Shown here piece after piece: positions 1 through 64,000 of a DNA stretch of 64,000 nt. The stretch covers positions 1 to 64,000 of the forward strand of contig WGMA01000006.1 of the NCBI GenBank assembly GCA_016125285.1, read 5' to 3'. Both the position numbers and the translations under genes were made by a program. The notes under the pieces were generated by a model that saw nothing but the letters and a program-made list of their open reading frames with translations, did no database searches and was not told where the DNA came from. Origin of the DNA: Phycisphaera sp. Lineage in GTDB: Bacteria > Planctomycetota > Phycisphaerae > Phycisphaerales > Zrk34. Positions within the stretch are counted from its first letter, which is position 1, and every line of letters begins with the position of its first letter.

Positions 1-170
1 CGGATCGTCGTCGCGGCGCCCGACTGCTGGATGTCGACGTCGCCGCGGACGGTCTGCCCGCCCCGCGGCGCAGCCAGCGCCGGGCCCGCCATGTTCATCA
101 GCAACGCGGTGATACTCAGGCCGATAACAGCCACCCGTGTGACACGACGCGTACGGCGGACAAGTCTCAT
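1..170 (-). CDS. TpsA-type exoprotein, N-terminal fragment (continues past the window edge)
   Basis: Only the first 56 residues are present. The start ATG is at 168-170 and is preceded by GGGAG at a normal distance. Arginines at the N-terminus are followed by a hydrophobic segment ending ALA-APRGG, which looks like a long Sec signal peptide. Right after it comes GGQTV..DVDIQQSG..TTI, which matches the opening of the TPS (filamentous haemagglutinin N-terminal) domain that a TpsB pore recognises. It lies 178 nt downstream of a TpsB homolog on the same strand, which supports a secreted partner. The passenger function cannot be seen. Confidence 0.72.
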   Translation of the reverse strand, partial: MRLVRRTRRVTRVAVIGLSITALLMNMAGPALAAPRGGQTVRGDVDIQQSGAATTI

Positions 171-302
171 TTGCGACTCCCGAATCCCTTCTCGGTGGTA
201 ATCTTTCCCCTGCGCCCAGGCGGGCAAACCATCCAGTAAGTTTACGCGGCGGCACGCGCGGGTTCACGATCTTCCGTCACGCGACAAGCGCGTGCGCCTG
301 GT

Positions 303-320
303 GTCGGGTGTGAACCCGAC
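303..320. other. small inverted repeat between tpsB and tpsA
   Basis: GTCGGG and CCCGAC form a perfect 6-bp stem around a 6-nt loop in the spacer between the transporter gene and the exoprotein gene. There is no T-run after it in the minus-strand direction, so it is not a convincing terminator. It could attenuate readthrough or be a processing hairpin. Confidence 0.35.
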
Positions 321-348
321 ATCGCGAAATCTGCGGTCCTGAAAGCGA

Positions 349-2256
349 TCAGTACAACAGCGTGCAAACAATGTGGACCCGGCTGCTGCCCTTGGAGATC
401 TGATCCTCCAACTCGGTCAGCGCGAAAGCCCAGTCCACACGGACCGTGAAGTTGTTGCGGATGCTCAGGTCCATACCGATGCCGGTGCCGACCAGCGATC
501 GATCAGATTCGGAATCCAGCCGGTCGTTCTGCGACACGTGCCCGGCGTCGATGAACGTCTTGAGCACGAGGTCCCAGTCCGGTCGGCCATAGGTGCTCTG
601 ACGCGCCACGCGGAACGGCTCGCCATAGATCTGGCGCGGCTCGGGCTCCACGGCGAACGCACGCGGCACGTGGTAGCGGTACTCGATCGTGCCGTACACC
701 GCGTTGTCGCCGACCGCCGCCGATTCGCGGTAGCCGCGCACCGAGTACAGGCCGCCGATCGTCTGCTGCATCTGGGGAATGAGCCGGCTGTCGTCCAGCG
801 CGACCTGGCCACGCACCGACACGTAAAGTTCGTGCGCCATCGTCGATGTTTCCGGCGTCGACGCGTCGTCCCACTTCTTGCCGTAGAAGATCGGGTCCAG
901 ATACATCGAGTGGCTCAGGTCGCCCTGCAGCAGCACCCAGCTGTCGTCGACGTTCTCGCGGCCGAGCAGGGCGGCCTCTTTCTCATCCGTCCCCGCGGCG
1001 CCGGGCAGGTTCGCGTCCAGCCCGATCGATCCGAACGTGCTGTACGTGTCCTGGATGTTCTGCATCCGCAGCCCGCCGTCGATCCGCAGGAACTGCTCAT
1101 CGCCGGCCTCGTCGGTCAGGGAGTTCTTGTTGTAGATGTCCTGGTAGGTCAGGCCCATGTAGGCGTCGACGAAGTACGACTTCTGCTGGAAGAAGTTCCA
1201 GATCACTTCGCCGCCGACCGACCAGTTGTTGCCGGAGAACGCGTCGCTGAAGCCCAGGTCGGACGCGACGAACTCGCTGTAAGACCCGGACACGCGCCAC
1301 CGCAGCCGCTCCAGCCCGTCGATCGACGCGTACGGGAAGAACGGCGCCTCGTAGCTGCCGGAGAACGCGTGCACGTCGTGGAACCCGCCGGTCATGTAGC
1401 TGAGGTTCAGCGTGTCGTCGTGACCGGTCAGCTGGTTGTGCACGAACCCGAAACGCTCACGCCAGTTCGACGTCTGCTTCGTGCCGGTGTTCGACGCCTG
1501 GAAGAAGGCGAACCACGGCTTGGATTCCTGCACGACGTACTCGAGGTTCACCGTGCCCGGCTCGGTGCCGCGCGCCACCGCCGCGTCGACGCGCCGACCC
1601 GGGTGACGGTTCAGCCACTCCAGGTAGTTCTCCAGTGCGTCGCGGTCGATGATGCGGCCGTCGTTGGGCGCGATCGGCGTGCCCGCGGCGATCCCCGCGT
1701 GCATCGCGTTGTCACGCCGCTCCTCTTCGGGGAAACGGTCGCCGGCGCCGATCGTGTGCACCTCGGCCACCGTCACCGCGTTGATCACCAGCGTCAGCGA
1801 CTTGTCGTCGGCTCCGCGCTGGTCCGCGCCGTCCGGCGTGATCTGCGCCGAGTCCACCTGCACGCTGATGCCCGCGTAGCCCATCCGACCGAATTTCTTG
1901 ACCAGCCCCAGCGAGATCGCGCGGATCGCGCTGGCGTAGTAGCGGTGCTCGCTCATCCCCGGGATGCGGGACAGCTGGATGAACTCGTTGTCGCGGATGC
2001 CCGGCGTGCGCGGCGCCACCCAGCCGTCGCCCGTGCGGTGCAGACGCATCGCCAGGTCCATCATCGGCTCGAGGTCGGGCAGGCCCGCCACGTCGCCGCC
2101 GTACCGCAGGTTGATCGAGGAGACCACGAAGCTCGGTCCGTCGGCGGGCGACGGCAGCTTCTCTTCTACGTCTTCGGCCCGTGATACACCGGTCGCCAAC
2201 AGCATCGCCGCGGCAAACAGCATGCCCCAAGCCCGGACCGTCATGTTCGAGTTCAT
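349..2256 (-). CDS. TpsB / ShlB-FhaC-family two-partner secretion transporter
   Basis: Predicted 635-residue outer-membrane protein that would export the downstream TpsA protein. It has a signal peptide ending near SRAED, a POTRA-like region (about residues 40-240, with FVVSSINLRYGGD at its start) and a C-terminal region of alternating aromatic/polar strands typical of a 16-stranded Omp85-type barrel. That region contains a GGLYSVRGYRES segment matching the conserved VRGY motif of the family, and the protein ends in an aromatic residue (LLY). A longer reading starts at 2280, but AGAGGGA lies about 7 nt before the ATG at 2254-2256, so that start is preferred. The pair order is B then A. Planctomycete TPS systems are little characterised, so the substrate is unknown. 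Confidence 0.88.
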   Translation of the reverse strand: MNSNMTVRAWGMLFAAAMLLATGVSRAEDVEEKLPSPADGPSFVVSSINLRYGGDVAGLPDLEPMMDLAMRLHRTGDGWVAPRTPGIRDNEFIQLSRIPGMSEHRYYASAIRAISLGLVKKFGRMGYAGISVQVDSAQITPDGADQRGADDKSLTLVINAVTVAEVHTIGAGDRFPEEERRDNAMHAGIAAGTPIAPNDGRIIDRDALENYLEWLNRHPGRRVDAAVARGTEPGTVNLEYVVQESKPWFAFFQASNTGTKQTSNWRERFGFVHNQLTGHDDTLNLSYMTGGFHDVHAFSGSYEAPFFPYASIDGLERLRWRVSGSYSEFVASDLGFSDAFSGNNWSVGGEVIWNFFQQKSYFVDAYMGLTYQDIYNKNSLTDEAGDEQFLRIDGGLRMQNIQDTYSTFGSIGLDANLPGAAGTDEKEAALLGRENVDDSWVLLQGDLSHSMYLDPIFYGKKWDDASTPETSTMAHELYVSVRGQVALDDSRLIPQMQQTIGGLYSVRGYRESAAVGDNAVYGTIEYRYHVPRAFAVEPEPRQIYGEPFRVARQSTYGRPDWDLVLKTFIDAGHVSQNDRLDSESDRSLVGTGIGMDLSIRNNFTVRVDWAFALTELEDQISKGSSRVHIVCTLLY

Positions 2257-2463
2257 ATCCACTTCCCTCTGACGCACCATTTAGAGCGCGACCTTAGTTT
2301 GCAGGACGGTCGCCCGCGGCTGGCGTTCACGTGTCACAACTGGTGGGGGATGAACGCTGTTCCGCAAGTCCCCTAAAGCGATTATCCGCCCTGGAGGGAC
2401 GTAGTTTCACCCATCGCCTGTAAAGCGTCAAGCATTACCTTTGTGTGTCGCGGGGTTTCGGTC

Positions 2464-2492
2464 GTGACAACCGACAACCCATCGCTTAAATT
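2464..2492 (+). promoter_or_regulatory. sigma70-like promoter very close to the polyprenyl synthase start codon
   Basis: GTGACA at 2464-2469 and TAAATT at 2487-2492 are separated by exactly 17 nt. Transcription would begin about 2499-2500, only two or three bases before the ATG at 2502, and no Shine-Dalgarno sequence precedes that ATG. This would make the message nearly leaderless. Confidence 0.5.
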
Positions 2493-2501
2493 AGTCGTCA
2501 G

Positions 2502-3494
2502 ATGCTGATGTTGGGCGAAAAACACGGTGAAGTGGGGCGTCTGCTCGCCAGCGAGCTGGCCGAGGTGGAGACGCGCTTCGCCGCGGAGCTGGTCAGCGAC
2601 CTGGCCGCCGTCAACGACCTCGCCCGCCACCTCGAAAAATACCGCGGCAAGATGCTCCGCCCGACCCTCGTGGCGGTCGCCGGCATCGCGGTCAACCCCG
2701 CCAATCCCCTGACCGACGAGCACCGCACCATCGCCACCGTCGTCGAGATGGTCCACATGGCCACCCTCGTCCACGACGACGTGCTCGACGAGCAGGACGT
2801 CCGCCGCAAGGGCGCGACGATCAACCGCCTGGCCGGCAACGAAACCGCCGTGATGCTCGGCGACTACCTCATCTCCCACGCCTACCACCTCTGCTCGTCG
2901 CTGGACAACCAGTGCATCGCCCGCATGATCGCCCACACGACCAACACCGTGTGCGAGGGCGAGGTGCTGCAGCTGTCCAACCGCAACAACTGGTCGCTCG
3001 ACGAGCAGACCTACTTCGAGATCATCCGCCGCAAGACCGCGTCGCTGTGCGGCGTGTCGTGTCGGCTGGGCGCGATGCTCGCCGGGGCCGACAAGGCCGT
3101 GTGCGAACGCCTGTACGACTACGGCGAACAGCTCGGCGTTGCGTTCCAGATCGTCGACGACGTGCTCGACCTGACCGGCGACCCGATCGTCGTCGGCAAG
3201 TCGCTCGGCAAGGACCTCGAGAAGGGCAAGCTGACGCTGCCGCTGATCCACCGCCTCGAGACCGCCGCGCCGGCCGAGCGTCAGCAGCTGCTCGACTGCC
3301 TCCGCACGCCCGGCGACGTGCAGTTCGACCGCATCGTGCAGATGCTCAACGAGTCCGACGCGCTGGACTACTCGTCGAAGCGCGCCCGCCAGCGTGTCGA
3401 CTCGGCCAAGGCCGCCGTCGCCGACCTGCCCGACTCGCCCGCCCGCGCCATGCTCATGGACATGGCCGACGCGGTGATCTCCCGCAAGTTCTGA
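2502..3494 (+). CDS. polyprenyl (trans-isoprenyl) diphosphate synthase
   Basis: 330 residues, the usual length for long-chain all-trans polyprenyl diphosphate synthases (IspB/HepT type), which add isopentenyl units to make quinone side chains. The first aspartate-rich motif is DDVLDEQDVRR (about residues 90-100), preceded by VHMATLVHDD. The second is QIVDDVLDLTGD (about residue 220). The KMLRP motif that binds substrate is near residue 50 and GKSLGKDLEKGKLTLPL follows the second Asp motif. The residues before the first Asp motif are small (H, M, A), fitting a long chain product, but chain length cannot be fixed by eye. It is transcribed alone. The ATG lacks a ribosome binding site (see promoter entry). 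Quinone supply would serve the nuo complex encoded further along. Confidence 0.9.
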   Translation: MLMLGEKHGEVGRLLASELAEVETRFAAELVSDLAAVNDLARHLEKYRGKMLRPTLVAVAGIAVNPANPLTDEHRTIATVVEMVHMATLVHDDVLDEQDVRRKGATINRLAGNETAVMLGDYLISHAYHLCSSLDNQCIARMIAHTTNTVCEGEVLQLSNRNNWSLDEQTYFEIIRRKTASLCGVSCRLGAMLAGADKAVCERLYDYGEQLGVAFQIVDDVLDLTGDPIVVGKSLGKDLEKGKLTLPLIHRLETAAPAERQQLLDCLRTPGDVQFDRIVQMLNESDALDYSSKRARQRVDSAKAAVADLPDSPARAMLMDMADAVISRKF

Positions 3495-3549
3495 CCCGCC
3501 CGCGCCGCGCCATCGAGCCACGGGTTCCGCCGCCGGGCTCCGCGGCCGG

Positions 3550-3954
3550 TCACGTCAGTGTTGCGAGCGCAAAGCATGCCCCGAACGCCAGGACTGCCAA
3601 CCCGACCAGGCTCAGGATCGCCATCCAGACGCCCTTGAGCACCCACCCCGACCGCAGCCAGAACAGAGACCCGACGCCGATCCCGAGCGAGATCAGGATC
3701 GCCAATCCCAGCGCCGGGATGCACGCGTCAAGCATCGCTTCAAGCATGTTGCCGTGTCCACGTATCCCAGCCACCGCGACGCACGACGCGGCCAGCGCAA
3801 AGTAGAAGGTCATAAACCCGCCCAGCACCTGCACGCCCTTGTCGCGCTCCGACTCCAACAGCAACTCGTCGTCAGGCGTCGGCGGCGGCTGCTCGTCGTG
3901 CCAGGGGTCCTGCGGCGATTGCATTTCGACCCGTTCGTTGTGCTCTTCATTCAT
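3550..3954 (-). CDS. small membrane protein, last gene of the Lgt-like/radical SAM operon
   Basis: 134 residues with no recognised family. A polar, acidic and proline-rich N-terminus (QDPWHDEQPPPTPDDE) is followed by about three hydrophobic helices: AGGFMTFYFALAA-like around residue 46, a middle helix near 75-95 and a last one near 110-130. The segment ERDKGVQVLGGFMTFYFA resembles the first-helix entry of the proteins at 4225-4602 and 4661-5059, and the final helix ends GACFALATLT, similar to GACFLFVAG in the 4225 gene. It looks like a diverged tandem paralog. It starts 12 nt after the previous stop. Confidence 0.72.
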   Translation of the reverse strand: MNEEHNERVEMQSPQDPWHDEQPPPTPDDELLLESERDKGVQVLGGFMTFYFALAASCVAVAGIRGHGNMLEAMLDACIPALGLAILISLGIGVGSLFWLRSGWVLKGVWMAILSLVGLAVLAFGACFALATLT

Positions 3955-3966
3955 CGCGGGATCCTT

Positions 3967-4212
3967 TCAGTGTCCTATCGACATGCCGCCGCACGTCGCG
4001 ATCAGCAGGATGAACAGCCCGATCGATAGCGCCATGATGATCAGAAGCGCGTACGCCGCGCCGCTGAGACAACCCTCCGCAAGCATCCGCGCGCCGTCGG
4101 GATCCCGCTCGGGCTTCAGCGGTAGATCTTCCTCGGGCGTCGGCTGCGGCTGCTTGTGCTGGCCGGGCTCCTGCGGCGTCTCGTTCTCTGTCGGGGGGCC
4201 TGAGTCGGTCAT
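3967..4212 (-). CDS. single-pass small membrane protein
   Basis: 81 residues: about 45 polar residues rich in Pro, Glu and Gln (PQEPGQHKQPQPTPEEDLP), then one long hydrophobic segment (AAYALLIIMALSIGLFILLI) and a short tail. The ERDPDGARML stretch before the helix echoes ERDKGVQVL in the next gene, hinting at shared ancestry with loss of later helices. It sits between two operon members with 12-nt gaps on both sides. No function is assignable. Confidence 0.66.
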   Translation of the reverse strand: MTDSGPPTENETPQEPGQHKQPQPTPEEDLPLKPERDPDGARMLAEGCLSGAAYALLIIMALSIGLFILLIATCGGMSIGH

Positions 4213-4224
4213 CCTTACCTCCGC

Positions 4225-4602
4225 CTAGTGGAACCCGCAGACCGCGTTGACGCCGGCTACGAAGAGAAAGCACGCCCCGAGCGCGGCGAGGCCGACGCTG
4301 ATCATCAGCCCCATGATGACGCCGCCGTTCACGCGATTCCACCCGCGCGTGCCGATCAGCACGCCGCCGATCGTCAGCGACACCACGCTGCTGATCCCGT
4401 ACGCCGCCAGGACGGCCACGAACAGGCCCTCGTCGTGCGCGACCCACGTCGCGACGCCGTACGCCGCCGCCTGCAGCGCCCAGAACAGAAAGAACCCCGC
4501 CATCGCCTGTAAACCGCGCGGTGGCGTCGACAGACGATCCAACACTTCGTCGGGCGATTCGTCGTGTGCGGCGTCGGGTTGTTCTTGGTCGTCGTCGCTC
4601 AT
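4225..4602 (-). CDS. small membrane protein, paralog array member
   Basis: 125 residues. The start at MSDDDQEQPD is preferred over an upstream in-frame ATG at 4722, because the upstream extension is of Arg/Ser-rich out-of-frame character and would overlap the preceding gene. An acidic N-terminus is followed by TPPRGLQAMAGFFLFW, then helices near residues 35-55, 62-80 and 92-118. GFFLFW is shared with the gene at 4661-5059 (VMIGFFLFW), and the overall layout is the same, so these two are close paralogs. Function unknown. Confidence 0.7.
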   Translation of the reverse strand: MSDDDQEQPDAAHDESPDEVLDRLSTPPRGLQAMAGFFLFWALQAAAYGVATWVAHDEGLFVAVLAAYGISSVVSLTIGGVLIGTRGWNRVNGGVIMGLMISVGLAALGACFLFVAGVNAVCGFH

Positions 4603-4660
4603 CCCATCAGTCTTTCGTGGCTGCGCACCTGCAGGTTGTGCGGTCGTGCGTCTATCGACG

Positions 4661-5059
4661 TCAGTGCCTACCAGCGCTTTCGAGAGCGGAGAAGCACGTG
4701 AAGATAAAGAAGATGACGCCAAGAAACGTCAGGCAGACGCAAAGGATCGCGGCCATGACGGTGCCGATCAGCATGTACCGCCACCGCGCGAAGATACGCA
4801 TCAGCAGCGCGATCACCGCGCAGATCCCACACGCGATGCCAAACGCGATCAGGGCTTCTTTCGTGTCATCGACGTGCCTGTTGTGGTACGTCGAGCCGAC
4901 GACGAACACCACGGGCCAGAACAAGAAGAACCCGATCATCACCTGCAACACGCGCGACGGCTCGGGCCGGGGAATGAGGATGCGGTCCTTGGTGCGAGAC
5001 TCAGCCGACGACTCGCTCGACGGTTCCGTTGTTTCGGGTTGTGGATCGTGTTCGTTCAT
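4661..5059 (-). CDS. small membrane protein, paralog array member
   Basis: 132 residues from MNEHDPQPETTE; the longer upstream reading to 5218 overlaps the previous gene and is rejected. A Glu/Ser/Pro-rich cytosolic tail leads to RPEPSRVLQVMIGFFLFW, then three or four helices, the last (VCLTFLGVIFFIFTCF) close to the C-terminus. The N-terminal block and first helix resemble the 4225-4602 protein. It begins 7 nt after the stop of the gene before it, so it is probably translated from the same message. No known domain is recognised. Confidence 0.7.
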   Translation of the reverse strand: MNEHDPQPETTEPSSESSAESRTKDRILIPRPEPSRVLQVMIGFFLFWPVVFVVGSTYHNRHVDDTKEALIAFGIACGICAVIALLMRIFARWRYMLIGTVMAAILCVCLTFLGVIFFIFTCFSALESAGRH

Positions 5060-5066
5060 GGTGTGG

Positions 5067-5534
5067 TCACGGGCCGCCGAAACTTGCTCCGCTGCAGATC
5101 GACCAGACGATAAGGAACGCCAGGGCCAGCAACGCCACGGAGCACGCGGCGCCGCGGAGGAAACTCGATGTCCCGAAATGCTTGCGCACAAAGAAGCCGA
5201 AGCCGAGCGTTCCCGCAATGGCGATCGTGATCGACACGAGCGACAGCGTCATGTCGGAGGGGCGCCACGGCGATGTCCCCGGATTGCCAAACAAGCGCCA
5301 GAACCACCGCACGGGCGTATAGAGCATCGGCATGATCCACCAAAAGGCGCCGTACGTCAGCGCGGGGATCGCGAACAGCCCGCACACGAACAGCATGATC
5401 CGTCCGGGCCAGCCGAGCGGTCGCTCCCACGTCTCGACCTCCGCCGCCTCGTCAGGCGCGGCGGGTGGGTCGAGTGTGTTGTCGGGTTGTGGGTCGGGGT
5501 CGTTGATTACCGAAACTCCTGATTGGATATCCAT
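5067..5534 (-). CDS. small membrane protein, paralog array member
   Basis: 155 residues if read from MDIQSG. A Pro/Asp-rich tail (NDPDPQPDNTLDPPAAPDE) is followed by three hydrophobic segments separated by Trp-rich loops (PVRWFWRLFGNPGTSPWRP). The 5534 ATG overlaps the end of the preceding gene by 28 nt. The start is uncertain: an AGGAG lies inside the reading frame about eight bases before an ATC codon, right where the acidic tail begins, and another ATG is at 5543. The acidic/proline tail plus membrane helices follow the pattern of its neighbours. Function unknown. Confidence 0.65.
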   Translation of the reverse strand: MDIQSGVSVINDPDPQPDNTLDPPAAPDEAAEVETWERPLGWPGRIMLFVCGLFAIPALTYGAFWWIMPMLYTPVRWFWRLFGNPGTSPWRPSDMTLSLVSITIAIAGTLGFGFFVRKHFGTSSFLRGAACSVALLALAFLIVWSICSGASFGGP

Positions 5535-5827
5535 GCGAAGCATCCGCCCATGAGGAGCAGCAGCATGCCGATCACCAGCAAGAAACCGAGCGCTAATCGA
5601 CGGCGTTCCTTCGACCTTGCACTGATCGCGGCGATGGTCAGGCCCGCGAGGGCGGTGGCTGCGACCGCGAGAATGAGCCCGATCGCGGCGCTGTCGGCTG
5701 ACTCGGCGGTCACCGCGTATGTCAGGAAGAAGGTGATCGGACAGAGAATCAGATACCACCACGCAACACTGCTATTCGCGGAGTTGTTCGCTTGTTCTGC
5801 GTCGCGCGTCTTCTTTCGATTGCTCAC
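5507..5827 (-). CDS. small membrane protein translationally coupled to the radical SAM gene
   Basis: 106 residues starting with GTG at 5825-5827. This start codon shares four bases (GTGA) with the stop of the radical SAM gene, a classic coupling arrangement, so the longer ATG reading to 5965 is not used. A charged N-terminus (SNRKKTRDAEQANNS) precedes three helices: WYLILCPITFFLTYAV, an Ala/Leu-rich middle one and LGFLLVIGMLLLLMGGCFAW. The last helix resembles the C-terminal helices of the other small proteins in the array. No family is recognised. Confidence 0.7.
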   Translation of the reverse strand: MSNRKKTRDAEQANNSANSSVAWWYLILCPITFFLTYAVTAESADSAAIGLILAVAATALAGLTIAAISARSKERRRLALGFLLVIGMLLLLMGGCFAWISNQEFR

Positions 5828-7254
5828 CTCGGCGTCACCCCCAGGGATTCGCCGTGCATGACGCGCAGCGGGGTCAGGCGGCTCGCCTCCAGCCCATCGC
5901 GGTAGAACAGGTTGTACGTGTCGAACGGGATGATGCGCCCGTCGGGGTGCACGATATGGATGCACGACTTCTTCACGCTGCGCACGTCGAAGTTATGCGC
6001 GTCGAGGAACTGGACGATCATCACGCGGAAGACGTTGTCGTAGCTGATCGACTCGGGCGTGTTGACGCCGGGCAGGCAGCACAGCAGGTGCTGCAGCGAG
6101 CACGCGGCGGAGTCGGGCGAGTGGGCGGTGGAGAACAGATCGAAGATCGCGGCGCGGAGTTTGGGGTTCTGCTCGTAGATGATCGTGTTGCCCTCGCCGT
6201 GCAACAGAATCTCGGGGTCGACGAGGCCGGTGAGCGGAAGCACGCCGCTGCCGTTGTCCGTCTTCAGGGCGTACGCCATCGCGAGGCAGTCGGGGTGGCA
6301 GGGCACGGGGATCATGTCGTCGGGCGTGATGTCGGTCCACTGATCGAGGATGGTCTGGCGGACCTCGCCGAGCGTGAGGCGGTCGGTGGCGGGGTCGAAC
6401 TCTTCGGTGCGACCGGCGTGTTGGACGGGCTGGAACGTCACGCCGCGGATCGCCGGCTGCTGCAGCGCGTAGCGGATGATGTCGCCGACCTGGTCGTCGT
6501 TGAGTCCCTTCTTGAGCGTGACGACGAGCGTGGTGGAGATGTTGTGCTCGTTGAGCCGCTCGATGGCGCGGCGGCGGATGTCGGTCAGGTCCTTGCCGCG
6601 CAGCTCGATCTGCGGGCCGGGCGTCAGCGAGTCGAACTGCAGGTACACCTCGAACGCGGGCTTGTACTCGGCGAGTCGAGCCGCGAAGTTCGCGTCGGTC
6701 GCGATGCGGATGCCGTTGGTGTTGAGCATCAGGTGGCGGATGGGCCTCGCCTTCGCGGCGTCGAGGATGTCGAAGAACCGCGGGTGGATCGTCGGCTCGC
6801 CGCCGCTGATCTGCACGATGTCCGGCTCGCCCTCGTTGCGCACCACCGCGTCCAGCATGAACTCGATCTGCTCGAGCGATCGGTGCGACATGCGCTGCGG
6901 GCTCGACTCGGCGTAGCAGACCGGGCAGGTGAGGTTGCACCCGTCGGTGACCTCGACGACGGACAGGCACGAGTGCTGCTCGTGATCGGGGCACAGGCCG
7001 CAGTCGTAGGGGCAGCCGTATTCGATCGGCGTGTTGAACTTCAGGGGCATCTGCGACGGCTTGAGGAACGCGCGGCACCGCCGGTAGTACTCGGCGTCGG
7101 TCGAGATCAGCACCGTCTGTCGCTTGTGCACCGGGCAGTGCTTCTGCAGGTAGACGCGGTTGTCGCGGATGATCACCTTCGCCTCGACCCGCCGGTGGCA
7201 GGTCGCACAGAGGCTGATGGTCAGTTCGTGGAAGAGGTAGTCGCGGTCAGGCAT
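5824..7254 (-). CDS. radical SAM protein of the MJ0619 / tetraether lipid synthase (COG1964-like) type
   Basis: 476 residues from MPDRDYLF. The N-terminus has a rubredoxin-like set, CATC (16, 19) and CPVH (40, 43). Next comes GCPYDCGLCPDHEQHSC (C81, C85, C88, C96), an auxiliary-cluster block, and then the radical SAM motif C106-X3-C110-X2-C113 in GCNLTCPVCYA. QISGGEPTIHP is the glycine-rich SAM-binding motif and MLNTNGIR the following strand. Further cysteines (CHPDC, CSLQHLLCC) follow. This architecture matches the family that includes archaeal Tes, which joins lipid chains through C-C bonds; bacterial relatives have been linked to membrane-spanning lipids. The actual substrate here is an inference. 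The start overlaps the Lgt-like gene by 8 nt and the stop overlaps the next gene by 4 nt. Alternative: another radical SAM reaction on a lipid or lipoprotein. Confidence 0.85.
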   Translation of the reverse strand: MPDRDYLFHELTISLCATCHRRVEAKVIIRDNRVYLQKHCPVHKRQTVLISTDAEYYRRCRAFLKPSQMPLKFNTPIEYGCPYDCGLCPDHEQHSCLSVVEVTDGCNLTCPVCYAESSPQRMSHRSLEQIEFMLDAVVRNEGEPDIVQISGGEPTIHPRFFDILDAAKARPIRHLMLNTNGIRIATDANFAARLAEYKPAFEVYLQFDSLTPGPQIELRGKDLTDIRRRAIERLNEHNISTTLVVTLKKGLNDDQVGDIIRYALQQPAIRGVTFQPVQHAGRTEEFDPATDRLTLGEVRQTILDQWTDITPDDMIPVPCHPDCLAMAYALKTDNGSGVLPLTGLVDPEILLHGEGNTIIYEQNPKLRAAIFDLFSTAHSPDSAACSLQHLLCCLPGVNTPESISYDNVFRVMIVQFLDAHNFDVRSVKKSCIHIVHPDGRIIPFDTYNLFYRDGLEASRLTPLRVMHGESLGVTPR

Positions 7255-8050
7255 GTTTGGGGGCTCGGGGTTCGGGGTTGGGGGTTGGCGTCTCGGGAAG
7301 ACCGGCGCGTCGCAGTTTCGCGATGCCGCGCGCGGACACGAGCACGCCGGTGAGCGACGCGAGTTGGAGCGCGCTGAGCCCGAGGTAGGGCGTGTACACG
7401 GGCTTGATGAACTCGACGCCGAAGCGCCAGGCGAGGTATCCGGCGATGAACGCACGGAACATGCAGCCGGGCGGGCCGAGGTGCTTGCGGACGAGGATCA
7501 GCACGACGCCAAGCGTCAGCAGGAAGACGATCTCGTAGAGCTGCGTGGGGTGACGGGGCACGCCGTCGCCGAAGTCGACGCCGAACGGCAGGGCGGTGGG
7601 GTTGCCGTAGGTCTTGTCCGCAATGCCCGTCAGGAAGCAGCCGACGCGGCCGATGGCCATGCCGACAATGAGCGGGAAGACATACAGGTCGCCGGTCGCG
7701 TAGCGCACGTTTTGAAATCGCTTGGCGACCTCGACGCCGACCCATCCGCCGAGCAGTCCGCCGACGATGGTCTTGCCGCCGATCCACGCGCGGACGTCGT
7801 CGCGGTGCGCCCAGTACGTCGGCCAGTCCTCGACCCACGCCAGCAGCTTCGCGCCGAACGCCGCGCCGAAGATGCACGCGACGATGATCCACATGTTCGC
7901 CTCGAGCGGCACGACGTTGCCGACCCGCCGTCGGTACCGCCGCCGCAGCGCCAGCCACAGATGGAACCCCGCGGGGTAGGCGATCAGCTCCATCACGAGG
8001 TGCGGGTGCACCTGTCGGCCGAATACCTCGATGTAGTGCGGAAACGTCAA
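7247..8050 (-). CDS. Lgt-like membrane protein (prolipoprotein diacylglyceryl transferase family), divergent
   Basis: 267 residues with about seven hydrophobic segments. Family hallmarks are AIGRVGCFLTG (the Lgt signature with the conserved Arg), RHPTQLYE near residue 168, GGLLGGWVG and a late FIKPVYTPYLGLSALQLAS block. Lgt normally moves diacylglycerol from phosphatidylglycerol to a lipobox cysteine. Two differences stand out: the usual FHGG histidine region reads TIVGG, and the Asn of GRxGN is Cys. Such changes suggest a divergent member rather than the housekeeping enzyme. It is the first gene of the operon and overlaps the radical SAM gene by 8 nt, so a joint lipid-related role is likely. 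Its last residues (PTPNPEPRAPKHA) come from a G-rich repeat. Confidence 0.78.
   Translation of the reverse strand: MTFPHYIEVFGRQVHPHLVMELIAYPAGFHLWLALRRRYRRRVGNVVPLEANMWIIVACIFGAAFGAKLLAWVEDWPTYWAHRDDVRAWIGGKTIVGGLLGGWVGVEVAKRFQNVRYATGDLYVFPLIVGMAIGRVGCFLTGIADKTYGNPTALPFGVDFGDGVPRHPTQLYEIVFLLTLGVVLILVRKHLGPPGCMFRAFIAGYLAWRFGVEFIKPVYTPYLGLSALQLASLTGVLVSARGIAKLRRAGLPETPTPNPEPRAPKHA
7259..7284 (+). repeat. G-rich repeat with quadruplex potential at the Lgt-like/radical SAM junction
   Basis: On the + strand there are four runs of four or five G separated by loops CTC, TTC and TT. This meets the usual intramolecular G-quadruplex pattern. It is the template strand for the minus-strand operon, lies in the last codons of the Lgt-like gene and sits just before the radical SAM start codon. 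It resembles a short-period planctomycete-style intergenic repeat that has been captured into coding sequence. Confidence 0.6.
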
Positions 8051-8259
8051 ATCAATAATCCCCGTGCGTGGTCGAAACGTGCCCCGACACGATCGTAAGC
8101 CAGCGGCGTCTTTTCACCTAATGCAGACCGCGTGCCAATCCGACATCCCCGTGACACGCCGTGCAAGGCGGGTGATGTGGAATCATTAGAGTGGATGCCT
8201 GGCGCGTGGCGATCAATCGTTGCGCATCAAATGTACAGCGTGACGGCGCTGCGACGCGC

Positions 8260-11200
8260 TTACTGTGAGAGCGGATGGGCGGCTTTGAGCGTTCGCGCCG
8301 GCTTGCCGGACTCATCGAACACGTAAGCCGGTGATCCGTTCCAGTCCACGGCGTCTGGAGTCAGCGCCATGTCGAACGCCTTGAGAAAGCGGTTGTACCA
8401 GACGCTCATCGGATCGGCGGTGATCTCATCGCGCATCGCCCACGCGGGCAGACCGATGACGACGCCGGCGCCGGCCTCGACGTCCTGCTGGAGCTGCGCG
8501 ATCTGCTGGTCGTTGGGCCTGGGCGAGGTCTGGTACGTATCGAAAAGAACCACCTCGCCTGGCTGAACGCGCTGCCCCGGTGTCCACGTCTGCACGTCGT
8601 ATTCGCGTGCGATATCGGGCAGGTCGTCGATCTTGTGCTGCTCGGTGCGTGTGCTGCCGAGGTAGACGCGGCCGCCGGGCTTCACGCCCATCCAGCGCAG
8701 GATGCCGCGCGTGAACGCGTCGTCGGCGAGGTGGAGTTTGTGCGTGCCCATCGCCAGCGCCTTGCCCTTGCCGCTCTGCGCGACGGCCATCAGGGGTTTG
8801 CTGCCGTCCTGCGATAGCGAGAACAGCGGCCTGCAGCGCGGACCCGACGGCTTGACGGTCGAGATCGGCAGGGCCTTGAGCTTCAGCGCGTTGAAGTCGA
8901 TCTCCGCGAAGTCGACGCCGTCGAAGATCGTCGACGCGTCGGCGTTAGCGTCGCGTGCGGGCTCGACGATCGACGAGTTCGTCCCCTTGCGCACCAGGCG
9001 GAACATCCACAGGTCGCGCTTGCCGAGGCCGCCGTGGCGGTTCGAGGCGAGCACCATCACGCGCCCCTGCGCCGCCAGATTCACGTTGCCGATGGCGCCG
9101 TTGTCGGCGCCCCGGAACAGCGCGTCGACCGGAACATGGGCGGTCCACGGCCCCGTGGAGGTCTCGCGGGCGTCAACCGTGATGCCGCGGATCAGCAGGC
9201 CGACCACGCGGATCCGTTCGTCGTCGGCGATCCACTGCGTGATGTTGGTGGTGCGGCGCGGGCCCGACTCGAGGATCTTCGTGTCGCCGAACGGCTTGTC
9301 GCGCGACGGCCGGGTCGACACGCGGAAGTCGATCTTGCCTTGCTGCGCCTCGTCGTGTGTGTGCCACAGGGTCAGGCCGTCGGCCGACAGTTGGAGCGGG
9401 TGGTTGTACAGCGGACCGTTCACCGCGTCGCTGAGCGGCGTCGGCTCGGACCACAGGTCGGTGGGACTCTGCCGTGAAGCCAGCCAGAGCTTGTTGTTGC
9501 GGCAGAACACCAGGTCCCGGCGGTCGGCGGACATCACGGCGTCGGTCTCGTGCTGATCGGAGTTGATCGGCGGACCGATGTTCTGCGCGGCGCCGAACGG
9601 CTCGTCGAGAGACCGGCGCGTGCTGATCAGGATCTCGCCGGCGTTGCCGGTGCTCTTTTCGCCGCGGCTGAACAGCAGCGTCAGGCCGTCCGAAGTGACG
9701 AAGGGGCTGCGTTCGTCCTCGGCGGTGTTGACGCCCGCCCCGAGGTTCTCGACGGCGGACCACTCCCAGTCGTTTGACGTCAGCAGTTGGATCGGAGCGA
9801 GCGCCGGCGCGGGCGCCGGCGTGGCGACCGGCGGCGCCGCCGGCGCGAGACGCTGGCTCATCCACAGATCGTCGTCGCCGTGACCACCGGGCCGATCAGA
9901 TTCGAAGATCAGCGTGCGCCCGTCGGCGGAGAGCGTCGGGCCCTTGTCGTCATGGGCCGTGTTGAGGAATTGCAGGGCGGCGGGCTCACCCCACGGGGCG
10001 CTGACCGAGGCGCGGTGTGACGCGTAGACGTCCCACCGGCCGCCTCCGCCGGGCCGGATCGACTTGAACAGCAGCGTCAGGCCATCCGCTGTCAGCATCG
10101 GCGCGCCCTCGGGGGCGTCGGTGTTGACAGCGTCGCCGAGCTTGACCGGCTTGCCCCAGGGCGCGTCGGTGGTGGGCCGACTCGATTGCCACAGGTCGCC
10201 GCGCTTGTTTGGATCGAGGTGGTCAGCCTGGAAAAACAGCGTCAGCCCGTCGCGCGAGATGCTGGGCTCGGCCTCGTTGTCGGACGTGTTGATTGCCGAA
10301 AGGTTGACCGCCGCGCCCCACGGCGCATCGGTCGACTTGCGTGTGCACATGTACAGGTCGGTCCCATTGGTTCCGGCGTTGCGGTACGACGAGAAGTAGA
10401 GCGTCAGGCCGTCCGCGCTGACGCTGGGGGCGAGGTCGGCGCCGCCTGAGTTCACTCTGGGGCCGACGTTCACGGGCGTCGTCCACGGCGCATCGACCGA
10501 CGTGCGGGTCGACGTCCACAAGTCGCTCGCGCCGCTCCCGCCGGGACGCTTCGAGTGGAAGTAGAGCGTGAGCCCGTCGGCGGAGAGGGACGCGCCGCCA
10601 TCGGCTTCCTTCGAGTTGATCACGGGGCCGAGGTTGACGGGCTCGGTCCAGCCGGAGATGTCGAAGGGCGCCTGGATCGGCGCGGGCGCTGCGACGATCG
10701 GCGCGGGGAGCACCGGCTGGGAGTCGAGTTCCATGACGATTCGGAAGCCGAGGCCATAGTTGGCGTAGTCCGGCCAGTAGGCCATCCGGCGCCCGCAGCC
10801 GAGGTCTGGACTCGCGATGTTGGTGTCGAACCCGCCGCCGGCCACGACGCGGAACTCGCCGCTGTCCGGCCCTTTGGGGTCGACGAGGTTGCCGCCGGGG
10901 CGAACACCTTTGAAGTCCGTCATCCACTCCCACGCGTTGCCCTGCACGTCGTAGACACCCCAGGGGTTGGGCGTCTTGCGACTCACCGCCTGTAGCTTGC
11001 CCTTCGCGTTGTCGTTGACCCAGTCGGTTTCCGGCAGCTGCTTGTGGTCGTTGCCGAACCAGAATCGATTCGTCGACCCGGCGCGGCACGCCAGTTCCCA
11101 CTCGGCCTCGGTCGGCAGCCGATACCGCTTGCCTTCCTTCTGTGACAGCCACTCGCAGTACGCGACCGCGTCCTTGTAGGTCACGTACGTGACCGGGGCG

Positions 11201-13059
11201 TTTGCCGAGATGTCGGGGTCGTTGGGTGGATGGGCCCACCCGACCACAGCGGCGGGCCAGTACTTGCCGTTGGGCGCCTTGGCCTGGCCGAGGAGTTGTT
11301 GCGTCTTGTATTTCGAGTTGACGATGAACTGGCGGAACTGGTTGATCGTGACCTCGGTGACGCCGATGTAGAAGCCGCGCGTCACCGTGACGTTACGCGG
11401 CGTCCACTCGGGGTGACCGGCCATGCCCGTCGGATAGCTCCCCGGCGGGATCAGAACGAGTTTCACATCGCGCTGGCTTTCGATCTGCACCGGCACGCCC
11501 ACGAGCTTCGCGAAGTCCTGCTGGTACGCCTTGGCCTGATCGGCGTCGAACGGCGCCCTGGCGAGGAAGCCCGACGGCGGGGTGGGCGAGGTCGTCGGGG
11601 TCGTCGTGGAGGGCGTCGGCGTGTCCACGGGGATCTGATGCGGATCCTGTCGCGTCCCCGTATGCCCCGGTTGCCGCGTCGGGTCGGGCGCGATGGTCTC
11701 GTCGCCACCTTTAACCGTGGGCGGAGACGGATGGGCATCCTTGGGTGTGCCGCTCGACATGAACATGATCGTCAGCGGCATGACGATGATCGCGACACCC
11801 GCCGCGAGCCCAACCCACAGCGTCATGCCCGACTTCTTGCGCGGCGCGGCGTGTGCCGCGCCGGACGGCGGCTTCGCGTCCACCGACGCCGCGACGTTCG
11901 CCAGATCGGTCAGCGTGCCCGGCTTGGAATCGGATAGATCGCTCTGCGACGGCGGAGGGCCGTCGCTGTCCGTCGGGTCGGGCATCGGCGTGGGCTCGTG
12001 GCGCGCACGCCGCGCGACGGGGATGTTCGCCAGATCGGGCACGGCCGGTTTGCCGCCGCGCTTCACCGTCTCGAGCGCCGCGATGAGATCTTCGCACGTG
12101 TCGTAGCGACCGTCGGGCTCCTTGGCGACCATCTTCCGGAACACGTCGTCGAGTCCCGCCGGCATGTCGTCGGGTAGCGACGGGATCGGCTCCTGCACGT
12201 GCGCCATCATCGTGCCCAGCGGCGTGTCGCGGTAATACGGGTAGCGGTTGGTCAGCAGGCGGAACATCGTGCAGCCGAGGCTGTAGATGTCGCCGCGCTG
12301 ATCGACCGACTTCGCGTCCATGCCCTGCTCGGGCGGCATGTACGCGGCGGTGCCCATCGACGCGTCGGTCTGCGTGAGCGTCTGATACTCGCCGCCGGCC
12401 ATCTCGTGCTCGATCCGCGCCAGGCCCATGTCGAGGATCTTGATCACGCCCTCGTGGTTCAGCAGCAGGTTGCCGGGCTTGATGTCGCGGTGGATCACGC
12501 CGTGCTTGTGCGCGTACGACAGGCCCTGCGCCGCCTGGATGATGTAGTCGATCGTCTGGTCGGGCGTGAACGGCGTGTCGGTCTCGTGCAGGATCGCGCC
12601 GAGGTCCTTGCCGTCGACGCACTCCATCGCCAGGTACAGCAGGTCGTCGGTGTGGCCGGCATCGTAGGCGGTGACGATGTTGGGGTGTAGCAGCTTGCCC
12701 GCGGCGCGCACCTCGCGGAGGAACCGCTGCATCGCCTGATCGTCGTCGGCGATCGACGGCGGCAACACCTTGATCGCCACCTCGCGATGCATCACGCGGT
12801 GACGCGCCCGGTAGACCGCGCCCATGCCGCCCTGGCCGATCTTGTCGATCACGACGTAGTCGCCGATCACCAGCGCCGCCGGGTCACCCTTCGTGAGGAT
12901 CTTCGCCTGGTGAGCGGTCAGCACACCGCGCTCGGCCAGCGTCTGCGTCAATTCCGCCACCGACATGTCCGGCGAGTGCTCTGACGCGATGTCCGCCGCC
13001 GATTTCTCGTCGACGATCCCCAGGCGGGTCATCTCGTTGATCAGATCCAACGGCTGCAT
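8260..13059 (-). CDS. giant membrane Ser/Thr protein kinase with FGE-like and WD40-like propeller regions
   Basis: 1599 residues. A Hanks-type kinase domain covers about 67-330: P-loop GQGGMGAV (75-82), VAIK Lys97, HRDIKPGN (Asp192), DMG in place of DFG (210-212) and MPPEQ in the activation segment, so it should be active. A Pro-rich linker leads to one membrane helix (about 412-435). Outside are an FGE/sulfatase-modifying-factor fold (about 530-780, EAEWELACRAG and GNAWEW) and many PD40 propeller repeats (about 800-1330, for example LSADGLTLYF). A C-terminal domain (about 1380-1599) resembles a GATase-like fold but is not identified. The FGE part keeps one Cys (LGCGRR) but lacks the second catalytic Cys, so it is probably a binding module. 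GGGAG precedes the ATG. It likely senses an extracellular ligand and signals to unknown targets. Confidence 0.88.
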   Translation of the reverse strand: MQPLDLINEMTRLGIVDEKSAADIASEHSPDMSVAELTQTLAERGVLTAHQAKILTKGDPAALVIGDYVVIDKIGQGGMGAVYRARHRVMHREVAIKVLPPSIADDDQAMQRFLREVRAAGKLLHPNIVTAYDAGHTDDLLYLAMECVDGKDLGAILHETDTPFTPDQTIDYIIQAAQGLSYAHKHGVIHRDIKPGNLLLNHEGVIKILDMGLARIEHEMAGGEYQTLTQTDASMGTAAYMPPEQGMDAKSVDQRGDIYSLGCTMFRLLTNRYPYYRDTPLGTMMAHVQEPIPSLPDDMPAGLDDVFRKMVAKEPDGRYDTCEDLIAALETVKRGGKPAVPDLANIPVARRARHEPTPMPDPTDSDGPPPSQSDLSDSKPGTLTDLANVAASVDAKPPSGAAHAAPRKKSGMTLWVGLAAGVAIIVMPLTIMFMSSGTPKDAHPSPPTVKGGDETIAPDPTRQPGHTGTRQDPHQIPVDTPTPSTTTPTTSPTPPSGFLARAPFDADQAKAYQQDFAKLVGVPVQIESQRDVKLVLIPPGSYPTGMAGHPEWTPRNVTVTRGFYIGVTEVTINQFRQFIVNSKYKTQQLLGQAKAPNGKYWPAAVVGWAHPPNDPDISANAPVTYVTYKDAVAYCEWLSQKEGKRYRLPTEAEWELACRAGSTNRFWFGNDHKQLPETDWVNDNAKGKLQAVSRKTPNPWGVYDVQGNAWEWMTDFKGVRPGGNLVDPKGPDSGEFRVVAGGGFDTNIASPDLGCGRRMAYWPDYANYGLGFRIVMELDSQPVLPAPIVAAPAPIQAPFDISGWTEPVNLGPVINSKEADGGASLSADGLTLYFHSKRPGGSGASDLWTSTRTSVDAPWTTPVNVGPRVNSGGADLAPSVSADGLTLYFSSYRNAGTNGTDLYMCTRKSTDAPWGAAVNLSAINTSDNEAEPSISRDGLTLFFQADHLDPNKRGDLWQSSRPTTDAPWGKPVKLGDAVNTDAPEGAPMLTADGLTLLFKSIRPGGGGRWDVYASHRASVSAPWGEPAALQFLNTAHDDKGPTLSADGRTLIFESDRPGGHGDDDLWMSQRLAPAAPPVATPAPAPALAPIQLLTSNDWEWSAVENLGAGVNTAEDERSPFVTSDGLTLLFSRGEKSTGNAGEILISTRRSLDEPFGAAQNIGPPINSDQHETDAVMSADRRDLVFCRNNKLWLASRQSPTDLWSEPTPLSDAVNGPLYNHPLQLSADGLTLWHTHDEAQQGKIDFRVSTRPSRDKPFGDTKILESGPRRTTNITQWIADDERIRVVGLLIRGITVDARETSTGPWTAHVPVDALFRGADNGAIGNVNLAAQGRVMVLASNRHGGLGKRDLWMFRLVRKGTNSSIVEPARDANADASTIFDGVDFAEIDFNALKLKALPISTVKPSGPRCRPLFSLSQDGSKPLMAVAQSGKGKALAMGTHKLHLADDAFTRGILRWMGVKPGGRVYLGSTRTEQHKIDDLPDIAREYDVQTWTPGQRVQPGEVVLFDTYQTSPRPNDQQIAQLQQDVEAGAGVVIGLPAWAMRDEITADPMSVWYNRFLKAFDMALTPDAVDWNGSPAYVFDESGKPARTLKAAHPLSQ

Positions 13060-13458
13060 GTACGGACCGCTCCCAGAGACAGATCGAATTCATGATAGTC
13101 GATAGGCCTGCGGGCGCGTGCGCCAAATCTGAACGTGCGACACCCCGCCGCGGGGACCTTGTCTTCGGTCCGCGACGGCCCGCTGGGAGTCGTCACCCAG
13201 ACGGGCGCCGGTCTGCGGATCAACCGGCTGTTTGCGCCGCGCTCGACGCGTCACGAGCGGGGCGCTGATCCAGCGGTGTTCAATCGTCATTCGATGTCCG
13301 ATGCGGCGTCGATCGGAGTTGATGCGAGCCTATTGCAAATTACGAATAACCCCGATTAGGGACACGGCATCGCTCTGGTCAAATGGAGTTGGGAGTGGAC
13401 AGCATGTGTCACCGAGCGAAAGAGCGTTTGAGCTTCGTTCCGGCGAAAGGGGGACGTT
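13060..13458. other. divergent intergenic region, kinase / LEPRxLL protein
   Basis: About 400 bp between divergently transcribed genes. It must carry promoters for both, but I see no convincing -35/-10 pair. The short open frames here have no family features. The LEPRxLL gene has an AAAGGGGG ribosome binding site at the right-hand end. No tRNA or strong hairpin was seen. Confidence 0.5.
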
Positions 13459-16140
13459 GTGTTGAACTCGCCATCCAACAATCGTTTACGCCTCGTATCG
13501 ATCCTCCGCCGCAGCGCGCGGCGAGTATGGGGTCGCGACCCGTTCGCACGGATCATGCATCGATTGAGCAACGCGGACTCAAGCCCGAATCTGTTTGAAC
13601 AACTCGAACCACGGCTGCTGCTGTCCGCCGATTTCGGCGACGCGCCCTCGCCGTATCCCACGCTCATTACCGAGAACGGCGCCCAGCACACGGTCAGTAG
13701 TCTTACCCTCGGGGCCGCGATCGACATGGAGTCCGACGGCGTGCATTCCGCCAACGCGGACGCCGACGATCTGGCCGACTCCGACGACGAGGACGGCGTG
13801 ACGTTCGGCCCGTTGATGGTCGGCGCGCTCGACGCGACGGTGACCGTCAACGTGCAGGGCGCGACCGCCACCGCCGCCAGCCTGTTGCATTTCGATGGCG
13901 AAGATGGCTCGACCATTTTCACCGACGAGGCCGGCGGCACGTGGACGGCGGCGGGTGGCGCGACGATCAGCACCACCGAGCCGCAGTTCGGCTCCGGCAG
14001 CCTTCGCCCAGGCGGCAGCCCGACTTACATCGAAAACACCGACACCACCGCCCTCGAACTTCCCGTCACCGACCCGTTCACCATCGACTTCTGGGTCAAG
14101 CTGGACGCGTTCGCCGGCGGGCAATACCTCGCCGGCAAGAGCAATCCCGACGCGGGCCGCGGCTTTGACATCCGCGCCAACGGGCAGGTCCTCGAGGTGT
14201 GGGGCGTCAACGGCTGGCTGTCCGGCTATACCTTCCACAGCGGCTCCGTGCTGCAGCTTGACACGTGGCAGCACATCGCCGTCACCGCCGACGCCTCGAA
14301 CGTCTACCTGTTCGTCGACGGGAACCTGGAGTCCACGACAGGCCGGAACATCAACAGTCAGGCGACCGACCGCGGCTTCCGCTTCGGCGCTCAAGCCAAC
14401 TTCGGCGGCGCCGTCTTGAACGGCAACATCGACGAGTTCCGCTTCATCGAGGGGCAGGCCCTGTGGACATCGAGCTTCACGCCGCCCGCCGCGCCGGGCG
14501 TCAATCAGCCCGCGAAGCTCGACGCCTGGATCGACTTCAACGGCGACGGCTCGTGGGGCGGCCCCGGCGAGCAGGTCTTCGACAGCGTCGACCTGGCCAA
14601 CGGCGACAACGTGCTGACGTTCGACGTGCCGAGCTGGGCGAAGGCCGGCACGACCTACGCGCGGTTCCGCCTGAGTTCGGCCGGTGACCTGGCCCCGAAG
14701 GGCGCCGCCGCGGACGGTGAGGTCGAAGACTACGCGGTGACGATCGTCAGCCCGGCCTGGGCGACCGGCGTCTTCGGGCCGCCGAACACGATCAGCGCGA
14801 CCGCGAACGGGGCGTTCAGCGTGTTCGCCGCGGACGTGGACGGCGACGGCGACATGGACGTGCTCAGCGCATCCCAATACGACCAGACGGTCGCCTGGTA
14901 CGAGAACGACGGCGCCCAGAACTTCACGCCCCACGCGATCAGCACGGCGGCCTCGACGGTGCTGAGCGTGTTCGCGGCGGATGTGGACGGCGACGGCGAC
15001 ATGGACGTGCTCAGCGCATCGACCGGCGACGACAGGATCGCGTGGTACGAGAACGATGGCGCCGAGAGCTTCACGGCGCACACGATCAGCGCCTCGGCGG
15101 ACGGGGCGACCAGCGTGTTCGCTGCGGACGTCGATGGCGATGGCGATCTCGATGTGCTCAGCGCCTCGCAGTTCGACGGCAAGATCGCGTGGTACGAGAA
15201 CGACGGCTCAGAAGGCTTTACGGATCACACGATCAGCACGTCGGCCGACTACGCGTTCAGCGTGTTCGCGGCGGACCTGGACGGCGACGGCGACGTCGAC
15301 GTGCTCAGCGCGTCGGTCGCCGATGACAAGATCGCCTGGTACGAAAACGACGGCGCCCAGAACTTCACCGCCCACACGATCAGCACGTCGGCCGATGGCG
15401 CGTTCAGCGTGTTCGCGGCGGACGTCGACGGCGACGGGGACCTGGACGTGCTCAGCGCGTCGCTTCTCGATGACAAGATCGCCTGGTACGAGAACCTCGG
15501 TTTCACGCTCGATATCGACAACAACGGCTCGACTCAGCCGCTGACCGATGGCATCCTGGCCATCCGCTACCTCGCGGGGTTTACCGGCTCGGTGCTGACG
15601 AGCGGCGCCGTTGGCGCCGGGGCGATGCGATCTGACCCCGTTGACATCTTTACGTACCTCGACACGGCGCCCAGAACGGTGCTCGACGTGGACGCGGACG
15701 GCCTGGTGCAGCCGCTGACCGATGGCATCCTGATCATCCGTTATCTCGCGGGCTTCACCGGCACTGTGCTCACGAACGGCGCGACGGGCAGTGGCGCCAC
15801 ACGCACCGACCCCGCCGACATCATCAACTTCCTCGACGCGCTTCAGCCCCCGGCCGGCGCGCCGCCTCTGATGATCGAACAGTCACCTCCGGCGCCGGCG
15901 CCGCTCGTCGCAGACAGCGTGCCTCGGACCGATCCGGCCAAGCCGGTCCGCGCCGTGCCGGACGCAACGGTCGACCTGCTGGCCGCGGCGTCCACGCTGA
16001 TGCGTTCGGAAGGCGCCGGTCTCAAACCCGTGTACCCATCCTTCACGCCGAATCGCAGCGCCCCGGCGACCGTCGACACGATGAACCTGTACAGAAGCAA
16101 CGGCACGCGCAGGGTCACGACCGTGGTGCGTGTCGTCTGA
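13459..16140 (+). CDS. LEPRxLL surface protein: GEVED domain with inserted LamG, FG-GAP/VCBS repeats and dockerin-like repeats
   Basis: 893 residues from a GTG start with AAAGGGGG seven or so bases before it. The N-terminus carries LFEQLEPRLLLSAD (about 48-60), the LEPRxLL motif that marks planctomycete exported giant proteins. DFGDAPSPYPT and DEDGVTF begin a GEVED-type domain. A LamG/concanavalin-like domain (about 142-350) then interrupts it, and the GEVED domain resumes at KLDAWIDFNGDGSW and ends with DGEVEDYAVTI. Five 49-residue FG-GAP/VCBS-like repeats (VDGDGDMDVLSAS...IAWYENDG) follow. Two calcium-loop, dockerin-like segments (DIDNNGSTQPLTDGILAIRY and a near copy) come next. The last 80 residues are Pro/Ala-rich and have no sorting signal I recognise. 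It probably acts as a surface adhesin or carbohydrate-binding protein. Confidence 0.86.
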   Translation: MLNSPSNNRLRLVSILRRSARRVWGRDPFARIMHRLSNADSSPNLFEQLEPRLLLSADFGDAPSPYPTLITENGAQHTVSSLTLGAAIDMESDGVHSANADADDLADSDDEDGVTFGPLMVGALDATVTVNVQGATATAASLLHFDGEDGSTIFTDEAGGTWTAAGGATISTTEPQFGSGSLRPGGSPTYIENTDTTALELPVTDPFTIDFWVKLDAFAGGQYLAGKSNPDAGRGFDIRANGQVLEVWGVNGWLSGYTFHSGSVLQLDTWQHIAVTADASNVYLFVDGNLESTTGRNINSQATDRGFRFGAQANFGGAVLNGNIDEFRFIEGQALWTSSFTPPAAPGVNQPAKLDAWIDFNGDGSWGGPGEQVFDSVDLANGDNVLTFDVPSWAKAGTTYARFRLSSAGDLAPKGAAADGEVEDYAVTIVSPAWATGVFGPPNTISATANGAFSVFAADVDGDGDMDVLSASQYDQTVAWYENDGAQNFTPHAISTAASTVLSVFAADVDGDGDMDVLSASTGDDRIAWYENDGAESFTAHTISASADGATSVFAADVDGDGDLDVLSASQFDGKIAWYENDGSEGFTDHTISTSADYAFSVFAADLDGDGDVDVLSASVADDKIAWYENDGAQNFTAHTISTSADGAFSVFAADVDGDGDLDVLSASLLDDKIAWYENLGFTLDIDNNGSTQPLTDGILAIRYLAGFTGSVLTSGAVGAGAMRSDPVDIFTYLDTAPRTVLDVDADGLVQPLTDGILIIRYLAGFTGTVLTNGATGSGATRTDPADIINFLDALQPPAGAPPLMIEQSPPAPAPLVADSVPRTDPAKPVRAVPDATVDLLAAASTLMRSEGAGLKPVYPSFTPNRSAPATVDTMNLYRSNGTRRVTTVVRVV
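14818..15552 (+). repeat. five tandem 147-nt coding repeats
   Basis: Copies begin at 14818, 14965, 15112, 15259 and 15406, each starting with codons for SVFAADVDGDGD. The period is exactly 147 nt (49 residues) with very high nucleotide identity in the calcium-loop half. The fifth copy is truncated and runs into the dockerin-like segment. The identity suggests recent expansion or gene conversion. Confidence 0.9.
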
Positions 16141-16390
16141 CGCCGCAGCCGGGCCGTTGGGCGCGGCGTTGCTGCGCTCGCGAGCGGATATGGTCGGACG
16201 GGGGGCCAGCCGCCTGAGCCTGCCGCACCCGCATTCCGAGGCGAAGAGGCTCTTGTCGTTAGCCCGTCTATGAAAATCGCGCAAGGCTTCGATTGTCGGC
16301 TCTATTGCGATATGATCCTCACCAAGCACGGACCTGAAGCGGCAAGGTTGGGGGACCCGGCCGCTCCCAAACGCATACGGGGTTACTACA
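16141..16390 (+). other. intergenic region upstream of the degenerate receiver gene
   Basis: Noncoding spacer of 250 bp. A plausible -10 TATGAT is at 16311-16316 with a weak TTCGAT 17 nt upstream, giving an expected start near 16323. Nothing else is recognised. Confidence 0.4.
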
Positions 16391-17428
16391 ATGGCACAGA
16401 CACGCAGCGCGGGGTGGGCGATGATCAAGGTGTTTTGTCCCAAGTGCGACGTCTGGAAAGAAATCGACGAGTCGTTCCGCAGCGGCATCTTCCGCTGCAG
16501 CGACTGCTCGAGCTTGCTCAGCGTGCCGGAAGACGCCGAGACGGTCGGCGGTGTTGCCGAAGCGGATGAGAGCGACGCCTACGAGATCGACGCGCCGGTG
16601 ATCGATCGCTCCAGCACCCGCTTCGGGCCCTACGCGCAAGGCGACAATCCCGACGAGTTCGTCGGCGGTGGTGACGCGTACGCCGAGGATGCCTACGAAG
16701 ACGAAGGCTACGACGACCGCGGTGGATTCGACATCGACGGCGGCTACGCGCCCGAGCCCGCCGACGACGGCTTTTGCGTCGCCGATCAGCCCGTGGCCGA
16801 CGTGCCGGCTTACGATGAGCCGGCGTACGACGACGGCGGCTTCAACGTTGGCGGCGCGGCCTACGCAGAGGACCGTCACGAAGCGCCGCCGCAGCACGCC
16901 GCGTATCCGCCGCCGGTCGCGCCGCCCGCCGAGGCCCCGACCGGGGCGATCGGCGCCCGGTCGTTCGACGGTTCGTCTTGCACGGTGCTGCTGGTCGAGC
17001 CGGACGCCGCGACCGCCGAGCGCGTCGCCGAGGCGCTGGCCGAGTTCACGTTCACCGAGTTCACCATCGTGCCGGTCGCGACGCTCGAGGAGGCGCAGGT
17101 CACGCTCGAGCAGTACGTCATCGACCTGGTGCTCACGGAGCTGGTCCTGCCCGACGTCCGCGGCATGGACACGGTCAAGGCGCTGATGGCGGCGACGAAG
17201 ACGATCCCGGGCAAGCCGCCGGTCGTTGTGCACTCGAAGTTCAGCGATCAGAAGGGCATGCTCAGCGTGCTGAAGCGCGGCGTGCAGGACTTCATCGTCA
17301 AGGGCTCGATGCCGCTGACGACGCTGCCGAGCGTGCTGCTGCACGCGGTGCAGCGCCAGCGCATGCTGGTGAAGCTGACGCAGCTGGCCGCGGATCAGAT
17401 CGCGCGGGCTCAGCAGCAGGACATCTGA
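16391..17428 (+). CDS. zinc-ribbon protein with a degenerate response-regulator receiver domain
   Basis: 345 residues. An N-terminal zinc ribbon (C16, C19, C36, C39, spacing CX2C-X16-CX2C) is followed by about 150 residues rich in Asp, Glu, Tyr and Pro with YDE/YDD-like repeats. The C-terminal receiver domain (about 196-316) keeps the fold pattern and Lys304 in DFIVKG. The phosphoacceptor Asp is Glu250 (VLTELVLPD), the acidic pair is EPD (203-205), and the Thr switch position is Ser282. It is therefore unlikely to be switched by phosphorylation and may mimic the active state. It carries no output domain. A second start, ATG at 16421 (MIKVFCPK), is equally plausible. The same ribbon spacing is found in three proteins encoded at 19561-23640. 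Confidence 0.82.
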   Translation: MAQTRSAGWAMIKVFCPKCDVWKEIDESFRSGIFRCSDCSSLLSVPEDAETVGGVAEADESDAYEIDAPVIDRSSTRFGPYAQGDNPDEFVGGGDAYAEDAYEDEGYDDRGGFDIDGGYAPEPADDGFCVADQPVADVPAYDEPAYDDGGFNVGGAAYAEDRHEAPPQHAAYPPPVAPPAEAPTGAIGARSFDGSSCTVLLVEPDAATAERVAEALAEFTFTEFTIVPVATLEEAQVTLEQYVIDLVLTELVLPDVRGMDTVKALMAATKTIPGKPPVVVHSKFSDQKGMLSVLKRGVQDFIVKGSMPLTTLPSVLLHAVQRQRMLVKLTQLAADQIARAQQQDI

Positions 17429-17443
17429 CGCGCGCCCGCGCGG

Positions 17444-17884
17444 TCAGAACTTCCCTTCGAGCGTTCCCTTATCCGCGTAGTTCGCGCCGTTGAGCGTGCG
17501 GTATTGCGCCTGGACTTTGTACTCCACGTTGCCGCCGCCGACGCCGAGGTAGAACTTGCCCGCCCCGCGCACCTTCACCGGCTTGGTGAACCCGGCGTAG
17601 GGCTTCTCGATGGGACCGAACGTCGTGATCGCGCGTCGCGCGACACCCGTCGAGTGTTTCTCGTCGACCCAGATCGTCACGCGGATGCCGGACGTCTCGG
17701 CGGTCGGGTTGGATTTGACCGCCGCTCGGATCCAGCCGCTCTCCGGCACGTCGAATTCGATCTCTTTGACGTTCGGGTCCGCGGCCTTGCCCTTGGCGAG
17801 GAGCGAACTGCCCGTGACGAGGGTCACGGCCGCGGCGGCGCTGACGTTGAGCAGGTCACGACGGGACACAGGCGCGTTAGACAT
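17444..17884 (-). CDS. Tat-exported protein of unknown function
   Basis: 146 residues. AAGGAG lies 6 nt before the ATG at 17882-17884, which selects this start over one at 17938. The N-terminus has a twin-arginine motif (SRRDLLN) followed by a hydrophobic Ala/Val/Thr stretch and an ALLAKG-type cleavage zone, so export of a folded protein by the Tat pathway is likely. The mature part (about 105 residues) looks beta-rich (WIRAAVKSN, GIRVTIWVDE, KFYLGVGGGNVEYKVQAQYR) and has no cysteines or family motif I recognise. It is transcribed divergently from the uronate isomerase homolog. Confidence 0.75.
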   Translation of the reverse strand: MSNAPVSRRDLLNVSAAAAVTLVTGSSLLAKGKAADPNVKEIEFDVPESGWIRAAVKSNPTAETSGIRVTIWVDEKHSTGVARRAITTFGPIEKPYAGFTKPVKVRGAGKFYLGVGGGNVEYKVQAQYRTLNGANYADKGTLEGKF

Positions 17885-17957
17885 ACGCGGCTCCTTTGAT
17901 GTGCCCAGCTTGAATTTGAGGTACTCAATATACCACAACGCTCCCGGCGAAGCCCGT

Positions 17958-17963
17958 TATAAT
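17958..17963 (+). promoter_or_regulatory. -10 element (TATAAT) for the uronate isomerase homolog
   Basis: A perfect TATAAT stands out in G+C-rich surroundings 42 nt before the start codon at 18005. No clear -35 TTGACA is seen 16-18 nt upstream, so an activator or an extended element may be needed. Confidence 0.5.
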
Positions 17964-18004
17964 GGCCGCCGGTTGGTGACCCTCTGTCTAGTAAGGACAT
18001 GCAC

Positions 18005-19357
18005 ATGTGGCAGGCGATGACCAGCGACACGCTGGATAACCGGCAGGCGATCGAGGCCGCGGTCGTGCGGGTGCTCAACGATCAGCCCGTGATCGACATG
18101 CACACGCACCTGTACCCGCCGAGCTTCGGCACGCCGGTCCGCTCCAGCGCCGCCAGCGCCGACCCGAAGGGCCTGATGCTCTGGGGCATCGACGAGCTGC
18201 TGACCTATCACTACCTCATCGCCGAGCTGTTCCGCGTCGTCACGCCCGCCGAGCTCACGCCCGAGCGGTACTACGCCATGTCGCGACAGGACCAGGCCGA
18301 GACGATCTGGAAGCACCTGTTCATCGAACGCTCGCCGGTCAGCGAGGCGTGCCGCGGCGTGCTCACGACGCTGCAGAAGCTCGGCCTCGACACGTACCAC
18401 CGCAACCTCGACGGATTCCGCACCTACTTCGCCGAGCAGGACCCCAACAAGTACGTCGACCGCGTGATGGCGCTGTCGAAGGTCGAGTCGATCACGATGA
18501 CCAACGACGTGTTCGACGACAACGAGCGCCAGCGCTGGCTGGACGACCCGTCGATCGGCGAGGACCCGCGCTTCACCGCGGTGTTGCGTTTCGATCAGCT
18601 GATCGTCGACTGGCCGCACGCGGCGGGGCGGATGCGCGACTGGGGCTACGACGTGGCCGACGAGCCGGACGACAAGACGCTGGCCGAGGTGCGGCGCTTC
18701 CTCGGCGAGTGGTTCGAACGCACCAGGAGCATCTACGCCGCGGTGAGCCTGCCGCCGACGTGGCGGTTCCCCGCGTCGTGCCACGGCCACGGCGACACCG
18801 CCGCCCGCGCCAAGGCGGGCCACGACGTGCTGACCGGCGCGATCCTCCCGGCGTGCGCCGACGCCAACCTGCCGTTCGCGATGATGATCGGCGTGAAACG
18901 CGGCGTGAACCCCGCGCTCGGTGGCGCGGGCGACATGGGATTCAAGTCCGACATCGAGTCCGTCGGCCGCCTGTGCGCCGAGTTCCCCAACAACCGCTTC
19001 TTCGTGACCATGCTCGCCCGCGAGAACCAGCACGAGCTGGCGGTGATGGCGCGGAAGTTCGGCAACCTGATGGTGTTCGGGTGCTGGTGGTTCCTCAACA
19101 ACCCCACGCTGATCGACGAGATGACGCGGATGCGCATGGAGCTGCTGGGCACGAGCTTCATCCCGCAGCACAGCGACGCACGCGTGCTCGATCAGCTGCT
19201 GTACAAGTGGTCGCACAGCCGACGGATCCTCCGCAACGTGCTGATCGACAAGTATTCCGACTTGGTCGACACCGGCTGGGGGCTGCGCGTCGACGACATC
19301 AAACGCGACGTGCGCCTGCTGCTGCACGACAACTTCACCAATTTCCTCAAGGGCTGA
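18005..19357 (+). CDS. uronate isomerase family protein (glucuronate isomerase homolog)
   Basis: 450 residues of the amidohydrolase superfamily. PVIDMHTHL carries the metal-binding HxH. IWKHLFIERSPVSEA, FGCWWFLNN and HSDARVLDQLLYKWSHSRRIL correspond to conserved blocks of UxaC-type isomerases, which interconvert hexuronates and ketohexuronates at the start of uronate breakdown. An ATG at 17999 is also in frame, but AAGGA lies exactly 7 nt before the ATG at 18005, so that one is used. No uxaB/kdgK-type partners are next to it. It could process pectin- or alginate-related sugars, fitting a polysaccharide-using planctomycete. Substrate choice is inferred from family only. Confidence 0.82.
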   Translation: MWQAMTSDTLDNRQAIEAAVVRVLNDQPVIDMHTHLYPPSFGTPVRSSAASADPKGLMLWGIDELLTYHYLIAELFRVVTPAELTPERYYAMSRQDQAETIWKHLFIERSPVSEACRGVLTTLQKLGLDTYHRNLDGFRTYFAEQDPNKYVDRVMALSKVESITMTNDVFDDNERQRWLDDPSIGEDPRFTAVLRFDQLIVDWPHAAGRMRDWGYDVADEPDDKTLAEVRRFLGEWFERTRSIYAAVSLPPTWRFPASCHGHGDTAARAKAGHDVLTGAILPACADANLPFAMMIGVKRGVNPALGGAGDMGFKSDIESVGRLCAEFPNNRFFVTMLARENQHELAVMARKFGNLMVFGCWWFLNNPTLIDEMTRMRMELLGTSFIPQHSDARVLDQLLYKWSHSRRILRNVLIDKYSDLVDTGWGLRVDDIKRDVRLLLHDNFTNFLKG

Positions 19358-19560
19358 CCGACGATCGCCTGCGACGGATGCCGAGCGGTGCGCGCCGCGC
19401 GCGGGCCGCGGCAGGGCGGTGCGCTGGGGAGATGTCGCACCACACGTTCCGCAGTCGCCCGCTTCATTCCGGTGACGCGAAGCGGCACAATGGGGAGTGT
19501 CACATCGGGCACGCTCGTGCCCTGGGTGTGGGAGGCAAAACCTGGGAGGAGGAGAGAGTC

Positions 19561-20226
19561 ATGTCCAACGGTTCAGGGTACGATCGTCGCTACATCGCCG
19601 CCGCGGTGGCCATGGTGCTGGATCACGGTTACAGCTTCAAGGCCGCGGCGGACGAGCTGCAGGTTCCGCCGGCGCTGCTGCACATGTGGGTCGAGGAGTC
19701 GATCGATCGGCTCGCCGACAACGGGCCGACGCACGGCCAAAATCACGGCGGCGAACGCGGCAACGGTCGTGCCCGGGCCGGTGGACGTGGACCCGAGGCG
19801 CACCACAACCGACTCGACATCTACGGCCACGACATCGAACAGGAGCAGCGTGCCGATCACGCGCGCGTGGCCGACGTGTCGCGCAGCCGCGTGCGCAAGC
19901 CCGACGACTCGGAGATGTGGATGGGCTCGCTGGAGCAGGACAGCGTCGAGGCCTCGCCCGTGCCCGCGTCGCGCAACGCCGCACGCCACATCGCCCAACG
20001 CACCCGGCCCGGCGCCGATCAGACGCTCGACGTCAGCGGCGGCATCATCATCAAGTACTGCTGCGAGCACTGCGGCCAGAAGCTCCGCTCCAACGACCAC
20101 CTGTTCGGCAAGGTGCTCGAGTGCCCGGGCTGCGGGTACAACACCTCGGCGCCGACGCACGCGCGCGACCCGCGCGTGTACATGTTCGTCCATCAGCCCT
20201 CCGGCGACCTGACGCTCGCCGATTGA
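19561..20226 (+). CDS. HTH/zinc-ribbon protein, paralog 1 of 3
   Basis: 221 residues; GGAGGAGGAGA precedes the ATG. Residues about 7-48 form a helix-turn-helix of the transposase OrfA/HTH_Tnp_1 type (AVAMVLDHGYSFKAAADELQVPPALLHMWVEE). A low-complexity polar linker follows (HGQNHGGERGNGRARAGGRG and acidic stretches). The C-terminus has a zinc ribbon with C168, C171, C188 and C191 (CX2C-X16-CX2C) in CEHCGQKLRS and CPGC, then the shared DPRVYMF tail. No catalytic transposase domain is present. Two more copies of this architecture follow at 21435 and 22384. It is probably a DNA-binding protein with a protein- or nucleic-acid-binding ribbon; its targets are unknown. Confidence 0.82.
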   Translation: MSNGSGYDRRYIAAAVAMVLDHGYSFKAAADELQVPPALLHMWVEESIDRLADNGPTHGQNHGGERGNGRARAGGRGPEAHHNRLDIYGHDIEQEQRADHARVADVSRSRVRKPDDSEMWMGSLEQDSVEASPVPASRNAARHIAQRTRPGADQTLDVSGGIIIKYCCEHCGQKLRSNDHLFGKVLECPGCGYNTSAPTHARDPRVYMFVHQPSGDLTLAD

Positions 20227-20364
20227 TCAACACGCCCATACCCCTCGCCGACCGACGGGTGCACACGCCCGGTGCACGCCCGTCGTGTCGGCGCGCGCAG
20301 AGCGCGGCGCGGGCGTGGCGGACACGTCGTCGCCGCGTCCCTTGCGGTATGCTGTGACGTCACA

Positions 20365-20485
20365 ACCCTCTCCCTTGAAGGTAAGAGGGCAGGGTGAGGG
20401 TGAGTCGCGGGACACGGTGGCGATTGCATCGTACGCAGGCTCATCCCCCTCACCCGGCCTCTCCCCCACTTGGGGGAGAGGGGTT
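20365..20485. repeat. MITE-like imperfect inverted repeat
   Basis: A left arm (20365-20403) beginning ACCCTCTCCCTTGAAGG and a right arm (20442-20485) ending GGGGGAGAGGGGTT pair imperfectly over roughly 36 bp across a 38-bp centre. Each arm also contains its own CCCTC/GAGGG hairpin. It looks like a mobile palindromic repeat with no coding capacity, set between paralog 1 and the next gene. The rest of the 300-bp spacer (20227-20526) shows nothing else. Confidence 0.7.
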
Positions 20486-20526
20486 GAAACCGCACGCAAG
20501 CCGCACATCCAACAGGGGCCGCCACC

Positions 20527-21303
20527 ATGACCAGCCACACGACCGTTGAACAGAGACTCGATCGCCTGGAGCGGACTAACCGCCGGTGGCGCGCCGCGTG
20601 CCTCGTTACGGGGCTCGCGCTGCTGTGCGTCGTGGCGGTGGGGCAGGCGCCGAAGAAGCCCAAGGCGCTGCCGGCGCAGAAGATCGACGGCCGGCTGGTC
20701 GTCGACGAACTGGTCGTGCAGGAAGACGGCAAGGACCGCATCATGCTCATCGCACGCGACGGCAACACGCTCGTGGCGCAGATGAACGACAAGGGCGAGC
20801 CGGTGCTGATCTGCGGGACGAACAAGGAGTCCGGCCCGTTCGTGTCGATGCGCGACAGCCACGGCAAGCCGCGCCTCACCACCACGGTCACCGACGAAGG
20901 CACCGGCGTGTCGCACCTCGACGCGCAGGGGCGCACGCGGATCACGACGTCGACGATCGACGGCGGCACGGCGTACACGTCGTGGCACGACGCGGCGGGG
21001 CAGTCGCGCGTGACGGGCGCGGCCAGCGAGACGCAGGGCGTGCTCAACGTCGCCGACGAACGCGGCACACCGCGCATCATGATCACGTCCAGCGGCGCCG
21101 GCGGCAGCGTCGCCCTGCAGGACGGCAACGGACGCGTCCGTCTCGCCGAGTCGGTCGAGAACAACCAGGTGCTCGGCCTGCTTTACGACGAGCTCGGCCG
21201 GCAGCGTGTGAAGACCGTGCAGATCGGCGTGGGTGACGCCACGACGTACTACATGCAGCCGGACAACAAGGGCGGCTCGACGCTGCTGCGCAAGCTGCCG
21301 TGA
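20527..21303 (+). CDS. membrane-anchored beta-repeat protein of unknown function
   Basis: 258 residues. A short coiled-coil-like cytosolic segment (TVEQRLDRLERTNRRWR) precedes one membrane helix (about 24-42). The external part is a series of about 20-residue beta repeats with a D-x-x-G-x-x-R pattern (DGKDRIMLIA, DSHGKPRLTTT, DAQGRTRITTS, DERGTPRIMIT, DGNGRVRLAES, DELGRQRVKTV). This suggests a beta-solenoid or stacked-hairpin rod. It lies between paralogs 1 and 2 of the HTH/zinc-ribbon family, but nothing else links it to them. No catalytic motif is seen. Confidence 0.7.
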   Translation: MTSHTTVEQRLDRLERTNRRWRAACLVTGLALLCVVAVGQAPKKPKALPAQKIDGRLVVDELVVQEDGKDRIMLIARDGNTLVAQMNDKGEPVLICGTNKESGPFVSMRDSHGKPRLTTTVTDEGTGVSHLDAQGRTRITTSTIDGGTAYTSWHDAAGQSRVTGAASETQGVLNVADERGTPRIMITSSGAGGSVALQDGNGRVRLAESVENNQVLGLLYDELGRQRVKTVQIGVGDATTYYMQPDNKGGSTLLRKLP

Positions 21304-21434
21304 CGGCGAAACCCCGCGATTCCCACCGCGTATCGGGGCGACCCTTAATCGCGATTCAGACCGACACCTGTGTCGCCCGCCACGCATCGCGTGCAACAAT
21401 AGAGCCAAGAAGACTGACCGGTGAGGAGCCCGTT

Positions 21435-22106
21435 ATGTCCACACAATCGACTTATCCGTCCGCGGTGCGTGAGCAGGCCGTATCCAAGGTGCTCGACGCG
21501 GGTATGACGTTCGCCGAGGCGGCCGCGGAGATGGACGTGCCCAAGGCCCTGTTGCACCACTGGGTCGAAGAGGTGATCGACGAGATGGCTCGCGGTGAAA
21601 AGGCTCACGGCGACAAGGCGCACGCCTCGACGCCGCCGATGGCGACGCCCAAGACGCGAGCCGCGCGGTCGTCGCGGTCGGACGACGAGGACGACGACTA
21701 CAAGCTTGTCGATGACGCCGGACCGCCCGACGGCTCGGCCTCGGACACGGTTCATGTCGAGTCACACGCCCCGCACGCCGCGCCGCATCCGCACGGCGGG
21801 GGGCTCGACGAGACGTCCGAACTGAGCCTCGACGATATAGGCGCCGGCTGGGACGACGTGGACGTCGAGCCGCCGCACGTCTTGGACGATGCCGCACCGC
21901 CGCCGCACCGCAAGCCGCCCGAGAACGCCGTGGTCAAGTTCCGCTGTGAACACTGCGGGCGGAAGCTCAAGACGGACGGTCATCACATGGGCCGTCAGAT
22001 CACCTGCGTCAGCTGTAACGAACACGTCATCGCGCCGGCGGACGCGAGCGACCCGCGCGTCTACTTTTATCAGACCGACCCGCCACGCCTTACACCGCGC
22101 GCCTGA
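21435..22106 (+). CDS. HTH/zinc-ribbon protein, paralog 2 of 3
   Basis: 223 residues. GAGGAG lies 6 nt before the ATG at 21435, so the longer frame from 21300 is rejected. The HTH (about 8-47: EQAVSKVLDAGMTFAEAAAE, MDVPKALLHHWVEEV) is the closest of the three to the transposase HTH_Tnp_1 pattern. The middle 110 residues are acidic and His/Pro-rich (DDEDDDYKLVDD). The zinc ribbon has C171, C174, C191 and C194 with the same CX2C-X16-CX2C spacing, CEHCGRKLKT, and the DPRVYFY tail. The conservation of both ends and divergence of the linker suggest that the two ends carry the function. Confidence 0.83.
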   Translation: MSTQSTYPSAVREQAVSKVLDAGMTFAEAAAEMDVPKALLHHWVEEVIDEMARGEKAHGDKAHASTPPMATPKTRAARSSRSDDEDDDYKLVDDAGPPDGSASDTVHVESHAPHAAPHPHGGGLDETSELSLDDIGAGWDDVDVEPPHVLDDAAPPPHRKPPENAVVKFRCEHCGRKLKTDGHHMGRQITCVSCNEHVIAPADASDPRVYFYQTDPPRLTPRA

Positions 22107-22383
22107 AACGCCGCCCGTCCGCCCCGGGGCCGGATGTGGCCAAACGACGTCTCGTGAACCGCCGCGCCGCACGGCGACGCGCTCCGGTGAAACCCCCGTT
22201 TTCGCGTGAGTATGGCGTTCCGACGCGCCTGAACGGGATTCAGTGCCTATACTGCGGTGTCTCCGTCGCCCGGGCTGTGTCACCTCAAGTCGACGGAGTG
22301 TGGTGCCGGATGTTGGCGACATCACGTTGCGGGTGCATGCCGGGAAGTCGTAAATGCCAGTCGTTACAGGCAGGATGTGAATC
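22107..22383 (+). other. intergenic region upstream of paralog 3
   Basis: 277 bp without a supported gene. A TATACT at 22248-22253 could be a -10 element with an expected leader of about 120 nt, but no good -35 is present. No repeat or RNA gene was recognised. Confidence 0.4.
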
Positions 22384-23640
22384 ATGTCAGTTCAGCCAGC
22401 GATCGATCCGCGCGTGCGCGCGTCGGCTGTGGACCGAGTCCTGAAGCAGGGCGAGGCGATCGATACCGTCGCACTCGACGTCGAAGTGCCGGTCGAGACC
22501 CTCGAGCGTTGGGTTCAGGAGGAAGTCGACGTCCTCGAAGCGAACCTCCGCAAGGTGCGTGAGGCGTTGTCGCACGGGGCGAAGGCGGAGGCGAGGGGCG
22601 ACACGAAGGCCGAGCGTCCGCTGCGTGGCAACGAGCGACCGTGGAGCGTCGACGCCAGCGACGCCAGCGACGACACGCATGCCGCCGCGCCGGGCGATGA
22701 GCCGTCGGTTGACGTCGAGCCCATCGACGCCGCGGACGACGCGACCCCCGCGCAGCCCGCCGCCACGACCGCCGCCACGACCGATCCCCTCGAAGCCATG
22801 CGTCGCCAGGTCGTCGAGGCGATCAACTGCCCCAACGCCGTGCTCTGCGTCACCACCCCCGACCAGATCCACGCCACCTTCGCCGCCGTGCGATCCGAGG
22901 CCCACGTCGCCGGCGTGATCTTCGTGGTCGACCCCACGCTGCCCGCCGACGCGGACGCCGACCACATGGGGCCCAACGACTCGGCCCAGGAAGTCGACGC
23001 CGTCGGCTCCGTCGACGCCGTCGACCCCAAGGCCCCGGCGGCTGCGCCGTTCAGCGCCTCGCTGCATCGCGGCGCCATGCCGGTCATGCCCGGTCAGTCG
23101 CACGTCAACGGCTCGGCGCGGCGCGCGCACCCGTACCCCCAGCCCAAGCCCGTCACCGAACCGTCCAACGGCAAGTCCAAGTCGAAGAAATCCAACGGCA
23201 ACGCCCGGCCCGAGGACCCCACGCACCTCGACCTCTACATGCCCGACGAAGACGAGCAGCCCATCGACGAGCGCGTCGACAGCGGCGTCTACCCCATGGA
23301 GGAGGGCGTCGACGAGAACGACCGCGTCGTGATCAACGAGAAGGTCGTGCTGATCGACTTCGGCGACGAGCCCGACGACACCGCGGCGAGGCACGCCGAC
23401 AATGACGACGACGCGGAGTTGCCCGGTGTCGTCGTCGACGAATCGCTCACGCTCAAGTTCAAGTGCGAATACTGCGGCCGTAAGCTCAAGGCCAAGGGCG
23501 AAACGCTCGGCCAGCACGTCCGCTGCAAGGGCTGCGACGAGAAGATCCGCGCCCCCAAGCACTGGTCCGACCCGCGCGTCTACTACTCCAGTCGCGCCGG
23601 AGACCCCAACGCCGACTCCTCCGGAGGCTCGACCCTCTGA
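22384..23640 (+). CDS. HTH/zinc-ribbon protein, paralog 3 of 3 (long linker)
   Basis: 418 residues. The N-terminal HTH is recognisable but the most diverged (ASAVDRVLKQGEAIDTVALD then VEVPVETLERWVQEEVD). The linker is about 300 residues, strongly acidic, with Asp/Ala/Pro repeats (SDASDDTHAA), a Ser/Lys patch (KSKSKKSNGN) and one possibly folded piece around residues 138-180 (RRQVVEAINCPNAVLCVTTP). The C-terminal zinc ribbon (C361, C364, C381, C384) reads CEYCGRKLKA and KGCDEKIRAP and is followed by SDPRVYY. It has the identical CX2C-X16-CX2C spacing of the other two. Function unknown; DNA binding is inferred from the HTH. Confidence 0.82.
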   Translation: MSVQPAIDPRVRASAVDRVLKQGEAIDTVALDVEVPVETLERWVQEEVDVLEANLRKVREALSHGAKAEARGDTKAERPLRGNERPWSVDASDASDDTHAAAPGDEPSVDVEPIDAADDATPAQPAATTAATTDPLEAMRRQVVEAINCPNAVLCVTTPDQIHATFAAVRSEAHVAGVIFVVDPTLPADADADHMGPNDSAQEVDAVGSVDAVDPKAPAAAPFSASLHRGAMPVMPGQSHVNGSARRAHPYPQPKPVTEPSNGKSKSKKSNGNARPEDPTHLDLYMPDEDEQPIDERVDSGVYPMEEGVDENDRVVINEKVVLIDFGDEPDDTAARHADNDDDAELPGVVVDESLTLKFKCEYCGRKLKAKGETLGQHVRCKGCDEKIRAPKHWSDPRVYYSSRAGDPNADSSGGSTL

Positions 23641-23723
23641 CCCGCCGCATCCGTGGTAGACTACGTGTCCACGGGTTCCGTCCCGTGGGCGTTCGTTGCT
23701 TCGCTCCCACACACGGCCCCGCC

Positions 23724-24449
23724 ATGACCGACACCGCACCCCACACCGCACCCGGCGCCACGCGTGAGTTCTTCACCGCCTGGAAGCTCTACCAGGACGT
23801 GATCGACCACAACTACATGGTCCACCGGCAGATCGTTGAGCAGCTCCGCGCCTGGACCCGGCGGCACGGCCGCGACGGTATGTCCATCCTCGACCTCGGC
23901 TGCGGCGACGCCTACACCGTCCGCTCCGCCATGCTCGACACGCTTCACCACGTGCGCTATACCGGCGTCGACCTCGCCGCCCCCGCGCTGCACTTCGCGG
24001 ACCGCGCCTTCGCCGACTCCGACTGGACCATCGACCTCCGCGAGGGCGACCTCGCCCAGGCCGTCAACGTGCTCGACACCCGCTTCGATCTCGTCGTCGC
24101 CGGCCACGCCCTGCACCACCTCGACAACCCGGCCAAGCAGCGCACCCTCACCCGCATCCGCAAGCTGCTCACGGACACCGGCCACGCGTTCCTCTACGAC
24201 CTGATCACCCGCGACAACGAGCCGCGCGACGCCTACCTCCAGCGACTGCTCGCCGACGCCGACGCCAACTGGACCCACCTCTCCGCCGACCAGCTCGCCG
24301 CCATCCGCCAGCACGTCGAGAACTACGACTTCCCCGTCGACCTGACCACCTGGCGTCACCACGCCACCGACGCCGGCTTCGCCGACCCCGACCTGCTGTT
24401 CCGCGACGAGTTGGAGCACTACGCCGTGCTGCTGCTGACGCCCCGGTGA
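23724..24449 (+). CDS. class I SAM-dependent methyltransferase
   Basis: 241 residues from ATG at 23724. The SAM-binding motif I is ILDLGCGDAY (about residue 54), motif II is YTGVDLA with the acidic residue for the ribose, and DLVVAGHALHHLDNP is the typical post-motif with His-His. The protein ends RDELEHYAVLLLTPR. This is the Methyltransf_12/25 type seen in many small-molecule methyltransferases, and the substrate cannot be told. It follows paralog 3 by 83 nt on the same strand and may be cotranscribed. The frame upstream to 23685 is possible, but the ATG at 23724 starts a typical polar N-terminus. Confidence 0.83.
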   Translation: MTDTAPHTAPGATREFFTAWKLYQDVIDHNYMVHRQIVEQLRAWTRRHGRDGMSILDLGCGDAYTVRSAMLDTLHHVRYTGVDLAAPALHFADRAFADSDWTIDLREGDLAQAVNVLDTRFDLVVAGHALHHLDNPAKQRTLTRIRKLLTDTGHAFLYDLITRDNEPRDAYLQRLLADADANWTHLSADQLAAIRQHVENYDFPVDLTTWRHHATDAGFADPDLLFRDELEHYAVLLLTPR

Positions 24450-24539
24450 GCCTGGGTCACTTCGCGCACGCACAAGCCCACGCCCAAGGATTTCGCCCGG
24501 TGGGTCGCCGACGCCCCGGGTCTGCGTGCCAGGTTGCGC

Positions 24540-24545
24540 TATAAT
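24540..24545 (+). promoter_or_regulatory. -10 element (TATAAT) and ribosome binding site for the DUF3604 gene
   Basis: TATAAT at 24540-24545 would start transcription near 24552, and GGAGG follows at 24553-24557, eight bases before the ATG at 24566. The leader would be only about 14 nt. No good -35 is seen. Confidence 0.55.
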
Positions 24546-24565
24546 CCGCGACGGAGGTTCCACCC

Positions 24566-27085
24566 ATGCCATCAACGCGTCGCTGTCTGATCCTGTCGCT
24601 CATCGCCGTCGCGCTCACACTCGCCGCGTCGGCTTACGCCGCGCCCGCCGATGCGCCCGACACGTCGCTCGTCGCGAAGCAGTGGTCGATCGATCAGCCC
24701 GATCACGAGATCGACTACCCCAACGTCGCGCTCGACGCCGGGGGGACGCCGTGGCTCGTGTACGTCGATCACGACGGCGAGGCCGACGTCGTTCGGCTCG
24801 CGCGGCAAACGGCGGACGGGCTTACGCCGGTCGTCGACGTGTCGCAGCGCGGGATCGTGCATCAGCCCGCGATCGCCGTCGACGCGTCCGGCGGCGTGTG
24901 GTGCTTCTGGGGTCAGGTCGACGCCCGCGACATCATGACGCTGCGCGCCCGGCGCTACGCCGACGGCAAGCTCGCCGACGAGATCACGCTCGCCGAGTCG
25001 GCCGGGAGCGACACGTTCGCCGACACGGGCGTCGACGCCGACGGCCGCGTGTGGGTCGTGTGGCAGTCGATGCGGCGCGGGCACGGCGACATCTTCGCGC
25101 GCTGGCGCGACGCGAAGACCGGCGAATGGTCGAAGCCGATCGAGGTCAGCGAGCCGGTCGGCGGCAACTGGGAGCCGCGGCTGGCGTTCGCGAAGGGCGG
25201 CGGCGCGTGGGTCGTGTTCGACGCCTCGCCGCAGCGTGAGTTCAACGTCTACCTCGCGCACGTGCAGACCGACGGGGCGGTGAAGCGCTGGCCGATCACC
25301 GACACGCCGCGCTACGAGGCCCGCGCGTCGATCGCGCCGACCGCCGAGGGCGACGGGTTCTGGATCGCCGCCGAGCGTGGCAACGAGGACTGGGGCAAAC
25401 CCTCGCGCGGTCACGAAAACTACAAGGGCCTCAACGGTCAGAAAATACTCGTGTTCGGCCGGTTCGACATCGCCGCCGGTCGGTTCGACGAGATCGCGAT
25501 GCCCGGCGGCGGACGCATGTCCAAGGGCGGCACGGAGACGAACCTGCCGGCGATCGGTGTCGACGCCAAGGGCCAGCCGTGGCTCGCGTGGCGCTTCTAC
25601 ATCCGCACGCACTGGATGATCAACGTCGCGAAGTTCGACCCCGCCGCCGGCAAGTGGTCCGACGCGGTGACCCTGCCGAACAGCGTGTTCGGCGAGGATC
25701 GCCGCGCGGTCTTCGCACGTCACGGCGACACGATGTGGCTCGCCTGGCCCACCGACGGACGCAAGGCCAAGGCGCCGGTCCGCACCGTCGTCTACCTCGC
25801 GCAGCTCAACCCGCCCGCGTCCGTCGTCGAGAACCCCGCGCCCGCGCCGGAGTTGCTCGAGCGCAAGCCGTACCTGCACGAGCCCGTCCCGCCGCGCCCG
25901 TTCGACGAGCATCACACGTGGGAGATCGGCGGCAAGAAGTACACGCTCGTGTACGGCGACCTGCACCGCCACACCGACATCTCCAACTGCCGCACCGGCG
26001 AGGACGGCTGCATCAACGAGGGCTACCGCTACGCGATCGACGTCGCGGGGCTCGACTTCCTCGGCCTCAGCGATCACACCGACATCGTCAAGACCTACAC
26101 GCCGTACGAGTGGTGGCAGAACCAGCGGTTCTGCGACGTGTTCTACACGCCCGGCCGCTTCACCGGCATGTACGCCTACGAGCGCGAGCAGCGTTACCTG
26201 TGGGGCCATCGCAACGTCGTGTTCGCGCAGCGCGGCGGGCCCATCGTCTACATCCACCGCAACAACTACCAGAACTCGCCGTGGGCGAAGCTCTACCCCG
26301 TCAAGAACGGCGGCAACGAGATCGACCCCACGGAGTTGTGGGACGTGCTGAACAAGTACGGCAAGCCCGTCGCCGTGGTCAGCCACACCGGCGCGACCGG
26401 CATGGGCACCGACTGGACGAAGTACAAGGAGATCGACAACCGTGTCGAGAACACCGTGGAGATCTACCAGGGCGCCCGCGTCAGCTACGAGGGGCTCGGA
26501 GCGCCGCAGCCGACCGTCGGCCTCCGCGTCGGCGAGAAGTACACCGCGGACACGGGCGCGAAGGCGAATATCCCCGCGCCGCCGGAGGCGATCAAAACCT
26601 TCGGTGACATCCGCAACAACGGCGTCTACCAGCAGGCCCTCAAGCAGGGCTTCACGCTCGGCGTGTTCGCCTGCTCCGATCACATCTCCACCGGCGTCGC
26701 GTTCGGCGGCGTCTACGTCGAGGAAAACTCGCGGCTCGGCATCGTCGAGGGCCTCCGCCAGCGTCACAGCATCGCCGCGACCGACAAGATCTTCCTCGAG
26801 TTCAGCTGCAACGATCATCCGATGGGCGAGGTGTTCGACGTGTCGGGCGACCCCGCCTTCCGCGTCGTCGTCCAGGGCACCGCGCCGATCCAGCGCGTCA
26901 CGCTCGTCCGCAACGAGTTCGATTTCAAGTCGTGGGAGCCCGGCAAGAAGGACTTCACGCTCGACTTCACCGACACCGACGCGAAGCCCGGCAAGAGCCG
27001 CTACTACCTGCGTGTCGAGCAGACCGACGGCAACATGGCGTGGTCGTCGCCGGTGTGGCTGACGATCAGCAAGCCCAGGCCGTGA
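24566..27085 (+). CDS. exported DUF3604 (PHP-like) protein with an N-terminal propeller
   Basis: 839 residues. A signal peptide (LILSLIAVALTLAASAYA) is followed by a repeat region (about 30-410) of BNR/sialidase-like blades with a DxxGxxWxxW pattern, such as DASGGVWCFW, DADGRVWVVW and DAKGQPWLAW. The DUF3604 domain starts near residue 460 with YGDLHRHTDISNC and continues with FLGLSDHTD, VAVVSHTG and FACSDHIS, metal-ligand-like His/Asp motifs related to PHP phosphoesterases. The final 100 residues are a beta domain. Planctomycetes carry many such proteins; the substrate is unknown. The gene is probably monocistronic or followed by the esterase-like gene 80 nt later. Confidence 0.83.
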   Translation: MPSTRRCLILSLIAVALTLAASAYAAPADAPDTSLVAKQWSIDQPDHEIDYPNVALDAGGTPWLVYVDHDGEADVVRLARQTADGLTPVVDVSQRGIVHQPAIAVDASGGVWCFWGQVDARDIMTLRARRYADGKLADEITLAESAGSDTFADTGVDADGRVWVVWQSMRRGHGDIFARWRDAKTGEWSKPIEVSEPVGGNWEPRLAFAKGGGAWVVFDASPQREFNVYLAHVQTDGAVKRWPITDTPRYEARASIAPTAEGDGFWIAAERGNEDWGKPSRGHENYKGLNGQKILVFGRFDIAAGRFDEIAMPGGGRMSKGGTETNLPAIGVDAKGQPWLAWRFYIRTHWMINVAKFDPAAGKWSDAVTLPNSVFGEDRRAVFARHGDTMWLAWPTDGRKAKAPVRTVVYLAQLNPPASVVENPAPAPELLERKPYLHEPVPPRPFDEHHTWEIGGKKYTLVYGDLHRHTDISNCRTGEDGCINEGYRYAIDVAGLDFLGLSDHTDIVKTYTPYEWWQNQRFCDVFYTPGRFTGMYAYEREQRYLWGHRNVVFAQRGGPIVYIHRNNYQNSPWAKLYPVKNGGNEIDPTELWDVLNKYGKPVAVVSHTGATGMGTDWTKYKEIDNRVENTVEIYQGARVSYEGLGAPQPTVGLRVGEKYTADTGAKANIPAPPEAIKTFGDIRNNGVYQQALKQGFTLGVFACSDHISTGVAFGGVYVEENSRLGIVEGLRQRHSIAATDKIFLEFSCNDHPMGEVFDVSGDPAFRVVVQGTAPIQRVTLVRNEFDFKSWEPGKKDFTLDFTDTDAKPGKSRYYLRVEQTDGNMAWSSPVWLTISKPRP

Positions 27086-27165
27086 CTGAGTGCTGGCGTG
27101 CATGGGCTGGCGACGCACGTTGAGTAAACCCGCCCGCGCGTGACGTGGTAACGTTGAGGCGCCCC

Positions 27166-28428
27166 ATGATCAACGTGCGAACCGCAGTGTCTGTCATCTT
27201 GCTCACGTCGCTGATGGCCATCGGCGCGGCGCACGCGGCGTCGCCCGACGCGATCGACGCCGCGGCGTCGAAGCACGCCGTCGCGCAGCTCGAGGCGTAT
27301 CTCAAGTCGCCGCGCGCCGAGCGACCGGCGATCGCCGGGCAGGCGTTTACGCAGACGCCGCTGACGCGCGCCGACGCCGAGCGGGCGCAGCAGCTGCTGT
27401 GGGACGATCACGTGGCGATCATTCGCGCGACCCGCGCCGACGAGATGAAGGCCCGACGCCTGACCGACAGCGAGCACGTCATGCCGTTCTTCTACAGCGT
27501 CACCGGCGACAAGCCCGTGAGCGGTCGCAGCCTCTACATCTCGATGCACGGCGGGGGCAATGCGCCGCCGCGCGTCAACGATCAGCAGTGGGAAAACCAG
27601 AAGCGGCTCTACAAGGTGCCCGAGGGCGTGTACGTCGCGCCGCGCGCGCCGACCAACACGTGGAACCTCTGGCACGAGCCCCACATCGACGTGCTGTTCG
27701 ACCGGCTCATCGAGGACCTGATCGTCTTTGAAGAGGTTGATCCGAATCGCGTGTACATCATGGGTTACTCGGCGGGGGGTGACGGCGTGTATCAGCTCGC
27801 GCCGCGCATGGCCGACCGGTTCGCCGCGGCGTCGATGATGGCGGGGCACCCCAACGACGCCTCGCCGCTGGGCCTGCGGAACCTGCCGTTCTCGATCCAC
27901 GTCGGCGCGAACGACGGCGGGTACAAACGCAACGAGGTGGCGGCTCAGTGGGGCGAGAAGCTCGACGCGCTGCACGACGCGGACCCCGATGGCTATGTGC
28001 ACTGGGTCACGCTGTACGCGGGCAAGGGTCACTGGATGGACCGCGAGGACGCCGCGGCGGTGCCGTGGATGGCGAAGTTTACGCGCAACCCGACGCCCGA
28101 CCGCGTCGTCTGGCGGCAGCAGCGGCACACGCGTTTCTACTGGCTGGCGTGCGACACGCCGGAGAAGGGCGCCGTCGTCCGCGCGACGCGCAGCGGGCAG
28201 ACCATCGACCTCGCCGCGGAGGGCGTGACGCAGATCACGGTCCGCCTCAACGACCACATGCTCGACCTCGACAGGGACGTGACGGTGACGACGGCGGGCA
28301 GGCCGATCTACGCGGGTCGCGCGTCACGCACGATCGGGGTGATCGACAAGACGCTCGCGGAGCGCGGCGACCCGGCGTCGGTGTTCAGCGCCGAGATCGT
28401 CGTGCCGCTGCCCGCGGCGTCGAAGTAG
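27166..28428 (+). CDS. exported alpha/beta-hydrolase (esterase-like)
   Basis: 420 residues from MINVRTAV with a signal peptide cut after AAHAA. An oxyanion-hole region MHGGGNAPP (about residue 132) and the nucleophile elbow GYSAGGDG (about 202) are present, and LYAGKGHWMD supplies the likely catalytic His. It resembles polyhydroxybutyrate depolymerase/feruloyl-esterase-like secreted hydrolases. The C-terminal 90 residues form an added beta domain (TITVRLNDHMLDLDRDVTV-like). An in-frame ATG at 27145 would add a polar tail that spoils the signal peptide. It runs convergently with the TetR gene, 3 nt apart. Confidence 0.82.
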   Translation: MINVRTAVSVILLTSLMAIGAAHAASPDAIDAAASKHAVAQLEAYLKSPRAERPAIAGQAFTQTPLTRADAERAQQLLWDDHVAIIRATRADEMKARRLTDSEHVMPFFYSVTGDKPVSGRSLYISMHGGGNAPPRVNDQQWENQKRLYKVPEGVYVAPRAPTNTWNLWHEPHIDVLFDRLIEDLIVFEEVDPNRVYIMGYSAGGDGVYQLAPRMADRFAAASMMAGHPNDASPLGLRNLPFSIHVGANDGGYKRNEVAAQWGEKLDALHDADPDGYVHWVTLYAGKGHWMDREDAAAVPWMAKFTRNPTPDRVVWRQQRHTRFYWLACDTPEKGAVVRATRSGQTIDLAAEGVTQITVRLNDHMLDLDRDVTVTTAGRPIYAGRASRTIGVIDKTLAERGDPASVFSAEIVVPLPAASK

Positions 28429-28431
28429 GAA

Positions 28432-29058
28432 TCATTTCGAGCGAGCGGAACGGGTGGTGCGGCGCGAACGCGACGGGCGCGATCGGCGGGCGACGTTGCT
28501 GTGCAGCGAGCCGAGCAGCGTGCGGACGATGTGGTCGGTCAGGGCGTCGGGGGTCAGCTCGTCGGGCATGAACAGCAGGGCGGCGCGGATCAGCGAGGGC
28601 AGGTAGCGCGCGGTGAGCTGGGGCAGCGGGTCTTCGAAGCGGCCCTCGGCGATGCCGCGCCGGATCACGCCTTCGATGATGTCGAACAGCTCGCGCCGCT
28701 TCGCTTCCCATTCCGGCTGACCGGTGGGGACGCCGACGCGACGGGTCAGCTCGAAGAAGTGCGGGTGCGCGAAGGAGAAGGTGACGAGCTGGTCGACGGT
28801 GTGGCGGAGGGCGGCTTCGGGGTCGAGGCCGTCGAGCCCGCCGTCGCCGAGGCGGTCGACGAGGTGGGCGAAGCCATCGAGGAGCAGCGAGAGGTAGAGA
28901 TCGTCCTTGGAGGTGTAGTAGAGGTAGACGGTGCCCTTGCCGACGCGGGCCTCGGCGGCGACGTCGTCGAGTCGGACCTCGTGGAACGGCCGGGTGGCGA
29001 AGAGCCGGGTGGCGGCGTCGATGATGCGCTGGCGTTTGGTGGGGTCGACGGGTCGCAT
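28432..29058 (-). CDS. TetR-family repressor of the adjacent RND efflux pump
   Basis: 208 residues. The N-terminal HTH has the family pattern RQRIIDAATRLFATRPFHEV, RLDDVAAEARVGKGTVYLYY and SKDDLYLSLL. The C-terminal ligand domain is helical and ends in an Arg/Ser-rich tail (RRSRPSRSRRTTRSARS). It is transcribed away from the efflux adaptor gene, and the 140-bp space between them holds a clean inverted repeat that is the expected operator. By analogy with AcrR-type regulators it would release DNA when a pump substrate binds. Confidence 0.9.
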   Translation of the reverse strand: MRPVDPTKRQRIIDAATRLFATRPFHEVRLDDVAAEARVGKGTVYLYYTSKDDLYLSLLLDGFAHLVDRLGDGGLDGLDPEAALRHTVDQLVTFSFAHPHFFELTRRVGVPTGQPEWEAKRRELFDIIEGVIRRGIAEGRFEDPLPQLTARYLPSLIRAALLFMPDELTPDALTDHIVRTLLGSLHSNVARRSRPSRSRRTTRSARSK

Positions 29059-29121
29059 GTTGGTCGGGCGGGGTTGATACCCCGGGGTCTTGTCAGCCGC
29101 GCGGTGGCGGGTGTAGAATGA

Positions 29122-29150
29122 GGTCGAAACTGACTGGTCAGTATTATAAT
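29122..29150 (+). promoter_or_regulatory. TetR operator and efflux promoter
   Basis: ACTGAC and GTCAGT (29129-29142, separated by TG) make a perfect 6+6 inverted repeat. It lies directly before TATAAT at 29145-29150, so a bound repressor would cover the spacer and -35 zone of the efflux promoter. A weak minus-strand promoter for the TetR gene (CTGACC, 17 nt, TTCTAC) also overlaps it, consistent with autoregulation. Confidence 0.75.
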
Positions 29151-29198
29151 AGGGCGGAGTCGGCGGTCAAACACGACCGCGGAAATGGCGAGGAAGCG

Positions 29199-30581
29199 AT
29201 GACGAAGGGCACAGGACACGCGTCGACACGCACGGACACCCGCACGCGGGCCCGCACATCGGCCCGCGCGCGGTCGACCGCCGCGCTCACCGCGGCGCTG
29301 ATGGGGGCGGCCATGCTGGCGCTCGCGCTGCTGGCGGGCGGCTGCGAGAAGGCGGACGCCGACGGCGCGCCCGCGGCGGCCAAGCCGACCGGCCCGCGCG
29401 CCGTGCCCGTGCAGGTCGCGGTCGCCGAGCGGCGGGACGTGCCGCTGGCGATCAACGTGATCGGCGCGGCCAAGGCGTTCAGCATCGTCACCCTCAAGCC
29501 GCAGATCTCCGGCGTGATCCTCGAAAAGAAGTTCCGCGTGGGCGACCCGGTGACCGAGGGGCAGCTGATGTTCGTGATCGACCCGCGTCCGTTCGACGCG
29601 GCGTTGCACGAGGCGGAGGCGAAGCTGGCGCAGGACCTGGCGAAGATCGACGAGGATCGCGCACTGGCGGTCAACGCCCGCGCCGACGCCGAGCGCATGG
29701 CCGGGCTGCACAAGCAGGGCGCCGCCACGTCGTTCGAGACCGACAAGTCCGCGGCGCTGGCCGTGTCGCGCGAGGCGATGGTCGCCGCCGATGACGCCGC
29801 CGTCGCCGCCGACCGCGCCATCATCGAGCAGGCCAGACTCAACCTCGCCTACACGCAGATCCACTCGCCGATCGACGGCTACACCGGCCCGACGCTCACC
29901 GACGCCGGCAACGTCGTCAAGGCCAACGAGACCGAGCTGATCACCGTCCACAAGATCGAGCCGATCTACATCGAGTGCTCGATCCCCGAGAAGTACCTGC
30001 CGGCGGTCCGCCGCGCGATGGCGGGCGAAGCCGGCGTCACCCTCGAGGCACGCATCCCCGGCGAGCAGGGCGTGCAGGACACCGCCAGGCTCCAGTTCAT
30101 CAACAACACCGTCGACGAGTCGACCGGCATGATCAAGATGCGCGGCGTGGCGGCGAATCAGCACCGCGCGCTGTGGCCCGGCCAGTACCTCAACGTCTCG
30201 GTCGTCTACGGCCGGCACGCCAACGCCGTGCTCGTGCCGTCGCGCGCGATCCAGCAGAGCCAGAAGGGCGACTTCGTCTGGGTCGTCGGGCCCGATCACA
30301 AGGCCGAGGTCCACCACGTCACGCTCGGCGACGAGGTCGGCGATCAGACGATCATCAAGACCGGCGTCGACGGCGGCGCGACCGTCGTGACGATCGGCCA
30401 GCTCCGCCTCACGCCCGGCGCCACCGTGCAGATCGTCACCGACACCGGCGCAACCGTCGACGCCCCCGCCCGCCAACCCGCGCCGAGCGCGACCGACAAG
30501 CCCGCGACCGGCCAACCCGCGCCGAGCGCCGCCGACAAGACCGCAACAGACGCCCCCGCCACGACGGGAGGCGCGAAGTGA
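29199..30581 (+). CDS. RND efflux membrane-fusion (periplasmic adaptor) lipoprotein
   Basis: 460 residues from an ATG with GAGGA four bases upstream. A lipobox (LLAGGC) follows the signal peptide, so the protein is membrane tethered. Then come the barrel-sandwich/lipoyl halves (VTLKPQISGVILEKKFRVGD), an alpha-helical hairpin rich in Ala/Asp (about 140-200), TQIHSPIDGYTG, and beta-barrel blocks. It belongs to the AcrA/MexA family and bridges the pump to an outer-membrane channel. A Pro/Ala/Thr tail of about 45 residues contains a near-exact 30-nt direct repeat (QPAPSATDK, then QPAPSAADK). The stop overlaps the pump start by GTGA. Confidence 0.92.
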   Translation: MTKGTGHASTRTDTRTRARTSARARSTAALTAALMGAAMLALALLAGGCEKADADGAPAAAKPTGPRAVPVQVAVAERRDVPLAINVIGAAKAFSIVTLKPQISGVILEKKFRVGDPVTEGQLMFVIDPRPFDAALHEAEAKLAQDLAKIDEDRALAVNARADAERMAGLHKQGAATSFETDKSAALAVSREAMVAADDAAVAADRAIIEQARLNLAYTQIHSPIDGYTGPTLTDAGNVVKANETELITVHKIEPIYIECSIPEKYLPAVRRAMAGEAGVTLEARIPGEQGVQDTARLQFINNTVDESTGMIKMRGVAANQHRALWPGQYLNVSVVYGRHANAVLVPSRAIQQSQKGDFVWVVGPDHKAEVHHVTLGDEVGDQTIIKTGVDGGATVVTIGQLRLTPGATVQIVTDTGATVDAPARQPAPSATDKPATGQPAPSAADKTATDAPATTGGAK

Positions 30582-33500
30582 ACCTCGCCGAACCGTTCAT
30601 CCGTCGTCCGGTGATGACGACGCTGGTGATGTCCGCGATCCTGGTGTTCGGGATCATGGCGTACAACCAGCTGCCGGTCAGCGACCTGCCCAACGTCGAC
30701 TACCCGACGCTGCAGGTCAGCGCCGAGCAGCCCGGCGCCAGCCCCGAGACGATGGCGTCGAGCGTCGCCACGCCGCTGGAGCGCGAGTTCAGCACGATCG
30801 CCGGGCTCGACTCGATGAGCAGCACGTCGAGCCTCGGCCGCACGTCGATCACCCTGCAGTTCAACCTCAACCGGAACATCGACGCCGCGGCGCTCGACGT
30901 CCAGGCCGCGATCAGCCGCGCCGCGCCCCGCCTGCCGACCAACATGCCCACGCCGCCTTCGTTCAAGAAGGTCAACCCCGCCGACCAGCCCGTGCTGTAC
31001 ATCGCCCTCAAGAGCAACACGCTGCCGATGTACACCGTCAACGACTACGCCGACACGATGATGGCCCAGCGCATCAGCACGATCACCGGCGTCGCGCAGG
31101 TGCTGCTCTACGGGCCGCAGAAGTACGCCGTCCGCGCCCAGGTCGATCCACGCGAGCTGGCCACACGCGGCATCGGCATCGACGAGGTCGCCGCCGCCAT
31201 CGATCGCGCCAACGTCAACCTCCCCGTCGGCGCGCTCTACGGCTCCCACACCGCATACACCCTCGAGGCCAACGGCCAGCTCGTCACCGCCAAGGACTAC
31301 CGGCCCGTCATCGTCGCCTACCGCAACGGCCAGCCCGTCCGGCTCGACCAGGTCGGCCACATCGTCGACGGCGTCGAGAACAACAAGACCGCCGCGTGGT
31401 TCAACGGCGAACGCTCCATCACGCTCGCCATCCAGCGCCAGCCCGGCACCAACACCGTCGAGGTCGTCCAGGCGATCAAGGCGCTGCTGCCGACCTTCCG
31501 CGCCCAGCTGCCCGCATCGGTCGACATCGAGATCATCTTCGACCGCTCCGAGTCCATCCGCTACTCCGTCGACGACGTGAAGTTCACACTCGAGCTGACC
31601 CTCGCGCTCGTCGTGCTCGTCATCTTCCTGTTCCTCCGCAACATCCGCGCCACGATCATCCCCAGCATCGCCATCCCCATGTCCCTCATCGGCACGTTCG
31701 CCGTGATGTACCTGCTGGGCTTCTCGCTCGACAACCTGTCGCTGATGGCGCTGACGCTGTCCATCGGCTTCGTCGTCGACGACGCGATCGTCATGCTCGA
31801 GAACATCGTCCGTCACATGGAGATGGGCGAGCCGCTCTGGGAGGCGTCGCTCAAGGGATCGCGCGAGGTCGCGTTCACCATCGTGTCCATGACCATCAGC
31901 CTCGCCGCCGTGTTCATCCCCGTGATGTTCATGAGCGGCATCATCGGACGACTCCTCAACGAGTTCGCCATCTCCATCGGCGCCGCGATCCTCATCTCCG
32001 GATTCGTCTCGCTCACGCTCACCCCCATGCTCTGCAGCCGGTTCCTCAAGCCGCCGTCGCACACGCACGGGTGGATGTACCGCGTCTCCGAGCGCGGCTT
32101 CGACGCCATGCTCGCCGTCTACCGCTGGACGCTCCAACTCGGCCTCAGGCTCAAGCCGCTCGTGCTGCTCGGGTCCATCGCCGTGCTCGTCGCCACCGTC
32201 TACCTCTTCATGGACATCCCCAAGGGATTCCTGCCCAGCGAAGACACCGGCCGCATCTTCGCGATCACCGAGGCGAACGAGGGCATCGGCTTCCCGGCGC
32301 TGATCGAGCTGCAGAAACGCGCCGCCGCCGTCCTCGCCGACGAGCCCGCCGTCAAGAGCGTCTTCTCCAGCGTCGGCCCACGCGGCACCATCGGCACCTC
32401 CAACGGCGGGTTCCTCTTCATCACCCTCGTCCCGCGAGACCAGCGCACCGAGTCCGTCGATCAGATGATCCAGCGCCTACGCCCCAAGTTCGCCAAGGTG
32501 GCCGGCCTCAACGTCTTCATGCAGAACCTCCCGCCCATCCGCCTCGGCGGCAACCTCACCAAGAGCCAGTACCAGCTCGTGCTCCAGTCCGGAGACATCG
32601 ACGAGCTCTACAAGTACGGACCCAAGCTCGCCGACGCCCTGGAGAACGTGCCCGGCATCCAGGACCCCACGACCGACCTGCAGATCCGCAACCCGCAGGT
32701 CCACATCCAGATCGACCGCGACAAGGCCTCGACGCTCGGGCTCACCGCCGAGCAGATCGAGTCCGCGCTGTCCTACGCCTACGGCACCCGGCAGGTCTCC
32801 ACCATCTACGCCCCGGACAACCAGTACCGCGTGATCCTCGAGCTCGCCGACCAGTACCAGAACTCGCCCGACACGCTGAGCATGCTCTACGTGCACTCGA
32901 TGACGACGGACAAGCTCGTGCCGCTCAGCGCCATCGCCACCATCACACGCGACGTCGGCTCCGCGCAGGTCACCCACGCCGGACAGCTCCCCGCCGTCAC
33001 CGTCTCGTTCAACCTCGCGCCGGGCTACGCGCTCGGCGACGCCGTCGACGCCGCCAACGCCGAGGCCGCCAAGGTCCTGCCCCCGACCATCACCACCAGC
33101 TTCCAGGGCGCCGCGCAGGTCTTCCAGGACTCCCTCCAGGGACTCGGCATCCTGCTCATCATCACCATCGTCGTCATCTACATCGTCCTCGGCATCCTCT
33201 ACGAAAGCTTCATCCACCCCCTGACCATCCTCACCGGCCTGCCCTTCGCAGGCTTCGGCGCGCTGGTCACGCTCATGTGGTTCGACATGGACCTGAACCT
33301 CTACGCCTTCGTCGGCGTCATCATGCTCGTCGGACTCGTCAAGAAGAACGCGATCATGATCGTCGACTTCGCCATCGACGCCCAACGCGCCGGCGAGACC
33401 GATCCCCAGAAGGCCGTGTTCGACGCCTGCATCATCCGCTTCCGCCCGATCATGATGACCACCTTCGCCGCCCTCATGGGCACGCTGCCCATCGCCATGG

Positions 33501-33724
33501 GCATCGGCGCCGGCGCCGAGTCACGCCAGCCCCTCGGCCTCGCCGTCGTCGGCGGACTCGTGTTCTCCCAGGCCCTGACCCTCTACGTCACCCCCGTGTT
33601 CTACCTCTACCTCGAAAAACTCCGCCGCCTCGCCCCCGCACGAAACTCCAGCCCCGCGCCAGCCGCACACAGGTCCAGCCCAGCCACCGCCGCACCCCAC
33701 GACGCCACGCCCACAGCGACCTGA
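30578..33724 (+). CDS. RND efflux pump, HAE1/AcrB family
   Basis: 1048 residues starting with GTG at 30578, within a GTGA overlap with the adaptor stop. MNLAEPFIRRPVMTTLVM is the classic N-terminus of hydrophobe/amphiphile RND pumps. GFVVDDAIVMLEN contains the paired Asp residues of helix 4 that carry protons, and PLCSRF and KKNAIMIVDFA are further family signatures. Two large porter domains lie between helices 1-2 and 7-8. It exports drugs or lipophilic compounds using proton motive force. The tail is Pro/Ala-rich. No TolC gene is in this operon; the one at 56108 belongs to another system. Confidence 0.94.
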   Translation: MNLAEPFIRRPVMTTLVMSAILVFGIMAYNQLPVSDLPNVDYPTLQVSAEQPGASPETMASSVATPLEREFSTIAGLDSMSSTSSLGRTSITLQFNLNRNIDAAALDVQAAISRAAPRLPTNMPTPPSFKKVNPADQPVLYIALKSNTLPMYTVNDYADTMMAQRISTITGVAQVLLYGPQKYAVRAQVDPRELATRGIGIDEVAAAIDRANVNLPVGALYGSHTAYTLEANGQLVTAKDYRPVIVAYRNGQPVRLDQVGHIVDGVENNKTAAWFNGERSITLAIQRQPGTNTVEVVQAIKALLPTFRAQLPASVDIEIIFDRSESIRYSVDDVKFTLELTLALVVLVIFLFLRNIRATIIPSIAIPMSLIGTFAVMYLLGFSLDNLSLMALTLSIGFVVDDAIVMLENIVRHMEMGEPLWEASLKGSREVAFTIVSMTISLAAVFIPVMFMSGIIGRLLNEFAISIGAAILISGFVSLTLTPMLCSRFLKPPSHTHGWMYRVSERGFDAMLAVYRWTLQLGLRLKPLVLLGSIAVLVATVYLFMDIPKGFLPSEDTGRIFAITEANEGIGFPALIELQKRAAAVLADEPAVKSVFSSVGPRGTIGTSNGGFLFITLVPRDQRTESVDQMIQRLRPKFAKVAGLNVFMQNLPPIRLGGNLTKSQYQLVLQSGDIDELYKYGPKLADALENVPGIQDPTTDLQIRNPQVHIQIDRDKASTLGLTAEQIESALSYAYGTRQVSTIYAPDNQYRVILELADQYQNSPDTLSMLYVHSMTTDKLVPLSAIATITRDVGSAQVTHAGQLPAVTVSFNLAPGYALGDAVDAANAEAAKVLPPTITTSFQGAAQVFQDSLQGLGILLIITIVVIYIVLGILYESFIHPLTILTGLPFAGFGALVTLMWFDMDLNLYAFVGVIMLVGLVKKNAIMIVDFAIDAQRAGETDPQKAVFDACIIRFRPIMMTTFAALMGTLPIAMGIGAGAESRQPLGLAVVGGLVFSQALTLYVTPVFYLYLEKLRRLAPARNSSPAPAAHRSSPATAAPHDATPTAT

Positions 33725-33728
33725 AGAC

Positions 33729-36320
33729 TCACTTGTCGTGAAACACCTGGTGGTCCGGATTGCCGCCGGAGATGAGGTAAGCCATCAGGTCCTTCAGCTC
33801 GTCGGCATTCATCGTGTAGATCAGACCCGGCGGCATCATCGACACGGCCGAGGGCTCAACCTTCTTCACGTCGCCGGCCGGGATCTTCTCGACGCGGCTC
33901 GGGTCGAACGCGGAGGTGACCAGCGCCAGCTCGTGCTCGTTGCGGTAGATGACCTTTCCGTAATACACCTTGCCGTCGTTCAGCGTGACCTGGCTGGCCT
34001 GGTACTGATCCGAAATCGTTTTGCTCGGTTCGAGGATCGAGGTCACGATGTCCTGGATGGCGAACCGGTTGCCGAGCGATCCAAGGTCGGGCCCGGCGTA
34101 CCCGCCCCGGCCTTTGATGCGATGGCACGCGACGCACTTGCCCGCGGAGAACATGCGCTCGCCGTTCTCGTAGCTCCGTCCGTGCAGCGGCTGCTTGAAC
34201 AACGCCATGACGCTGTCCTGCGTCCACGCCTGCCCGGGGCCCTTGGGCCGCGGCAGCTTGTCCAGGTCGACCACCGCCACCTCGCCGATCAGCCAGTCGA
34301 CCGCCCTGGCCTCTTCGGGCGAGAGGTGTTGGATCGCGTCTTCCCGGATCGCGCGAACATGACCGATGTAGCTCTTGCCGCCGCTCTTGGTCAGCGAGTC
34401 TTTGAGCCAGCCGAAGTAGTACTTGCGACTCTCCAGCGTCCAGCCCGTTTTGACCTGACGCAGCAGGTACGCGTACTCGATGTTCTGCGCGTTCGGCGAG
34501 TTGGCCATCGACGCGAGGATCGCCTGGCCGTACTCGTGACGCTTGAGCATCTCCGTGTCATACCGGACCGCCTGCGTGTGTGTCTCTTTCATCAGTTCGA
34601 TCGTCTTGGCCACGACCGTCGGCGCGTTCAGGTAGCTCATCACCCGGCACAGTTCCGTGTTCAGCGCCGTGTTGTCGCCCGGATAGAACCGGTCGAGCTG
34701 GGCGATCATCGCTGACGCCGACGCGTCGGTCGGCCTGTCCATCCGGATCAGGCACAGCGACGTCGCGCGAAGGTAGGCCAGGCGATCGTCCTGCGGCAGC
34801 TTTTCGAAATCGATCGTCAGCAGCTTCCTGAACACCGCGTCACCGAGAGATCGGTCGCCGAGCCGAGCCAGCGCGATGACGCCGTAGATCGCGCGACGCG
34901 GCTGCGTTTCGTTCAGCACGCGGTCGCGCCACAGGTCGACGCTTTGATTCTCGATCGCGATGCGCGCCGCGTAGCGGATCCGGCGGTCGTCGTCGCCGAG
35001 GTAGGGCCACGCCTTGTCGATCGCGACCTGACCGGCGTTGTGATCGCCGTGGTACCGCTCCAGCGAATGGCGCAGGTCCCGCAGCGATTGGTTCTTGACA
35101 TGCGGCGCGGCCTGGCCGGGCTTGTCCGGGTTCGTGGGACGCACGCGGTACAGCTTCGAAGCGGTATTGCGTCCGCCGACGATGAAGTACATGTTCCCGT
35201 CGGGGCCGAACCGCATCGCGGCGATGTTCAACGGCGAACCGCTCAGGAACTCCCGCTTCGTGGCGCGGTAGCTCGAACCGTCTTCGATCAGATCGACGAC
35301 GTAGATCGTGCCGAACGTCCAGTCGCAGACAAACAGCTTGTCCTGATACGCCTTGGGGAAACACGAGTGATCCGCGAACGACATGCCCGTCGGCGACCCG
35401 GGCCCGACGTTCAGCACGGGTCCGACGCTGTCGGCAAAGTACTCCGGCCACTTGGCCGTGCCGTTGCGCCAGCCGAACTCGCTGCCGGAGGTCACGTGGC
35501 AGATCCGGGTGGGCCGGTACCACGGGCAGCCGATATCGAACTCCAGGTCGGAATCGAACGTGAACAACTCGCCCTCGGGATTGATCGCCATGTCGACGCA
35601 GTTGCGAAAGCCCGACCCGATGAGCGTCCACTGACCGCCATCCGGCGAGATCCGGCAGATCCACCCGCCCGGTGCGCGGACGCTCGTGGCGTGGCCCATC
35701 GCGTCGGGCATGGCTTCGATCAGCACGTCCTTGCCCCACACCCGCGGCAGCCGCGTGTCGACGCCGTCGGGCAGGCGTCCGTAGTTGCCCGACACCAGAT
35801 AGATCGCCTTGCCGTCTTCCGAGAGAACGATGTGGTGCGCCGAGTGTTCCCAGCCCATCGTCAATCGCTTGATGAGCGTGAACCTGTCGTACTGATCATC
35901 GCCGTCGGTGTCCTGGCAGCGGTAGAAGCCCTTCATCGTCGACATATAAAGACTGTCGAACGCGTAAAGAAACCCCAGCGCCCCGCCGACCTTACGCTCG
36001 CCCCAATCGACCGGCTCGTAAGGAAAGCCGTGGAGACTCTCGACGTGAATCTCCGAACCCCGGTCCGACGCGCTGGGAAGCGTCACCCGAAACACGCCCT
36101 TGTCGTCCTGATCGGACACGATCAGTCGCCCCTTCGGATCAAACGCCATCGACACCCACGACCCCTGCGAACGCGGCACCTCGTAGAGCAGCTCGACATC
36201 GAAACCTTCCTGGATATTGATGTGGGTGTCGGCGTCGAGCCGGTAGCTCGCGGCGATCGGCTGCCCCTGCGCGGCCAGACACGACGCGAGCACCAGACAG
36301 ATGGTCATCAAGTATCGCAT
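33729..36320 (-). CDS. PVC-type haem-binding CxxCH protein (propeller - HEAT-like - cytochrome c)
   Basis: 863 residues. The signal sequence ends LASC-LAAQ, which fits a lipobox (Cys14), so it may be a lipoprotein. A six-bladed NHL/glucose-dehydrogenase-like propeller covers about 35-390 (WVSMAFDPKGRLIVSD, MRFGPDGNMYFIVGG). A helical HEAT-like region follows (about 400-600). The C-terminal cytochrome c domain has CVACH near residue 728, with PPGLIYTMNADELKDLMAYL supplying the distal Met region. This three-part form is a well-known planctomycete/Verrucomicrobia family, presumed to act as a periplasmic electron-transfer or dehydrogenase subunit. The gene is convergent with the RND gene, 4 nt apart. 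Confidence 0.92.
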   Translation of the reverse strand: MRYLMTICLVLASCLAAQGQPIAASYRLDADTHINIQEGFDVELLYEVPRSQGSWVSMAFDPKGRLIVSDQDDKGVFRVTLPSASDRGSEIHVESLHGFPYEPVDWGERKVGGALGFLYAFDSLYMSTMKGFYRCQDTDGDDQYDRFTLIKRLTMGWEHSAHHIVLSEDGKAIYLVSGNYGRLPDGVDTRLPRVWGKDVLIEAMPDAMGHATSVRAPGGWICRISPDGGQWTLIGSGFRNCVDMAINPEGELFTFDSDLEFDIGCPWYRPTRICHVTSGSEFGWRNGTAKWPEYFADSVGPVLNVGPGSPTGMSFADHSCFPKAYQDKLFVCDWTFGTIYVVDLIEDGSSYRATKREFLSGSPLNIAAMRFGPDGNMYFIVGGRNTASKLYRVRPTNPDKPGQAAPHVKNQSLRDLRHSLERYHGDHNAGQVAIDKAWPYLGDDDRRIRYAARIAIENQSVDLWRDRVLNETQPRRAIYGVIALARLGDRSLGDAVFRKLLTIDFEKLPQDDRLAYLRATSLCLIRMDRPTDASASAMIAQLDRFYPGDNTALNTELCRVMSYLNAPTVVAKTIELMKETHTQAVRYDTEMLKRHEYGQAILASMANSPNAQNIEYAYLLRQVKTGWTLESRKYYFGWLKDSLTKSGGKSYIGHVRAIREDAIQHLSPEEARAVDWLIGEVAVVDLDKLPRPKGPGQAWTQDSVMALFKQPLHGRSYENGERMFSAGKCVACHRIKGRGGYAGPDLGSLGNRFAIQDIVTSILEPSKTISDQYQASQVTLNDGKVYYGKVIYRNEHELALVTSAFDPSRVEKIPAGDVKKVEPSAVSMMPPGLIYTMNADELKDLMAYLISGGNPDHQVFHDK

Positions 36321-36838
36321 GAACCCTCTCGCGGTTGGATGAATCGAGCCGTTGCGTTTTAAGAATGCGGCGGCGTCGTTCCCTAAACTCTACCACACTT
36401 CTCCGCGTGCCTCTGATCCGTCCCGCCACGCTCACCGATATGCCGCAAGAAGACCGTCGGGCGCACGGGTCGCGCCTTCCGACCGGAGCCGACGAAGATC
36501 AGCGCGGCCTTCGAGAAAGGCCCGAGTGCTCAACCGCGGTGAGCGAGAGCGGGGCGCGTGTCGCAACGCCGGCGGTCAGCGGTTCGCGTCGTCGGCTTGC
36601 CGCGCGAACGATTCGAGCTTGCCGCCGGTCATCTCGCCGTCGCGCCTGGAGCAACGTCGAACGGGTTGGGGAGAGTCGGCCGTGTCGGCGATCCAGAGCC
36701 GGCGGACATCGGGGGCAAGCCCGCGTCGCGCCGGTGCGCACGGCGCGACCGGAAAAGAGCAGGCCGATTGAGGCCCGGATCGGGGGTATTCACCGGCTGT
36801 TCGGGCGCGTCTTTCGCCGATGGGTGACCCATTCGCGC

Positions 36839-36870
36839 CCCGTTGGCGCCCCTTTTTGTCCCGTTGGCGC
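36839..36870 (+). repeat. two copies of an 11-bp direct repeat at 21-bp spacing
   Basis: CCCGTTGGCGC occurs at 36839-36849 and 36860-36870, separated by a run rich in C and T. The 21-bp period equals two helical turns, as expected for a pair of protein-binding sites on one DNA face. It is about 300 bp before recA. Confidence 0.45.
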
Positions 36871-37089
36871 ACCATGTTTTTCGACGCATTCCGGGCGGGC
36901 GGCGACGTGTTTGCAGTGGTTTACGTCAATTCCGGGTCGCCGAGACGTCGTAAGTCTCGATCTGACGTACCCCGCGAAGCAACCCGGCGTGTCCCGCAAC
37001 GTCGGCGCGCACGGCATGACACCGCGTGTCGGCCGATAACGCGCCGAGTGCGTGTTCAAAAATAGGTGAATAAAATCCGAACAAGACCC

Positions 37090-37117
37090 TTGACAACAGC
37101 CGAACATAGTGTAACCT
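37090..37117 (+). promoter_or_regulatory. recA promoter with a possible damage-response site
   Basis: TTGACA at 37090-37095 and TAACCT at 37112-37117 are 16 nt apart. The sequence CGAACATAGTGT at 37101-37112 fills the spacer and has one half (CGAAC) of a Gram-positive-type LexA box but a poor second half. Regulation by LexA is therefore only possible, not shown. Confidence 0.6.
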
Positions 37118-37173
37118 GACATGAACCAAACACGGGTTTTGCAACATCGTTGATTCACAGGAGCGCAGCAGAT

Positions 37174-38310
37174 ATGGTAGCCACCGCGACAAAATCGACC
37201 GGGAAATCCAGAAACAACGGTTCGGCCACAGGGAAGGGCAGTGACATGGCCAAGAGCGGCAAGGACGGACGGGAAACGGCGTTGAATCAGGCCGTGTCGC
37301 AGATCGAGCGGGCCTTCGGCAAGGGCTCGATCATGCGGCTCGACGACGATCCGACGCTGATCCTCCCGGGCATCTCGACCGGGGCGATCAGCCTCGACCT
37401 GGCGCTGGGCGGCAGCGGCATCCCCAACGGCCGCGTGTGCGAGTTCTTCGGGCCCGAGTCGTCGGGTAAGACGACGCTGGCGCTGCACGTGGTGGCCTCG
37501 GCGCAGAAGGACGGCGGGGTGGCGGCGTTCATCGACGCCGAGCACGCGCTGGACCCGACGTGGGCCCGCCGCATCGGCGTCGACCTCGAGAACCTCCTCG
37601 TCTCGCAGCCCGACACCGGCGAACAGGCGCTGGAGATCTGCGAACTGCTCGTGCGGTCCAACGCGGTCGATGTCATCGTCGTCGACTCGGTCGCGGCCCT
37701 GATCCCGCGTGCGGAGATCGAGGGCGAGATGGGCGACGCGCACGTCGGCCTACAGGCCCGCCTGATGAGCCAGGCCCTCCGCAAGCTCACCGGCGCCATC
37801 GCCAAGTCGCGCTGCACCGTCATCTTCATCAACCAGCTCCGCGAGAAGATCGGCGTGATGTTCGGCAACCCCGAGACCACGCCCGGCGGCCGCGCCCTCA
37901 AGTTCTACAGCTCCATCCGCCTCGACATCCGCCGCACCGGCTGGATCAAGGACGGCGACACGGCCGTCGGCTCGCGTGTCCGCGCGAAAGTCGTGAAAAA
38001 CAAGGTCGCGCCGCCGTTCCGCATGGCGGAGTTCGACATCATGTTCAACGAAGGCATCAGCGCCACCGGCGACCTGCTCGACCTGGCCGTCGAGGAGAAG
38101 GTCGTGGACAAGAGCGGGGCGTGGTTCAGCTTCGGCGACGTCCGCCTCGGCCAGGGCCGCGAGAACTCCAAGCAGTTCCTCAAGGACAACCCCGACCTGT
38201 TCTCCGAGATCCACCAGCAGGTGATGATCAAGAAGGGCGTCGTGAAGCCGAGCACGGGCGACTCCAGCGTCGCGACCGACGACGCGGACGCCGACAGCGG
38301 CGGCGACTAA
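37174..38310 (+). CDS. recA: recombinase A
   Basis: 378 residues as read from ATG 37174, which has AGGAG ten bases upstream. Another start, MAKSGKDG at 37246, has GGAAGG eight bases upstream and would give 354 residues, the usual RecA size; both are plausible. Walker A is GPESSGKT, Walker B is [10 protein letters not shown], and [13 protein letters not shown] and [22 protein letters not shown] are the loop regions. RecA pairs single strands with duplex DNA and drives LexA self-cleavage. The C-terminus is acidic ([10 protein letters not shown]), as usual. Confidence 0.97.
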
Positions 38311-38895
38311 CGAATCGGGCGCGCCGCGCCATCGGCCGACGCCTTCCGGACCGCACGACGAACGGCAGGTCACCGACACGTGATCTGCCGCTCGCGTTTG
38401 AACGGGCCGTAAGCGGTTTGGCGACGGAGCGGGAGCGTCGCGCGCCGAGCCACACGTGATCTCGTCCGGCGTCGGCTTCGTGTCGCGTCGCGACCGGCAT
38501 CGCAACCGACGACCAAATCGGCGTCGAACCAGTATGCAGATCGGCGCCCGTGTCCCGCACGTTGCTGGTTTCCGATCGAGCGCGACCCGATTGCCGCGGC
38601 TGCGGCGCGGTGCGGGCTGCGGCGCGGGCATCGGCCCAATTCGGTCCGATCGGTCCACGACGGAGGCGACGCCGCGAGATTTTCGACGTGTCACCCTGAC
38701 GTATCGGGCGTCGCGGTGAGACTTTTTTGGCGTGTCAGACACACAAACGCCGGGGTTACGCACAAGTCATCCCGGCACGCCGTCGGGTCGGTTGCAAAAC
38801 CTCGCCGGTGACCATATTGTGACGCCTTTCACGGACGCCTCGACGTGGCAAGGTGTTCGGTAAGGTGACGCTGACCCATTGGGATAGATCCGCAG
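38311..38895. other. noncoding region between recA and nuoJ
   Basis: 585 bp with only weak, overlapping open frames on both strands. The decamer CACGTGATCT-like sequence occurs twice (about 38378 and 38453). The right-hand end holds the nuo promoter. No RNA gene was recognised. Confidence 0.55.
38792..38820 (+). promoter_or_regulatory. promoter of the nuoJ-N operon
   Basis: TTGCAA at 38792-38797 and TATTGT at 38815-38820 are separated by 17 nt, giving a leader of about 70 nt before nuoJ. Confidence 0.5.
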
Positions 38896-39867
38896 ATGGT
38901 GTACGCGGTTTATATCGCAGCGGTTCTCGGGGCACTGGCGGTGTACCTGATCCTGCCGCACGGCCGGTCGTGGGGCAAGGTTGGAGCGCTGTTGGGTCTG
39001 GCCGCGCTGGCTGGATTCATCGTGCTGGGCCTCCGCGAGATGACGGCCGATCAGGCGCCGGGCTTTTTCTATTACACGTTCACGGTGATCGCGATCGCGG
39101 CGGCGGTGCGGGTGATTACGCACGCGCGGCCGGTGTATTCGGCGCTGTACTTCGTGATGGTCGTGCTGAGCAGCGCGGGCCTGCTCGTGCTGCTGCAGGC
39201 GGAGTTCATGGCGTTCGCGATGGTGATCATCTACGGCGGCGCGATCCTCGTGACGTACATGTTCGTCATCATGCTCGCGACGCTGCCGGTGAGCTCCAAG
39301 GAGCCGGACACCGCCGCGGAGTACGACACGCACGCCCGTGAGCCGCTGCTGGCCGCGGTGATGGGCTTCGCGCTGATCGCGGCGATGGGCAACGTGCTGT
39401 TCGCCGAGGGCGGCCTGCCCGAGGCCGCGCCGACCCGCGACGCGGCCGTGGCTCGTGTCGAGGCCAACCTGCGTGCGATGCCCGGCAAGTTCGACAGCCC
39501 GTCGGCCCTGGCGAAGCTCGAGTCGGTGATGAAGGCCAACGGCCTGATCGAGCCCAACGAGAAGGTCAAGGGCGTCGACGTCAGCCGCGGCTTCGACGAG
39601 GGCCAGATCGAGGTCGTGACGCCCGGCAGCGCCGACGGCGGCGAGTCGGCCCAGCACTACGTGGCGTTCGACGCGGACCTGCTCAACGAGGTCGTGGCGA
39701 ACATCGACTTCGTCGGACTGAACCTGTTCCAGACGCACACGCTGGGCATCGAGCTGGCGGGTGTGATCCTGCTGATGGCGATGGTGGGGGCGATCGTGAT
39801 CGCGCAGCGGAAGCTGCCTCACGGATCGCCGCCGGACCGGCCCACGTCGGGCCCGGCCGAGAGCTAA
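38896..39867 (+). CDS. nuoJ: NADH-quinone oxidoreductase subunit J, extended
   Basis: 323 residues, far longer than the usual 170-200. The standard NuoJ core is present from about residue 60 (FYYTFTVIAIAAAVRVITHARPVYSALY) through MAFAMVIIYGGAILVTYMFVIML. Two additional helices precede it (residues 1-46), and a hydrophilic loop of about 110 residues (about 160-275) sits between the fourth core helix and the last helix (GIELAGVILLMAMVGAIVIA). NuoJ is part of the proton-translocating membrane arm of complex I, near the quinone entry. It is first in a five-gene operon. Confidence 0.93.
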   Translation: MVYAVYIAAVLGALAVYLILPHGRSWGKVGALLGLAALAGFIVLGLREMTADQAPGFFYYTFTVIAIAAAVRVITHARPVYSALYFVMVVLSSAGLLVLLQAEFMAFAMVIIYGGAILVTYMFVIMLATLPVSSKEPDTAAEYDTHAREPLLAAVMGFALIAAMGNVLFAEGGLPEAAPTRDAAVARVEANLRAMPGKFDSPSALAKLESVMKANGLIEPNEKVKGVDVSRGFDEGQIEVVTPGSADGGESAQHYVAFDADLLNEVVANIDFVGLNLFQTHTLGIELAGVILLMAMVGAIVIAQRKLPHGSPPDRPTSGPAES

Positions 39868-39885
39868 CACACGGAAGCGAACGAC

Positions 39886-40206
39886 ATGATCGATCCGCTC
39901 AACGACATGGTGCTGACCCATTACCTGCTGACCGGCGCGGTGCTGTTCGGTCTGGGGATGATCGGCTTCGTGGCGAGGCGGAACCTGATCGTGATGTTCC
40001 TGTGCACGGAGATGATGTTCCAGGGCATCGTCATCACGCTCGTCGCCTTCAGCCGCTACCACATGAATTTCGACGGGCAGGTGTTCGTGATCTTCGTGCT
40101 GACGATCGCCGCGGCGGAGGCCGCGATGGCGCTGGGCCTGGTGGTGTACCTGTACCGACGCAAGCACTCGCTGGACGCCGACGTCTGGTCGCAGATGAAC
40201 GGATAA
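39886..40206 (+). CDS. nuoK: NADH-quinone oxidoreductase subunit K
   Basis: 106 residues, normal for NuoK, with three helices. MIGFVARRNLIVMFLCTEMMFQGI carries the conserved membrane Glu in helix 2 and NFDGQVFVIFVLTIAAAEAAMALGL the second Glu in helix 3, both needed for proton transfer. GGAAG precedes the ATG. The stop is followed at once by GAGGAGGA (40207-40214), which looks like the original ribosome binding site of nuoL. Confidence 0.96.
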   Translation: MIDPLNDMVLTHYLLTGAVLFGLGMIGFVARRNLIVMFLCTEMMFQGIVITLVAFSRYHMNFDGQVFVIFVLTIAAAEAAMALGLVVYLYRRKHSLDADVWSQMNG

Positions 40207-40213
40207 GAGGAGG

Positions 40214-40313
40214 ATTTTTGATTTTTGATTTTTGAATTTCGACCTGGCGACTCGGCGCATCGGTGCGTCGAAGCGTGCCGCGAAATCCAAAATCAAAAAT
40301 CCAAAATCAAAAA
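40214..40313. repeat. A/T-rich inverted repeat between nuoK and nuoL
   Basis: Left arm 40214-40241 (three units of TTTTTGA, then ATTTCG) and right arm 40281-40313 (CGAAAT, then units of CCAAAATCAAAAAT) form an imperfect hairpin around a G+C-rich loop. GAGGAGGA lies at its left foot and the nuoL ATG at its right foot. The units are unlike the surrounding G+C-rich coding sequence, as expected for a dispersed intergenic repeat. Confidence 0.8.
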
Positions 40314-42454
40314 TGATGCTGACTCTGGCTGACAGTGTGGACCTCGCGAAGTGGATCCCGGCGGCGCCGTTCCTGTCGATGGTGTTCTGCGCCGGGGCCT
40401 GCTGCTTCAAGAACGAGTTCGCCCGCAAAGCGTCGGCCTGGGTGACGATCGGCATGATCGCCTTCGCGTTCCTGCTGACGTGCATGCTCGCCAGCGGGTT
40501 CGGCGACGCGGCGACCGACGTCAACGGCCTGAAGTGGGTCCACGGCGCCGGGTTCGAGTGGATCAACATCGGCGACTTCTCGGCGAACTTCACCTTCTAC
40601 ATTGACACGCTGACGATCATCATGCTGTCGGTGGTCACGGGCATCGGCACGCTGATCGCCTGGTACGCGATGGGGTACATGGACGGCGACCCGGGCTACA
40701 GCCGCTTCTTCGCGTACATCAGCCTGTTCATCTTCGCGATGACGTGCCTGGTGATGGGCGACAACCTGCTGCTGCTGTACCTCGGCTGGGAGGGCGTGGG
40801 CCTCGCGTCGTACCTGCTGATCGGTTTCTACTACCGCAAGCCGTCGGCGATCGCCGCGGCGAAGAAGGCGTTCATCGTCAACCGCGTGGGCGACTTCGGC
40901 TTCGCGCTGGGTCTGATGGGCGTGTTCGTGGTGTTCGGCACGATCCAGTACGCCGACATCATCCCCGCGGCGCAGGCGATGCTCGATCACGCGCACGCCA
41001 GCGGGCTGCCCGAGAACGCCGCCGCGGCGCTGCACAAGGCCGAGCCTTTCTGGAACGGCGGCCACAAGACGCTGCTGCTCGCGGCGATCCCGTTCCTGCT
41101 GATGATGGGCGCGTTCGGCAAGTCGGCGCAGCTGCCGCTGCACGTGTGGTTGCCCGACGCGATGGAAGGCCCGACGCCCGTGTCGGCGCTGATCCACGCC
41201 GCGACGATGGTCACCGCCGGCGTCTACATGATCGCCCGGCTCATCACGGTGTTCCAGCTCAACCCCGAGGCGTTGCAGGTGATCGCGGCCGTCGGCGGCA
41301 TCACCGCGTTCTTCGCCGCGACCATCGCGATGTGCCAGTACGACCTCAAACGCGTCTGGGCCTACTCGACGATCTCGCAGCTCGGCTACATGTTCCTCGG
41401 CGTCGGCGTGCTGGCGACGGGCGGGGCGATCTTCCACCTCGTCACGCACGCGTTCTTCAAGGCCCTGCTGTTCCTCACCGCCGGCTCGGTCATGCACGCG
41501 ATGTCGGGACAGCTCGACCTCCGCAAGATCAGCGGCCTGCAGAGGAAGATGCCGGTCACCTGCTGGCTGATGTTCGCCGGTTGCCTGGCGCTGGCCGGCG
41601 TGCCCGGCACGTCGGGCTGGTTCTCGAAGGACATGATCCTCGTCGCCGCGTGGGAGCAGAACCAGATGCTGGCGTGGGTCGGCATCATCACGGCGCTGAT
41701 GACGGCGTTCTACACGTTCCGCCTGTGGTTCCGCGTGTTCATGGGCCCCGAGCGGTACGAGATGGGTCACGAGCATCACGGCTACCCGATGGACGAGCAT
41801 CACGGCGACGACCACGGCCATCACGCGCACGAGCCGCACGAGATGCCGATGATGATGAACCTGCCGCTGTTTGTGCTGGCGATCGGCGCCGTGCTGGGCG
41901 GCTTCATCTTCAGCGGCATGGGCATCATCGACATGGTCGACGCGTCGACGGCGCACGTGGCCGCGGCGCACGGACCGGCCGTGCAGCACGCCTCTGCCGC
42001 CGTGGCCGCCGCCGCGGAGAAGGCCGCGCACGAGGCCAAGGAACATGAAGAGTACCTGCACAACATGATCGGCTTCGGCACGGGCCTCGCCGGCGTCGGC
42101 ATGATCCTGCTCGCGGCGTTCTTCCACTGGTTCAACCGCGGTGCGGCGGACATCGTGCTGAAGTTCGCCCGGCCCGTGCAGACGCTGCTGTACAACAAGT
42201 ACTACATCGACGAACTCTACGACGCGATCATCCGCAAGCCGCTCAAGGGGCTGGCGTGGTTCAGCGATACGCTCGACGCGATGCTGGTCGACCAGACGGT
42301 GGTCGACGGCGTGGCGGGCGGCACGCCGCCGCTGATCGGTCGGATCCTCCGCACGCTGCAGCGCGGCTCGTTGCAGGGTTACGCACTGACGATGGGCCTC
42401 GGCCTCGTGGTGCTGGTGTTTCTGGTCGCCTGGAAGGTGCTGGTAAGTGGTTAA
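40313..42454 (+). CDS. nuoL: NADH-quinone oxidoreductase subunit L
   Basis: 713 residues from MMLTLADSVD. The upstream start at 40232 would translate the repeat and is not used. Antiporter-like core motifs are LLYLGWEGVGLASYLLIGF (Glu), LPLHVWLPDAMEGPTPVSALIHAATMV (with the Lys just before) and AYSTISQLGYM, all proton-channel blocks. A His/Asp-rich loop (EHHGYPMDEHHGDDHGHHAH, about residues 483-502) precedes the late helices, and the C-terminus has the amphipathic helix HL region. NuoL is the distal proton pump. The first ATG has no adjacent Shine-Dalgarno (see repeat). Confidence 0.96.
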   Translation: MMLTLADSVDLAKWIPAAPFLSMVFCAGACCFKNEFARKASAWVTIGMIAFAFLLTCMLASGFGDAATDVNGLKWVHGAGFEWINIGDFSANFTFYIDTLTIIMLSVVTGIGTLIAWYAMGYMDGDPGYSRFFAYISLFIFAMTCLVMGDNLLLLYLGWEGVGLASYLLIGFYYRKPSAIAAAKKAFIVNRVGDFGFALGLMGVFVVFGTIQYADIIPAAQAMLDHAHASGLPENAAAALHKAEPFWNGGHKTLLLAAIPFLLMMGAFGKSAQLPLHVWLPDAMEGPTPVSALIHAATMVTAGVYMIARLITVFQLNPEALQVIAAVGGITAFFAATIAMCQYDLKRVWAYSTISQLGYMFLGVGVLATGGAIFHLVTHAFFKALLFLTAGSVMHAMSGQLDLRKISGLQRKMPVTCWLMFAGCLALAGVPGTSGWFSKDMILVAAWEQNQMLAWVGIITALMTAFYTFRLWFRVFMGPERYEMGHEHHGYPMDEHHGDDHGHHAHEPHEMPMMMNLPLFVLAIGAVLGGFIFSGMGIIDMVDASTAHVAAAHGPAVQHASAAVAAAAEKAAHEAKEHEEYLHNMIGFGTGLAGVGMILLAAFFHWFNRGAADIVLKFARPVQTLLYNKYYIDELYDAIIRKPLKGLAWFSDTLDAMLVDQTVVDGVAGGTPPLIGRILRTLQRGSLQGYALTMGLGLVVLVFLVAWKVLVSG

Positions 42455-42458
42455 CGCA

Positions 42459-44153
42459 ATGGGAATGACGACCTACATGCTGGCTTCGAGTGACGGCTCA
42501 TCGCTGCTGGCGCTGATGGTGCTGCTGCCGATCATCGCGGGTCTCGCGCCGGTGCTGGCGCCGATGATCGTGTCGGCGCTCGGCCTGAAGGTGTCGGTTC
42601 CCCGCGGCGGCGCGGTCCGCAGCATCGCGTTCTGGTCCAGCGTCGCGACGTTCGTGCTGAGCCTGCTGGTGATGGCCGGCTTCAACTGGGACCACCCCGA
42701 CCAGCTGTTCGCGGTGTACAGCGTGCCGTGGATCGGCGCGCTGGGCATCCACTTCAGCCTCGGCATCGACTCGATCTCGCTGTGGCTGATCCTGCTGACG
42801 ACGCTGCTGACGCCGGTGACGATCCTCGGCACGTGGAACGACGCGAAGTTCCGCACGGTCGAGTTCTACCTCTGGCTGCTCGTGCTCGAGGGCGCGCTGA
42901 TCGGCGTGTTCGCCGCACGCGACCTGGTGCTGTTCTACGTGTTCTTCGAGCTGACGCTCGTGCCGCTGTTCTTCCTGATCGGCATCTTCGGCTCCACGCG
43001 TCGGCGTTACGCGGCGGTCAAGTTCTTCCTGTTCACGCTGGTCGGTTCGGTGTTCACCTTCGCCGGTGTGCTGTACGCGGCCTGGTTCGCGGCGCAGTCG
43101 ACCGGCGTGTGGTCCTTCGACATCAACCACATCGTCACCGAGGGCGCGAAGATGCCCGCCGCGACGCAGGGCTGGGTGCTGCTGGCGATGATGTGCGGCT
43201 TCGCGGTGAAGGTGCCGCTGTTCCCCGTCCACACGTGGCTGCCGCTGGCGCACACCGAGGCGCCGACCGCGGGTTCCGCGATCCTCGCCGGCGTGCTGCT
43301 GAAGCTCGGCACGTACGGGCTGCTGCGGTTCGTCGTCCCGCTCGTGCCGACCGCCGCGATCGACTACGCCCCGGTGATCGGCGTGCTGTGCGTGATCGGC
43401 ATCCTGTACACGGCGTTGATCTGCTGGAACCAGCGCGACGTCAAGAAGCTCGTCGCCTACTCGTCGGTCAGCCACATGGGCTTCTGCGTGCTGGGCATGT
43501 TCGCGCTCAACGCCGAGGGCGTGGGCGGGTCGGTGATGTACATGATCAACCACGGCCTGTCGACCGGCGCGTTGTTCCTCTGCATCGGCATGATCTACAA
43601 CCGCTACCACACGCGCCAGATGGCGGACATCGGCGGCCTCGGCCGACGCATGCCCATCTGGGGCTTCTTCATGGTGTTCTTCTGCATGGCGTCCGTCGGG
43701 CTGCCCGGGCTTAACGGGTTCGTCGGCGAGTTCCTCACGCTGCTCGGCGCGTTCGTCGGCAAGGGCGTGTACGGCACGCGGTACATCGCCCTCTGGGCGG
43801 CGCTCGGGCTGATCCTCGGCGCGATCTACATCCTGTACATGGTCGGCAAGGTTGTCATCGGCCCGCTGCGTGAACCGGCCGACGCCCACGACGTGTCCGA
43901 TCTGAACTGGCGCGAGATCACGGCGCTGACGCCGCTGGCGGTGGCCTGTCTGGTGCTGGGCCTGTATCCGGCGCCGGTGCTCAACAGCATCGAGGCGCCG
44001 ATCGACAACACGCTGGCGCCGACGAAGCTGGTGCTCGCCGAGCGGAAGCACGCCAAGCCGCACGCCCCGAAGGTGGCGATGCGGGACGAGGCCGGGGCGG
44101 TCGCCGCCGACGACCGTATCGATAGCGTGACGCTCACGGAGGTGTCGCAGTGA
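42459..44153 (+). CDS. nuoM: NADH-quinone oxidoreductase subunit M
   Basis: 564 residues from ATG 42459; a GTG at 42447 overlapping the nuoL stop is an alternative, as is an ATG at 42465. The core motifs are FYVFFELTLVPLFFLIGIFG (conserved Glu), PLFPVHTWLPLAHTEAPTAGSAILAGVLLKLGTYG (two Lys and His-containing channel block) and LVAYSSVSHMGF. NuoM is one of the three antiporter-like proton pumps of complex I. A 60-residue charged tail lies after the last helix (KHAKPHAPKVAMRDEAG). Confidence 0.96.
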   Translation: MGMTTYMLASSDGSSLLALMVLLPIIAGLAPVLAPMIVSALGLKVSVPRGGAVRSIAFWSSVATFVLSLLVMAGFNWDHPDQLFAVYSVPWIGALGIHFSLGIDSISLWLILLTTLLTPVTILGTWNDAKFRTVEFYLWLLVLEGALIGVFAARDLVLFYVFFELTLVPLFFLIGIFGSTRRRYAAVKFFLFTLVGSVFTFAGVLYAAWFAAQSTGVWSFDINHIVTEGAKMPAATQGWVLLAMMCGFAVKVPLFPVHTWLPLAHTEAPTAGSAILAGVLLKLGTYGLLRFVVPLVPTAAIDYAPVIGVLCVIGILYTALICWNQRDVKKLVAYSSVSHMGFCVLGMFALNAEGVGGSVMYMINHGLSTGALFLCIGMIYNRYHTRQMADIGGLGRRMPIWGFFMVFFCMASVGLPGLNGFVGEFLTLLGAFVGKGVYGTRYIALWAALGLILGAIYILYMVGKVVIGPLREPADAHDVSDLNWREITALTPLAVACLVLGLYPAPVLNSIEAPIDNTLAPTKLVLAERKHAKPHAPKVAMRDEAGAVAADDRIDSVTLTEVSQ

Positions 44154-45784
44154 CCGCGATGGCTGAGAAAATCCAACACCTCACGCCCGAGCTGCTGCTG
44201 GTGGTCGCGGCGTTCGTGGTGATGCTGCTGGGCCTGGCGCGTGAGGCGTCGCTCCGCCGCGCCACGTTCTGGATCAGCCTGCTGGCGCTGATCGGCGCGG
44301 CCGTGCTGTCGTGGGGGCAGGCGGGCGTCATCGATCCGATGGCGCACTTCATGAAGATGTCGATCGCCGCGATCGGCGCGATCCTGCTGATGGTCGTCGC
44401 GGAGGTGCCCGACGAGGTCGGCCTCGAGCCGGGCGACGACGAGAAGTCGTTCGACCCGGCCAACACGTCACGCGGCGAGTTCTACGGTTTCTTCCTGCTG
44501 TCGCTGGTCGGCGCGATGCTGTGCGCCGGGGCCGACGATCTGATCTGGCTGTTCCTCGCGCTCGAGCTGACGAGCCTGCCGACTTACATCATGGTGGCCA
44601 CGAGCCGCCAGGACATCCGCGCGTCGGAGGCGGCGGTGAAGTACTTCTTCCTCGGCGCGTTCGCCGCGGCGGTGTTCCTCTACGGGTTCGCGCTGATCTA
44701 CGGCGCGACCGGCACGACGATGCTGCCGGAGATCGCCAAGGTGTTCGCGTCCGGACCGCTGAACAACCTCGCGGTGGCGGGCGTGCTGATCACGGTGGTG
44801 GGCATCTGCTTCAAGATCGCGGCGGTGCCGATGCACTTCTACGCCGCGGACGTCTACCAGGGCGCCGCGTCGCCGGTGACCGCGTTCCTCGCGTTCGTGC
44901 CGAAGGCCGCGGGCATGATGGCGCTGATCCTCGTGCTCGGCGCGGTGGGCTGGCCGCTGGTGAACCAGAGCCAGGCGCTGGTCGCGCTGCTGTGCGTCAT
45001 CGCGGTCGCGACGATGTTCGTCGGGAACCTGCTCGCCCTCGTGCAGAACAACATCAAGCGGCTGCTCGCCTACTCGTCGGTCGCGCACAGCGGTTACATG
45101 CTCGTCGGCCTGATCGCCGGGCCGGGCGACGCCAGCCGCAGCAGCTGGCTGACCAACGGCGTCGCCGCCGTGCTGTTCTACGTCGTCGCCTACGGCATCA
45201 TGAACGTCGCGGCGTTCGCGGTGGTCGGCCTGATGAAGCGGGGCGGCGAAGAGGTCGAGTCGATCGACGACATCCGCGGCCTGGCGTATCGGCGTCCGGG
45301 CCTCGCGGCCGTGCTCGCCATCGCGATGCTCAGCCTCGCGGGCATCCCGCCGCTCGTCGGATTCTGGGGCAAGGTCTATCTCTTCGGCTCGGCGATCAGC
45401 GCCGGGTACATCCTGCTCGCCGTCCTCGCCGTGCTGAACTCCGCCATCGGCGCGTACTACTATCTGCGTGTCGTCGCGCTGAGCTTCCTCTACGAGCCCG
45501 TCGACGCCGCGGATCAGGCGGAGATCTCCAGGCGTCCGGCGCGGACGCGCGGCGGGTTGATCGCCGCGGTGTGGGTCGTGCTGATCTCCGTCGTCGCCGG
45601 TCCGCTGGTCGACAGCGCCAAGCGCGCCGCCGGGCAGTTCGTCGACAAGCCCGAGACACCCGCCGCCGCCGTCAAGCCCGCCGAAACCACCCCAACGACT
45701 CCGCCCGCATCGCTCGAAGCCGACGCGCCGGTCACGCTGGATCACCGCGAATCCGTCACCGAGCCGCACACGCCGCGCTCCTGA
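44150..45784 (+). CDS. nuoN: NADH-quinone oxidoreductase subunit N
   Basis: 544 residues from a GTG at 44150, four bases before the nuoM stop (GTGA overlap), with GGAGG seven bases before it. Core motifs are WLFLALELTSLPTYIMVA (conserved Glu), FKIAAVPMHFYAADVYQGAASPVTAFLAFVPKAAG (channel Lys) and LLAYSSVAHSGYM. It is the third antiporter-like pump. The tail is Pro/Thr/Ala-rich. No nuoA-I genes are near, so the peripheral arm and the NuoAH parts must be encoded elsewhere. Confidence 0.96.
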   Translation: MTAMAEKIQHLTPELLLVVAAFVVMLLGLAREASLRRATFWISLLALIGAAVLSWGQAGVIDPMAHFMKMSIAAIGAILLMVVAEVPDEVGLEPGDDEKSFDPANTSRGEFYGFFLLSLVGAMLCAGADDLIWLFLALELTSLPTYIMVATSRQDIRASEAAVKYFFLGAFAAAVFLYGFALIYGATGTTMLPEIAKVFASGPLNNLAVAGVLITVVGICFKIAAVPMHFYAADVYQGAASPVTAFLAFVPKAAGMMALILVLGAVGWPLVNQSQALVALLCVIAVATMFVGNLLALVQNNIKRLLAYSSVAHSGYMLVGLIAGPGDASRSSWLTNGVAAVLFYVVAYGIMNVAAFAVVGLMKRGGEEVESIDDIRGLAYRRPGLAAVLAIAMLSLAGIPPLVGFWGKVYLFGSAISAGYILLAVLAVLNSAIGAYYYLRVVALSFLYEPVDAADQAEISRRPARTRGGLIAAVWVVLISVVAGPLVDSAKRAAGQFVDKPETPAAAVKPAETTPTTPPASLEADAPVTLDHRESVTEPHTPRS

Positions 45785-45845
45785 CAAACCCGATGTGTCG
45801 ATCAGCCGTTCAGACACCGCTCACAACCGTAACGGAGGCGTGACC

Positions 45846-46271
45846 TTGGCCGCGAGTCGCATCCTTGTCGCAGTATCCACGCCGTGGGCGAGCGAAAAGC
45901 TCTTTGTCACCGTGCGCGATCTCGCCGACCGGCTCGACTCCTCGGTCGTCGTCGCCCACGTCGCCCGGCCCACCGAGCAGGACGACACCGCCGAGGACAC
46001 CAAGCAGCGCGGCGAGCAGACCCTCTCCGCGCTCACCACACGCCTCAACGAAGTGAACATCCCCGCCGAGGGCCTGCTGCTCTACGGCGACGACGTGTCC
46101 AAGGCCGTGCTCAACGCCGCCGAAGCCCAGCACGCCACGCTCATCGTGCTCGGCCTGTCCGGCAAGGGACCGATGGCCCGCCTCCTCGGCGGCGACGTCC
46201 CCCTCCAGATCGTCAAGCGATCCACCGTCCCCGTTCTCGCCTTCCCGCCCGACTGGTCCGGCACCATCTGA
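45846..46271 (+). CDS. universal stress protein (UspA family)
   Basis: 141 residues from a TTG at 45846, chosen because GGAGG lies 7 nt before it; the ATG at 45795 would need an unfit N-terminus. It has the Usp fold pattern: ILVAVSTPWASEK, VVVAHVARP, and the nucleotide-binding motif GLSGKGPMARLLGGDVPLQIVKR, in which the GX2GX9G spacing is kept and an Asp takes the Ser/Thr position. VPVLAFPP ends the last strand. It probably binds ATP or AMP in stress. It follows nuoN by about 60 nt on the same strand. Confidence 0.85.
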   Translation: MAASRILVAVSTPWASEKLFVTVRDLADRLDSSVVVAHVARPTEQDDTAEDTKQRGEQTLSALTTRLNEVNIPAEGLLLYGDDVSKAVLNAAEAQHATLIVLGLSGKGPMARLLGGDVPLQIVKRSTVPVLAFPPDWSGTI

Positions 46272-46389
46272 TCTCGGATTTCGGATTGCCGATTTCGGAT
46301 GTGATTTGTGCCAAGCCCACCTCTGCGAGCGTAGCGAGACGGGGTGGGATTCTTCAATCCGAAATCCCAAATCCCAAATCCGAAATCTC
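46272..46389. repeat. inverted repeat between convergent usp and lpxB, reaching into lpxB
   Basis: Left arm 46272-46300 (GGATTTCGGATTGCC-type units) and right arm about 46356-46388 (AATCCGAAATCCCAAATCC units) pair imperfectly, with an inner hairpin CCCACC...GGTGGG. It could serve as a bidirectional terminator for the two convergent genes. The right arm codes for the last ten residues of LpxB. It uses the same short-period style as the nuoK/nuoL repeat. Confidence 0.75.
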
Positions 46390-47664
46390 CATGATCGCCT
46401 CCGCCGCCTCCGCGCCCGCGTCGTGGCCCTTGAACTGCTCGCACACCGCCGCCAGCGCCTCGACCTGCGCCCGCCGCGCATCTTCCGACTCGATCAACCG
46501 CGTCATCTCCCGCACGACCGGCTCGGGGTTGTCGCTGGTCAGCGGCATTACCTCCGGCACGATGTGACGCTCGCGCGACCGGCTCGGCCCGCCGCACGCG
46601 ATCAGGTTCGGCAGCGTGTACGTCCGCGTGTCGATCAGCCACCGCCCGATCAGATGCCACTGCCATCCCGGCACGCGGTACATGATCACCATCGGCTTGC
46701 CGTGCCGCGCCACATGCAACGACGCCGTGCCCGACGCGAGCAATACAATGTCTGCCCAGTGGAGCACGGCTTCGGTGTCGCCGGTGATGATTGAGGCGTT
46801 CATGCCGATCGGATCATCTAGGCCGTCAGTAAGAGCAACAACGTCGAGTAGCGGATCCTGACGTTTCTCCCAAGCGAGACGAAGTTGGCGAAGTTCATCA
46901 GACCTTGCTTCGTTGGGTGCGGCCACGAGCACGTTCAACGGTTGCTCGACTTGCAAGATCGTGCTCAGCATGATCGGGAAGTTTTTCTGCAACTCGCCCG
47001 GTCGCGATCCAGGCAGTAGTGCAACGCGAAGTTGATCTTTTCGAAATGCTTGGATTTCGGGTGTAGGGTCCTGCAACGCCTGCACATCCAACGCCTCGTC
47101 AAACACCGGATGCCCGATGAACCGCGCGTTGACGTTGTGCTTGGCGAACCACGCGGGCTCGAACGGCAGGACGCACAGCACGAGGTCCGACCACTTCTGC
47201 AGCCGCCGCACGCGCCAGCTCGCCCAGGCCCAGACCTGCGGGGCGACCATGTGCACGACCTTCGCGCCGCCCGGCACCGCGTCGCAGTCCGAGCCCCACA
47301 TCCGTTTGACCATCTTGCAGATTGCCCAGTTCGCCGCGGGCGAGTCGGTCGGCACGTGCACGCGCACGGGGTGGTCCGCCATCCATCGCTTGAGCCGCCC
47401 GAGCAACTGCTTGTGCGACCACGCCTTGGCGATCGCGCCGCTGAGCATCACCGCATTGTCCGTCGTCCGCTCGATCAGCGTCGCGCCCGCCGCCTCCATC
47501 CGCGCTCCGCCCAGCGCGTAGATCGGCACGTTGGGCGCGCGCCGCCGCAGCTCCGCGATGATCGGCGCCGCGTGCTCATCACCGCTCGGCTCGAACGCCG
47601 TGAACAGGATGCACGGCGGCTGCGTTCCGGGGCGCGTTCCGGGGTTTGTTCCGGGGTCGGACAT
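46354..47664 (-). CDS. lpxB: lipid-A-disaccharide synthase
   Basis: 436 residues. A GT19-type glycosyltransferase that joins UDP-2,3-diacylglucosamine and lipid X into the lipid A disaccharide at the inner membrane. FTAFEPSGDEHAAPII is the N-terminal GEPSGD motif, VAPQVWAWASWRV and PFEPAWFAKHNV and FIGHP are family blocks, LLPGSRPGELQKNFPIM is the nucleotide-sugar motif, and LLASGTASLHVARHGKPMVIMYR is the C-terminal one. Both ends look repeat-derived: residues 4-15 come from a 12-bp unit and the last ten (ISDLGFGISD) from the downstream inverted repeat. Its presence shows a lipopolysaccharide-type outer membrane. Confidence 0.94.
   Translation of the reverse strand: MSDPGTNPGTRPGTQPPCILFTAFEPSGDEHAAPIIAELRRRAPNVPIYALGGARMEAAGATLIERTTDNAVMLSGAIAKAWSHKQLLGRLKRWMADHPVRVHVPTDSPAANWAICKMVKRMWGSDCDAVPGGAKVVHMVAPQVWAWASWRVRRLQKWSDLVLCVLPFEPAWFAKHNVNARFIGHPVFDEALDVQALQDPTPEIQAFRKDQLRVALLPGSRPGELQKNFPIMLSTILQVEQPLNVLVAAPNEARSDELRQLRLAWEKRQDPLLDVVALTDGLDDPIGMNASIITGDTEAVLHWADIVLLASGTASLHVARHGKPMVIMYRVPGWQWHLIGRWLIDTRTYTLPNLIACGGPSRSRERHIVPEVMPLTSDNPEPVVREMTRLIESEDARRAQVEALAAVCEQFKGHDAGAEAAEAIMEISDLGFGISD
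47620..47655 (-). repeat. three 12-bp tandem repeats coding for the LpxB N-terminus
   Basis: Three copies of CCCGGAACRMRC-type units on the minus strand encode PGTNPGTRPGTQ, just after the MSD start. They are in frame and unlike typical LpxB N-termini, so they were probably inserted or expanded. Confidence 0.7.
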
Positions 47665-47717
47665 CCCGCTACTGCACCCGTTTACGTCGCCGCTGTCAAT
47701 CCATGTATCATGCCCGC

Positions 47718-48074
47718 ATGCAACGAACCGAACAGGGCGGCGTGATCATCTCGTGCGACTTCTGCGGCGTCGACTGGGACGCGTACGACGAGTCGATGTC
47801 CAACCCGATGGTCGAGGGCCATCGCGGCTCGGTCATCTGCCTGTCGTGCCTCAAGCAGGCGCTGGAGCACATGGCCCCGGCGGAGTCCGAGTTCATGTGC
47901 ACCTTGTGCGTCAACGAGAAGGTGCCCGCAGGGACCGAACGCTGGTTCCACCCGTCGCCCACGCCGTCGCCGGGCCTCAACGCGCACGCCGTGGTCTGTC
48001 GCGCCTGCATCCGTCAGGCGGCGGGGCGGTTCAACAAGGACAAAGACGTCGATTGGACGTGGGAATACCGGTGA
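47718..48074 (+). CDS. small four-CxxC zinc-finger protein
   Basis: 118 residues from MQRTEQGG; an ATG at 47703 is also possible. Four CxxC pairs occur in ISCDFCG, VICLSCL, FMCTLCV and VVCRACI, enough for two zinc sites, probably a double zinc ribbon or treble-clef. There is an acidic Asp/Asn stretch and no catalytic motif. It is divergent from lpxB, 53 nt apart, so a shared regulatory region is likely. The function is unknown; a DNA-, RNA- or protein-binding role is likeliest. Confidence 0.72.
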   Translation: MQRTEQGGVIISCDFCGVDWDAYDESMSNPMVEGHRGSVICLSCLKQALEHMAPAESEFMCTLCVNEKVPAGTERWFHPSPTPSPGLNAHAVVCRACIRQAAGRFNKDKDVDWTWEYR

Positions 48075-48205
48075 CGGTTCACACGTTTAGCGACGCCCCG
48101 CAGGGGCGTGCTCTCCGGCGCTCTCCGGCGCATACGATCGTCATCACGCACATCACACACCGTGCAGCACGCCCCTGCGGGGCGTCGCTAAACATCAACC
48201 GTCAC
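48071..48205. repeat. palindromic repeat (copy 1) between zinc-finger and hydrolase genes
   Basis: Arms 48071-48112 and 48166-48205 share a core TTTAGCGACGCCCCGCAGGG in inverted orientation, about 40 bp per arm. The centre starts with a duplicated 10-mer (CTCTCCGGCG twice, 48111-48130). Both flanking stop codons lie inside the outermost GTGACGGTT of the arms. A second copy is at 49160-49290. It could terminate both convergent transcripts. Confidence 0.85.
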
Positions 48206-49113
48206 TTCAGCACGCCCGCGTCGTGCAGCAGCGCTTCGATCGCGTCCCAGTGCTTGCGCTGCGATTCGGGAAAGTCGTTGTGTCCGCAGGGGAACGTGAC
48301 GAACGTGGAGCCGTCGATCGCCTCGTGCAGCCGCTTGCCCTGCGAAAACGCGATCACCTCGTCGCGCGTGCCGTGCATGATCAGCACCGGCCCGCCGTAC
48401 GCCTTGAGCGCCGCGGCGTTGTCGAACGGGTCGAGCACCAGCGGCCCCCACACGCCGTACCAGATCATCATCGAGCGGATGCTGTAGAACGGCGAGCGCA
48501 GGATGACCGCCGCGACCTTCCGCTCGGCCGCGACGCCGCACGCCACGCCCGTGCCGACCGATCGGCCGTGCAGCGCGATGCGTTTCGGGTCCACGTCGGG
48601 CCGCTTCGCGAGTTGGTCGTATGCGGCCACCGCGTCGGCGATCAGGCCGTCCTTCGTCGGCTTGCCGCCGCTGCGTCCGTAGCCGCGATACTCGCAGAGC
48701 ATCACGCTGACGCCGCGCTTCTTGTACTCGTAGATCGTGCGTGTCTGATGGTCGATCAGCTCCGCGTTGCCGTGCGTGAACATCACCGCGGGCCCGGGGT
48801 GCTCGGCGCTGACGCCGTTGCCGGGGATGAACCACACCTCGACGCGCCCGCCGCCGTCGATGTCGAGCCACGACCGCTCCAGCCCGGCGATCGTGCCCTC
48901 GGGGTCGGCCATCATGTCGCGGTTCGCCATGCTGCGCGGAAACATGATCCCACGCTGAATGAACAGCCCGACGATCAGCCAGACGACGTACGTCAGCAGG
49001 ATGCAGCGGAGAATGATCACGATCGTGCGCGGGCGTTTGCGTTGACGCTTGGGCTTCGGCGCCGCGGTCTCGGGCGGCGTCATATCGGAGGTGGATAGCG
49101 CGTCGGTATCCAT
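48202..49113 (-). CDS. membrane-anchored alpha/beta hydrolase
   Basis: 303 residues with GAGGTGAT before the ATG. A Lys/Arg-rich N-terminus (PKPKRQRKRPR) precedes one membrane helix (about 31-52), so the enzyme domain faces the periplasm. VMFTHGNAE is the oxyanion strand, GRSVGTGVA the nucleophile elbow (Ser), HGTRDEVI the acid loop and FPCGHNDF the catalytic His, all in order. It matches the BEM46/ABHD13-17-like hydrolases of unknown substrate. It is flanked on both sides by copies of the same palindromic repeat. Confidence 0.86.
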   Translation of the reverse strand: MDTDALSTSDMTPPETAAPKPKRQRKRPRTIVIILRCILLTYVVWLIVGLFIQRGIMFPRSMANRDMMADPEGTIAGLERSWLDIDGGGRVEVWFIPGNGVSAEHPGPAVMFTHGNAELIDHQTRTIYEYKKRGVSVMLCEYRGYGRSGGKPTKDGLIADAVAAYDQLAKRPDVDPKRIALHGRSVGTGVACGVAAERKVAAVILRSPFYSIRSMMIWYGVWGPLVLDPFDNAAALKAYGGPVLIMHGTRDEVIAFSQGKRLHEAIDGSTFVTFPCGHNDFPESQRKHWDAIEALLHDAGVLK

Positions 49114-49159
49114 ATCACCTCATACGTTACGCGACGGTCCAGCGCACAACGCACAACCC

Positions 49160-49290
49160 ATTTAGCGACGCCTCGCAGGGGCGTGCGTCGGGGTGTTCGA
49201 TGTCGCATGCGTACACGGAATGGCGAACACGTGGTCGATATACGTACGCCACACCGGGAAGCACGCCCCTGCGGGGCGTCGCTAAACATC
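49160..49290. repeat. palindromic repeat (copy 2) upstream of the hydrolase gene
   Basis: Arms at 49160-49186 and 49260-49290 share the TTTAGCGACGCC(C/T)CGCAGGGGCG core with copy 1. The 73-bp centre differs completely from that of copy 1. It lies between the divergent/terminating ends of the hydrolase gene start and the ilvD stop. Confidence 0.85.
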
Positions 49291-49311
49291 AGGATACACG
49301 GGAACCGGTGA

Positions 49312-51003
49312 TCAGCTCGTGACCGCGCCCTGGCTGGCGCTGCGGACGGTTTCGGCGTATTTGCGGAGCAGGCCTCGCTTCTCGCGGATTTCGGGCTTCG
49401 TCCACGCGGCGCGTCGCTTCTCCAGTTCGGCGTCGTCGACGTGCAGGGTCAGCTGCTTGGCGTCGCCGTCGATGGTGATCTGGTCGCCGTTGTGCACGAG
49501 GGCGATCGTGCCGCCGACCCACGCCTCGGGGGCGACGTGGCCGACGACCAGGCCGTGCGTGCCGCCGGAGAAGCGGCCGTCGGTGATGAGGCCGACGTCT
49601 TCGCCGAGTCCCTGGCCGACGATCGCGGCGGTGACGGCGAGCATCTCGCGCATGCCGGGTCCGCCGACGGGGCCCTCGCCGCGGATGACGATGACGTCGC
49701 CTTTCTGGATCTTGCGCTGCTGGATCGCCGCGAAGCATTCTTCTTCGCAGTCGTACACCTTGGCCGGGCCGGTGATCTTGTGGCTCTTGAGTCCGGCGAG
49801 CTTCGCGACGGCGCCCTCGGGGGCGAGGTTGCCGCGCATGATCGCGAGGTGGCCCTTCTTGCTCATCGGCTCCTCGAAGGTCTTGACGACGACCTGCTTC
49901 TTGGCGAACACGCTGGGCACGGCGGCGAGGTTGTCGGCGATGGTCTTGCCGGTGACCGTCATGCAGTCGCCGTTGAGCAGGCCCTTGTCGAGCAGCGCCC
50001 GCAGCACGGCGGGGGTGCCGCCGACGCGGTGCAGGTCGAACATGACGTACTTGCCGCCGGGCTTGAGGTCCGCGATGTGCGGCACCTTCTCGCCGAGGCG
50101 GTCGAAGTCGTCGAGCGTCCATTCGACGCCCGCTTCGTTGGCGATCGCCATCAGGTGAAGTACGGCGTTGGTCGACCCGCCGAGCGCGATCACGAGCGTG
50201 ACCGCGTTCTCCAGCGACTCACGCGTGATCAGGTCGTGGATCTTGATGTTCTTCTCGACGAGCTTCACCAGCGCCTTGCCGGCAAGGAACGCCTCGCGCT
50301 CCTTCGACGCGGTGACGGCCGGGTAGCTCGCGGAGTAGGGCAGCGACAGGCCCAGCGCCTCGATCGCGCTGGACATCGTGTTGGCGGTGTACATGCCGCC
50401 GCACGACCCGGCGCCGGGGCACGACGCGCATTCGACCGCGTGCACTTCCTTCTCGTCGATCTTGCCGGCCTGGTACTGACCGACGGCCTCGAAGATCGAC
50501 ACGATGTCGACGTCGTTGCCGTGCGGCCCGATGCCGGGCATGATCGATCCGCCGTAGACGAAGATGCCGGGGATGTTCAGGCGGGCCATGCCCATGACGC
50601 AGCCGGGCATGTTCTTGTCGCAGCCGCCGATGGTGAGCATGGCGTCGTGGTTCATGCCGGCGCCGACGCACTCGATGGAGTCGGCGATGAGCTCTCGCGA
50701 CACGAGCGAGTAGCGCATGCCCTGGTGACCCATCATGATGCCGTCGGTGGCGGTGGGGGCGCCGAAGCGCTGCGGGACGCCGCCGCCGGCGCGGATGCCC
50801 ATGCACGCCTCGTGGACGAGCCGGTCGAGGTGAACGTTGCAGGGGGTGATGTCGGACTGGAGGTTCGCCACGCCGATCATCGGGCGGTTGAAGTCGTCGT
50901 CGTGGAAGCCCACGGCCCGGAGCATGGCGCGGTTGGGGGCGCGGCCGATGCCCTCGGTCGTCATGCGGCTCTTGGCGTTCAACTGATGCAGTTCGTCACT
51001 CAT
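49312..51003 (-). CDS. ilvD: dihydroxy-acid dehydratase
   Basis: 563 residues, normal for IlvD. It dehydrates 2,3-dihydroxy acids in branched-chain amino acid synthesis. Iron-sulfur cysteines are in [16 protein letters not shown] and [14 protein letters not shown], the set of a [2Fe-2S] enzyme. Active-site and Mg-binding regions include [10 protein letters not shown] and [27 protein letters not shown] lies before the ATG. The sequence ([17 protein letters not shown]) is of the true dehydratase type, not the sugar-acid dehydratase type, although it borders a sugar-metabolism cluster on the other strand. Confidence 0.95.
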
Positions 51004-51093
51004 GGCGTGTCTCCGCGTGGTGGTGAGAACTGCAAAAGATAGCGGATTTGACGGAGGGGCTCCACACGGCGGGGGTCCCCGGGGGCGTCCGCG

Positions 51094-51122
51094 TGGACAG
51101 GTCCGCGGTTGTCCTGCATAAT
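51094..51122 (+). promoter_or_regulatory. promoter of the sugar cluster
   Basis: TGGACA at 51094-51099 and CATAAT at 51117-51122 are separated by exactly 17 nt; the leader to the ATG at 51158 is about 29 nt and contains AGGGAAG. Confidence 0.6.
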
Positions 51123-51157
51123 CGTGGGCTCCGAATCGGAACTTTTAGGGAAGCCTT

Positions 51158-51994
51158 ATGTCGAAGACCATCGCTGATCGTCTGGCCGTGTGCAGTTGGT
51201 CCCTGCAGCCGTCGTCTCCCGCAGCGCTGATCGAGGCGTTGGACAAGATCGGAATCAAGCGGGTGCAGCTGGCGCTGGACCCGATCCGCGAGGGCGGGGC
51301 TTGGGCCGACGGCAAGGCGGAGTTGGCCGACGCGGGCGTCGAGGTGGTGTCCGGCATGTTCGGCACGGTCGGCGAAGACTACACGACGATGGAGACGATC
51401 AAGGCGACCGGCGGCGTGGTGCCCGACGCGACCTGGCCGCAGACCTGGGACAACATCCAGCGCATGGCGCCGATCGCCGTCGACCTGGGCATCAAGCTCG
51501 TCACGTTCCACGCCGGGTTCCTGCCGCACGAGCAGAGCGACCCGGCTTACGCGAAGCTGACCGAGCGGATCGCGACGATCGCCGATCTGTTCGCGCAGCA
51601 CGGCCTCGACCTCGGGTTCGAGACCGGCCAGGAGGACGCCGACACGCTGCTGGCGTTCCTCGAGTATCTCGGTTGCTCCAACGTCGGCGTCAACTTCGAC
51701 CCGGCGAACATGATCCTCTACGACAAGGGCGACCCGGTCACATCGCTGAGCAAGCTGATCGGGCACGTGAAGCAGTGCCACATCAAGGACGCGACGAAGA
51801 CGGCCACGCCCGGCGTATGGGGCGCGGAGGTGACGGTCGGCACGGGCGAGGTGGACTGGCCGGAGTTCTTCGGCGTGCTGGACCAGGCGGGTTTCGCGGG
51901 CGATCTGGCGATCGAGCGCGAGGCGGGCGACGACCGCATCGGTGACATCCGCAAGGCGAAAGAACACGTGGTCGCGGTGACGGTGGGCAGCTGA
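51158..51994 (+). CDS. sugar phosphate isomerase/epimerase (TIM-barrel, AP_endonuc_2 family)
   Basis: 278 residues. IKRVQLALDPI, VTFHAGFLPH, LGFETGQE, GVNFDPANMILY and GHVKQCHIKDA give the His, Glu, Asp and His metal-ligand pattern of the xylose-isomerase-like barrel. The last helix and HVVAVTVGS end are typical. It is first of five genes running to 55970; the enzyme would isomerise or epimerise a keto sugar. It belongs to a broad family in which the substrate cannot be deduced. Confidence 0.85.
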   Translation: MSKTIADRLAVCSWSLQPSSPAALIEALDKIGIKRVQLALDPIREGGAWADGKAELADAGVEVVSGMFGTVGEDYTTMETIKATGGVVPDATWPQTWDNIQRMAPIAVDLGIKLVTFHAGFLPHEQSDPAYAKLTERIATIADLFAQHGLDLGFETGQEDADTLLAFLEYLGCSNVGVNFDPANMILYDKGDPVTSLSKLIGHVKQCHIKDATKTATPGVWGAEVTVGTGEVDWPEFFGVLDQAGFAGDLAIEREAGDDRIGDIRKAKEHVVAVTVGS

Positions 51995-52082
51995 CGGCGC
52001 GACACATTCCGCGTGTGTGGGCACGCGCGGATCACAATACAGACACAGCAACGGTGCAACGACGAGCAAGGAGTTGACGCGT

Positions 52083-53234
52083 ATGGGACGTTTCCGCGTA
52101 GCGATCATTGGGGCGGGATTCATCGGGCCGGTGCACTGCGAGGGCCTGCGTCGCGCCGGTCAGGACGTGATCGGCATCGTCGGCGTGGACGAGGCGGAGT
52201 CGAAAAAGGCCGCGGGCGCGCTGGGCATCGCCAAGGCGTACAAGACGGTCGACGAGCTGCTGGCCGACGGCGAGGTGCAGTCGGTGCACATCGCCACGCC
52301 GAACCGCTTCCACTACGGGCAGGTCAAGGCGGCGATCAACGCGGGCAAGCACGTGATGTGCGAGAAGCCGCTGGCGATGAACTCGACGGAGACCGCGGAG
52401 CTGGTGAAGCTCGCGGCGGGCTCGGGCGTCGTGGCGGGCGTGAACTACAACATCCGCAAGTACCCGCTGTGCATCGAGGCCGCGGAGCGCATGAAGAGCG
52501 GCGAGATCGGCGATCTGCTGCACGTCAACGGCTCGTACGTGCAGGACTGGCTGTTCAAGGACACGGACTTCAACTGGCGCGTGCTGGCGAAGGAGGGCGG
52601 CGAGCTGCGTGCGGTGGCGGACATCGGCACGCACTGGCTGGACCTGATCCACGCGATCACCGGCGCCGAGATCGAGGCCGTGTGCGCCGACCTGCAGACC
52701 GTCTACCCGATCCGCAACGCGCCGACCGGCGAGGTCGAGACGTACAGCGGCAAGACCAACAAGGTGATCCCGACGCGTCAGGTGGAGATCGACACCGAGG
52801 ACGCGGGCGTGATCATGCTGAAGTTCAAGGGCGGCGCCCGCGGGTCGATCCGCGTGTCGCAGACCACGGCCGGTCGCAAGAACCGCCTGTGCTACGAGCT
52901 GGCCGGGTCGAAGGCGGCGCTGGCGTGGGACAGCGAGTCGCCGAACGTGATGTGGATCGGCCACCGCGATCGCCCCAACGAGATGCTCGTCCGCGACCCC
53001 TCGCAGCTCAGCGACGCCGCGGCGGCCGCATCGAACTACCCCGGCGGCCACAACGAGGGCTTCCCCGACACGTTCAAGCAGAACTTCAAGGCGTTCTACG
53101 GCTACATCGCCGCGGGCGACTTCAAGGCGCCGCGTCCGTTCGCGACCTTCGAGGACGGGCACCGCGAGGTCGTGCTCTGCGAGGCGATCCTCAAGAGCCA
53201 CCGCGATCAGGCGTGGGTGACCGTCGGCAGCTAA
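52083..53234 (+). CDS. Gfo/Idh/MocA-family oxidoreductase
   Basis: 383 residues from ATG 52083 with AAGGAG nine bases before it. The Rossmann motif is VAIIGAGFIGPVHCEGL, HIATPNRFHY and MCEKPLAMNS follow, and the C-terminal barrel carries VADIGTHWLDLIHAITGAE, the conserved catalytic His region, and GGHNEGFPDTFKQNF. It is an NAD(P)-dependent sugar or inositol dehydrogenase type. It lies between two isomerase-like genes. Confidence 0.88.
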   Translation: MGRFRVAIIGAGFIGPVHCEGLRRAGQDVIGIVGVDEAESKKAAGALGIAKAYKTVDELLADGEVQSVHIATPNRFHYGQVKAAINAGKHVMCEKPLAMNSTETAELVKLAAGSGVVAGVNYNIRKYPLCIEAAERMKSGEIGDLLHVNGSYVQDWLFKDTDFNWRVLAKEGGELRAVADIGTHWLDLIHAITGAEIEAVCADLQTVYPIRNAPTGEVETYSGKTNKVIPTRQVEIDTEDAGVIMLKFKGGARGSIRVSQTTAGRKNRLCYELAGSKAALAWDSESPNVMWIGHRDRPNEMLVRDPSQLSDAAAAASNYPGGHNEGFPDTFKQNFKAFYGYIAAGDFKAPRPFATFEDGHREVVLCEAILKSHRDQAWVTVGS

Positions 53235-53255
53235 ACCTCCATCACGGGATGTGAC

Positions 53256-54170
53256 ATGCAGCTTGGATTTGTCAGCGCGATCCTGCCGGATCAGTCGCTC
53301 GAGCAGGTGGTGAAGTTCGCCGCCGCGACGGGCTATGACTGTGTCGAACTGATGTGTTGGCCGAAGGGCAAGGCGGAGCGGCGTTACGCGGGCGTGACGC
53401 ACCTCGACGTTGAGGGCTTCGACAAGGCCGCCGCCGGGCGTGTCAACGACCTGATGCGCGCGCACGGCGTGTCGATCAGCGGGCTGGGCTACTACCCGAA
53501 CCCGCTCGATCCCGACGAAGACACGGCGAAGGTGTACGCCGAGCACATCAAGAAGATCATCCGCGCCGCGGCGACGCTGGGTGTGAAGCGTGTCAACACG
53601 TTCGCGGGGCGCGACTGGACGAAGAGCGTCGACGACAACTGGCCGCGGTTTTTGCGGACGTTCAAGCCGATCGTGAAGCTCGCGGAGCAGAGGGGCGTGA
53701 AGCTCGGCATCGAGAATTGCCCGATGTTGTTCAGCAACGACGAGTGGCCGGGCGGCAAGAACCTGGCGACGAGCCCGGCGATCTGGCGTCGCATGTTCAA
53801 GGACATCCCGTCGAAGCACTTCGGGCTGAACTACGACCCGTCGCACATGGTGTGGCAGCAGATGGACTACCTCGCTCCGATGCGCGACTTCGCCAAGCGC
53901 ATCTTCCACGTGCACGCGAAGGACGTCCGCGTGGATCGGCACCTGCTCAACGACGTGGGCATTCTCGCCACACCGCTGCGGTACCACTGCCCGAAGCTGC
54001 CGGGCCTCGGCGAGGTCGACTGGGGCCGCTTCTTCAGCGTGCTGGGCGACGCGGGGTACGACGGGCCGGTGTGCGTGGAGGTGGAGGATCGGGCGTACGA
54101 GAAGACACTCAAGTCCCGCGAGGCGGCGCTGGTGCAGAGCCACCGCTACCTGCGGAACTTCATGGCGTAA
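53256..54170 (+). CDS. sugar phosphate isomerase/epimerase (TIM-barrel)
   Basis: 304 residues. [71 protein letters not shown] and VCVEVED show the same barrel and metal-binding residues as the first gene, but with different surrounding sequence, so it has a different substrate. It starts 21 nt after the dehydrogenase stop. Confidence 0.87.
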
Positions 54171-54199
54171 GTGAACCGGATACTGGGCACGTAGGCGAA

Positions 54200-54212
54200 G
54201 CCCCGGAGGGGC
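54200..54212. other. small hairpin upstream of deoC
   Basis: GCCCC-GGA-GGGGC is a perfect 5-bp stem with a 3-nt loop in the deoC leader, about 25 nt before the ATG. It may modulate translation of deoC within the operon. Confidence 0.4.
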
Positions 54213-54236
54213 GCCGCGAAACAGAGGAATCGAACG

Positions 54237-54923
54237 ATGGAATGGACGTACGAAGACGTGGCGAAGATGATCGATCACTCGTTGCTCAAGCCGACGATGA
54301 CGGTCAAGGATCTCGAGGACGGGTGCAAGATCGCCGTCGACTACGACGTGGCGAGCGTCTGCATCATGCCGTTCTATCTCAAGCGTTGCGCCGAGATCCT
54401 CGAAGGCTCGACGGTCAAGCCGAGCACGACGATCGGCTTCCCGCACGGTGGGCACACGACAGCGATCAAGGTCGCCGAGGCGAAGCAGGCCCTGGCGGAC
54501 GGCGGCGAGGAGCTCGACATGGTGGTGAACATCTCGAAGGTGCTCAGCGGCGACTGGAGCTACGTCGTCGACGAGATCCAGGCGATCACCGACGTGACGC
54601 ACGCGGCGGGGCAGAAGATCAAGGTCATCTTCGAGAACTGCTACCTCGAGAAGTCGCACATCATCCAGCTCTGCGAGATCTGCGCGGAGATCGGCTGCGA
54701 CTGGGTCAAGACGTCGACGGGCTACGGCACGGGCGGCGCGACGATGGAAGATCTGGAACTGATGGTCAAGCACAGCCCCGCGCCGATGGAAGTGAAGGCC
54801 GCGGGCGGCGTGCGTGACCTCGACACGCTGCTGCAGGTCCGCGCGTTGGGCGTGACACGCAGCGGCGCCTCGGCGACGAAGGTCATGCTCGACGAGGCGA
54901 AGAAGCGGCTCGGCATCGCGTAA
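54237..54923 (+). CDS. deoC: deoxyribose-phosphate aldolase
   Basis: 228 residues, the short DeoC form. The Schiff-base Lys is in DWVKTSTGYGTGG (about 160), the second Lys in EVKAAGGVRD (about 183), and the Asp in ELDMVVNIS (about 98), so the catalytic triad is complete. GAGGAA lies before the ATG. It splits 2-deoxyribose 5-phosphate into acetaldehyde and glyceraldehyde 3-phosphate, but in this cluster it might act on another sugar phosphate. Confidence 0.93.
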   Translation: MEWTYEDVAKMIDHSLLKPTMTVKDLEDGCKIAVDYDVASVCIMPFYLKRCAEILEGSTVKPSTTIGFPHGGHTTAIKVAEAKQALADGGEELDMVVNISKVLSGDWSYVVDEIQAITDVTHAAGQKIKVIFENCYLEKSHIIQLCEICAEIGCDWVKTSTGYGTGGATMEDLELMVKHSPAPMEVKAAGGVRDLDTLLQVRALGVTRSGASATKVMLDEAKKRLGIA

Positions 54924-54965
54924 GCACAGCCGCGGCCAACAACACACGAGCTTAGGGAGCTACAC

Positions 54966-55970
54966 GTGGCGAACATCGGAATCATCGGACTCGGGTTCAT
55001 GGGCCGCATGCATCTGGCGGCTTACGGCAAAATCGACGGCGCGAAGATCGTGGCCGTGGCGGACAAGGACGCGAAACGCGCCGCGGGCGACCTGAGCGGC
55101 GGGTGGGCGAACGTCGAAGGCGCGGCCGAGTCGATCGACATGTCCGACAAGTTCGGCACGACGGACTTCCGCGAGCTGATCGAGCACGACAGCGTCGAGA
55201 TGGTCGACATCTGCGTGCCCACGCCGTTCCACACGGAGCTGGCGATCGCGGCGCTGAAGGCGGGCAAGCACGTGCTGTGCGAGAAACCGCTGGCGTTAAC
55301 GAGCGTCGAGGCGCAGAAGATCGCCGACGCGGCGGCCGAGGCGTCGGGGCTGTTCATGCCCGCGATGTGCATGCGGTTCTGGCCGCAGTGGAAGTGGCTG
55401 AAGGACGCGGTCGACGATGGGCGGTTCGGCGGCATCCGCGACGCCCACTTCCAGCGGCTCGGCCCGATGCCCGGCGGGTGGTTCACCAAGGGCGACATGT
55501 CTGGCGGCGGCATCCTCGACCTGCACATCCACGACACCGACTTCGTCAGCTTCCTGCTCGGCAAGCCCGACGCCGTGTTCAGCCGGGGCTACTGCGGTAC
55601 GTCCGGGCGCGTCGACCACGTGCTCACGCAGTACATCTACAACGACGGCCCGCCCGCGGTCAGCGCCGAGGGCAGTTGGGCGGTCGACAAGGGCTTCGGG
55701 TTCAACATGCGCTATCGCGTCAACTTCGAGGAGGCCACCGTCGTGTTCAACACCGCCTCCGAGCACAAGTTGACCGTTCACAAGGGCGGCGAGACCGAGC
55801 ACGTCGACATCGAGGGCGACGGCTACGCGATCGAACTGGCGTATTTCCTGGACTGCATCGCCAAGGGCGAGGCGCCGTCCGTCGTAACCGCTGATGATGC
55901 CGTGCTTTCGGTGAAGATCATCGAAGCGGAAGTCGCCAGTGTTGAATCCGGTCGGATTGTAGAAATCTAA
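54966..55970 (+). CDS. Gfo/Idh/MocA-family oxidoreductase
   Basis: 334 residues from a GTG start with AGGGAG six bases before it. IGIIGLGFMGRMHLAAYG is the NAD-binding motif, ICVPTPFHTELA and LCEKPLALTS follow, and GGGILDLHIHDTDFVSFLLG is the active-site helix. LDCIAKGEAPSVVTADDAVLSVKIIEA is the usual C-terminal end. It is last of the five-gene cluster and differs from the first dehydrogenase, so the cluster likely performs two redox steps. Confidence 0.88.
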   Translation: MANIGIIGLGFMGRMHLAAYGKIDGAKIVAVADKDAKRAAGDLSGGWANVEGAAESIDMSDKFGTTDFRELIEHDSVEMVDICVPTPFHTELAIAALKAGKHVLCEKPLALTSVEAQKIADAAAEASGLFMPAMCMRFWPQWKWLKDAVDDGRFGGIRDAHFQRLGPMPGGWFTKGDMSGGGILDLHIHDTDFVSFLLGKPDAVFSRGYCGTSGRVDHVLTQYIYNDGPPAVSAEGSWAVDKGFGFNMRYRVNFEEATVVFNTASEHKLTVHKGGETEHVDIEGDGYAIELAYFLDCIAKGEAPSVVTADDAVLSVKIIEAEVASVESGRIVEI

Positions 55971-56002
55971 CCCGTTTTTTCGTTTAGAAGTGGACGGAGT
56001 CC

Positions 56003-56033
56003 GTCACGGCTGCAGATGATGTGCAGCCGTGAC
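56003..56033. terminator. perfect 12-bp hairpin between the sugar cluster and the export operon
   Basis: GTCACGGCTGCA and TGCAGCCGTGAC pair perfectly around a 7-nt loop (GATGATG). No clean T-run follows on the plus strand, although CCGTTTTTTCG lies upstream at about 55971. It could be a terminator of the cluster or an operator, because it sits just before the promoter of the TolC operon. Confidence 0.55.
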
Positions 56034-56036
56034 GTA

Positions 56037-56064
56037 TTGTATGTGTACTTACTGTTGCTAGAAT
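56037..56064 (+). promoter_or_regulatory. promoter of the TolC-adaptor-MacB operon
   Basis: TTGTAT at 56037-56042 and TAGAAT at 56059-56064 are 16 nt apart. The ATG at 56108 is about 38 nt downstream of the expected start. Confidence 0.55.
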
Positions 56065-56107
56065 GTGATCCGGGGAGAGTCACGTTTCGGGCAGCGCAGG
56101 AGCGGGC

Positions 56108-58009
56108 ATGCGGCAAGTTGTTGATATGCCGATATTTCGTGCTGTCGTCATCGGGGTTTGGTCGGTAGTGGGCCTCATGGCTGTCGCTGCGCTGACGGGC
56201 TGCTCGGCGTCGCAGTACCGGGCCAACGCCGACAAGGTCGCGTCGGACATCATCACCGAAAAACAGCAGAAGGCGCTGGGGCGGACCGAGCCGTTCACGA
56301 TCGATACGCCCGCGGACACGCTGCGTCGTCGCCTGCTGACTACGCAGCACCTGCCCACGTCGCACCCGGCGTCGTACGGCACCGACAAGCTGACCCAGCC
56401 GCGGCACTGGCCGGAGGCCGACCAGCCGAAGCGCGAGGCGAGCGCCAATGCGCCGATTGCGCCGTGGCAGGAGGGCGAAGCGGTCAAGCTGTCGCTGAAC
56501 GAGGCGTTGCAGGTCGCGGCGCGCAACAGCCGCGACTACCAGACGCAGAAGGAGTCGGTGTTCATCGCGGCGTTGCAGCTCGACGAAGAGATCGACGCGT
56601 TCCGCAACACGTACACCGGCATGATCGAGACGCTGCTGTCGACCGACCGCGGGTCGGGCGAGACGGGCGTCGACAGCAGCACGACGATCGGGCTGACCCG
56701 CAAGCTCAAGACGGGCGCGTCGCTGAGCACGCGGCTGGTGTTCGACCTGGCGAAGCTGCTGTCGATGGACCGCGACTCGGCGTACGGCGTGTTCGCGGAC
56801 GCGACGATCACGGTGCCGCTGCTCGCCGGTTCGGGCCGTCACATCGTCACCGAGCCGCTGACGCAGGCCGAGCGCGAGGTGGTGTACTCGATCTGGGAGT
56901 TCGAGCGTTTCAAGCGGTCGCTGGCGGTGCGGGTGGCGACGGACTACCTGCAGGTGCTGCAGCGTTACGACCAGGTGGAGAACGCGGCGAACAACTACCG
57001 CCGCCTGATCGCGCAGGCGCGTCGCCAGTCGCGGCTCGCGGAGGCGGGGCGGTCGAACAAGCTGCAGGTGGACCAGGCGGCGCAGAACGAGCTGCAGGCT
57101 CGCGACAACTGGATCCGCGCCCGTGAGACGTACTCGTCGTCGATCGACTCGTTCAAGCTTACGCTGGGCCTGCCGACCGACTCGCAGATCGAGCTCGAGC
57201 GTGTCGAGCTGGAGCGGCTGGCCGAGGCGGCGCAGAAGCGGCTGGCGGGCGAGGGCGAGATCGATCTGAACACGCAGGCGGACGTCGCGGCGCCGGGCGC
57301 CGACACGCCGGTGGAGCTCGCGGAGCCGAAGCGCACGGGCGGCGGGCCGTTCGAGATGCAGGAAGACGTGGCGACGAAGGTGGCGCTGGACAACCGGTTG
57401 GACCTGCGGACGTCGCAGGGCCGCGTGTACGACGCGCAGCGGGCGGTCGTCGTGGCCGCGGACGCGCTGCGCGCCGGGCTGGACATCACGGCGTCGGCCT
57501 CGGCGGGCGGGCGCCGCAGCGCGGGCTCGGCGTCGCTGGGCAACGCGAACCTCCGCCTGGACCAGGGCAACTACAGCATCGGCGCCGAACTGGACCTGCC
57601 GTGGGAGCGTACGAGTGAACGCAACGCCTACCGCCGCGCGTACATCAGCCTCGAACGCGAGACCCGGAACCTTCAGGAACTGGAAGATCAAATCAAGTTG
57701 GATATCCGTGGCGGGCTGCGTACGCTCCTGCGGGCACGAGAGAGCTACCGAATCCAGGTCGTCTCGGTGAAGGTCGCGGAAGACCGCGTCAAATCGACGA
57801 AGATGTTCCTGGAGGCGGGGCGGCCGGACGCCCAGATCCGCGACGTTCTCGAAGCGGAAGACGCTTTGCTGAACGCGCAGAACGCGCTGACGGCGGCGCT
57901 GGTGGGTTACCGTGTCGCCGAGCTCGAGATTCAGCGGGACATGGGCGTCCTGCAGGTCAACGAGAAGGGACTGTGGCGTGAGTTCAACCCCAACGACAAT
58001 CAGCAGTGA
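56108..58009 (+). CDS. TolC-family outer-membrane efflux lipoprotein
   Basis: 633 residues with AGGAG before the ATG. After a hydrophobic segment a lipobox (AALTGCSAS) predicts a lipoprotein. Two long coiled-coil halves follow, with repeated patterns LSLNEALQVAARNSRDYQ near 128 and ELQARDNWIRARETYSSSIDSFKLTLGLP near 330, typical of the OEP/TolC repeat. VSVKVAEDRVKSTKMFLEAGRPDAQIRDVLEAEDAL is in the second half. It is the outer channel of a tripartite export system and overlaps the adaptor gene by 32 nt. Confidence 0.88.
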   Translation: MRQVVDMPIFRAVVIGVWSVVGLMAVAALTGCSASQYRANADKVASDIITEKQQKALGRTEPFTIDTPADTLRRRLLTTQHLPTSHPASYGTDKLTQPRHWPEADQPKREASANAPIAPWQEGEAVKLSLNEALQVAARNSRDYQTQKESVFIAALQLDEEIDAFRNTYTGMIETLLSTDRGSGETGVDSSTTIGLTRKLKTGASLSTRLVFDLAKLLSMDRDSAYGVFADATITVPLLAGSGRHIVTEPLTQAEREVVYSIWEFERFKRSLAVRVATDYLQVLQRYDQVENAANNYRRLIAQARRQSRLAEAGRSNKLQVDQAAQNELQARDNWIRARETYSSSIDSFKLTLGLPTDSQIELERVELERLAEAAQKRLAGEGEIDLNTQADVAAPGADTPVELAEPKRTGGGPFEMQEDVATKVALDNRLDLRTSQGRVYDAQRAVVVAADALRAGLDITASASAGGRRSAGSASLGNANLRLDQGNYSIGAELDLPWERTSERNAYRRAYISLERETRNLQELEDQIKLDIRGGLRTLLRARESYRIQVVSVKVAEDRVKSTKMFLEAGRPDAQIRDVLEAEDALLNAQNALTAALVGYRVAELEIQRDMGVLQVNEKGLWREFNPNDNQQ

Positions 58010-59807
58010 GGCCGCGGTCGGGCGGCGCCGCAAGGGTGGTGCGCGATGGCTGTTGAAGCTTGTCATCGTGTTGCTGCTGGGCGGCGCGGCGTGGGCGGCG
58101 GCGTCGGCGCTTGAGCACGAAGAGGCGGCCCCGACGGAGGCGGGCAAGATCGACAGCCCGTTGTACACCGTCAAACGCGGCCCGCTGACCATCAGCGTCG
58201 ACGAGGCGGGCACCATCCGCTCGAGCCAGGCCGAGGTCCTCAAGAACGAGGTCGAGGGCAAGACGACGATCCTGTGGATCATCGACGAGGGCAAGATGGT
58301 CAAGAAGGGCGACCTGCTCGTCGAGCTCGACGGCTCGACGCTCCAGGACAACAAGATCGACGAGGAGATCAAGGTCCAGAACGCGCAGTCGACGCTCGTG
58401 CAGGCCAAGGAAAACCTCGAGGTGCAGAAGAAGCAGGCCGAGGCCGACGTCAGCGCCGCCGAGGTGGACCTCAAGCTCGCGAAGCTGGACCTGCAGAAGT
58501 ACACCGAGGGCGAGTACAACAAGAGCGTGCTCGAGGCGCAGGGCAAGATCGATCTCGCGGAGGCCGAGCTGAAGCGCTCCGAAGAGAAGGCCGGGTGGTC
58601 GCGCAAGCTCTACACGGAGAAGTACATCTCCAAGTCGGAGCTCGACGGCGATGAACTCGATCTCAAGCAGGCCGAGCAGTCGGTGACCGTGGCCAAGAGT
58701 GACCTGGACCTGCTCAAGCGATTCACGCACACGCGGACGCTGACGCAGCTGCAGAGCGACGTGGACCAGAAGGACTTCCTGCTGACCAAGACGAAGCACA
58801 AGGCCGCCAGCAACATCGTCGAGGCCGAGGCGAACCTCCAGGCGAAGCAGGTCGGCTACGACCGCGAGGTCGAGAAGCTCGACAAGATCAAGGAACAGAT
58901 CACCAAGACGAAGCTGTACGCCCCGGTGGACGGCATGGTTGTCTACGCGACGTCGACGTCGTCGAGCTCGCGGTACTCGTCGAACCAGCAGCCGCTCGAG
59001 GAGGGTACGGAGCTGCGTGAGCGGCAGGAGCTGATCCGCCTGCCCACCGCCAACGAGCGCACGGCGGACATCAAGGTCCACGAGTCGTCGCTGAAGAAGG
59101 TGCACCACGACCTGCCCGTCGAGGTGACAACCGACGCGCTGCCGGGCCGCATCTTCCACGGCACGGTCGAGAAGATCGCGATGCTGCCCGACACGTCGAG
59201 CAGCTGGCTCAACCCGAACCTCAAGGTCTACAACACGTCGATCCACGTGGCCGACGCGACCGAGGACCTGCGGCCGGGCATGAGCTGCCGGGCGCGGATC
59301 ATCGTGGCGCACTACGACGATGCGCTGTTCGTGCCGGTGCAGGCGATGCTGCGGGTGGACGGCAAGCCGACGGTTTACCTGCCGGGGCCGAACGGGACGC
59401 CGACGCCGCGCGAGGTGAAGATCGGGCTGGACAACACGCGCATGGTGCACATCCTCGAAGGCCTCAAGGAGGGTGACAAGGTGCTGCTGAACCCGCCGCT
59501 GCCGCCGTCGCGCGTGCAGCGCTTCGACAAGATCGAGGACGTCAGCACCCCGCCGGCGTCAAGCGAGCCGAGCGGTCGCTCCCCGCGCAGCGACAACGGC
59601 GGCGGCGACGGCGAACGGAGCAATCGCGGCGAGGGTGACGGCGGTGGCCGCGGCGGCCCCGGCGCCGGTGGCGGTGGCGGCGGCGGCGACGGCCAGCGCA
59701 AGTTTGACCCGTCGAAGCTCACGCCCGAGCAGCGCGAGAAGTTCCGCGAGCGGATGAAGCAACGTCAGCAGCAGCAGGGCGGCGCGCCCGGGGGCGACAG
59801 CGAGTGA
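57978..59807 (+). CDS. HlyD-like periplasmic adaptor of a MacAB-type exporter
   Basis: 609 residues from GTG 57978, chosen because AAGGGA lies seven bases before it. A short cytosolic tail and one membrane helix (LLKLVIVLLLGGAAWAA) precede the adaptor: lipoyl half (EGKTTILWIIDEGKMVKKGD), a long coiled-coil (about 120-290, Lys/Glu-rich), lipoyl half (KLYAPVDGMVVYA) and a barrel domain. The C-terminus has a Gly-rich run (GGGDGERSNRGEGDGGGRGG and more) followed by a charged KLTPEQREKFRERMKQRQQQQ tail. It would link the ATPase/permease to the TolC channel. Its stop overlaps the ATPase start by GTGA. Confidence 0.88.
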   Translation: MSSTPTTISSEAAVGRRRKGGARWLLKLVIVLLLGGAAWAAASALEHEEAAPTEAGKIDSPLYTVKRGPLTISVDEAGTIRSSQAEVLKNEVEGKTTILWIIDEGKMVKKGDLLVELDGSTLQDNKIDEEIKVQNAQSTLVQAKENLEVQKKQAEADVSAAEVDLKLAKLDLQKYTEGEYNKSVLEAQGKIDLAEAELKRSEEKAGWSRKLYTEKYISKSELDGDELDLKQAEQSVTVAKSDLDLLKRFTHTRTLTQLQSDVDQKDFLLTKTKHKAASNIVEAEANLQAKQVGYDREVEKLDKIKEQITKTKLYAPVDGMVVYATSTSSSSRYSSNQQPLEEGTELRERQELIRLPTANERTADIKVHESSLKKVHHDLPVEVTTDALPGRIFHGTVEKIAMLPDTSSSWLNPNLKVYNTSIHVADATEDLRPGMSCRARIIVAHYDDALFVPVQAMLRVDGKPTVYLPGPNGTPTPREVKIGLDNTRMVHILEGLKEGDKVLLNPPLPPSRVQRFDKIEDVSTPPASSEPSGRSPRSDNGGGDGERSNRGEGDGGGRGGPGAGGGGGGGDGQRKFDPSKLTPEQREKFRERMKQRQQQQGGAPGGDSE

Positions 59808-60541
59808 GTGAGTCGTCAGTCGCAACCGCCCGTGCGACGCCGGGGCGCGGTGATGCGCCACGCGCCGTTGTCCGATTCGACGGCGTCTACAAGACGTACG
59901 AGATGGGCGCCAACCTCGTCCGTGCGCTCGACGGCGTCACCCACGACTTCAACGAAGGCACGTTCTGGGCGATCCTCGGCCCGTCGGGTTCCGGCAAGTC
60001 GACCATGCTCAACCTCCTCGGCTGCCTCGATCGACCGACGTCCGGCCGCTGCCTCATCGACGGCACCGACGTGGCGCTGCTCAACGACGACAAGCTCTCG
60101 GAGCTGCGGCTGCGTCGGCTCGGTTTCATCTTCCAGAGCTTCAACCTGATCCCGCAGCTGACGGTCGCCGAGAACATCGCGTTGCCGCTGACGTATCTCG
60201 ACTGGGACCCGGCCGCCGCGTCGCGCCGCGCCGCCGAGCTGGCCGACATCGTCGGGCTCGGCGAGCGGCTCGATCACCGGCCGACCGAGCTGTCCGGCGG
60301 CCAGCAGCAGCGCGTCGCGATCGCCCGAGCGCTGGCCAACGACCCGCCATTGCTGCTCGCCGACGAGCCGACCGGTAACCTCGACACGGCCACGAGCGAG
60401 TCCATCATGGAGATGCTGCGCGGTCTTCACGCCGACGGACGCACGATCATCATGGTCACCCACGAGCCCGACATCGCCGCGCACGCCTCGCACCGCATGT
60501 TCATGCGCGACGGCCGCATCGAGCGTATCGACGCCAGCTAG
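59804..60541 (+). CDS. ABC transporter ATPase, MacB/LolD family
   Basis: 245 residues from a GTG in a GTGA overlap. Walker A is GPSGSGKST, the Q-loop is [13 protein letters not shown], the signature is [15 protein letters not shown], Walker B is [12 protein letters not shown] and the switch His is VTHEP. It is the LolD/MacB-N-type subfamily that drives mechanical export of peptides, macrolides or lipoproteins through a separate permease. Confidence 0.94.
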
Positions 60542-60577
60542 TCTATTACCCGACACGGAGCACACAGCCCTACCCGT

Positions 60578-61849
60578 ATGATCGGCATCCGCACATTCCG
60601 AAACATCCACCTCGGCATCAAGACGCTGCTGCTGCACAAGCTGCGCTCGCTGCTGACGATGCTCGGCGTGGTGTTCGGCGTGGGCAGCGTCGTGGCGATG
60701 CTGTCGGTCGGCGAGGGCGCCAGCGCCGAGGCGCTCAAGCAGATCCAGAAGCTCGGGTCGCACAACATCATCATCCGCGCCGAGAAGCCGGAGAACCCCG
60801 AGCAGAACAACTCCACGCAGCGCACACGCCTGAGCACTTACGGGATCCAGTACGACGACGAGCTCCGCATCCACGAGACGTTTTCGACAATCGAGCGGTC
60901 CGTCCCCGCGAAGATCATCAACAAGGAGGCCCGCAACGGCGAGCGGTCGATGAAGGTCCGTGTCGTCGGCACGACGCCCGACTGGTTCGAGCTGATGGAC
61001 CGCCGGATCATCGACGGCCGCGTGCTGAGCTGGCACGACGAGGAGACGCTCGCGGGCGTCTGCGTCATGTCCGAGCACACCGCCCGCGAGCTGCTGGCCG
61101 GGTCGCACACCACCGGGCACGCCCTGCACATCGACGGCAACTACTACTACGTCGTCGGCATCATCGAGACCGAGGGTTCGGAGGCCGCGGGCGTGCAGAC
61201 GCCGGACTCGGCCCTGGACATCTACATCCCGCTCAGCACGTCGCGCGAGCGCTTCGGCGATCGCGACGTGCAGATCTCGACGGGCAGCTTCATCCTCGAG
61301 GAGGTTGAGCTGCATCAGCTGATCCTGCAGGTGCGCGACCTGGCGATGGTCGAACCGACCGCCGACGCCGTGAAGACCATGCTCGAGCGCTTCCACAAGC
61401 AGAAGGACTACACGATGTCTGTCCCGCTGGCGCTGCTGCGCCAGGCGAAGGAGACGCAGCGCATCTTCAACATCGTGCTCGGCTCCATCGCGGGCATCAG
61501 CCTCCTCGTCGGCGGCATCGGCATCATGAACATCATGCTCGCCTCCGTCACCGAACGCACGCGCGAGATCGGCGTCCGCCGCGCCATCGGCGCCAAGCGG
61601 CGACAGATCATCGGCCAGTTCCTCATCGAAACCGTCGTGCTCTCGCTGGTCGGCGGCCTGCTCGGTGTCGGCCTCGGCATCGCCATCCCGCAGCTCATCA
61701 CCCACTTCGCCAACATGCCCACCGTCGTCACCGCCTGGTCCGTGATCCTCTCGCTGAGCATCAGCGCCGCGGTCGGCATCGTCTTCGGCCTCTACCCGGC
61801 GTATCGCGCCGCGATGGTCGACCCCATCATCGCGCTGCGGCACGAGTAG
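60578..61849 (+). CDS. ABC transporter permease, MacB-like (FtsX domain)
   Basis: 423 residues. A first helix (LLTMLGVVFGVGSVVAML) is followed by a large periplasmic domain (about 55-290, MacB_PCD) and three C-terminal helices with the FtsX pattern: LGSIAGISLLVGGIGIMNIMLASVTERTREIGVRRAIGAK, VVLSLVGGLLGVGLGI and ISAAVGIVFGLYPAYRAA. The conserved DPIIALRHE end is present. It completes the TolC-adaptor-ATPase-permease operon. Substrate unknown. Confidence 0.93.
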   Translation: MIGIRTFRNIHLGIKTLLLHKLRSLLTMLGVVFGVGSVVAMLSVGEGASAEALKQIQKLGSHNIIIRAEKPENPEQNNSTQRTRLSTYGIQYDDELRIHETFSTIERSVPAKIINKEARNGERSMKVRVVGTTPDWFELMDRRIIDGRVLSWHDEETLAGVCVMSEHTARELLAGSHTTGHALHIDGNYYYVVGIIETEGSEAAGVQTPDSALDIYIPLSTSRERFGDRDVQISTGSFILEEVELHQLILQVRDLAMVEPTADAVKTMLERFHKQKDYTMSVPLALLRQAKETQRIFNIVLGSIAGISLLVGGIGIMNIMLASVTERTREIGVRRAIGAKRRQIIGQFLIETVVLSLVGGLLGVGLGIAIPQLITHFANMPTVVTAWSVILSLSISAAVGIVFGLYPAYRAAMVDPIIALRHE

Positions 61850-61938
61850 CGACCCGGCGGGCGTCCGGCCGCGTAGGACTTGCGGGGTCGCAGCACGTCG
61901 GCCACAATCAGCGTCGTTCACTTCGCCAAGGGGTCACC

Positions 61939-62652
61939 ATGCGAATAGTCTCACTCGTGACGTTGTTCACCGCGGTTGCTTCGGTCGGCTGCAACGCCGT
62001 GACGCACAAGCCGCAGCCGTTCGTGCTGGCGGGCCAGACGCTTGCGGTGTCCGTCAAGGTCGATCCGAAGAAGGGCGACTCGGTCAGCGGTGACCTGCAC
62101 TACCGCTTCAACGGCGAACCGTACCGGGCCGCGACGCTGCAGCTGCGGGCGAAGGAGCTCTGGGCGATCCTGCCGACCGAGCCGCTGCGTCCCGGCGACA
62201 GCGTGGCGTACTACATCGATGTGCTCCAGGGCGATGAGCACCACGCACTCGCTTCGCCGACCTCGCCGTATGTCGTGCCGGTCCTCAGCCGCCTCGACGC
62301 GCTGCTCTCGTCGGTACGTGCGAACGCAACGCACGGCTACGCTCACGAGCCGATCGTCATCCGGCTCAACGCGGAGCCAGAAGCCGTCGACTCGGCCATC
62401 GTGAACTACACGGTGCCGGGCGTGCCCGGCGAGGTCACCGCCGCGATGACGCAGGTCAGTCCGGGCCAGTTTCGGCTGGACATCCCGGCGCCAGCGGTCA
62501 CGCCGGGGCTGTGGACGTGGCGGGTCACGATGCTGGTTGAGGGCAAGCCGTTTCACATGCCCAAGGACGGGCCGGATCGGATGAACATCGTCGCCGCGCC
62601 GCGGCGCGCGGCCGACGACGGGCGGTACGACGAGAAGAACAAGCGAGAGTAA
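61939..62652 (+). CDS. exported lipoprotein of unknown function
   Basis: 237 residues. The signal peptide ends in a lipobox (VASVGC). The mature part looks like two beta-sandwich modules (LAVSVKVDPKKGDSVSGDLHYRFNGEPYRAATLQLRAKELWAIL-type strands near 30-80 and PIVIRLNAEPEAVDSAIVNYTVPG near 140-170). AAGGGG precedes the ATG. It lies 89 nt after the permease on the same strand and may or may not be part of the operon. No known family is recognised. Confidence 0.68.
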   Translation: MRIVSLVTLFTAVASVGCNAVTHKPQPFVLAGQTLAVSVKVDPKKGDSVSGDLHYRFNGEPYRAATLQLRAKELWAILPTEPLRPGDSVAYYIDVLQGDEHHALASPTSPYVVPVLSRLDALLSSVRANATHGYAHEPIVIRLNAEPEAVDSAIVNYTVPGVPGEVTAAMTQVSPGQFRLDIPAPAVTPGLWTWRVTMLVEGKPFHMPKDGPDRMNIVAAPRRAADDGRYDEKNKRE

Positions 62653-62667
62653 GCAAGGTGATCGCCG

Positions 62668-64000
62668 CTACTCGGCACGCAGCGATTCGACGAGGTTGCC
62701 GCGCAACGCGGCGATCGTCGCGACGACTGTCCACACCACGCCGCTGACGATCACGAGCCCGAGCATCACGACGATCGGTGTCACGGCGATGTGCTGCCCG
62801 GGCGCGCTGAGCGCGGGCCAGATCGCGATGCCCGCCGCGACCACGCCGCACACCAGCCCCAGCATCAGCAACGCCCAGTGCTCGCTGAGCACCAGCCACC
62901 GCAGCGTCCCGCCGCGGAAGCCGAGCGAGCGCATCAACGCCAGCTCGCTGCGGCGTTCCAGCACGTTGCGCATCACCACGAGGCCGAGCCCGACGCAGCC
63001 GAGCACGAGCCCGAGGCCGCCGAGGACGCCGAAGATCGTCAGGTACGTGTTCTGGACCTGCAGGAACATCGCCAGCCGCTTCGTCGCGGGCATGGCGTCG
63101 AAGCCGACGTCCGCCAGCGCCCGCTCGAGCGTCGACGAGGTCGCTGCGACCTTGTCGGCCGGGGCGTCGATGAGGAACACGCGGTAGGCGCTGAGCGACG
63201 GGTACCGCCGCTTGAACTGCGTGTCGCTGATCACGAGCCGGCCCTGCAGGATCGAGTCCGTGAGCGTGCCGACGATCACGACGTCGAACGGCTTGCCCGC
63301 CTCGTCGGTGTAGGTGATCGTGTCGCCGATCGACTTGTGCAGGATGTAGGTCGCGGCGTTGCCGTCGACGATCGCCGGGACGGGCTGATCGGGTTGGGCG
63401 TCGTTGGCGGCGAGCAATGCCCAGGGCTTGGAGCCCGAGTTGTCGCCGCGCGTGCCGGAAAACGCGAACGCGTCGCGCTCGGCGAGTTGTGCAGGGTCGA
63501 CGCCAAGCAGGGGCGGTGTCTGCGGCTTGTTGAGGTTGAGGCAGCTGGCGTCGTCGCCGGCGCGGAGCCGCATCGACACGAAGGAGACGCCCGCAACGTC
63601 GTCCTTGTACAGGCCGAACTGGTCGAGGCCGGCCTGCGTGTTGAGGTCGTGGTAGACCGGCAGCGACGACTCGGCGTAGAGCGCGAAGCCGCCCGTGCCG
63701 CTCTGCCGCTCGAGCGCCTCGCCCGACGGGTCCTGCCGGAACGCGTTGATCGACGCGATGAGGAACACGGCGCACGCGAGCATGGACACGGTCGCGAGGC
63801 TGCGTCCGCTGCGCCGCCCGCCGTTGCGCCAGCCTAGGCGTGCGATGGTCGGCGCGGTCGCGGCGTGTGACGACGACGTGCCCGCGCCCGCCGCGCGCAG
63901 CAGCGAGCCGGTGATGCACAGGCCGCCGATCAGCAGCAGTGAGCCGGCGCTGAAAAAACTGCCCGCCAGTTCTTCGCCGTGAGCCCCCGACATCGCCGCG
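62668..64000 (-). CDS. FtsX-domain ABC transporter permease (C-terminal part, runs off the window)
   Basis: At least 441 residues; the frame stays open to the edge, so the start is outside. The C-terminal FtsX block is TIFGVLGGLGLVLGCVGLGLVVMRNVLERRSELALMRSLGF, followed by the helices WALLMLGLVCGVVAAGIAI and VMLGLVIVSGVVWTVVATIAALRGN, and the end LVESLRAE is typical. The preceding 300 residues are an extracytoplasmic domain flanked by further helices, and a first helix pair is at the visible N-terminus. Full-length members of this type have two FtsX units. It faces the MacB-like operon tail to tail. Confidence 0.85.
   Translation of the reverse strand, partial: AAMSGAHGEELAGSFFSAGSLLLIGGLCITGSLLRAAGAGTSSSHAATAPTIARLGWRNGGRRSGRSLATVSMLACAVFLIASINAFRQDPSGEALERQSGTGGFALYAESSLPVYHDLNTQAGLDQFGLYKDDVAGVSFVSMRLRAGDDASCLNLNKPQTPPLLGVDPAQLAERDAFAFSGTRGDNSGSKPWALLAANDAQPDQPVPAIVDGNAATYILHKSIGDTITYTDEAGKPFDVVIVGTLTDSILQGRLVISDTQFKRRYPSLSAYRVFLIDAPADKVAATSSTLERALADVGFDAMPATKRLAMFLQVQNTYLTIFGVLGGLGLVLGCVGLGLVVMRNVLERRSELALMRSLGFRGGTLRWLVLSEHWALLMLGLVCGVVAAGIAIWPALSAPGQHIAVTPIVVMLGLVIVSGVVWTVVATIAALRGNLVESLRAE

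Follow-up and report, generated by a model that had tools for sequence, protein, structure and literature searches.

A conserved gene triad in Phycisphaera sp. and other bacteria suggests lipid attachment to a C-terminal cysteine of small membrane proteins

The operon at positions 3550-8050 (minus strand) of the window, i.e. the whole stretch of 64,000 nt analysed here (Phycisphaera sp., GCA_016125285.1, contig WGMA01000006.1, positions 1 to 64,000), rather likely represents a protein-lipidation module of three parts that occurs widely among bacteria, as judged from its sequence. An Lgt-like gene is followed by a gene for a radical SAM enzyme (RSAM) and by six genes for small membrane proteins, S1-S6 (Table 1). 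The gene set is common to many phyla, and suggests a manner of attaching lipid to proteins that is as yet undescribed. The small membrane proteins, regarded as accessory parts in the initial annotation, would rather be the substrates of the module, as is suggested by a conserved cysteine at their C-terminal ends. No published account of this gene combination or of C-terminal lipoboxes was found in the literature searched, which lay mostly outside bioRxiv and subscription journals.

Gene organization and conservation

The ORF coordinates confirm the 8-nt overlap between the Lgt-like and RSAM genes and the overlap of the latter with S1 via GTGA, both observed in the initial annotation. The gaps of 7-58 nt also given there hold for S3 to S6 (7, 58, 12 and 12 nt), but S2 overlaps or abuts S1. 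The six small proteins are correctly described as membrane proteins, each having 2-4 TM segments predicted by a hydropathy scan.

Table 1. Genes of the operon in the Phycisphaera sp. window.
Feature	Position	Strand	Remarks
Lgt-like membrane protein	7247..8050	-	267 aa, TTG start; PF01790, AF2 model compared with 5azb, residues compared
RSAM enzyme	5824..7254	-	476 aa, ATG at 7254, stop ending 5824; Tes/TrsS-related
S1 small membrane protein	5507..5827	-	GTG start at 5827 within RSAM stop; C-terminus ...LLLLMGGCFAWISNQEFR
S2 small membrane protein	5067..5534	-	start uncertain (5543, 5534 or 5510); C-terminus ...LIVWSICSGASFGGP
S3 small membrane protein	4661..5059	-	C-terminus ...FFIFTCFSALESAGRH
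S4 small membrane protein	4225..4602	-	C-terminus ...LAALGACFLFVAGVNAVCGFH
S5 small membrane protein	3967..4212	-	C-terminus ...FILLIATCGGMSIGH
S6 small membrane protein	3550..3954	-	C-terminus ...LAVLAFGACFALATLT

The triad is conserved well outside the Planctomycetota. A same-strand Lgt-like gene is located within 4 kb of the RSAM gene in 69 of 80 loci of other organisms (Bacillota, Bacteroidota, Cyanobacteriota and other phyla), and as so many loci have both genes the arrangement is far beyond chance. This speaks for a functional unit. The lipid-related pairing of an Lgt fold with a Tes-related RSAM that had been proposed for the operon is likewise supported. A second Lgt-like/RSAM unit is present in the genome of Phycisphaera sp. 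itself, together with a 41-aa single-helix peptide ending in GFLAGMCGLSFR.

A C-terminal cysteine in the small membrane proteins

In 84 of the 108 small TM proteins linked to the module, including 6/6 in the window, the last TM helix is followed by a cysteine and a short tail at the C-terminus, an ending that serves as the criterion here and is lacking in the other 24. The same ending is found in 1 of 26 control small membrane proteins of the Phycisphaera sp. genome and in 10 of 106 far small TM proteins from the same loci. The latter control is conservative, since apparent displaced module members are counted in it; at least five of the far proteins resemble such members (L086, L091, L094, L095 and L225). 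Counted by family, the ending occurs in 15/29 linked versus 9/89 control families (p 7.8e-6). The criterion was drawn up post hoc from Planctomycetota examples, and the loci of other organisms are the fairer test; 51 of 62 proteins from these loci have the ending (hand count). A further 59 small TM proteins encoded close to the RSAM gene but outside the strict run, of which 38 have the cysteine, were left out of the count. In the two largest families the cysteine is the top-conserved column (95% of 38 and 100% of 24).

Basic residues prevail before the last helix (246 K/R, 51 D/E), and the tail carries few charges (19 K/R, 9 D/E), a skew which places the cysteine probably at the outer face of the membrane. 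It is preceded at -1 by A, T, I, V or G, a loose match to a lipobox. Cysteine and tail together comprise 4-26 aa, mostly 6-14, and the tails differ in sequence among the proteins. A conserved His or Arg at the very C-terminus was considered and rejected as a general feature (last residue H in 18/84, R in 9/84), being suggestive in Bacteroidota.

The small proteins may alternatively belong to a structural complex, in which they would anchor or regulate both enzymes and the cysteine, unlipidated, would bind a metal or form a disulfide. A single conserved cysteine is by itself no proof of lipidation, and several of the small proteins also have N-terminal CxxC ribbons. However, the number of copies per module varies from 1 to 6 and the shortest proteins consist of a single helix (38-41 aa), and this combination of variable copy number and minimal length fits substrates rather than fixed subunits. 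The adjacent gene, moreover, encodes a member of an enzyme class acting on cysteine at the outer membrane face. A structural role of this kind is considered unlikely.

The Lgt-like protein

The Lgt-like protein matches the Pfam family LGT (PF01790) with 89.4 bits (cut-off 24.9), and the best PDB match of its AF2 model (pLDDT 86) is 5azb (Z 15.2, rmsd 4.7, 237 residues aligned), so that the modelled structure agrees with the Lgt fold assigned earlier. With canonical Lgt (phosphatidylglycerol:prolipoprotein diacylglyceryl transferase; TIGR00544, 5azb) it shares, besides the fold, the HPxQLYE motif and the equivalents of E. coli R143, Y235, R239 and E243 (E or D); R143, Y235 and R239, at the phospholipid site, are present in 104/104 Lgt-like proteins. 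In contrast to canonical Lgt, His103 of HGGL is found in 0/104 (Val in the window protein), the N146 position is Cys in 104/104, and the window protein lies below every NCBIfam Lgt cut-off (TIGR00544, 48.2 bits against 118.9). Replacement of His103 is described as inactivating E. coli Lgt (PMC4728403). The presumed substrate also differs, as its cysteine is C-terminal.

A canonical Lgt is encoded elsewhere in the Phycisphaera sp. genome, which also contains a third Lgt paralogue on contig C22. This paralogue was used to look for a link to C-terminal cysteine proteins that is independent of an RSAM. No such protein was found adjacent to it, at a site where the gene finder picked shadow ORFs, and the protein encoded beside it is a lipoprotein of the ordinary, N-terminal kind.

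The radical SAM enzyme

The RSAM matches the Pfam families Radical_SAM (83.5 bits) and HMPTM zinc ribbon (56.7 bits), and its closest solved relative is Tes (GDGT-MAS; MJ0619; PDB 7tol; NF045702; E 9.5e-71). The overall architecture is that of Tes, with the rubredoxin-like C-x2-C-x20-C-x2-H, the N-auxiliary CCC(H) and the RS CxxxCxxC motifs, and the RS core retains the majority of its residues. The term 'tetraether-synthase-type' in the initial annotation is apt as regards the nearest solved relative, but unsupported in a strict sense, and the whole cysteine layout of MJ0619/Tes ascribed to the enzyme is contradicted by the alignment with MJ0619. Cys455 is replaced by Ser and Cys470 by Asp, only Cys456 being kept of these three residues, which are taken from the alignment as the ligands of the C-auxiliary [Fe4S4] cluster of Tes; Tyr459 aligns with Ile. 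The site in the window enzyme consists of S430, C431 and D445, and a new Cys-Cys pair (C392-C393) is present. Both C455 and C470 are missing in 107/107 examined RSAMs of the window clade (replaced by S/T/A and D/E, respectively), where Y459 is represented by I/F/V; the position of Tes Met439 is Met in 79/107 and Val in the window.

The score against the Tes model NF045702 is 292 bits (cut-off 450), and that against the model NF045646 of TrsS, a radical SAM (seleno)protein, 320 bits, which is the best NCBIfam score but likewise short of the cut-off (490). A TrsS-like clade of Planctomycetota, with an in-frame TGA in two of its members, resembles the window unit in having an Lgt-like neighbour, whereas on a Mycolicibacterium plasmid a TrsS-like gene adjoins a methyltransferase gene instead. 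In the tree the window RSAM falls in a separate clade (SH-aLRT 100) away from MJ0619, and its genomic context is not that of Tes. This phylogeny, proposed earlier as a check, speaks against a Tes function. The AF2 model of the RSAM was poor (mean pLDDT 57.8) and was left unused.

The kinship with Tes may nevertheless be taken to indicate synthesis of membrane-spanning lipids, with the RSAM coupling lipid tails like Tes and the Lgt-like and small proteins assisting, and bacterial Tes homologues are treated as candidate brGDGT makers in surveys (PMC8941075, PMC11868695). However, the other ligands found throughout the clade belong to the C-auxiliary cluster, the substrate attachment site of Tes, and neither they nor the separate position in the tree fit such a role, which also leaves the C-terminal cysteine unexplained. 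The hosts of the clade include Flavobacterium, Hymenobacter and Paenibacillus, none of which is known for membrane-spanning lipids, and this explanation is held to be quite improbable. A lipopeptide precursor, from which LspA or another protease would free a short S-lipidated tail peptide by cleaving before the lipidated cysteine, is very improbable: the tails are short and the Phycisphaera sp. genome has an LspA gene, but no recurring protease gene accompanies the module in the examined gene clusters, the tails vary in sequence, and the residue at -1 is often T, I or V.

Comparison with other C-terminal anchors

An invariant cysteine adjoining a C-terminal TM helix is also described for MYXO-CTERM/myxosortase proteins, for which an Lgt-like lipidating enzyme is predicted by the authors (PMC11980579). 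There, the order is cysteine, helix and Arg-rich cytoplasmic tail, whereas the small proteins of the module have a basic stretch, a helix, the cysteine and a low-charge tail that probably faces outward. The name of NF058595 ('lipo-invert putative C-terminal anchoring domain'), a family compared here by name and score, likewise suggests that proteins are anchored by a lipid at the C-terminus. This family was rejected for the small proteins (S1 17.7 and S2 8.8 bits, cut-off 37; S3-S6 unlisted). It has no match over the cut-off in the Phycisphaera sp. genome and a single one among 392 Planctomycetota genomes, in an ORF of 1583 aa; at E<=10, matches occur in 14/14 control genomes.

Proposed mechanism and implications

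In the lipidation module proposed here, the last TM helix of the small proteins would imitate a lipoprotein signal peptide, with a basic stretch inside, a hydrophobic helix and a cysteine at the outer face, placed at the C-terminus so that a short tail remains. The Lgt-like enzyme, as a dedicated Lgt paralogue, would move a phospholipid-derived lipid group onto this cysteine, and the product may be a diacylglyceryl thioether or, via the invariant active-site cysteine of the enzyme itself, an acyl thioester. The RSAM, a Tes relative with a rewired C-terminal cluster, would modify the lipid before or after transfer, in a reaction not identical to that of Tes. It is conceivable, if hardly probable, that it links the buried tail of the attached lipid to a further carbon or a sulfur atom, such as one in a lipid of the opposite leaflet, which would give a membrane-spanning or otherwise unique covalent protein anchor. 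In weighing the module, the conserved gene neighbourhood, the C-terminal cysteine and its charge context, the universally kept R143, Y235 and R239, the separately encoded canonical Lgt and the second Lgt-like/RSAM unit of the genome were counted in its favour; the lost His103, the cysteine at N146, the loose lipobox, the 24 failures among 108 proteins and the post hoc criterion were counted against it.

The finding may also bear on organic geochemistry. Tes homologues were reported in 110/684 Black Sea Planctomycetota MAGs and counted as possible branched tetraether makers (PMC11868695). If members of the window clade are among the Tes homologues of such surveys, homology alone is insufficient for counting an organism as a tetraether maker, and the state of C455/C470 together with an Lgt-like neighbour distinguishes the clade from Tes. 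If the proposed module is real, a function would be gained for a whole clade of Tes relatives and for a large group of Lgt-like proteins lacking the catalytic His. Hundreds of bacterial genomes, among them those of culturable Paenibacillus, Flavobacterium and Hymenobacter, would then hold an undescribed route of protein lipidation with a C-terminal cysteine signal and an enzyme of its own.

Operon Structure and Distribution

A tight operon on the minus strand of the window encodes an Lgt-like protein (a paralogue of lipoprotein diacylglyceryl transferase), a radical SAM enzyme (RSAM) related to tetraether synthase (Tes, MJ0619) and six small membrane proteins, S1 to S6. The overlaps proposed in the initial annotation, 8 nt between the Lgt-like and RSAM genes and GTGA between RSAM and S1, are both borne out by the ORF coordinates.

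Features of the operon and its flanks in the window
Feature	Coordinates	Strand	Remark
Upstream gene, protein kinase-like by sequence	8260-13059		209 nt from operon
Lgt-like gene	8050-7247	-
RSAM gene	7254-5824	-
S1 to S6	from 5827 down to 3550	-
Polyprenyl synthase	2502-3494	opposite to operon

RSAM relatives (E<=1e-30) occur in 60 of 392 Planctomycetota genomes, which besides the window's own copy hold 27 full or nearly full-length close orthologues (identity 52-66%) and one further fragment at a contig edge. By tblastn an Lgt-like gene adjoins 21 of the 27, with one more detected in a second round, and most orthologues without a detected Lgt-like neighbour lie near a contig end. A scan of named genomes yielded at least 560 relatives, of which the 80 best, a few of them from Planctomycetota, were retained. 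Their identities are 57-70% in Paenibacillus, Brevibacillus, Fictibacillus, Cylindrospermum, Acidobacteriota, Bacteroidota, Pseudomonadota and others, and 69 of these 80 loci carry a same-strand Lgt-like gene within 4 kb of RSAM. At five of the eleven exceptions the contig ends no more than 310 nt upstream of RSAM; at one (L238) the Lgt-like gene is present on the opposite strand. That RSAM, the Lgt-like protein and the small proteins form one module is nearly certain.

Small Proteins with a C-terminal Cysteine

Pfam and NCBIfam gave no family name for the small proteins. Read side by side, they share a last helix ending in Cys, followed by a short tail. This trait was scored as a Cys lying in the C-terminal 32 residues and preceded by a hydrophobic 16-mer, in small TM proteins of 35-200 aa encoded in one tight run with the RSAM and Lgt-like genes, and was found in 84 of 108 such proteins and at 64 of the 72 loci having any. 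It was found in one of 26 small TM proteins from 20 stretches of the same genome plus the remainder of the window, and in 10/106 lying far from RSAM within the same loci. As related sequences are not independent, the count per single-linkage family is safer (15/29 linked vs 9/89 control families, p 7.8e-6). The Cys is the most conserved column in both the largest family (95%; 38 proteins from several phyla, including S1, S3, S4, S5 and S6) and the second-largest (100%; 24 proteins, mainly Bacteroidota); S2 is ungrouped and ends alike. The shortest protein, from a Paenibacillus lautus locus, has 38 aa, and one on contig C60 of the window's genome, whose gene overlaps the Lgt-like stop, has 41 aa; each is a single helix plus Cys. 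The latter, ending GFLAGMCGLSFR, belongs to a second Lgt-like/RSAM unit (L037, 8900-12031), which also encodes a 239-aa ORF without TM helices and a DUF2784 protein. At another locus (L099, 5753-8937) seven consecutive small membrane proteins, several paralogous and not all with a C-terminal Cys, lie between the RSAM and Lgt-like genes.

Ahead of the last helix the 84 Cys-tailed proteins hold 246 K/R and 51 D/E, against 19 and 9 in the tail, and in 75 of them the net charge is more positive ahead of the helix. The positively charged flank of a TM helix stays inside (the positive-inside rule); the Cys is therefore predicted at the outer membrane face, where Lgt works. Judged from sequence, the layout of basic stretch, helix and Cys is that of a lipoprotein signal peptide, moved to the C-terminus. 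The nearest known system in concept is MYXO-CTERM, for which PMC11980579 predicts lipidation, by an Lgt-like enzyme, of a Cys adjoining the C-terminal helix; the order of helix and Cys is opposite there. The window proteins fall under the cut-off of the NCBIfam model 'lipo-invert', a name which shows that C-terminal lipid anchoring had already been conceived by its curators.

The Lgt-like Protein

The window protein scores 89 bits against Pfam LGT and falls under every cut-off of the NCBIfam Lgt models. Its AF2 model (pLDDT 86) matches E. coli Lgt (5azb; Z 15.2, 237 residues), the next PDB match having Z 6.6. Across 104 Lgt-like proteins encoded at RSAM loci, numbered by E. coli Lgt, G142, R143, Y235 and R239 are invariant, E or D occupies position 243 in 102, His103 has an equivalent in none, and Asn146 is replaced by Cys in all. 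Replacing H103, R143, R239 or Y235 is reported to abolish Lgt activity, Y235T being partly active (Mao et al., PMC4728403), and N146A is given as inactive (review, PMC8689077). The lipid-binding side is thus retained, but not the proposed catalytic base; the invariant Cys may itself contribute to catalysis. Since a canonical Lgt with HGG and GRxxN is encoded on contig C55 of the same genome, ordinary lipoproteins need not rely on the paralogue. A third paralogue (L254, 8855-10366, contig C22), with GRxGC and no catalytic His, adjoins an ordinary N-terminal lipoprotein and has no RSAM nearby.

The Radical SAM Enzyme and Its Relatives

The closest solved structure to the window RSAM is Tes (E 9.5e-71), and TrsS is the best-scoring NCBIfam model (320 bits vs 490 required). 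The alignment comprised MJ0619, three other bacterial clades (B, C and D) and 107 proteins of the window clade (A), 27 from Planctomycetota loci, window included, and 80 from the named-genome scan. Every complete row, bar one X in a low-quality row, retains the rubredoxin-like, N-auxiliary and RS ligands. The Tes cysteines of the C-auxiliary site are assigned from the alignment, in which the Tes residues named in published work, Met439 and Tyr459, stand where expected. At this site the window clade has S, T or A for C455 and D or E for C470, and retains C456, in 107/107; Y459 is replaced by I, F or V, and a Cys-Cys pair is present (C392 in 104/107, C393 in 105/107). As the Tes substrate is held via a bond to cluster sulfur (PMC9433317), this apparent rewiring argues against Tes-identical chemistry. 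In a quick tree of 95 rows, with a partial MJ0619 row on a long branch, the window clade (SH-aLRT 100, long stem) is separate from MJ0619 and clades B, C and D.

Clades B and C also have Lgt-like neighbours, often with Cys-tailed small proteins; clade C includes the C60 copy, and clade B is TrsS-like, with two members containing an in-frame TGA. At clade D loci no Lgt-like neighbour or Cys-tailed small protein was found, and at several the RSAM gene lies in a fatty-acid synthesis cluster. The Lgt link is therefore one of clades A-C, not of all Tes relatives. The TrsS-like genes with in-frame TGA, at L096 (G170:C293) and L072/L097 (G165:C34), each adjoin an Lgt-like gene and encode candidate selenoproteins. 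On a Mycolicibacterium vanbaalenii plasmid (L252, NZ_CP126902.1) a TrsS-like gene accompanies genes for a methyltransferase, a second radical SAM protein, CcdA, a disulfide oxidoreductase and a PhnD-type binding protein. Four Planctomycetota loci (L101, L105, L106, L108) hold Tes-related genes, often in pairs, with genes for ketoacyl synthase, FabA-like dehydratase, FabG-like reductases, acyl carrier protein, class-III aminotransferase and fatty-acid hydroxylase, possibly for unusual or ladderane-like fatty acids.

Proposed Mechanism

The window RSAM, for which no TM helix is predicted, is presumably a cytoplasmic enzyme, and an outer-face Cys would therefore hardly be within its own reach; a lipid tail inside the core of the membrane would be a more plausible target. 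Most likely, the Lgt-like enzyme would attach a lipid to the small proteins at their Cys, and RSAM would modify the lipid. Lipidation of the Cys is likely on the sequence evidence, and the role of RSAM as lipid modifier is the weaker step, put forward tentatively. Weighing the first two steps, module unity and Cys lipidation, the whole is somewhat more probably than otherwise a protein-lipidation module.

Follow-up and report, generated by a model that had tools for sequence, protein, structure and literature searches.

An OrfA-derived helix-turn-helix domain with acidic charge, joined to a zinc ribbon with a predicted extra strand: a possible local family of adapter proteins in Phycisphaera sp.

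The window, meaning the whole stretch of 64,000 nucleotides that was analyzed (contig WGMA01000006.1, positions 1 to 64,000), encodes on its forward strand a cluster of three paralogous proteins, P1, P2 and P3, each with a helix-turn-helix (HTH) domain resembling that of IS3-family OrfA proteins at the N-terminus, a linker predicted to be disordered, and a zinc ribbon carrying the motif DPRVY near the C-terminus. P1 (221 amino acids, 19561 to 20226) has its HTH in residues 1-54 (19561 to 19722), a neutral linker, and its ribbon with the DPRVY strand at 20053 to 20196. In P2 (223 amino acids, 21435 to 22106), the HTH spans 21435 to 21596 and the ribbon with its strand 21936 to 22079, with an acidic linker between them. 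P3 (418 amino acids, 22384 to 23640) begins with an HTH at 22384 to 22545 whose third helix is long, continues through an acidic linker of 286 residues, and carries its ribbon and DPRVY strand at 23455 to 23598. GC content by codon position is coding-like in all three genes (GC3 of 0.83-0.90), and good Shine-Dalgarno sequences precede the ATG starts of P1 and P2. BLASTP comparison of every pair returned two separate conserved blocks, the HTH and the ribbon, with an unalignable linker between; block E values ran from 8e-8 to 2e-16, with the weakest, for the HTH block of P2 and P3, at 3e-5. The paralogs are deeply diverged, yet identity at both ends is 37-50%, and this shared two-ended plan is far beyond chance.

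The preliminary description spoke of three tandem proteins. Three paralogs there are, but the arrangement is clustered rather than strictly tandem, with an additional open reading frame and a repeat element between P1 and P2. The additional frame (20527 to 21303, forward strand) encodes a 258-residue protein that has a hydrophobic N-terminal segment and a beta-repeat-like sequence, and for which curated libraries returned no family match. The repeat, at 20355-20500 between P1 and that frame, is a REP-like palindromic element with the pair ccctctccc...gggagaggg; searching the genome with it gave 43 matches with E <0.001, of which some are full-length at 70-76% and most cover the right palindrome only. 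Four Y1_Tnp (RAYT-type) matches occur in the genome and could mobilize such an element.

Consensus scanning of the cluster region found neither a sigma-70-like promoter nor a terminator, and the three upstream regions share no 16-mer that scores better than shuffled sequences, as a common operator might. A phage, plasmid or defence origin was considered, and is unsupported by searches of IMG/VR, plasmid and defence libraries. Five sister genera have a counterpart of a neighboring amidohydrolase at 62-65% identity, with no other tested gene near it, although three of the five sister loci are on short contigs and this synteny therefore says nothing about insertion. Several other genes of the window were noted. 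The protein encoded at 16391-17428, upstream of the cluster, starts with a zinc ribbon and ends with a receiver domain, the two being separated by a long acidic linker; it is one more case of a ribbon joined through a linker to a signalling domain. A protein encoded at 13459-16140 has a LEPR-XLL domain above the curated cut-off and, by eye, FG-GAP-like repeats; this protein and the named relatives of the P1-P3 ribbon point to a planctomycete genome. On the reverse strand, 8260-13059 encodes a 1599-residue protein with a Ser/Thr kinase domain, a formylglycine-generating-enzyme-like region and WD-like repeats, these last two assigned from the types of match.

Structure predictions agree with the sequence comparisons in giving two ordered end domains and a disordered middle. 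A folded domain was suspected within the P3 linker at residues 135-170, where the model is of low confidence, and was rejected. An acidic linker, as first described, is found in P2 (net charge -16) and P3 (-34) but not in P1 (-1); similarly, the very different linker lengths reported at first sight hold for P3, at about 286 residues, but not for P1 against P2, at about 105 residues each.

The HTH had been likened to the IS3-type OrfA (HTH_Tnp_1) pattern, and profile searches bear this out. Against PF01527, with a cut-off of 24.1 bits, P2 scores 31.1 and is the only one to pass, with P1 at 20.4 and P3 at 16.8; since P1 and P3 are nonetheless clear paralogs of P2, we assign the HTH of all three to the family. 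When a profile built from the three HTHs was searched against the class and relative samples, the best matches outside this genome were OrfA-like ORFs from two genomes of the same order (genus g35). Downstream of one of these ORFs lies an OrfB that carries rve and HTH_21 (in the OrfB of locus L085, rve scores 88 bits), which makes the nearest outside relative a genuine OrfA with a DDE OrfB behind it. P2 aligns with this OrfA from residue 1 without gaps, at 41% identity over 44 residues. Its HTH is predicted as a three-helix bundle with pLDDT >90, for which Foldseek placed TnpE of Shigella (an NMR structure) second; no match reached an E value below 0.001, as small domains set in a long disordered chain give weak statistics. 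Descent of the P1-P3 HTH from the IS3 OrfA type may be regarded as established on sequence homology. No transposase catalytic domain was found by scans of P1-P3 or the scanned neighbors with curated domain libraries, as the preliminary description had also held, and HTH_Tnp_1 is otherwise almost missing from this genome, with just two further matches, short or at a contig edge.

Two details of the HTH have counterparts in characterized IS3 elements. The conserved tryptophan of the recognition helix, W42 in IS911 and W49 in IS2, is retained as W43 in P1-P3; in IS911 and IS2, it is not simply a DNA contact (PMC3219604). In P3, helix 3 extends to about residue 71 with a heptad-like series, V48-L51-L55-V58-L62, as read from the sequence. 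OrfA-type proteins of IS3 elements oligomerize beside the HTH, through a helix that has been described for IS2 (PMC3219604), and the resemblance of the P3 pattern to that helix makes self-association of P3 plausible by analogy.

The HTH departs from its OrfA relatives in charge. Across the 48 aligned positions, P1-P3 carry net charges of -3, -6 and -7, against 0 to +6 for a set of 29 phylum OrfA-type HTHs, in which one row was mis-extracted (L105, which enters the mean and leaves the range unaffected). This yardstick belongs mostly to another subgroup, of WR/WK type, with three close relatives of WV type; the OrfAs closest to P1-P3 carry +3 or +4. The recognition helix alone has a net charge of -2 in P1, -3 in P2 and -5 in P3, where planctomycete OrfAs range from 0 to +4. 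The C-terminal 18 residues of 29 sigma region-4 HTHs, which served as a control from within the genome, range from -1 to +5, with a mean of +2.8; other proteins of the window are only mildly acidic on the whole. Sigma-70 region 4_2 has 74 matches in this genome, whose complement of ECF-type sigma factors is thus very large.

Positional comparison with 25 OrfAs, a count that leaves out the mis-extracted L105 and L119, locates the differences. The second residue after the tryptophan is Lys or Arg in 17 of 25 OrfAs and Glu, Glu and Gln in P1-P3, while the fourth residue before it is Thr in 22 of 25 and Leu, Leu and Thr in P1-P3. The sixth residue after it is Asp in all three paralogs. E46 and D49 are the only invariant charged residues of the P1-P3 HTH, and a Glu three residues after the tryptophan, as at E46, is found in some OrfAs too. 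P1 still has basic residues at R9/R10 and K27. Judged by charge, a basic recognition helix suited to terminal inverted repeats appears to be absent from P1-P3. Certain HTHs bind DNA despite having few basic residues. Even so, because the P1-P3 HTH is acidic where those of OrfAs and of the same genome are basic, an ordinary DNA-reading head seems less likely, and the original description of a DNA-binding family is to that extent weakened.

At the other end of the proteins, the four cysteines, the CX2C-X16-CX2C spacing and DPRVY are unchanged in all three paralogs, exactly as first reported. The cysteines stand in ribbon geometry, from which zinc binding is putative. The spacing says little by itself, as it was kept in 21 of 21 aligned ribbons drawn from several proteins and genomes. 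A ribbon profile returned 18 matches at E below 0.002 within the same genome and more in 27 of 60 relatives, and elsewhere the same ribbon is N-terminal, or stands alongside receiver and other domains, in many unrelated proteins. By sequence the ribbon is thus a module common in the phylum, and its spacing is no distinguishing feature. P1-P3 show the features by which planctomycete ribbons are informally recognized (CX2C-X16-CX2C, a basic-aromatic pair before it, and a Pro after it), while all three score below the cut-offs of curated zinc-ribbon families, MJ0042-type and others. The set of 21 ribbons matched many families in curated libraries weakly (LysW-like, MJ0042, DZR, Zn_ribbon_4) and none exactly.

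It is the DPRVY tail, unlike the ribbon spacing, that is distinctive. The model of P2 has four ribbon strands followed by a fifth at residues 209-213, overlapping DPRVY (206-210), with pLDDT of about 90, while in the single-sequence model of P3 the fifth strand shrinks to one residue at low confidence. By the P2 model, then, the tail would belong to the ribbon fold, contributing to a fifth beta-strand. The nearest other ribbons in the genome belong to two proteins encoded by adjacent genes on contig C86 (L082, 9123-10463 and 10544-11890), both with a receiver domain, MshEN and two ribbons, the last of which has [HN]PRVV where DPRVY stands. Because these nearest ribbons lie in the same genome, the ribbon with its strand has probably been shuffled within it. 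The ribbon ends of P1-P3 are neutral to basic (net 0, +3 and +5) and could bind protein or nucleic acid; nucleic-acid binding is frequent among type-2 ribbons (PMC5906684).

Searches for the fusion elsewhere drew on genome samples that are subsets, with relatives all from outside this genus. The ribbon with its DPRVY tail was not found in any other of 392 phylum genomes, and no fusion of the P1-P3 type was found in 397 class genomes searched by HTH or in eight genomes of the same family. No second fusion appeared in GTDB contigs, IMG/VR, plasmids or samples of the order; the GTDB contig scan used two exact degenerate peptides, and its three matches were ordinary ribbon proteins. The preliminary description had looked for its support to a fused family conserved in Phycisphaerae or Planctomycetota, and here it fails, as among the samples searched the fusion occurs only in this genome. 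Its view of a local expansion is upheld by the three paralogs clustered in one genome, and no described family matches the fusion, in keeping with its remark that no function has been described. A literature search returned no paper on a bacterial OrfA-type HTH that was domesticated along with a zinc ribbon. On the searches made here, the HTH-ribbon family is a lineage-specific orphan.

The combination of genuine OrfA homology, a flip to acidic charge, conserved ends with a diverged linker, and two ordered domains supports a tentative reading, to which we give somewhat less than an even chance: P1-P3 are lineage-specific two-headed adapters, with a co-opted OrfA head for protein contacts, a disordered linker, and a ribbon. 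The head would have kept its fold and lost its basic DNA-reading face, and would mainly contact protein, whether by associating with itself or by capturing a basic partner. The ribbon would dock on a target common to the paralogs, and the linkers would set reach and charge, differing from one paralog to the next. Such proteins would act as tethering or regulatory adapters; they would not be transposases and probably not classical repressors. Against this it may be said that charge is no proof of lost DNA binding, and that the conservation seen in these sequences is conservation among paralogs alone. The fuller proposition, in which a transposase-derived HTH turned acidic protein-interaction head and a strand-extended ribbon make up a local adapter family with no known counterpart, is likewise offered tentatively, as a reasonable possibility.

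A domesticated, OrfA-derived transcription regulator, in which the HTH has kept its DNA-reading role and the ribbon binds RNA polymerase, nucleic acid or a signalling partner, is close to what the preliminary description proposed; it is a strong rival, only a little less probable than the adapter. The HTH_Tnp_1 homology and the retention of W43 fit such a protein, as does the occurrence of this ribbon class on response-regulator proteins, both in the window (P0005) and elsewhere in this genome. The recognition helix, however, is acidic in every paralog, the tryptophan in IS911 and IS2 is more than a simple DNA contact (PMC3219604), and the upstream regions lack a shared site. That P1-P3 might instead be a recent orphan fusion, under little or no selection for function and drifting since duplication, is improbable: the fusion is indeed known from one genome only, but the ends remain 37-50% identical, with every cysteine and DPRVY unchanged, whereas the linker has diverged, a pattern that suggests selection on the ends rather than drift. 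Least probable, and decidedly unlikely, is a transposition-interfering factor whose OrfA-like head, itself not binding DNA, pairs with an OrfA or transposase already present in the cell. Although the HTH is of OrfA ancestry and OrfA-type proteins of IS3 oligomerize next to it (PMC3219604), the genome offers almost no other HTH_Tnp_1, the OrfA zipper is missing apart from the short heptad-like helix of P3, and no defence library is matched.

Co-option of transposase DNA-binding domains is familiar in eukaryotes. If the acidic flip of P1-P3 is functional, it would be a compact case of an HTH switching from DNA to protein recognition, and it cautions that a match to HTH_Tnp_1 is by itself no proof of DNA binding. 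Like the N-terminal domain of IS3-family OrfA (PF01527; IS911 and IS2 OrfA), P1-P3 have a three-helix H+HTH core and a tryptophan in the recognition helix. They differ in having neither an OrfA-type leucine zipper nor an adjoining OrfB/DDE partner among the neighbors scanned, in a recognition helix that is acidic rather than basic, and in the zinc ribbon fused on. With the ribbons common in the phylum, for which the nearest models are TIGR02098 (MJ0042_CXXC), PF21344 (LysW-like), PF13717 (Zn_ribbon_4) and PF12773 (DZR), they share the pattern [KR]F-x-C-x2-C-x16-C-x2-C-x6-P, including its X16 spacing, and they are set apart by the C-terminal placement of the ribbon and the extra predicted fifth strand. 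The contig C86 proteins resemble P1-P3 in having [HN]PRVV at the place of DPRVY, but carry a response-regulator receiver and MshEN instead of the HTH. Each half of P1-P3 belongs to a known superfamily, and the novelty, which is one of variation, lies in how the halves are combined and in the acidic head.
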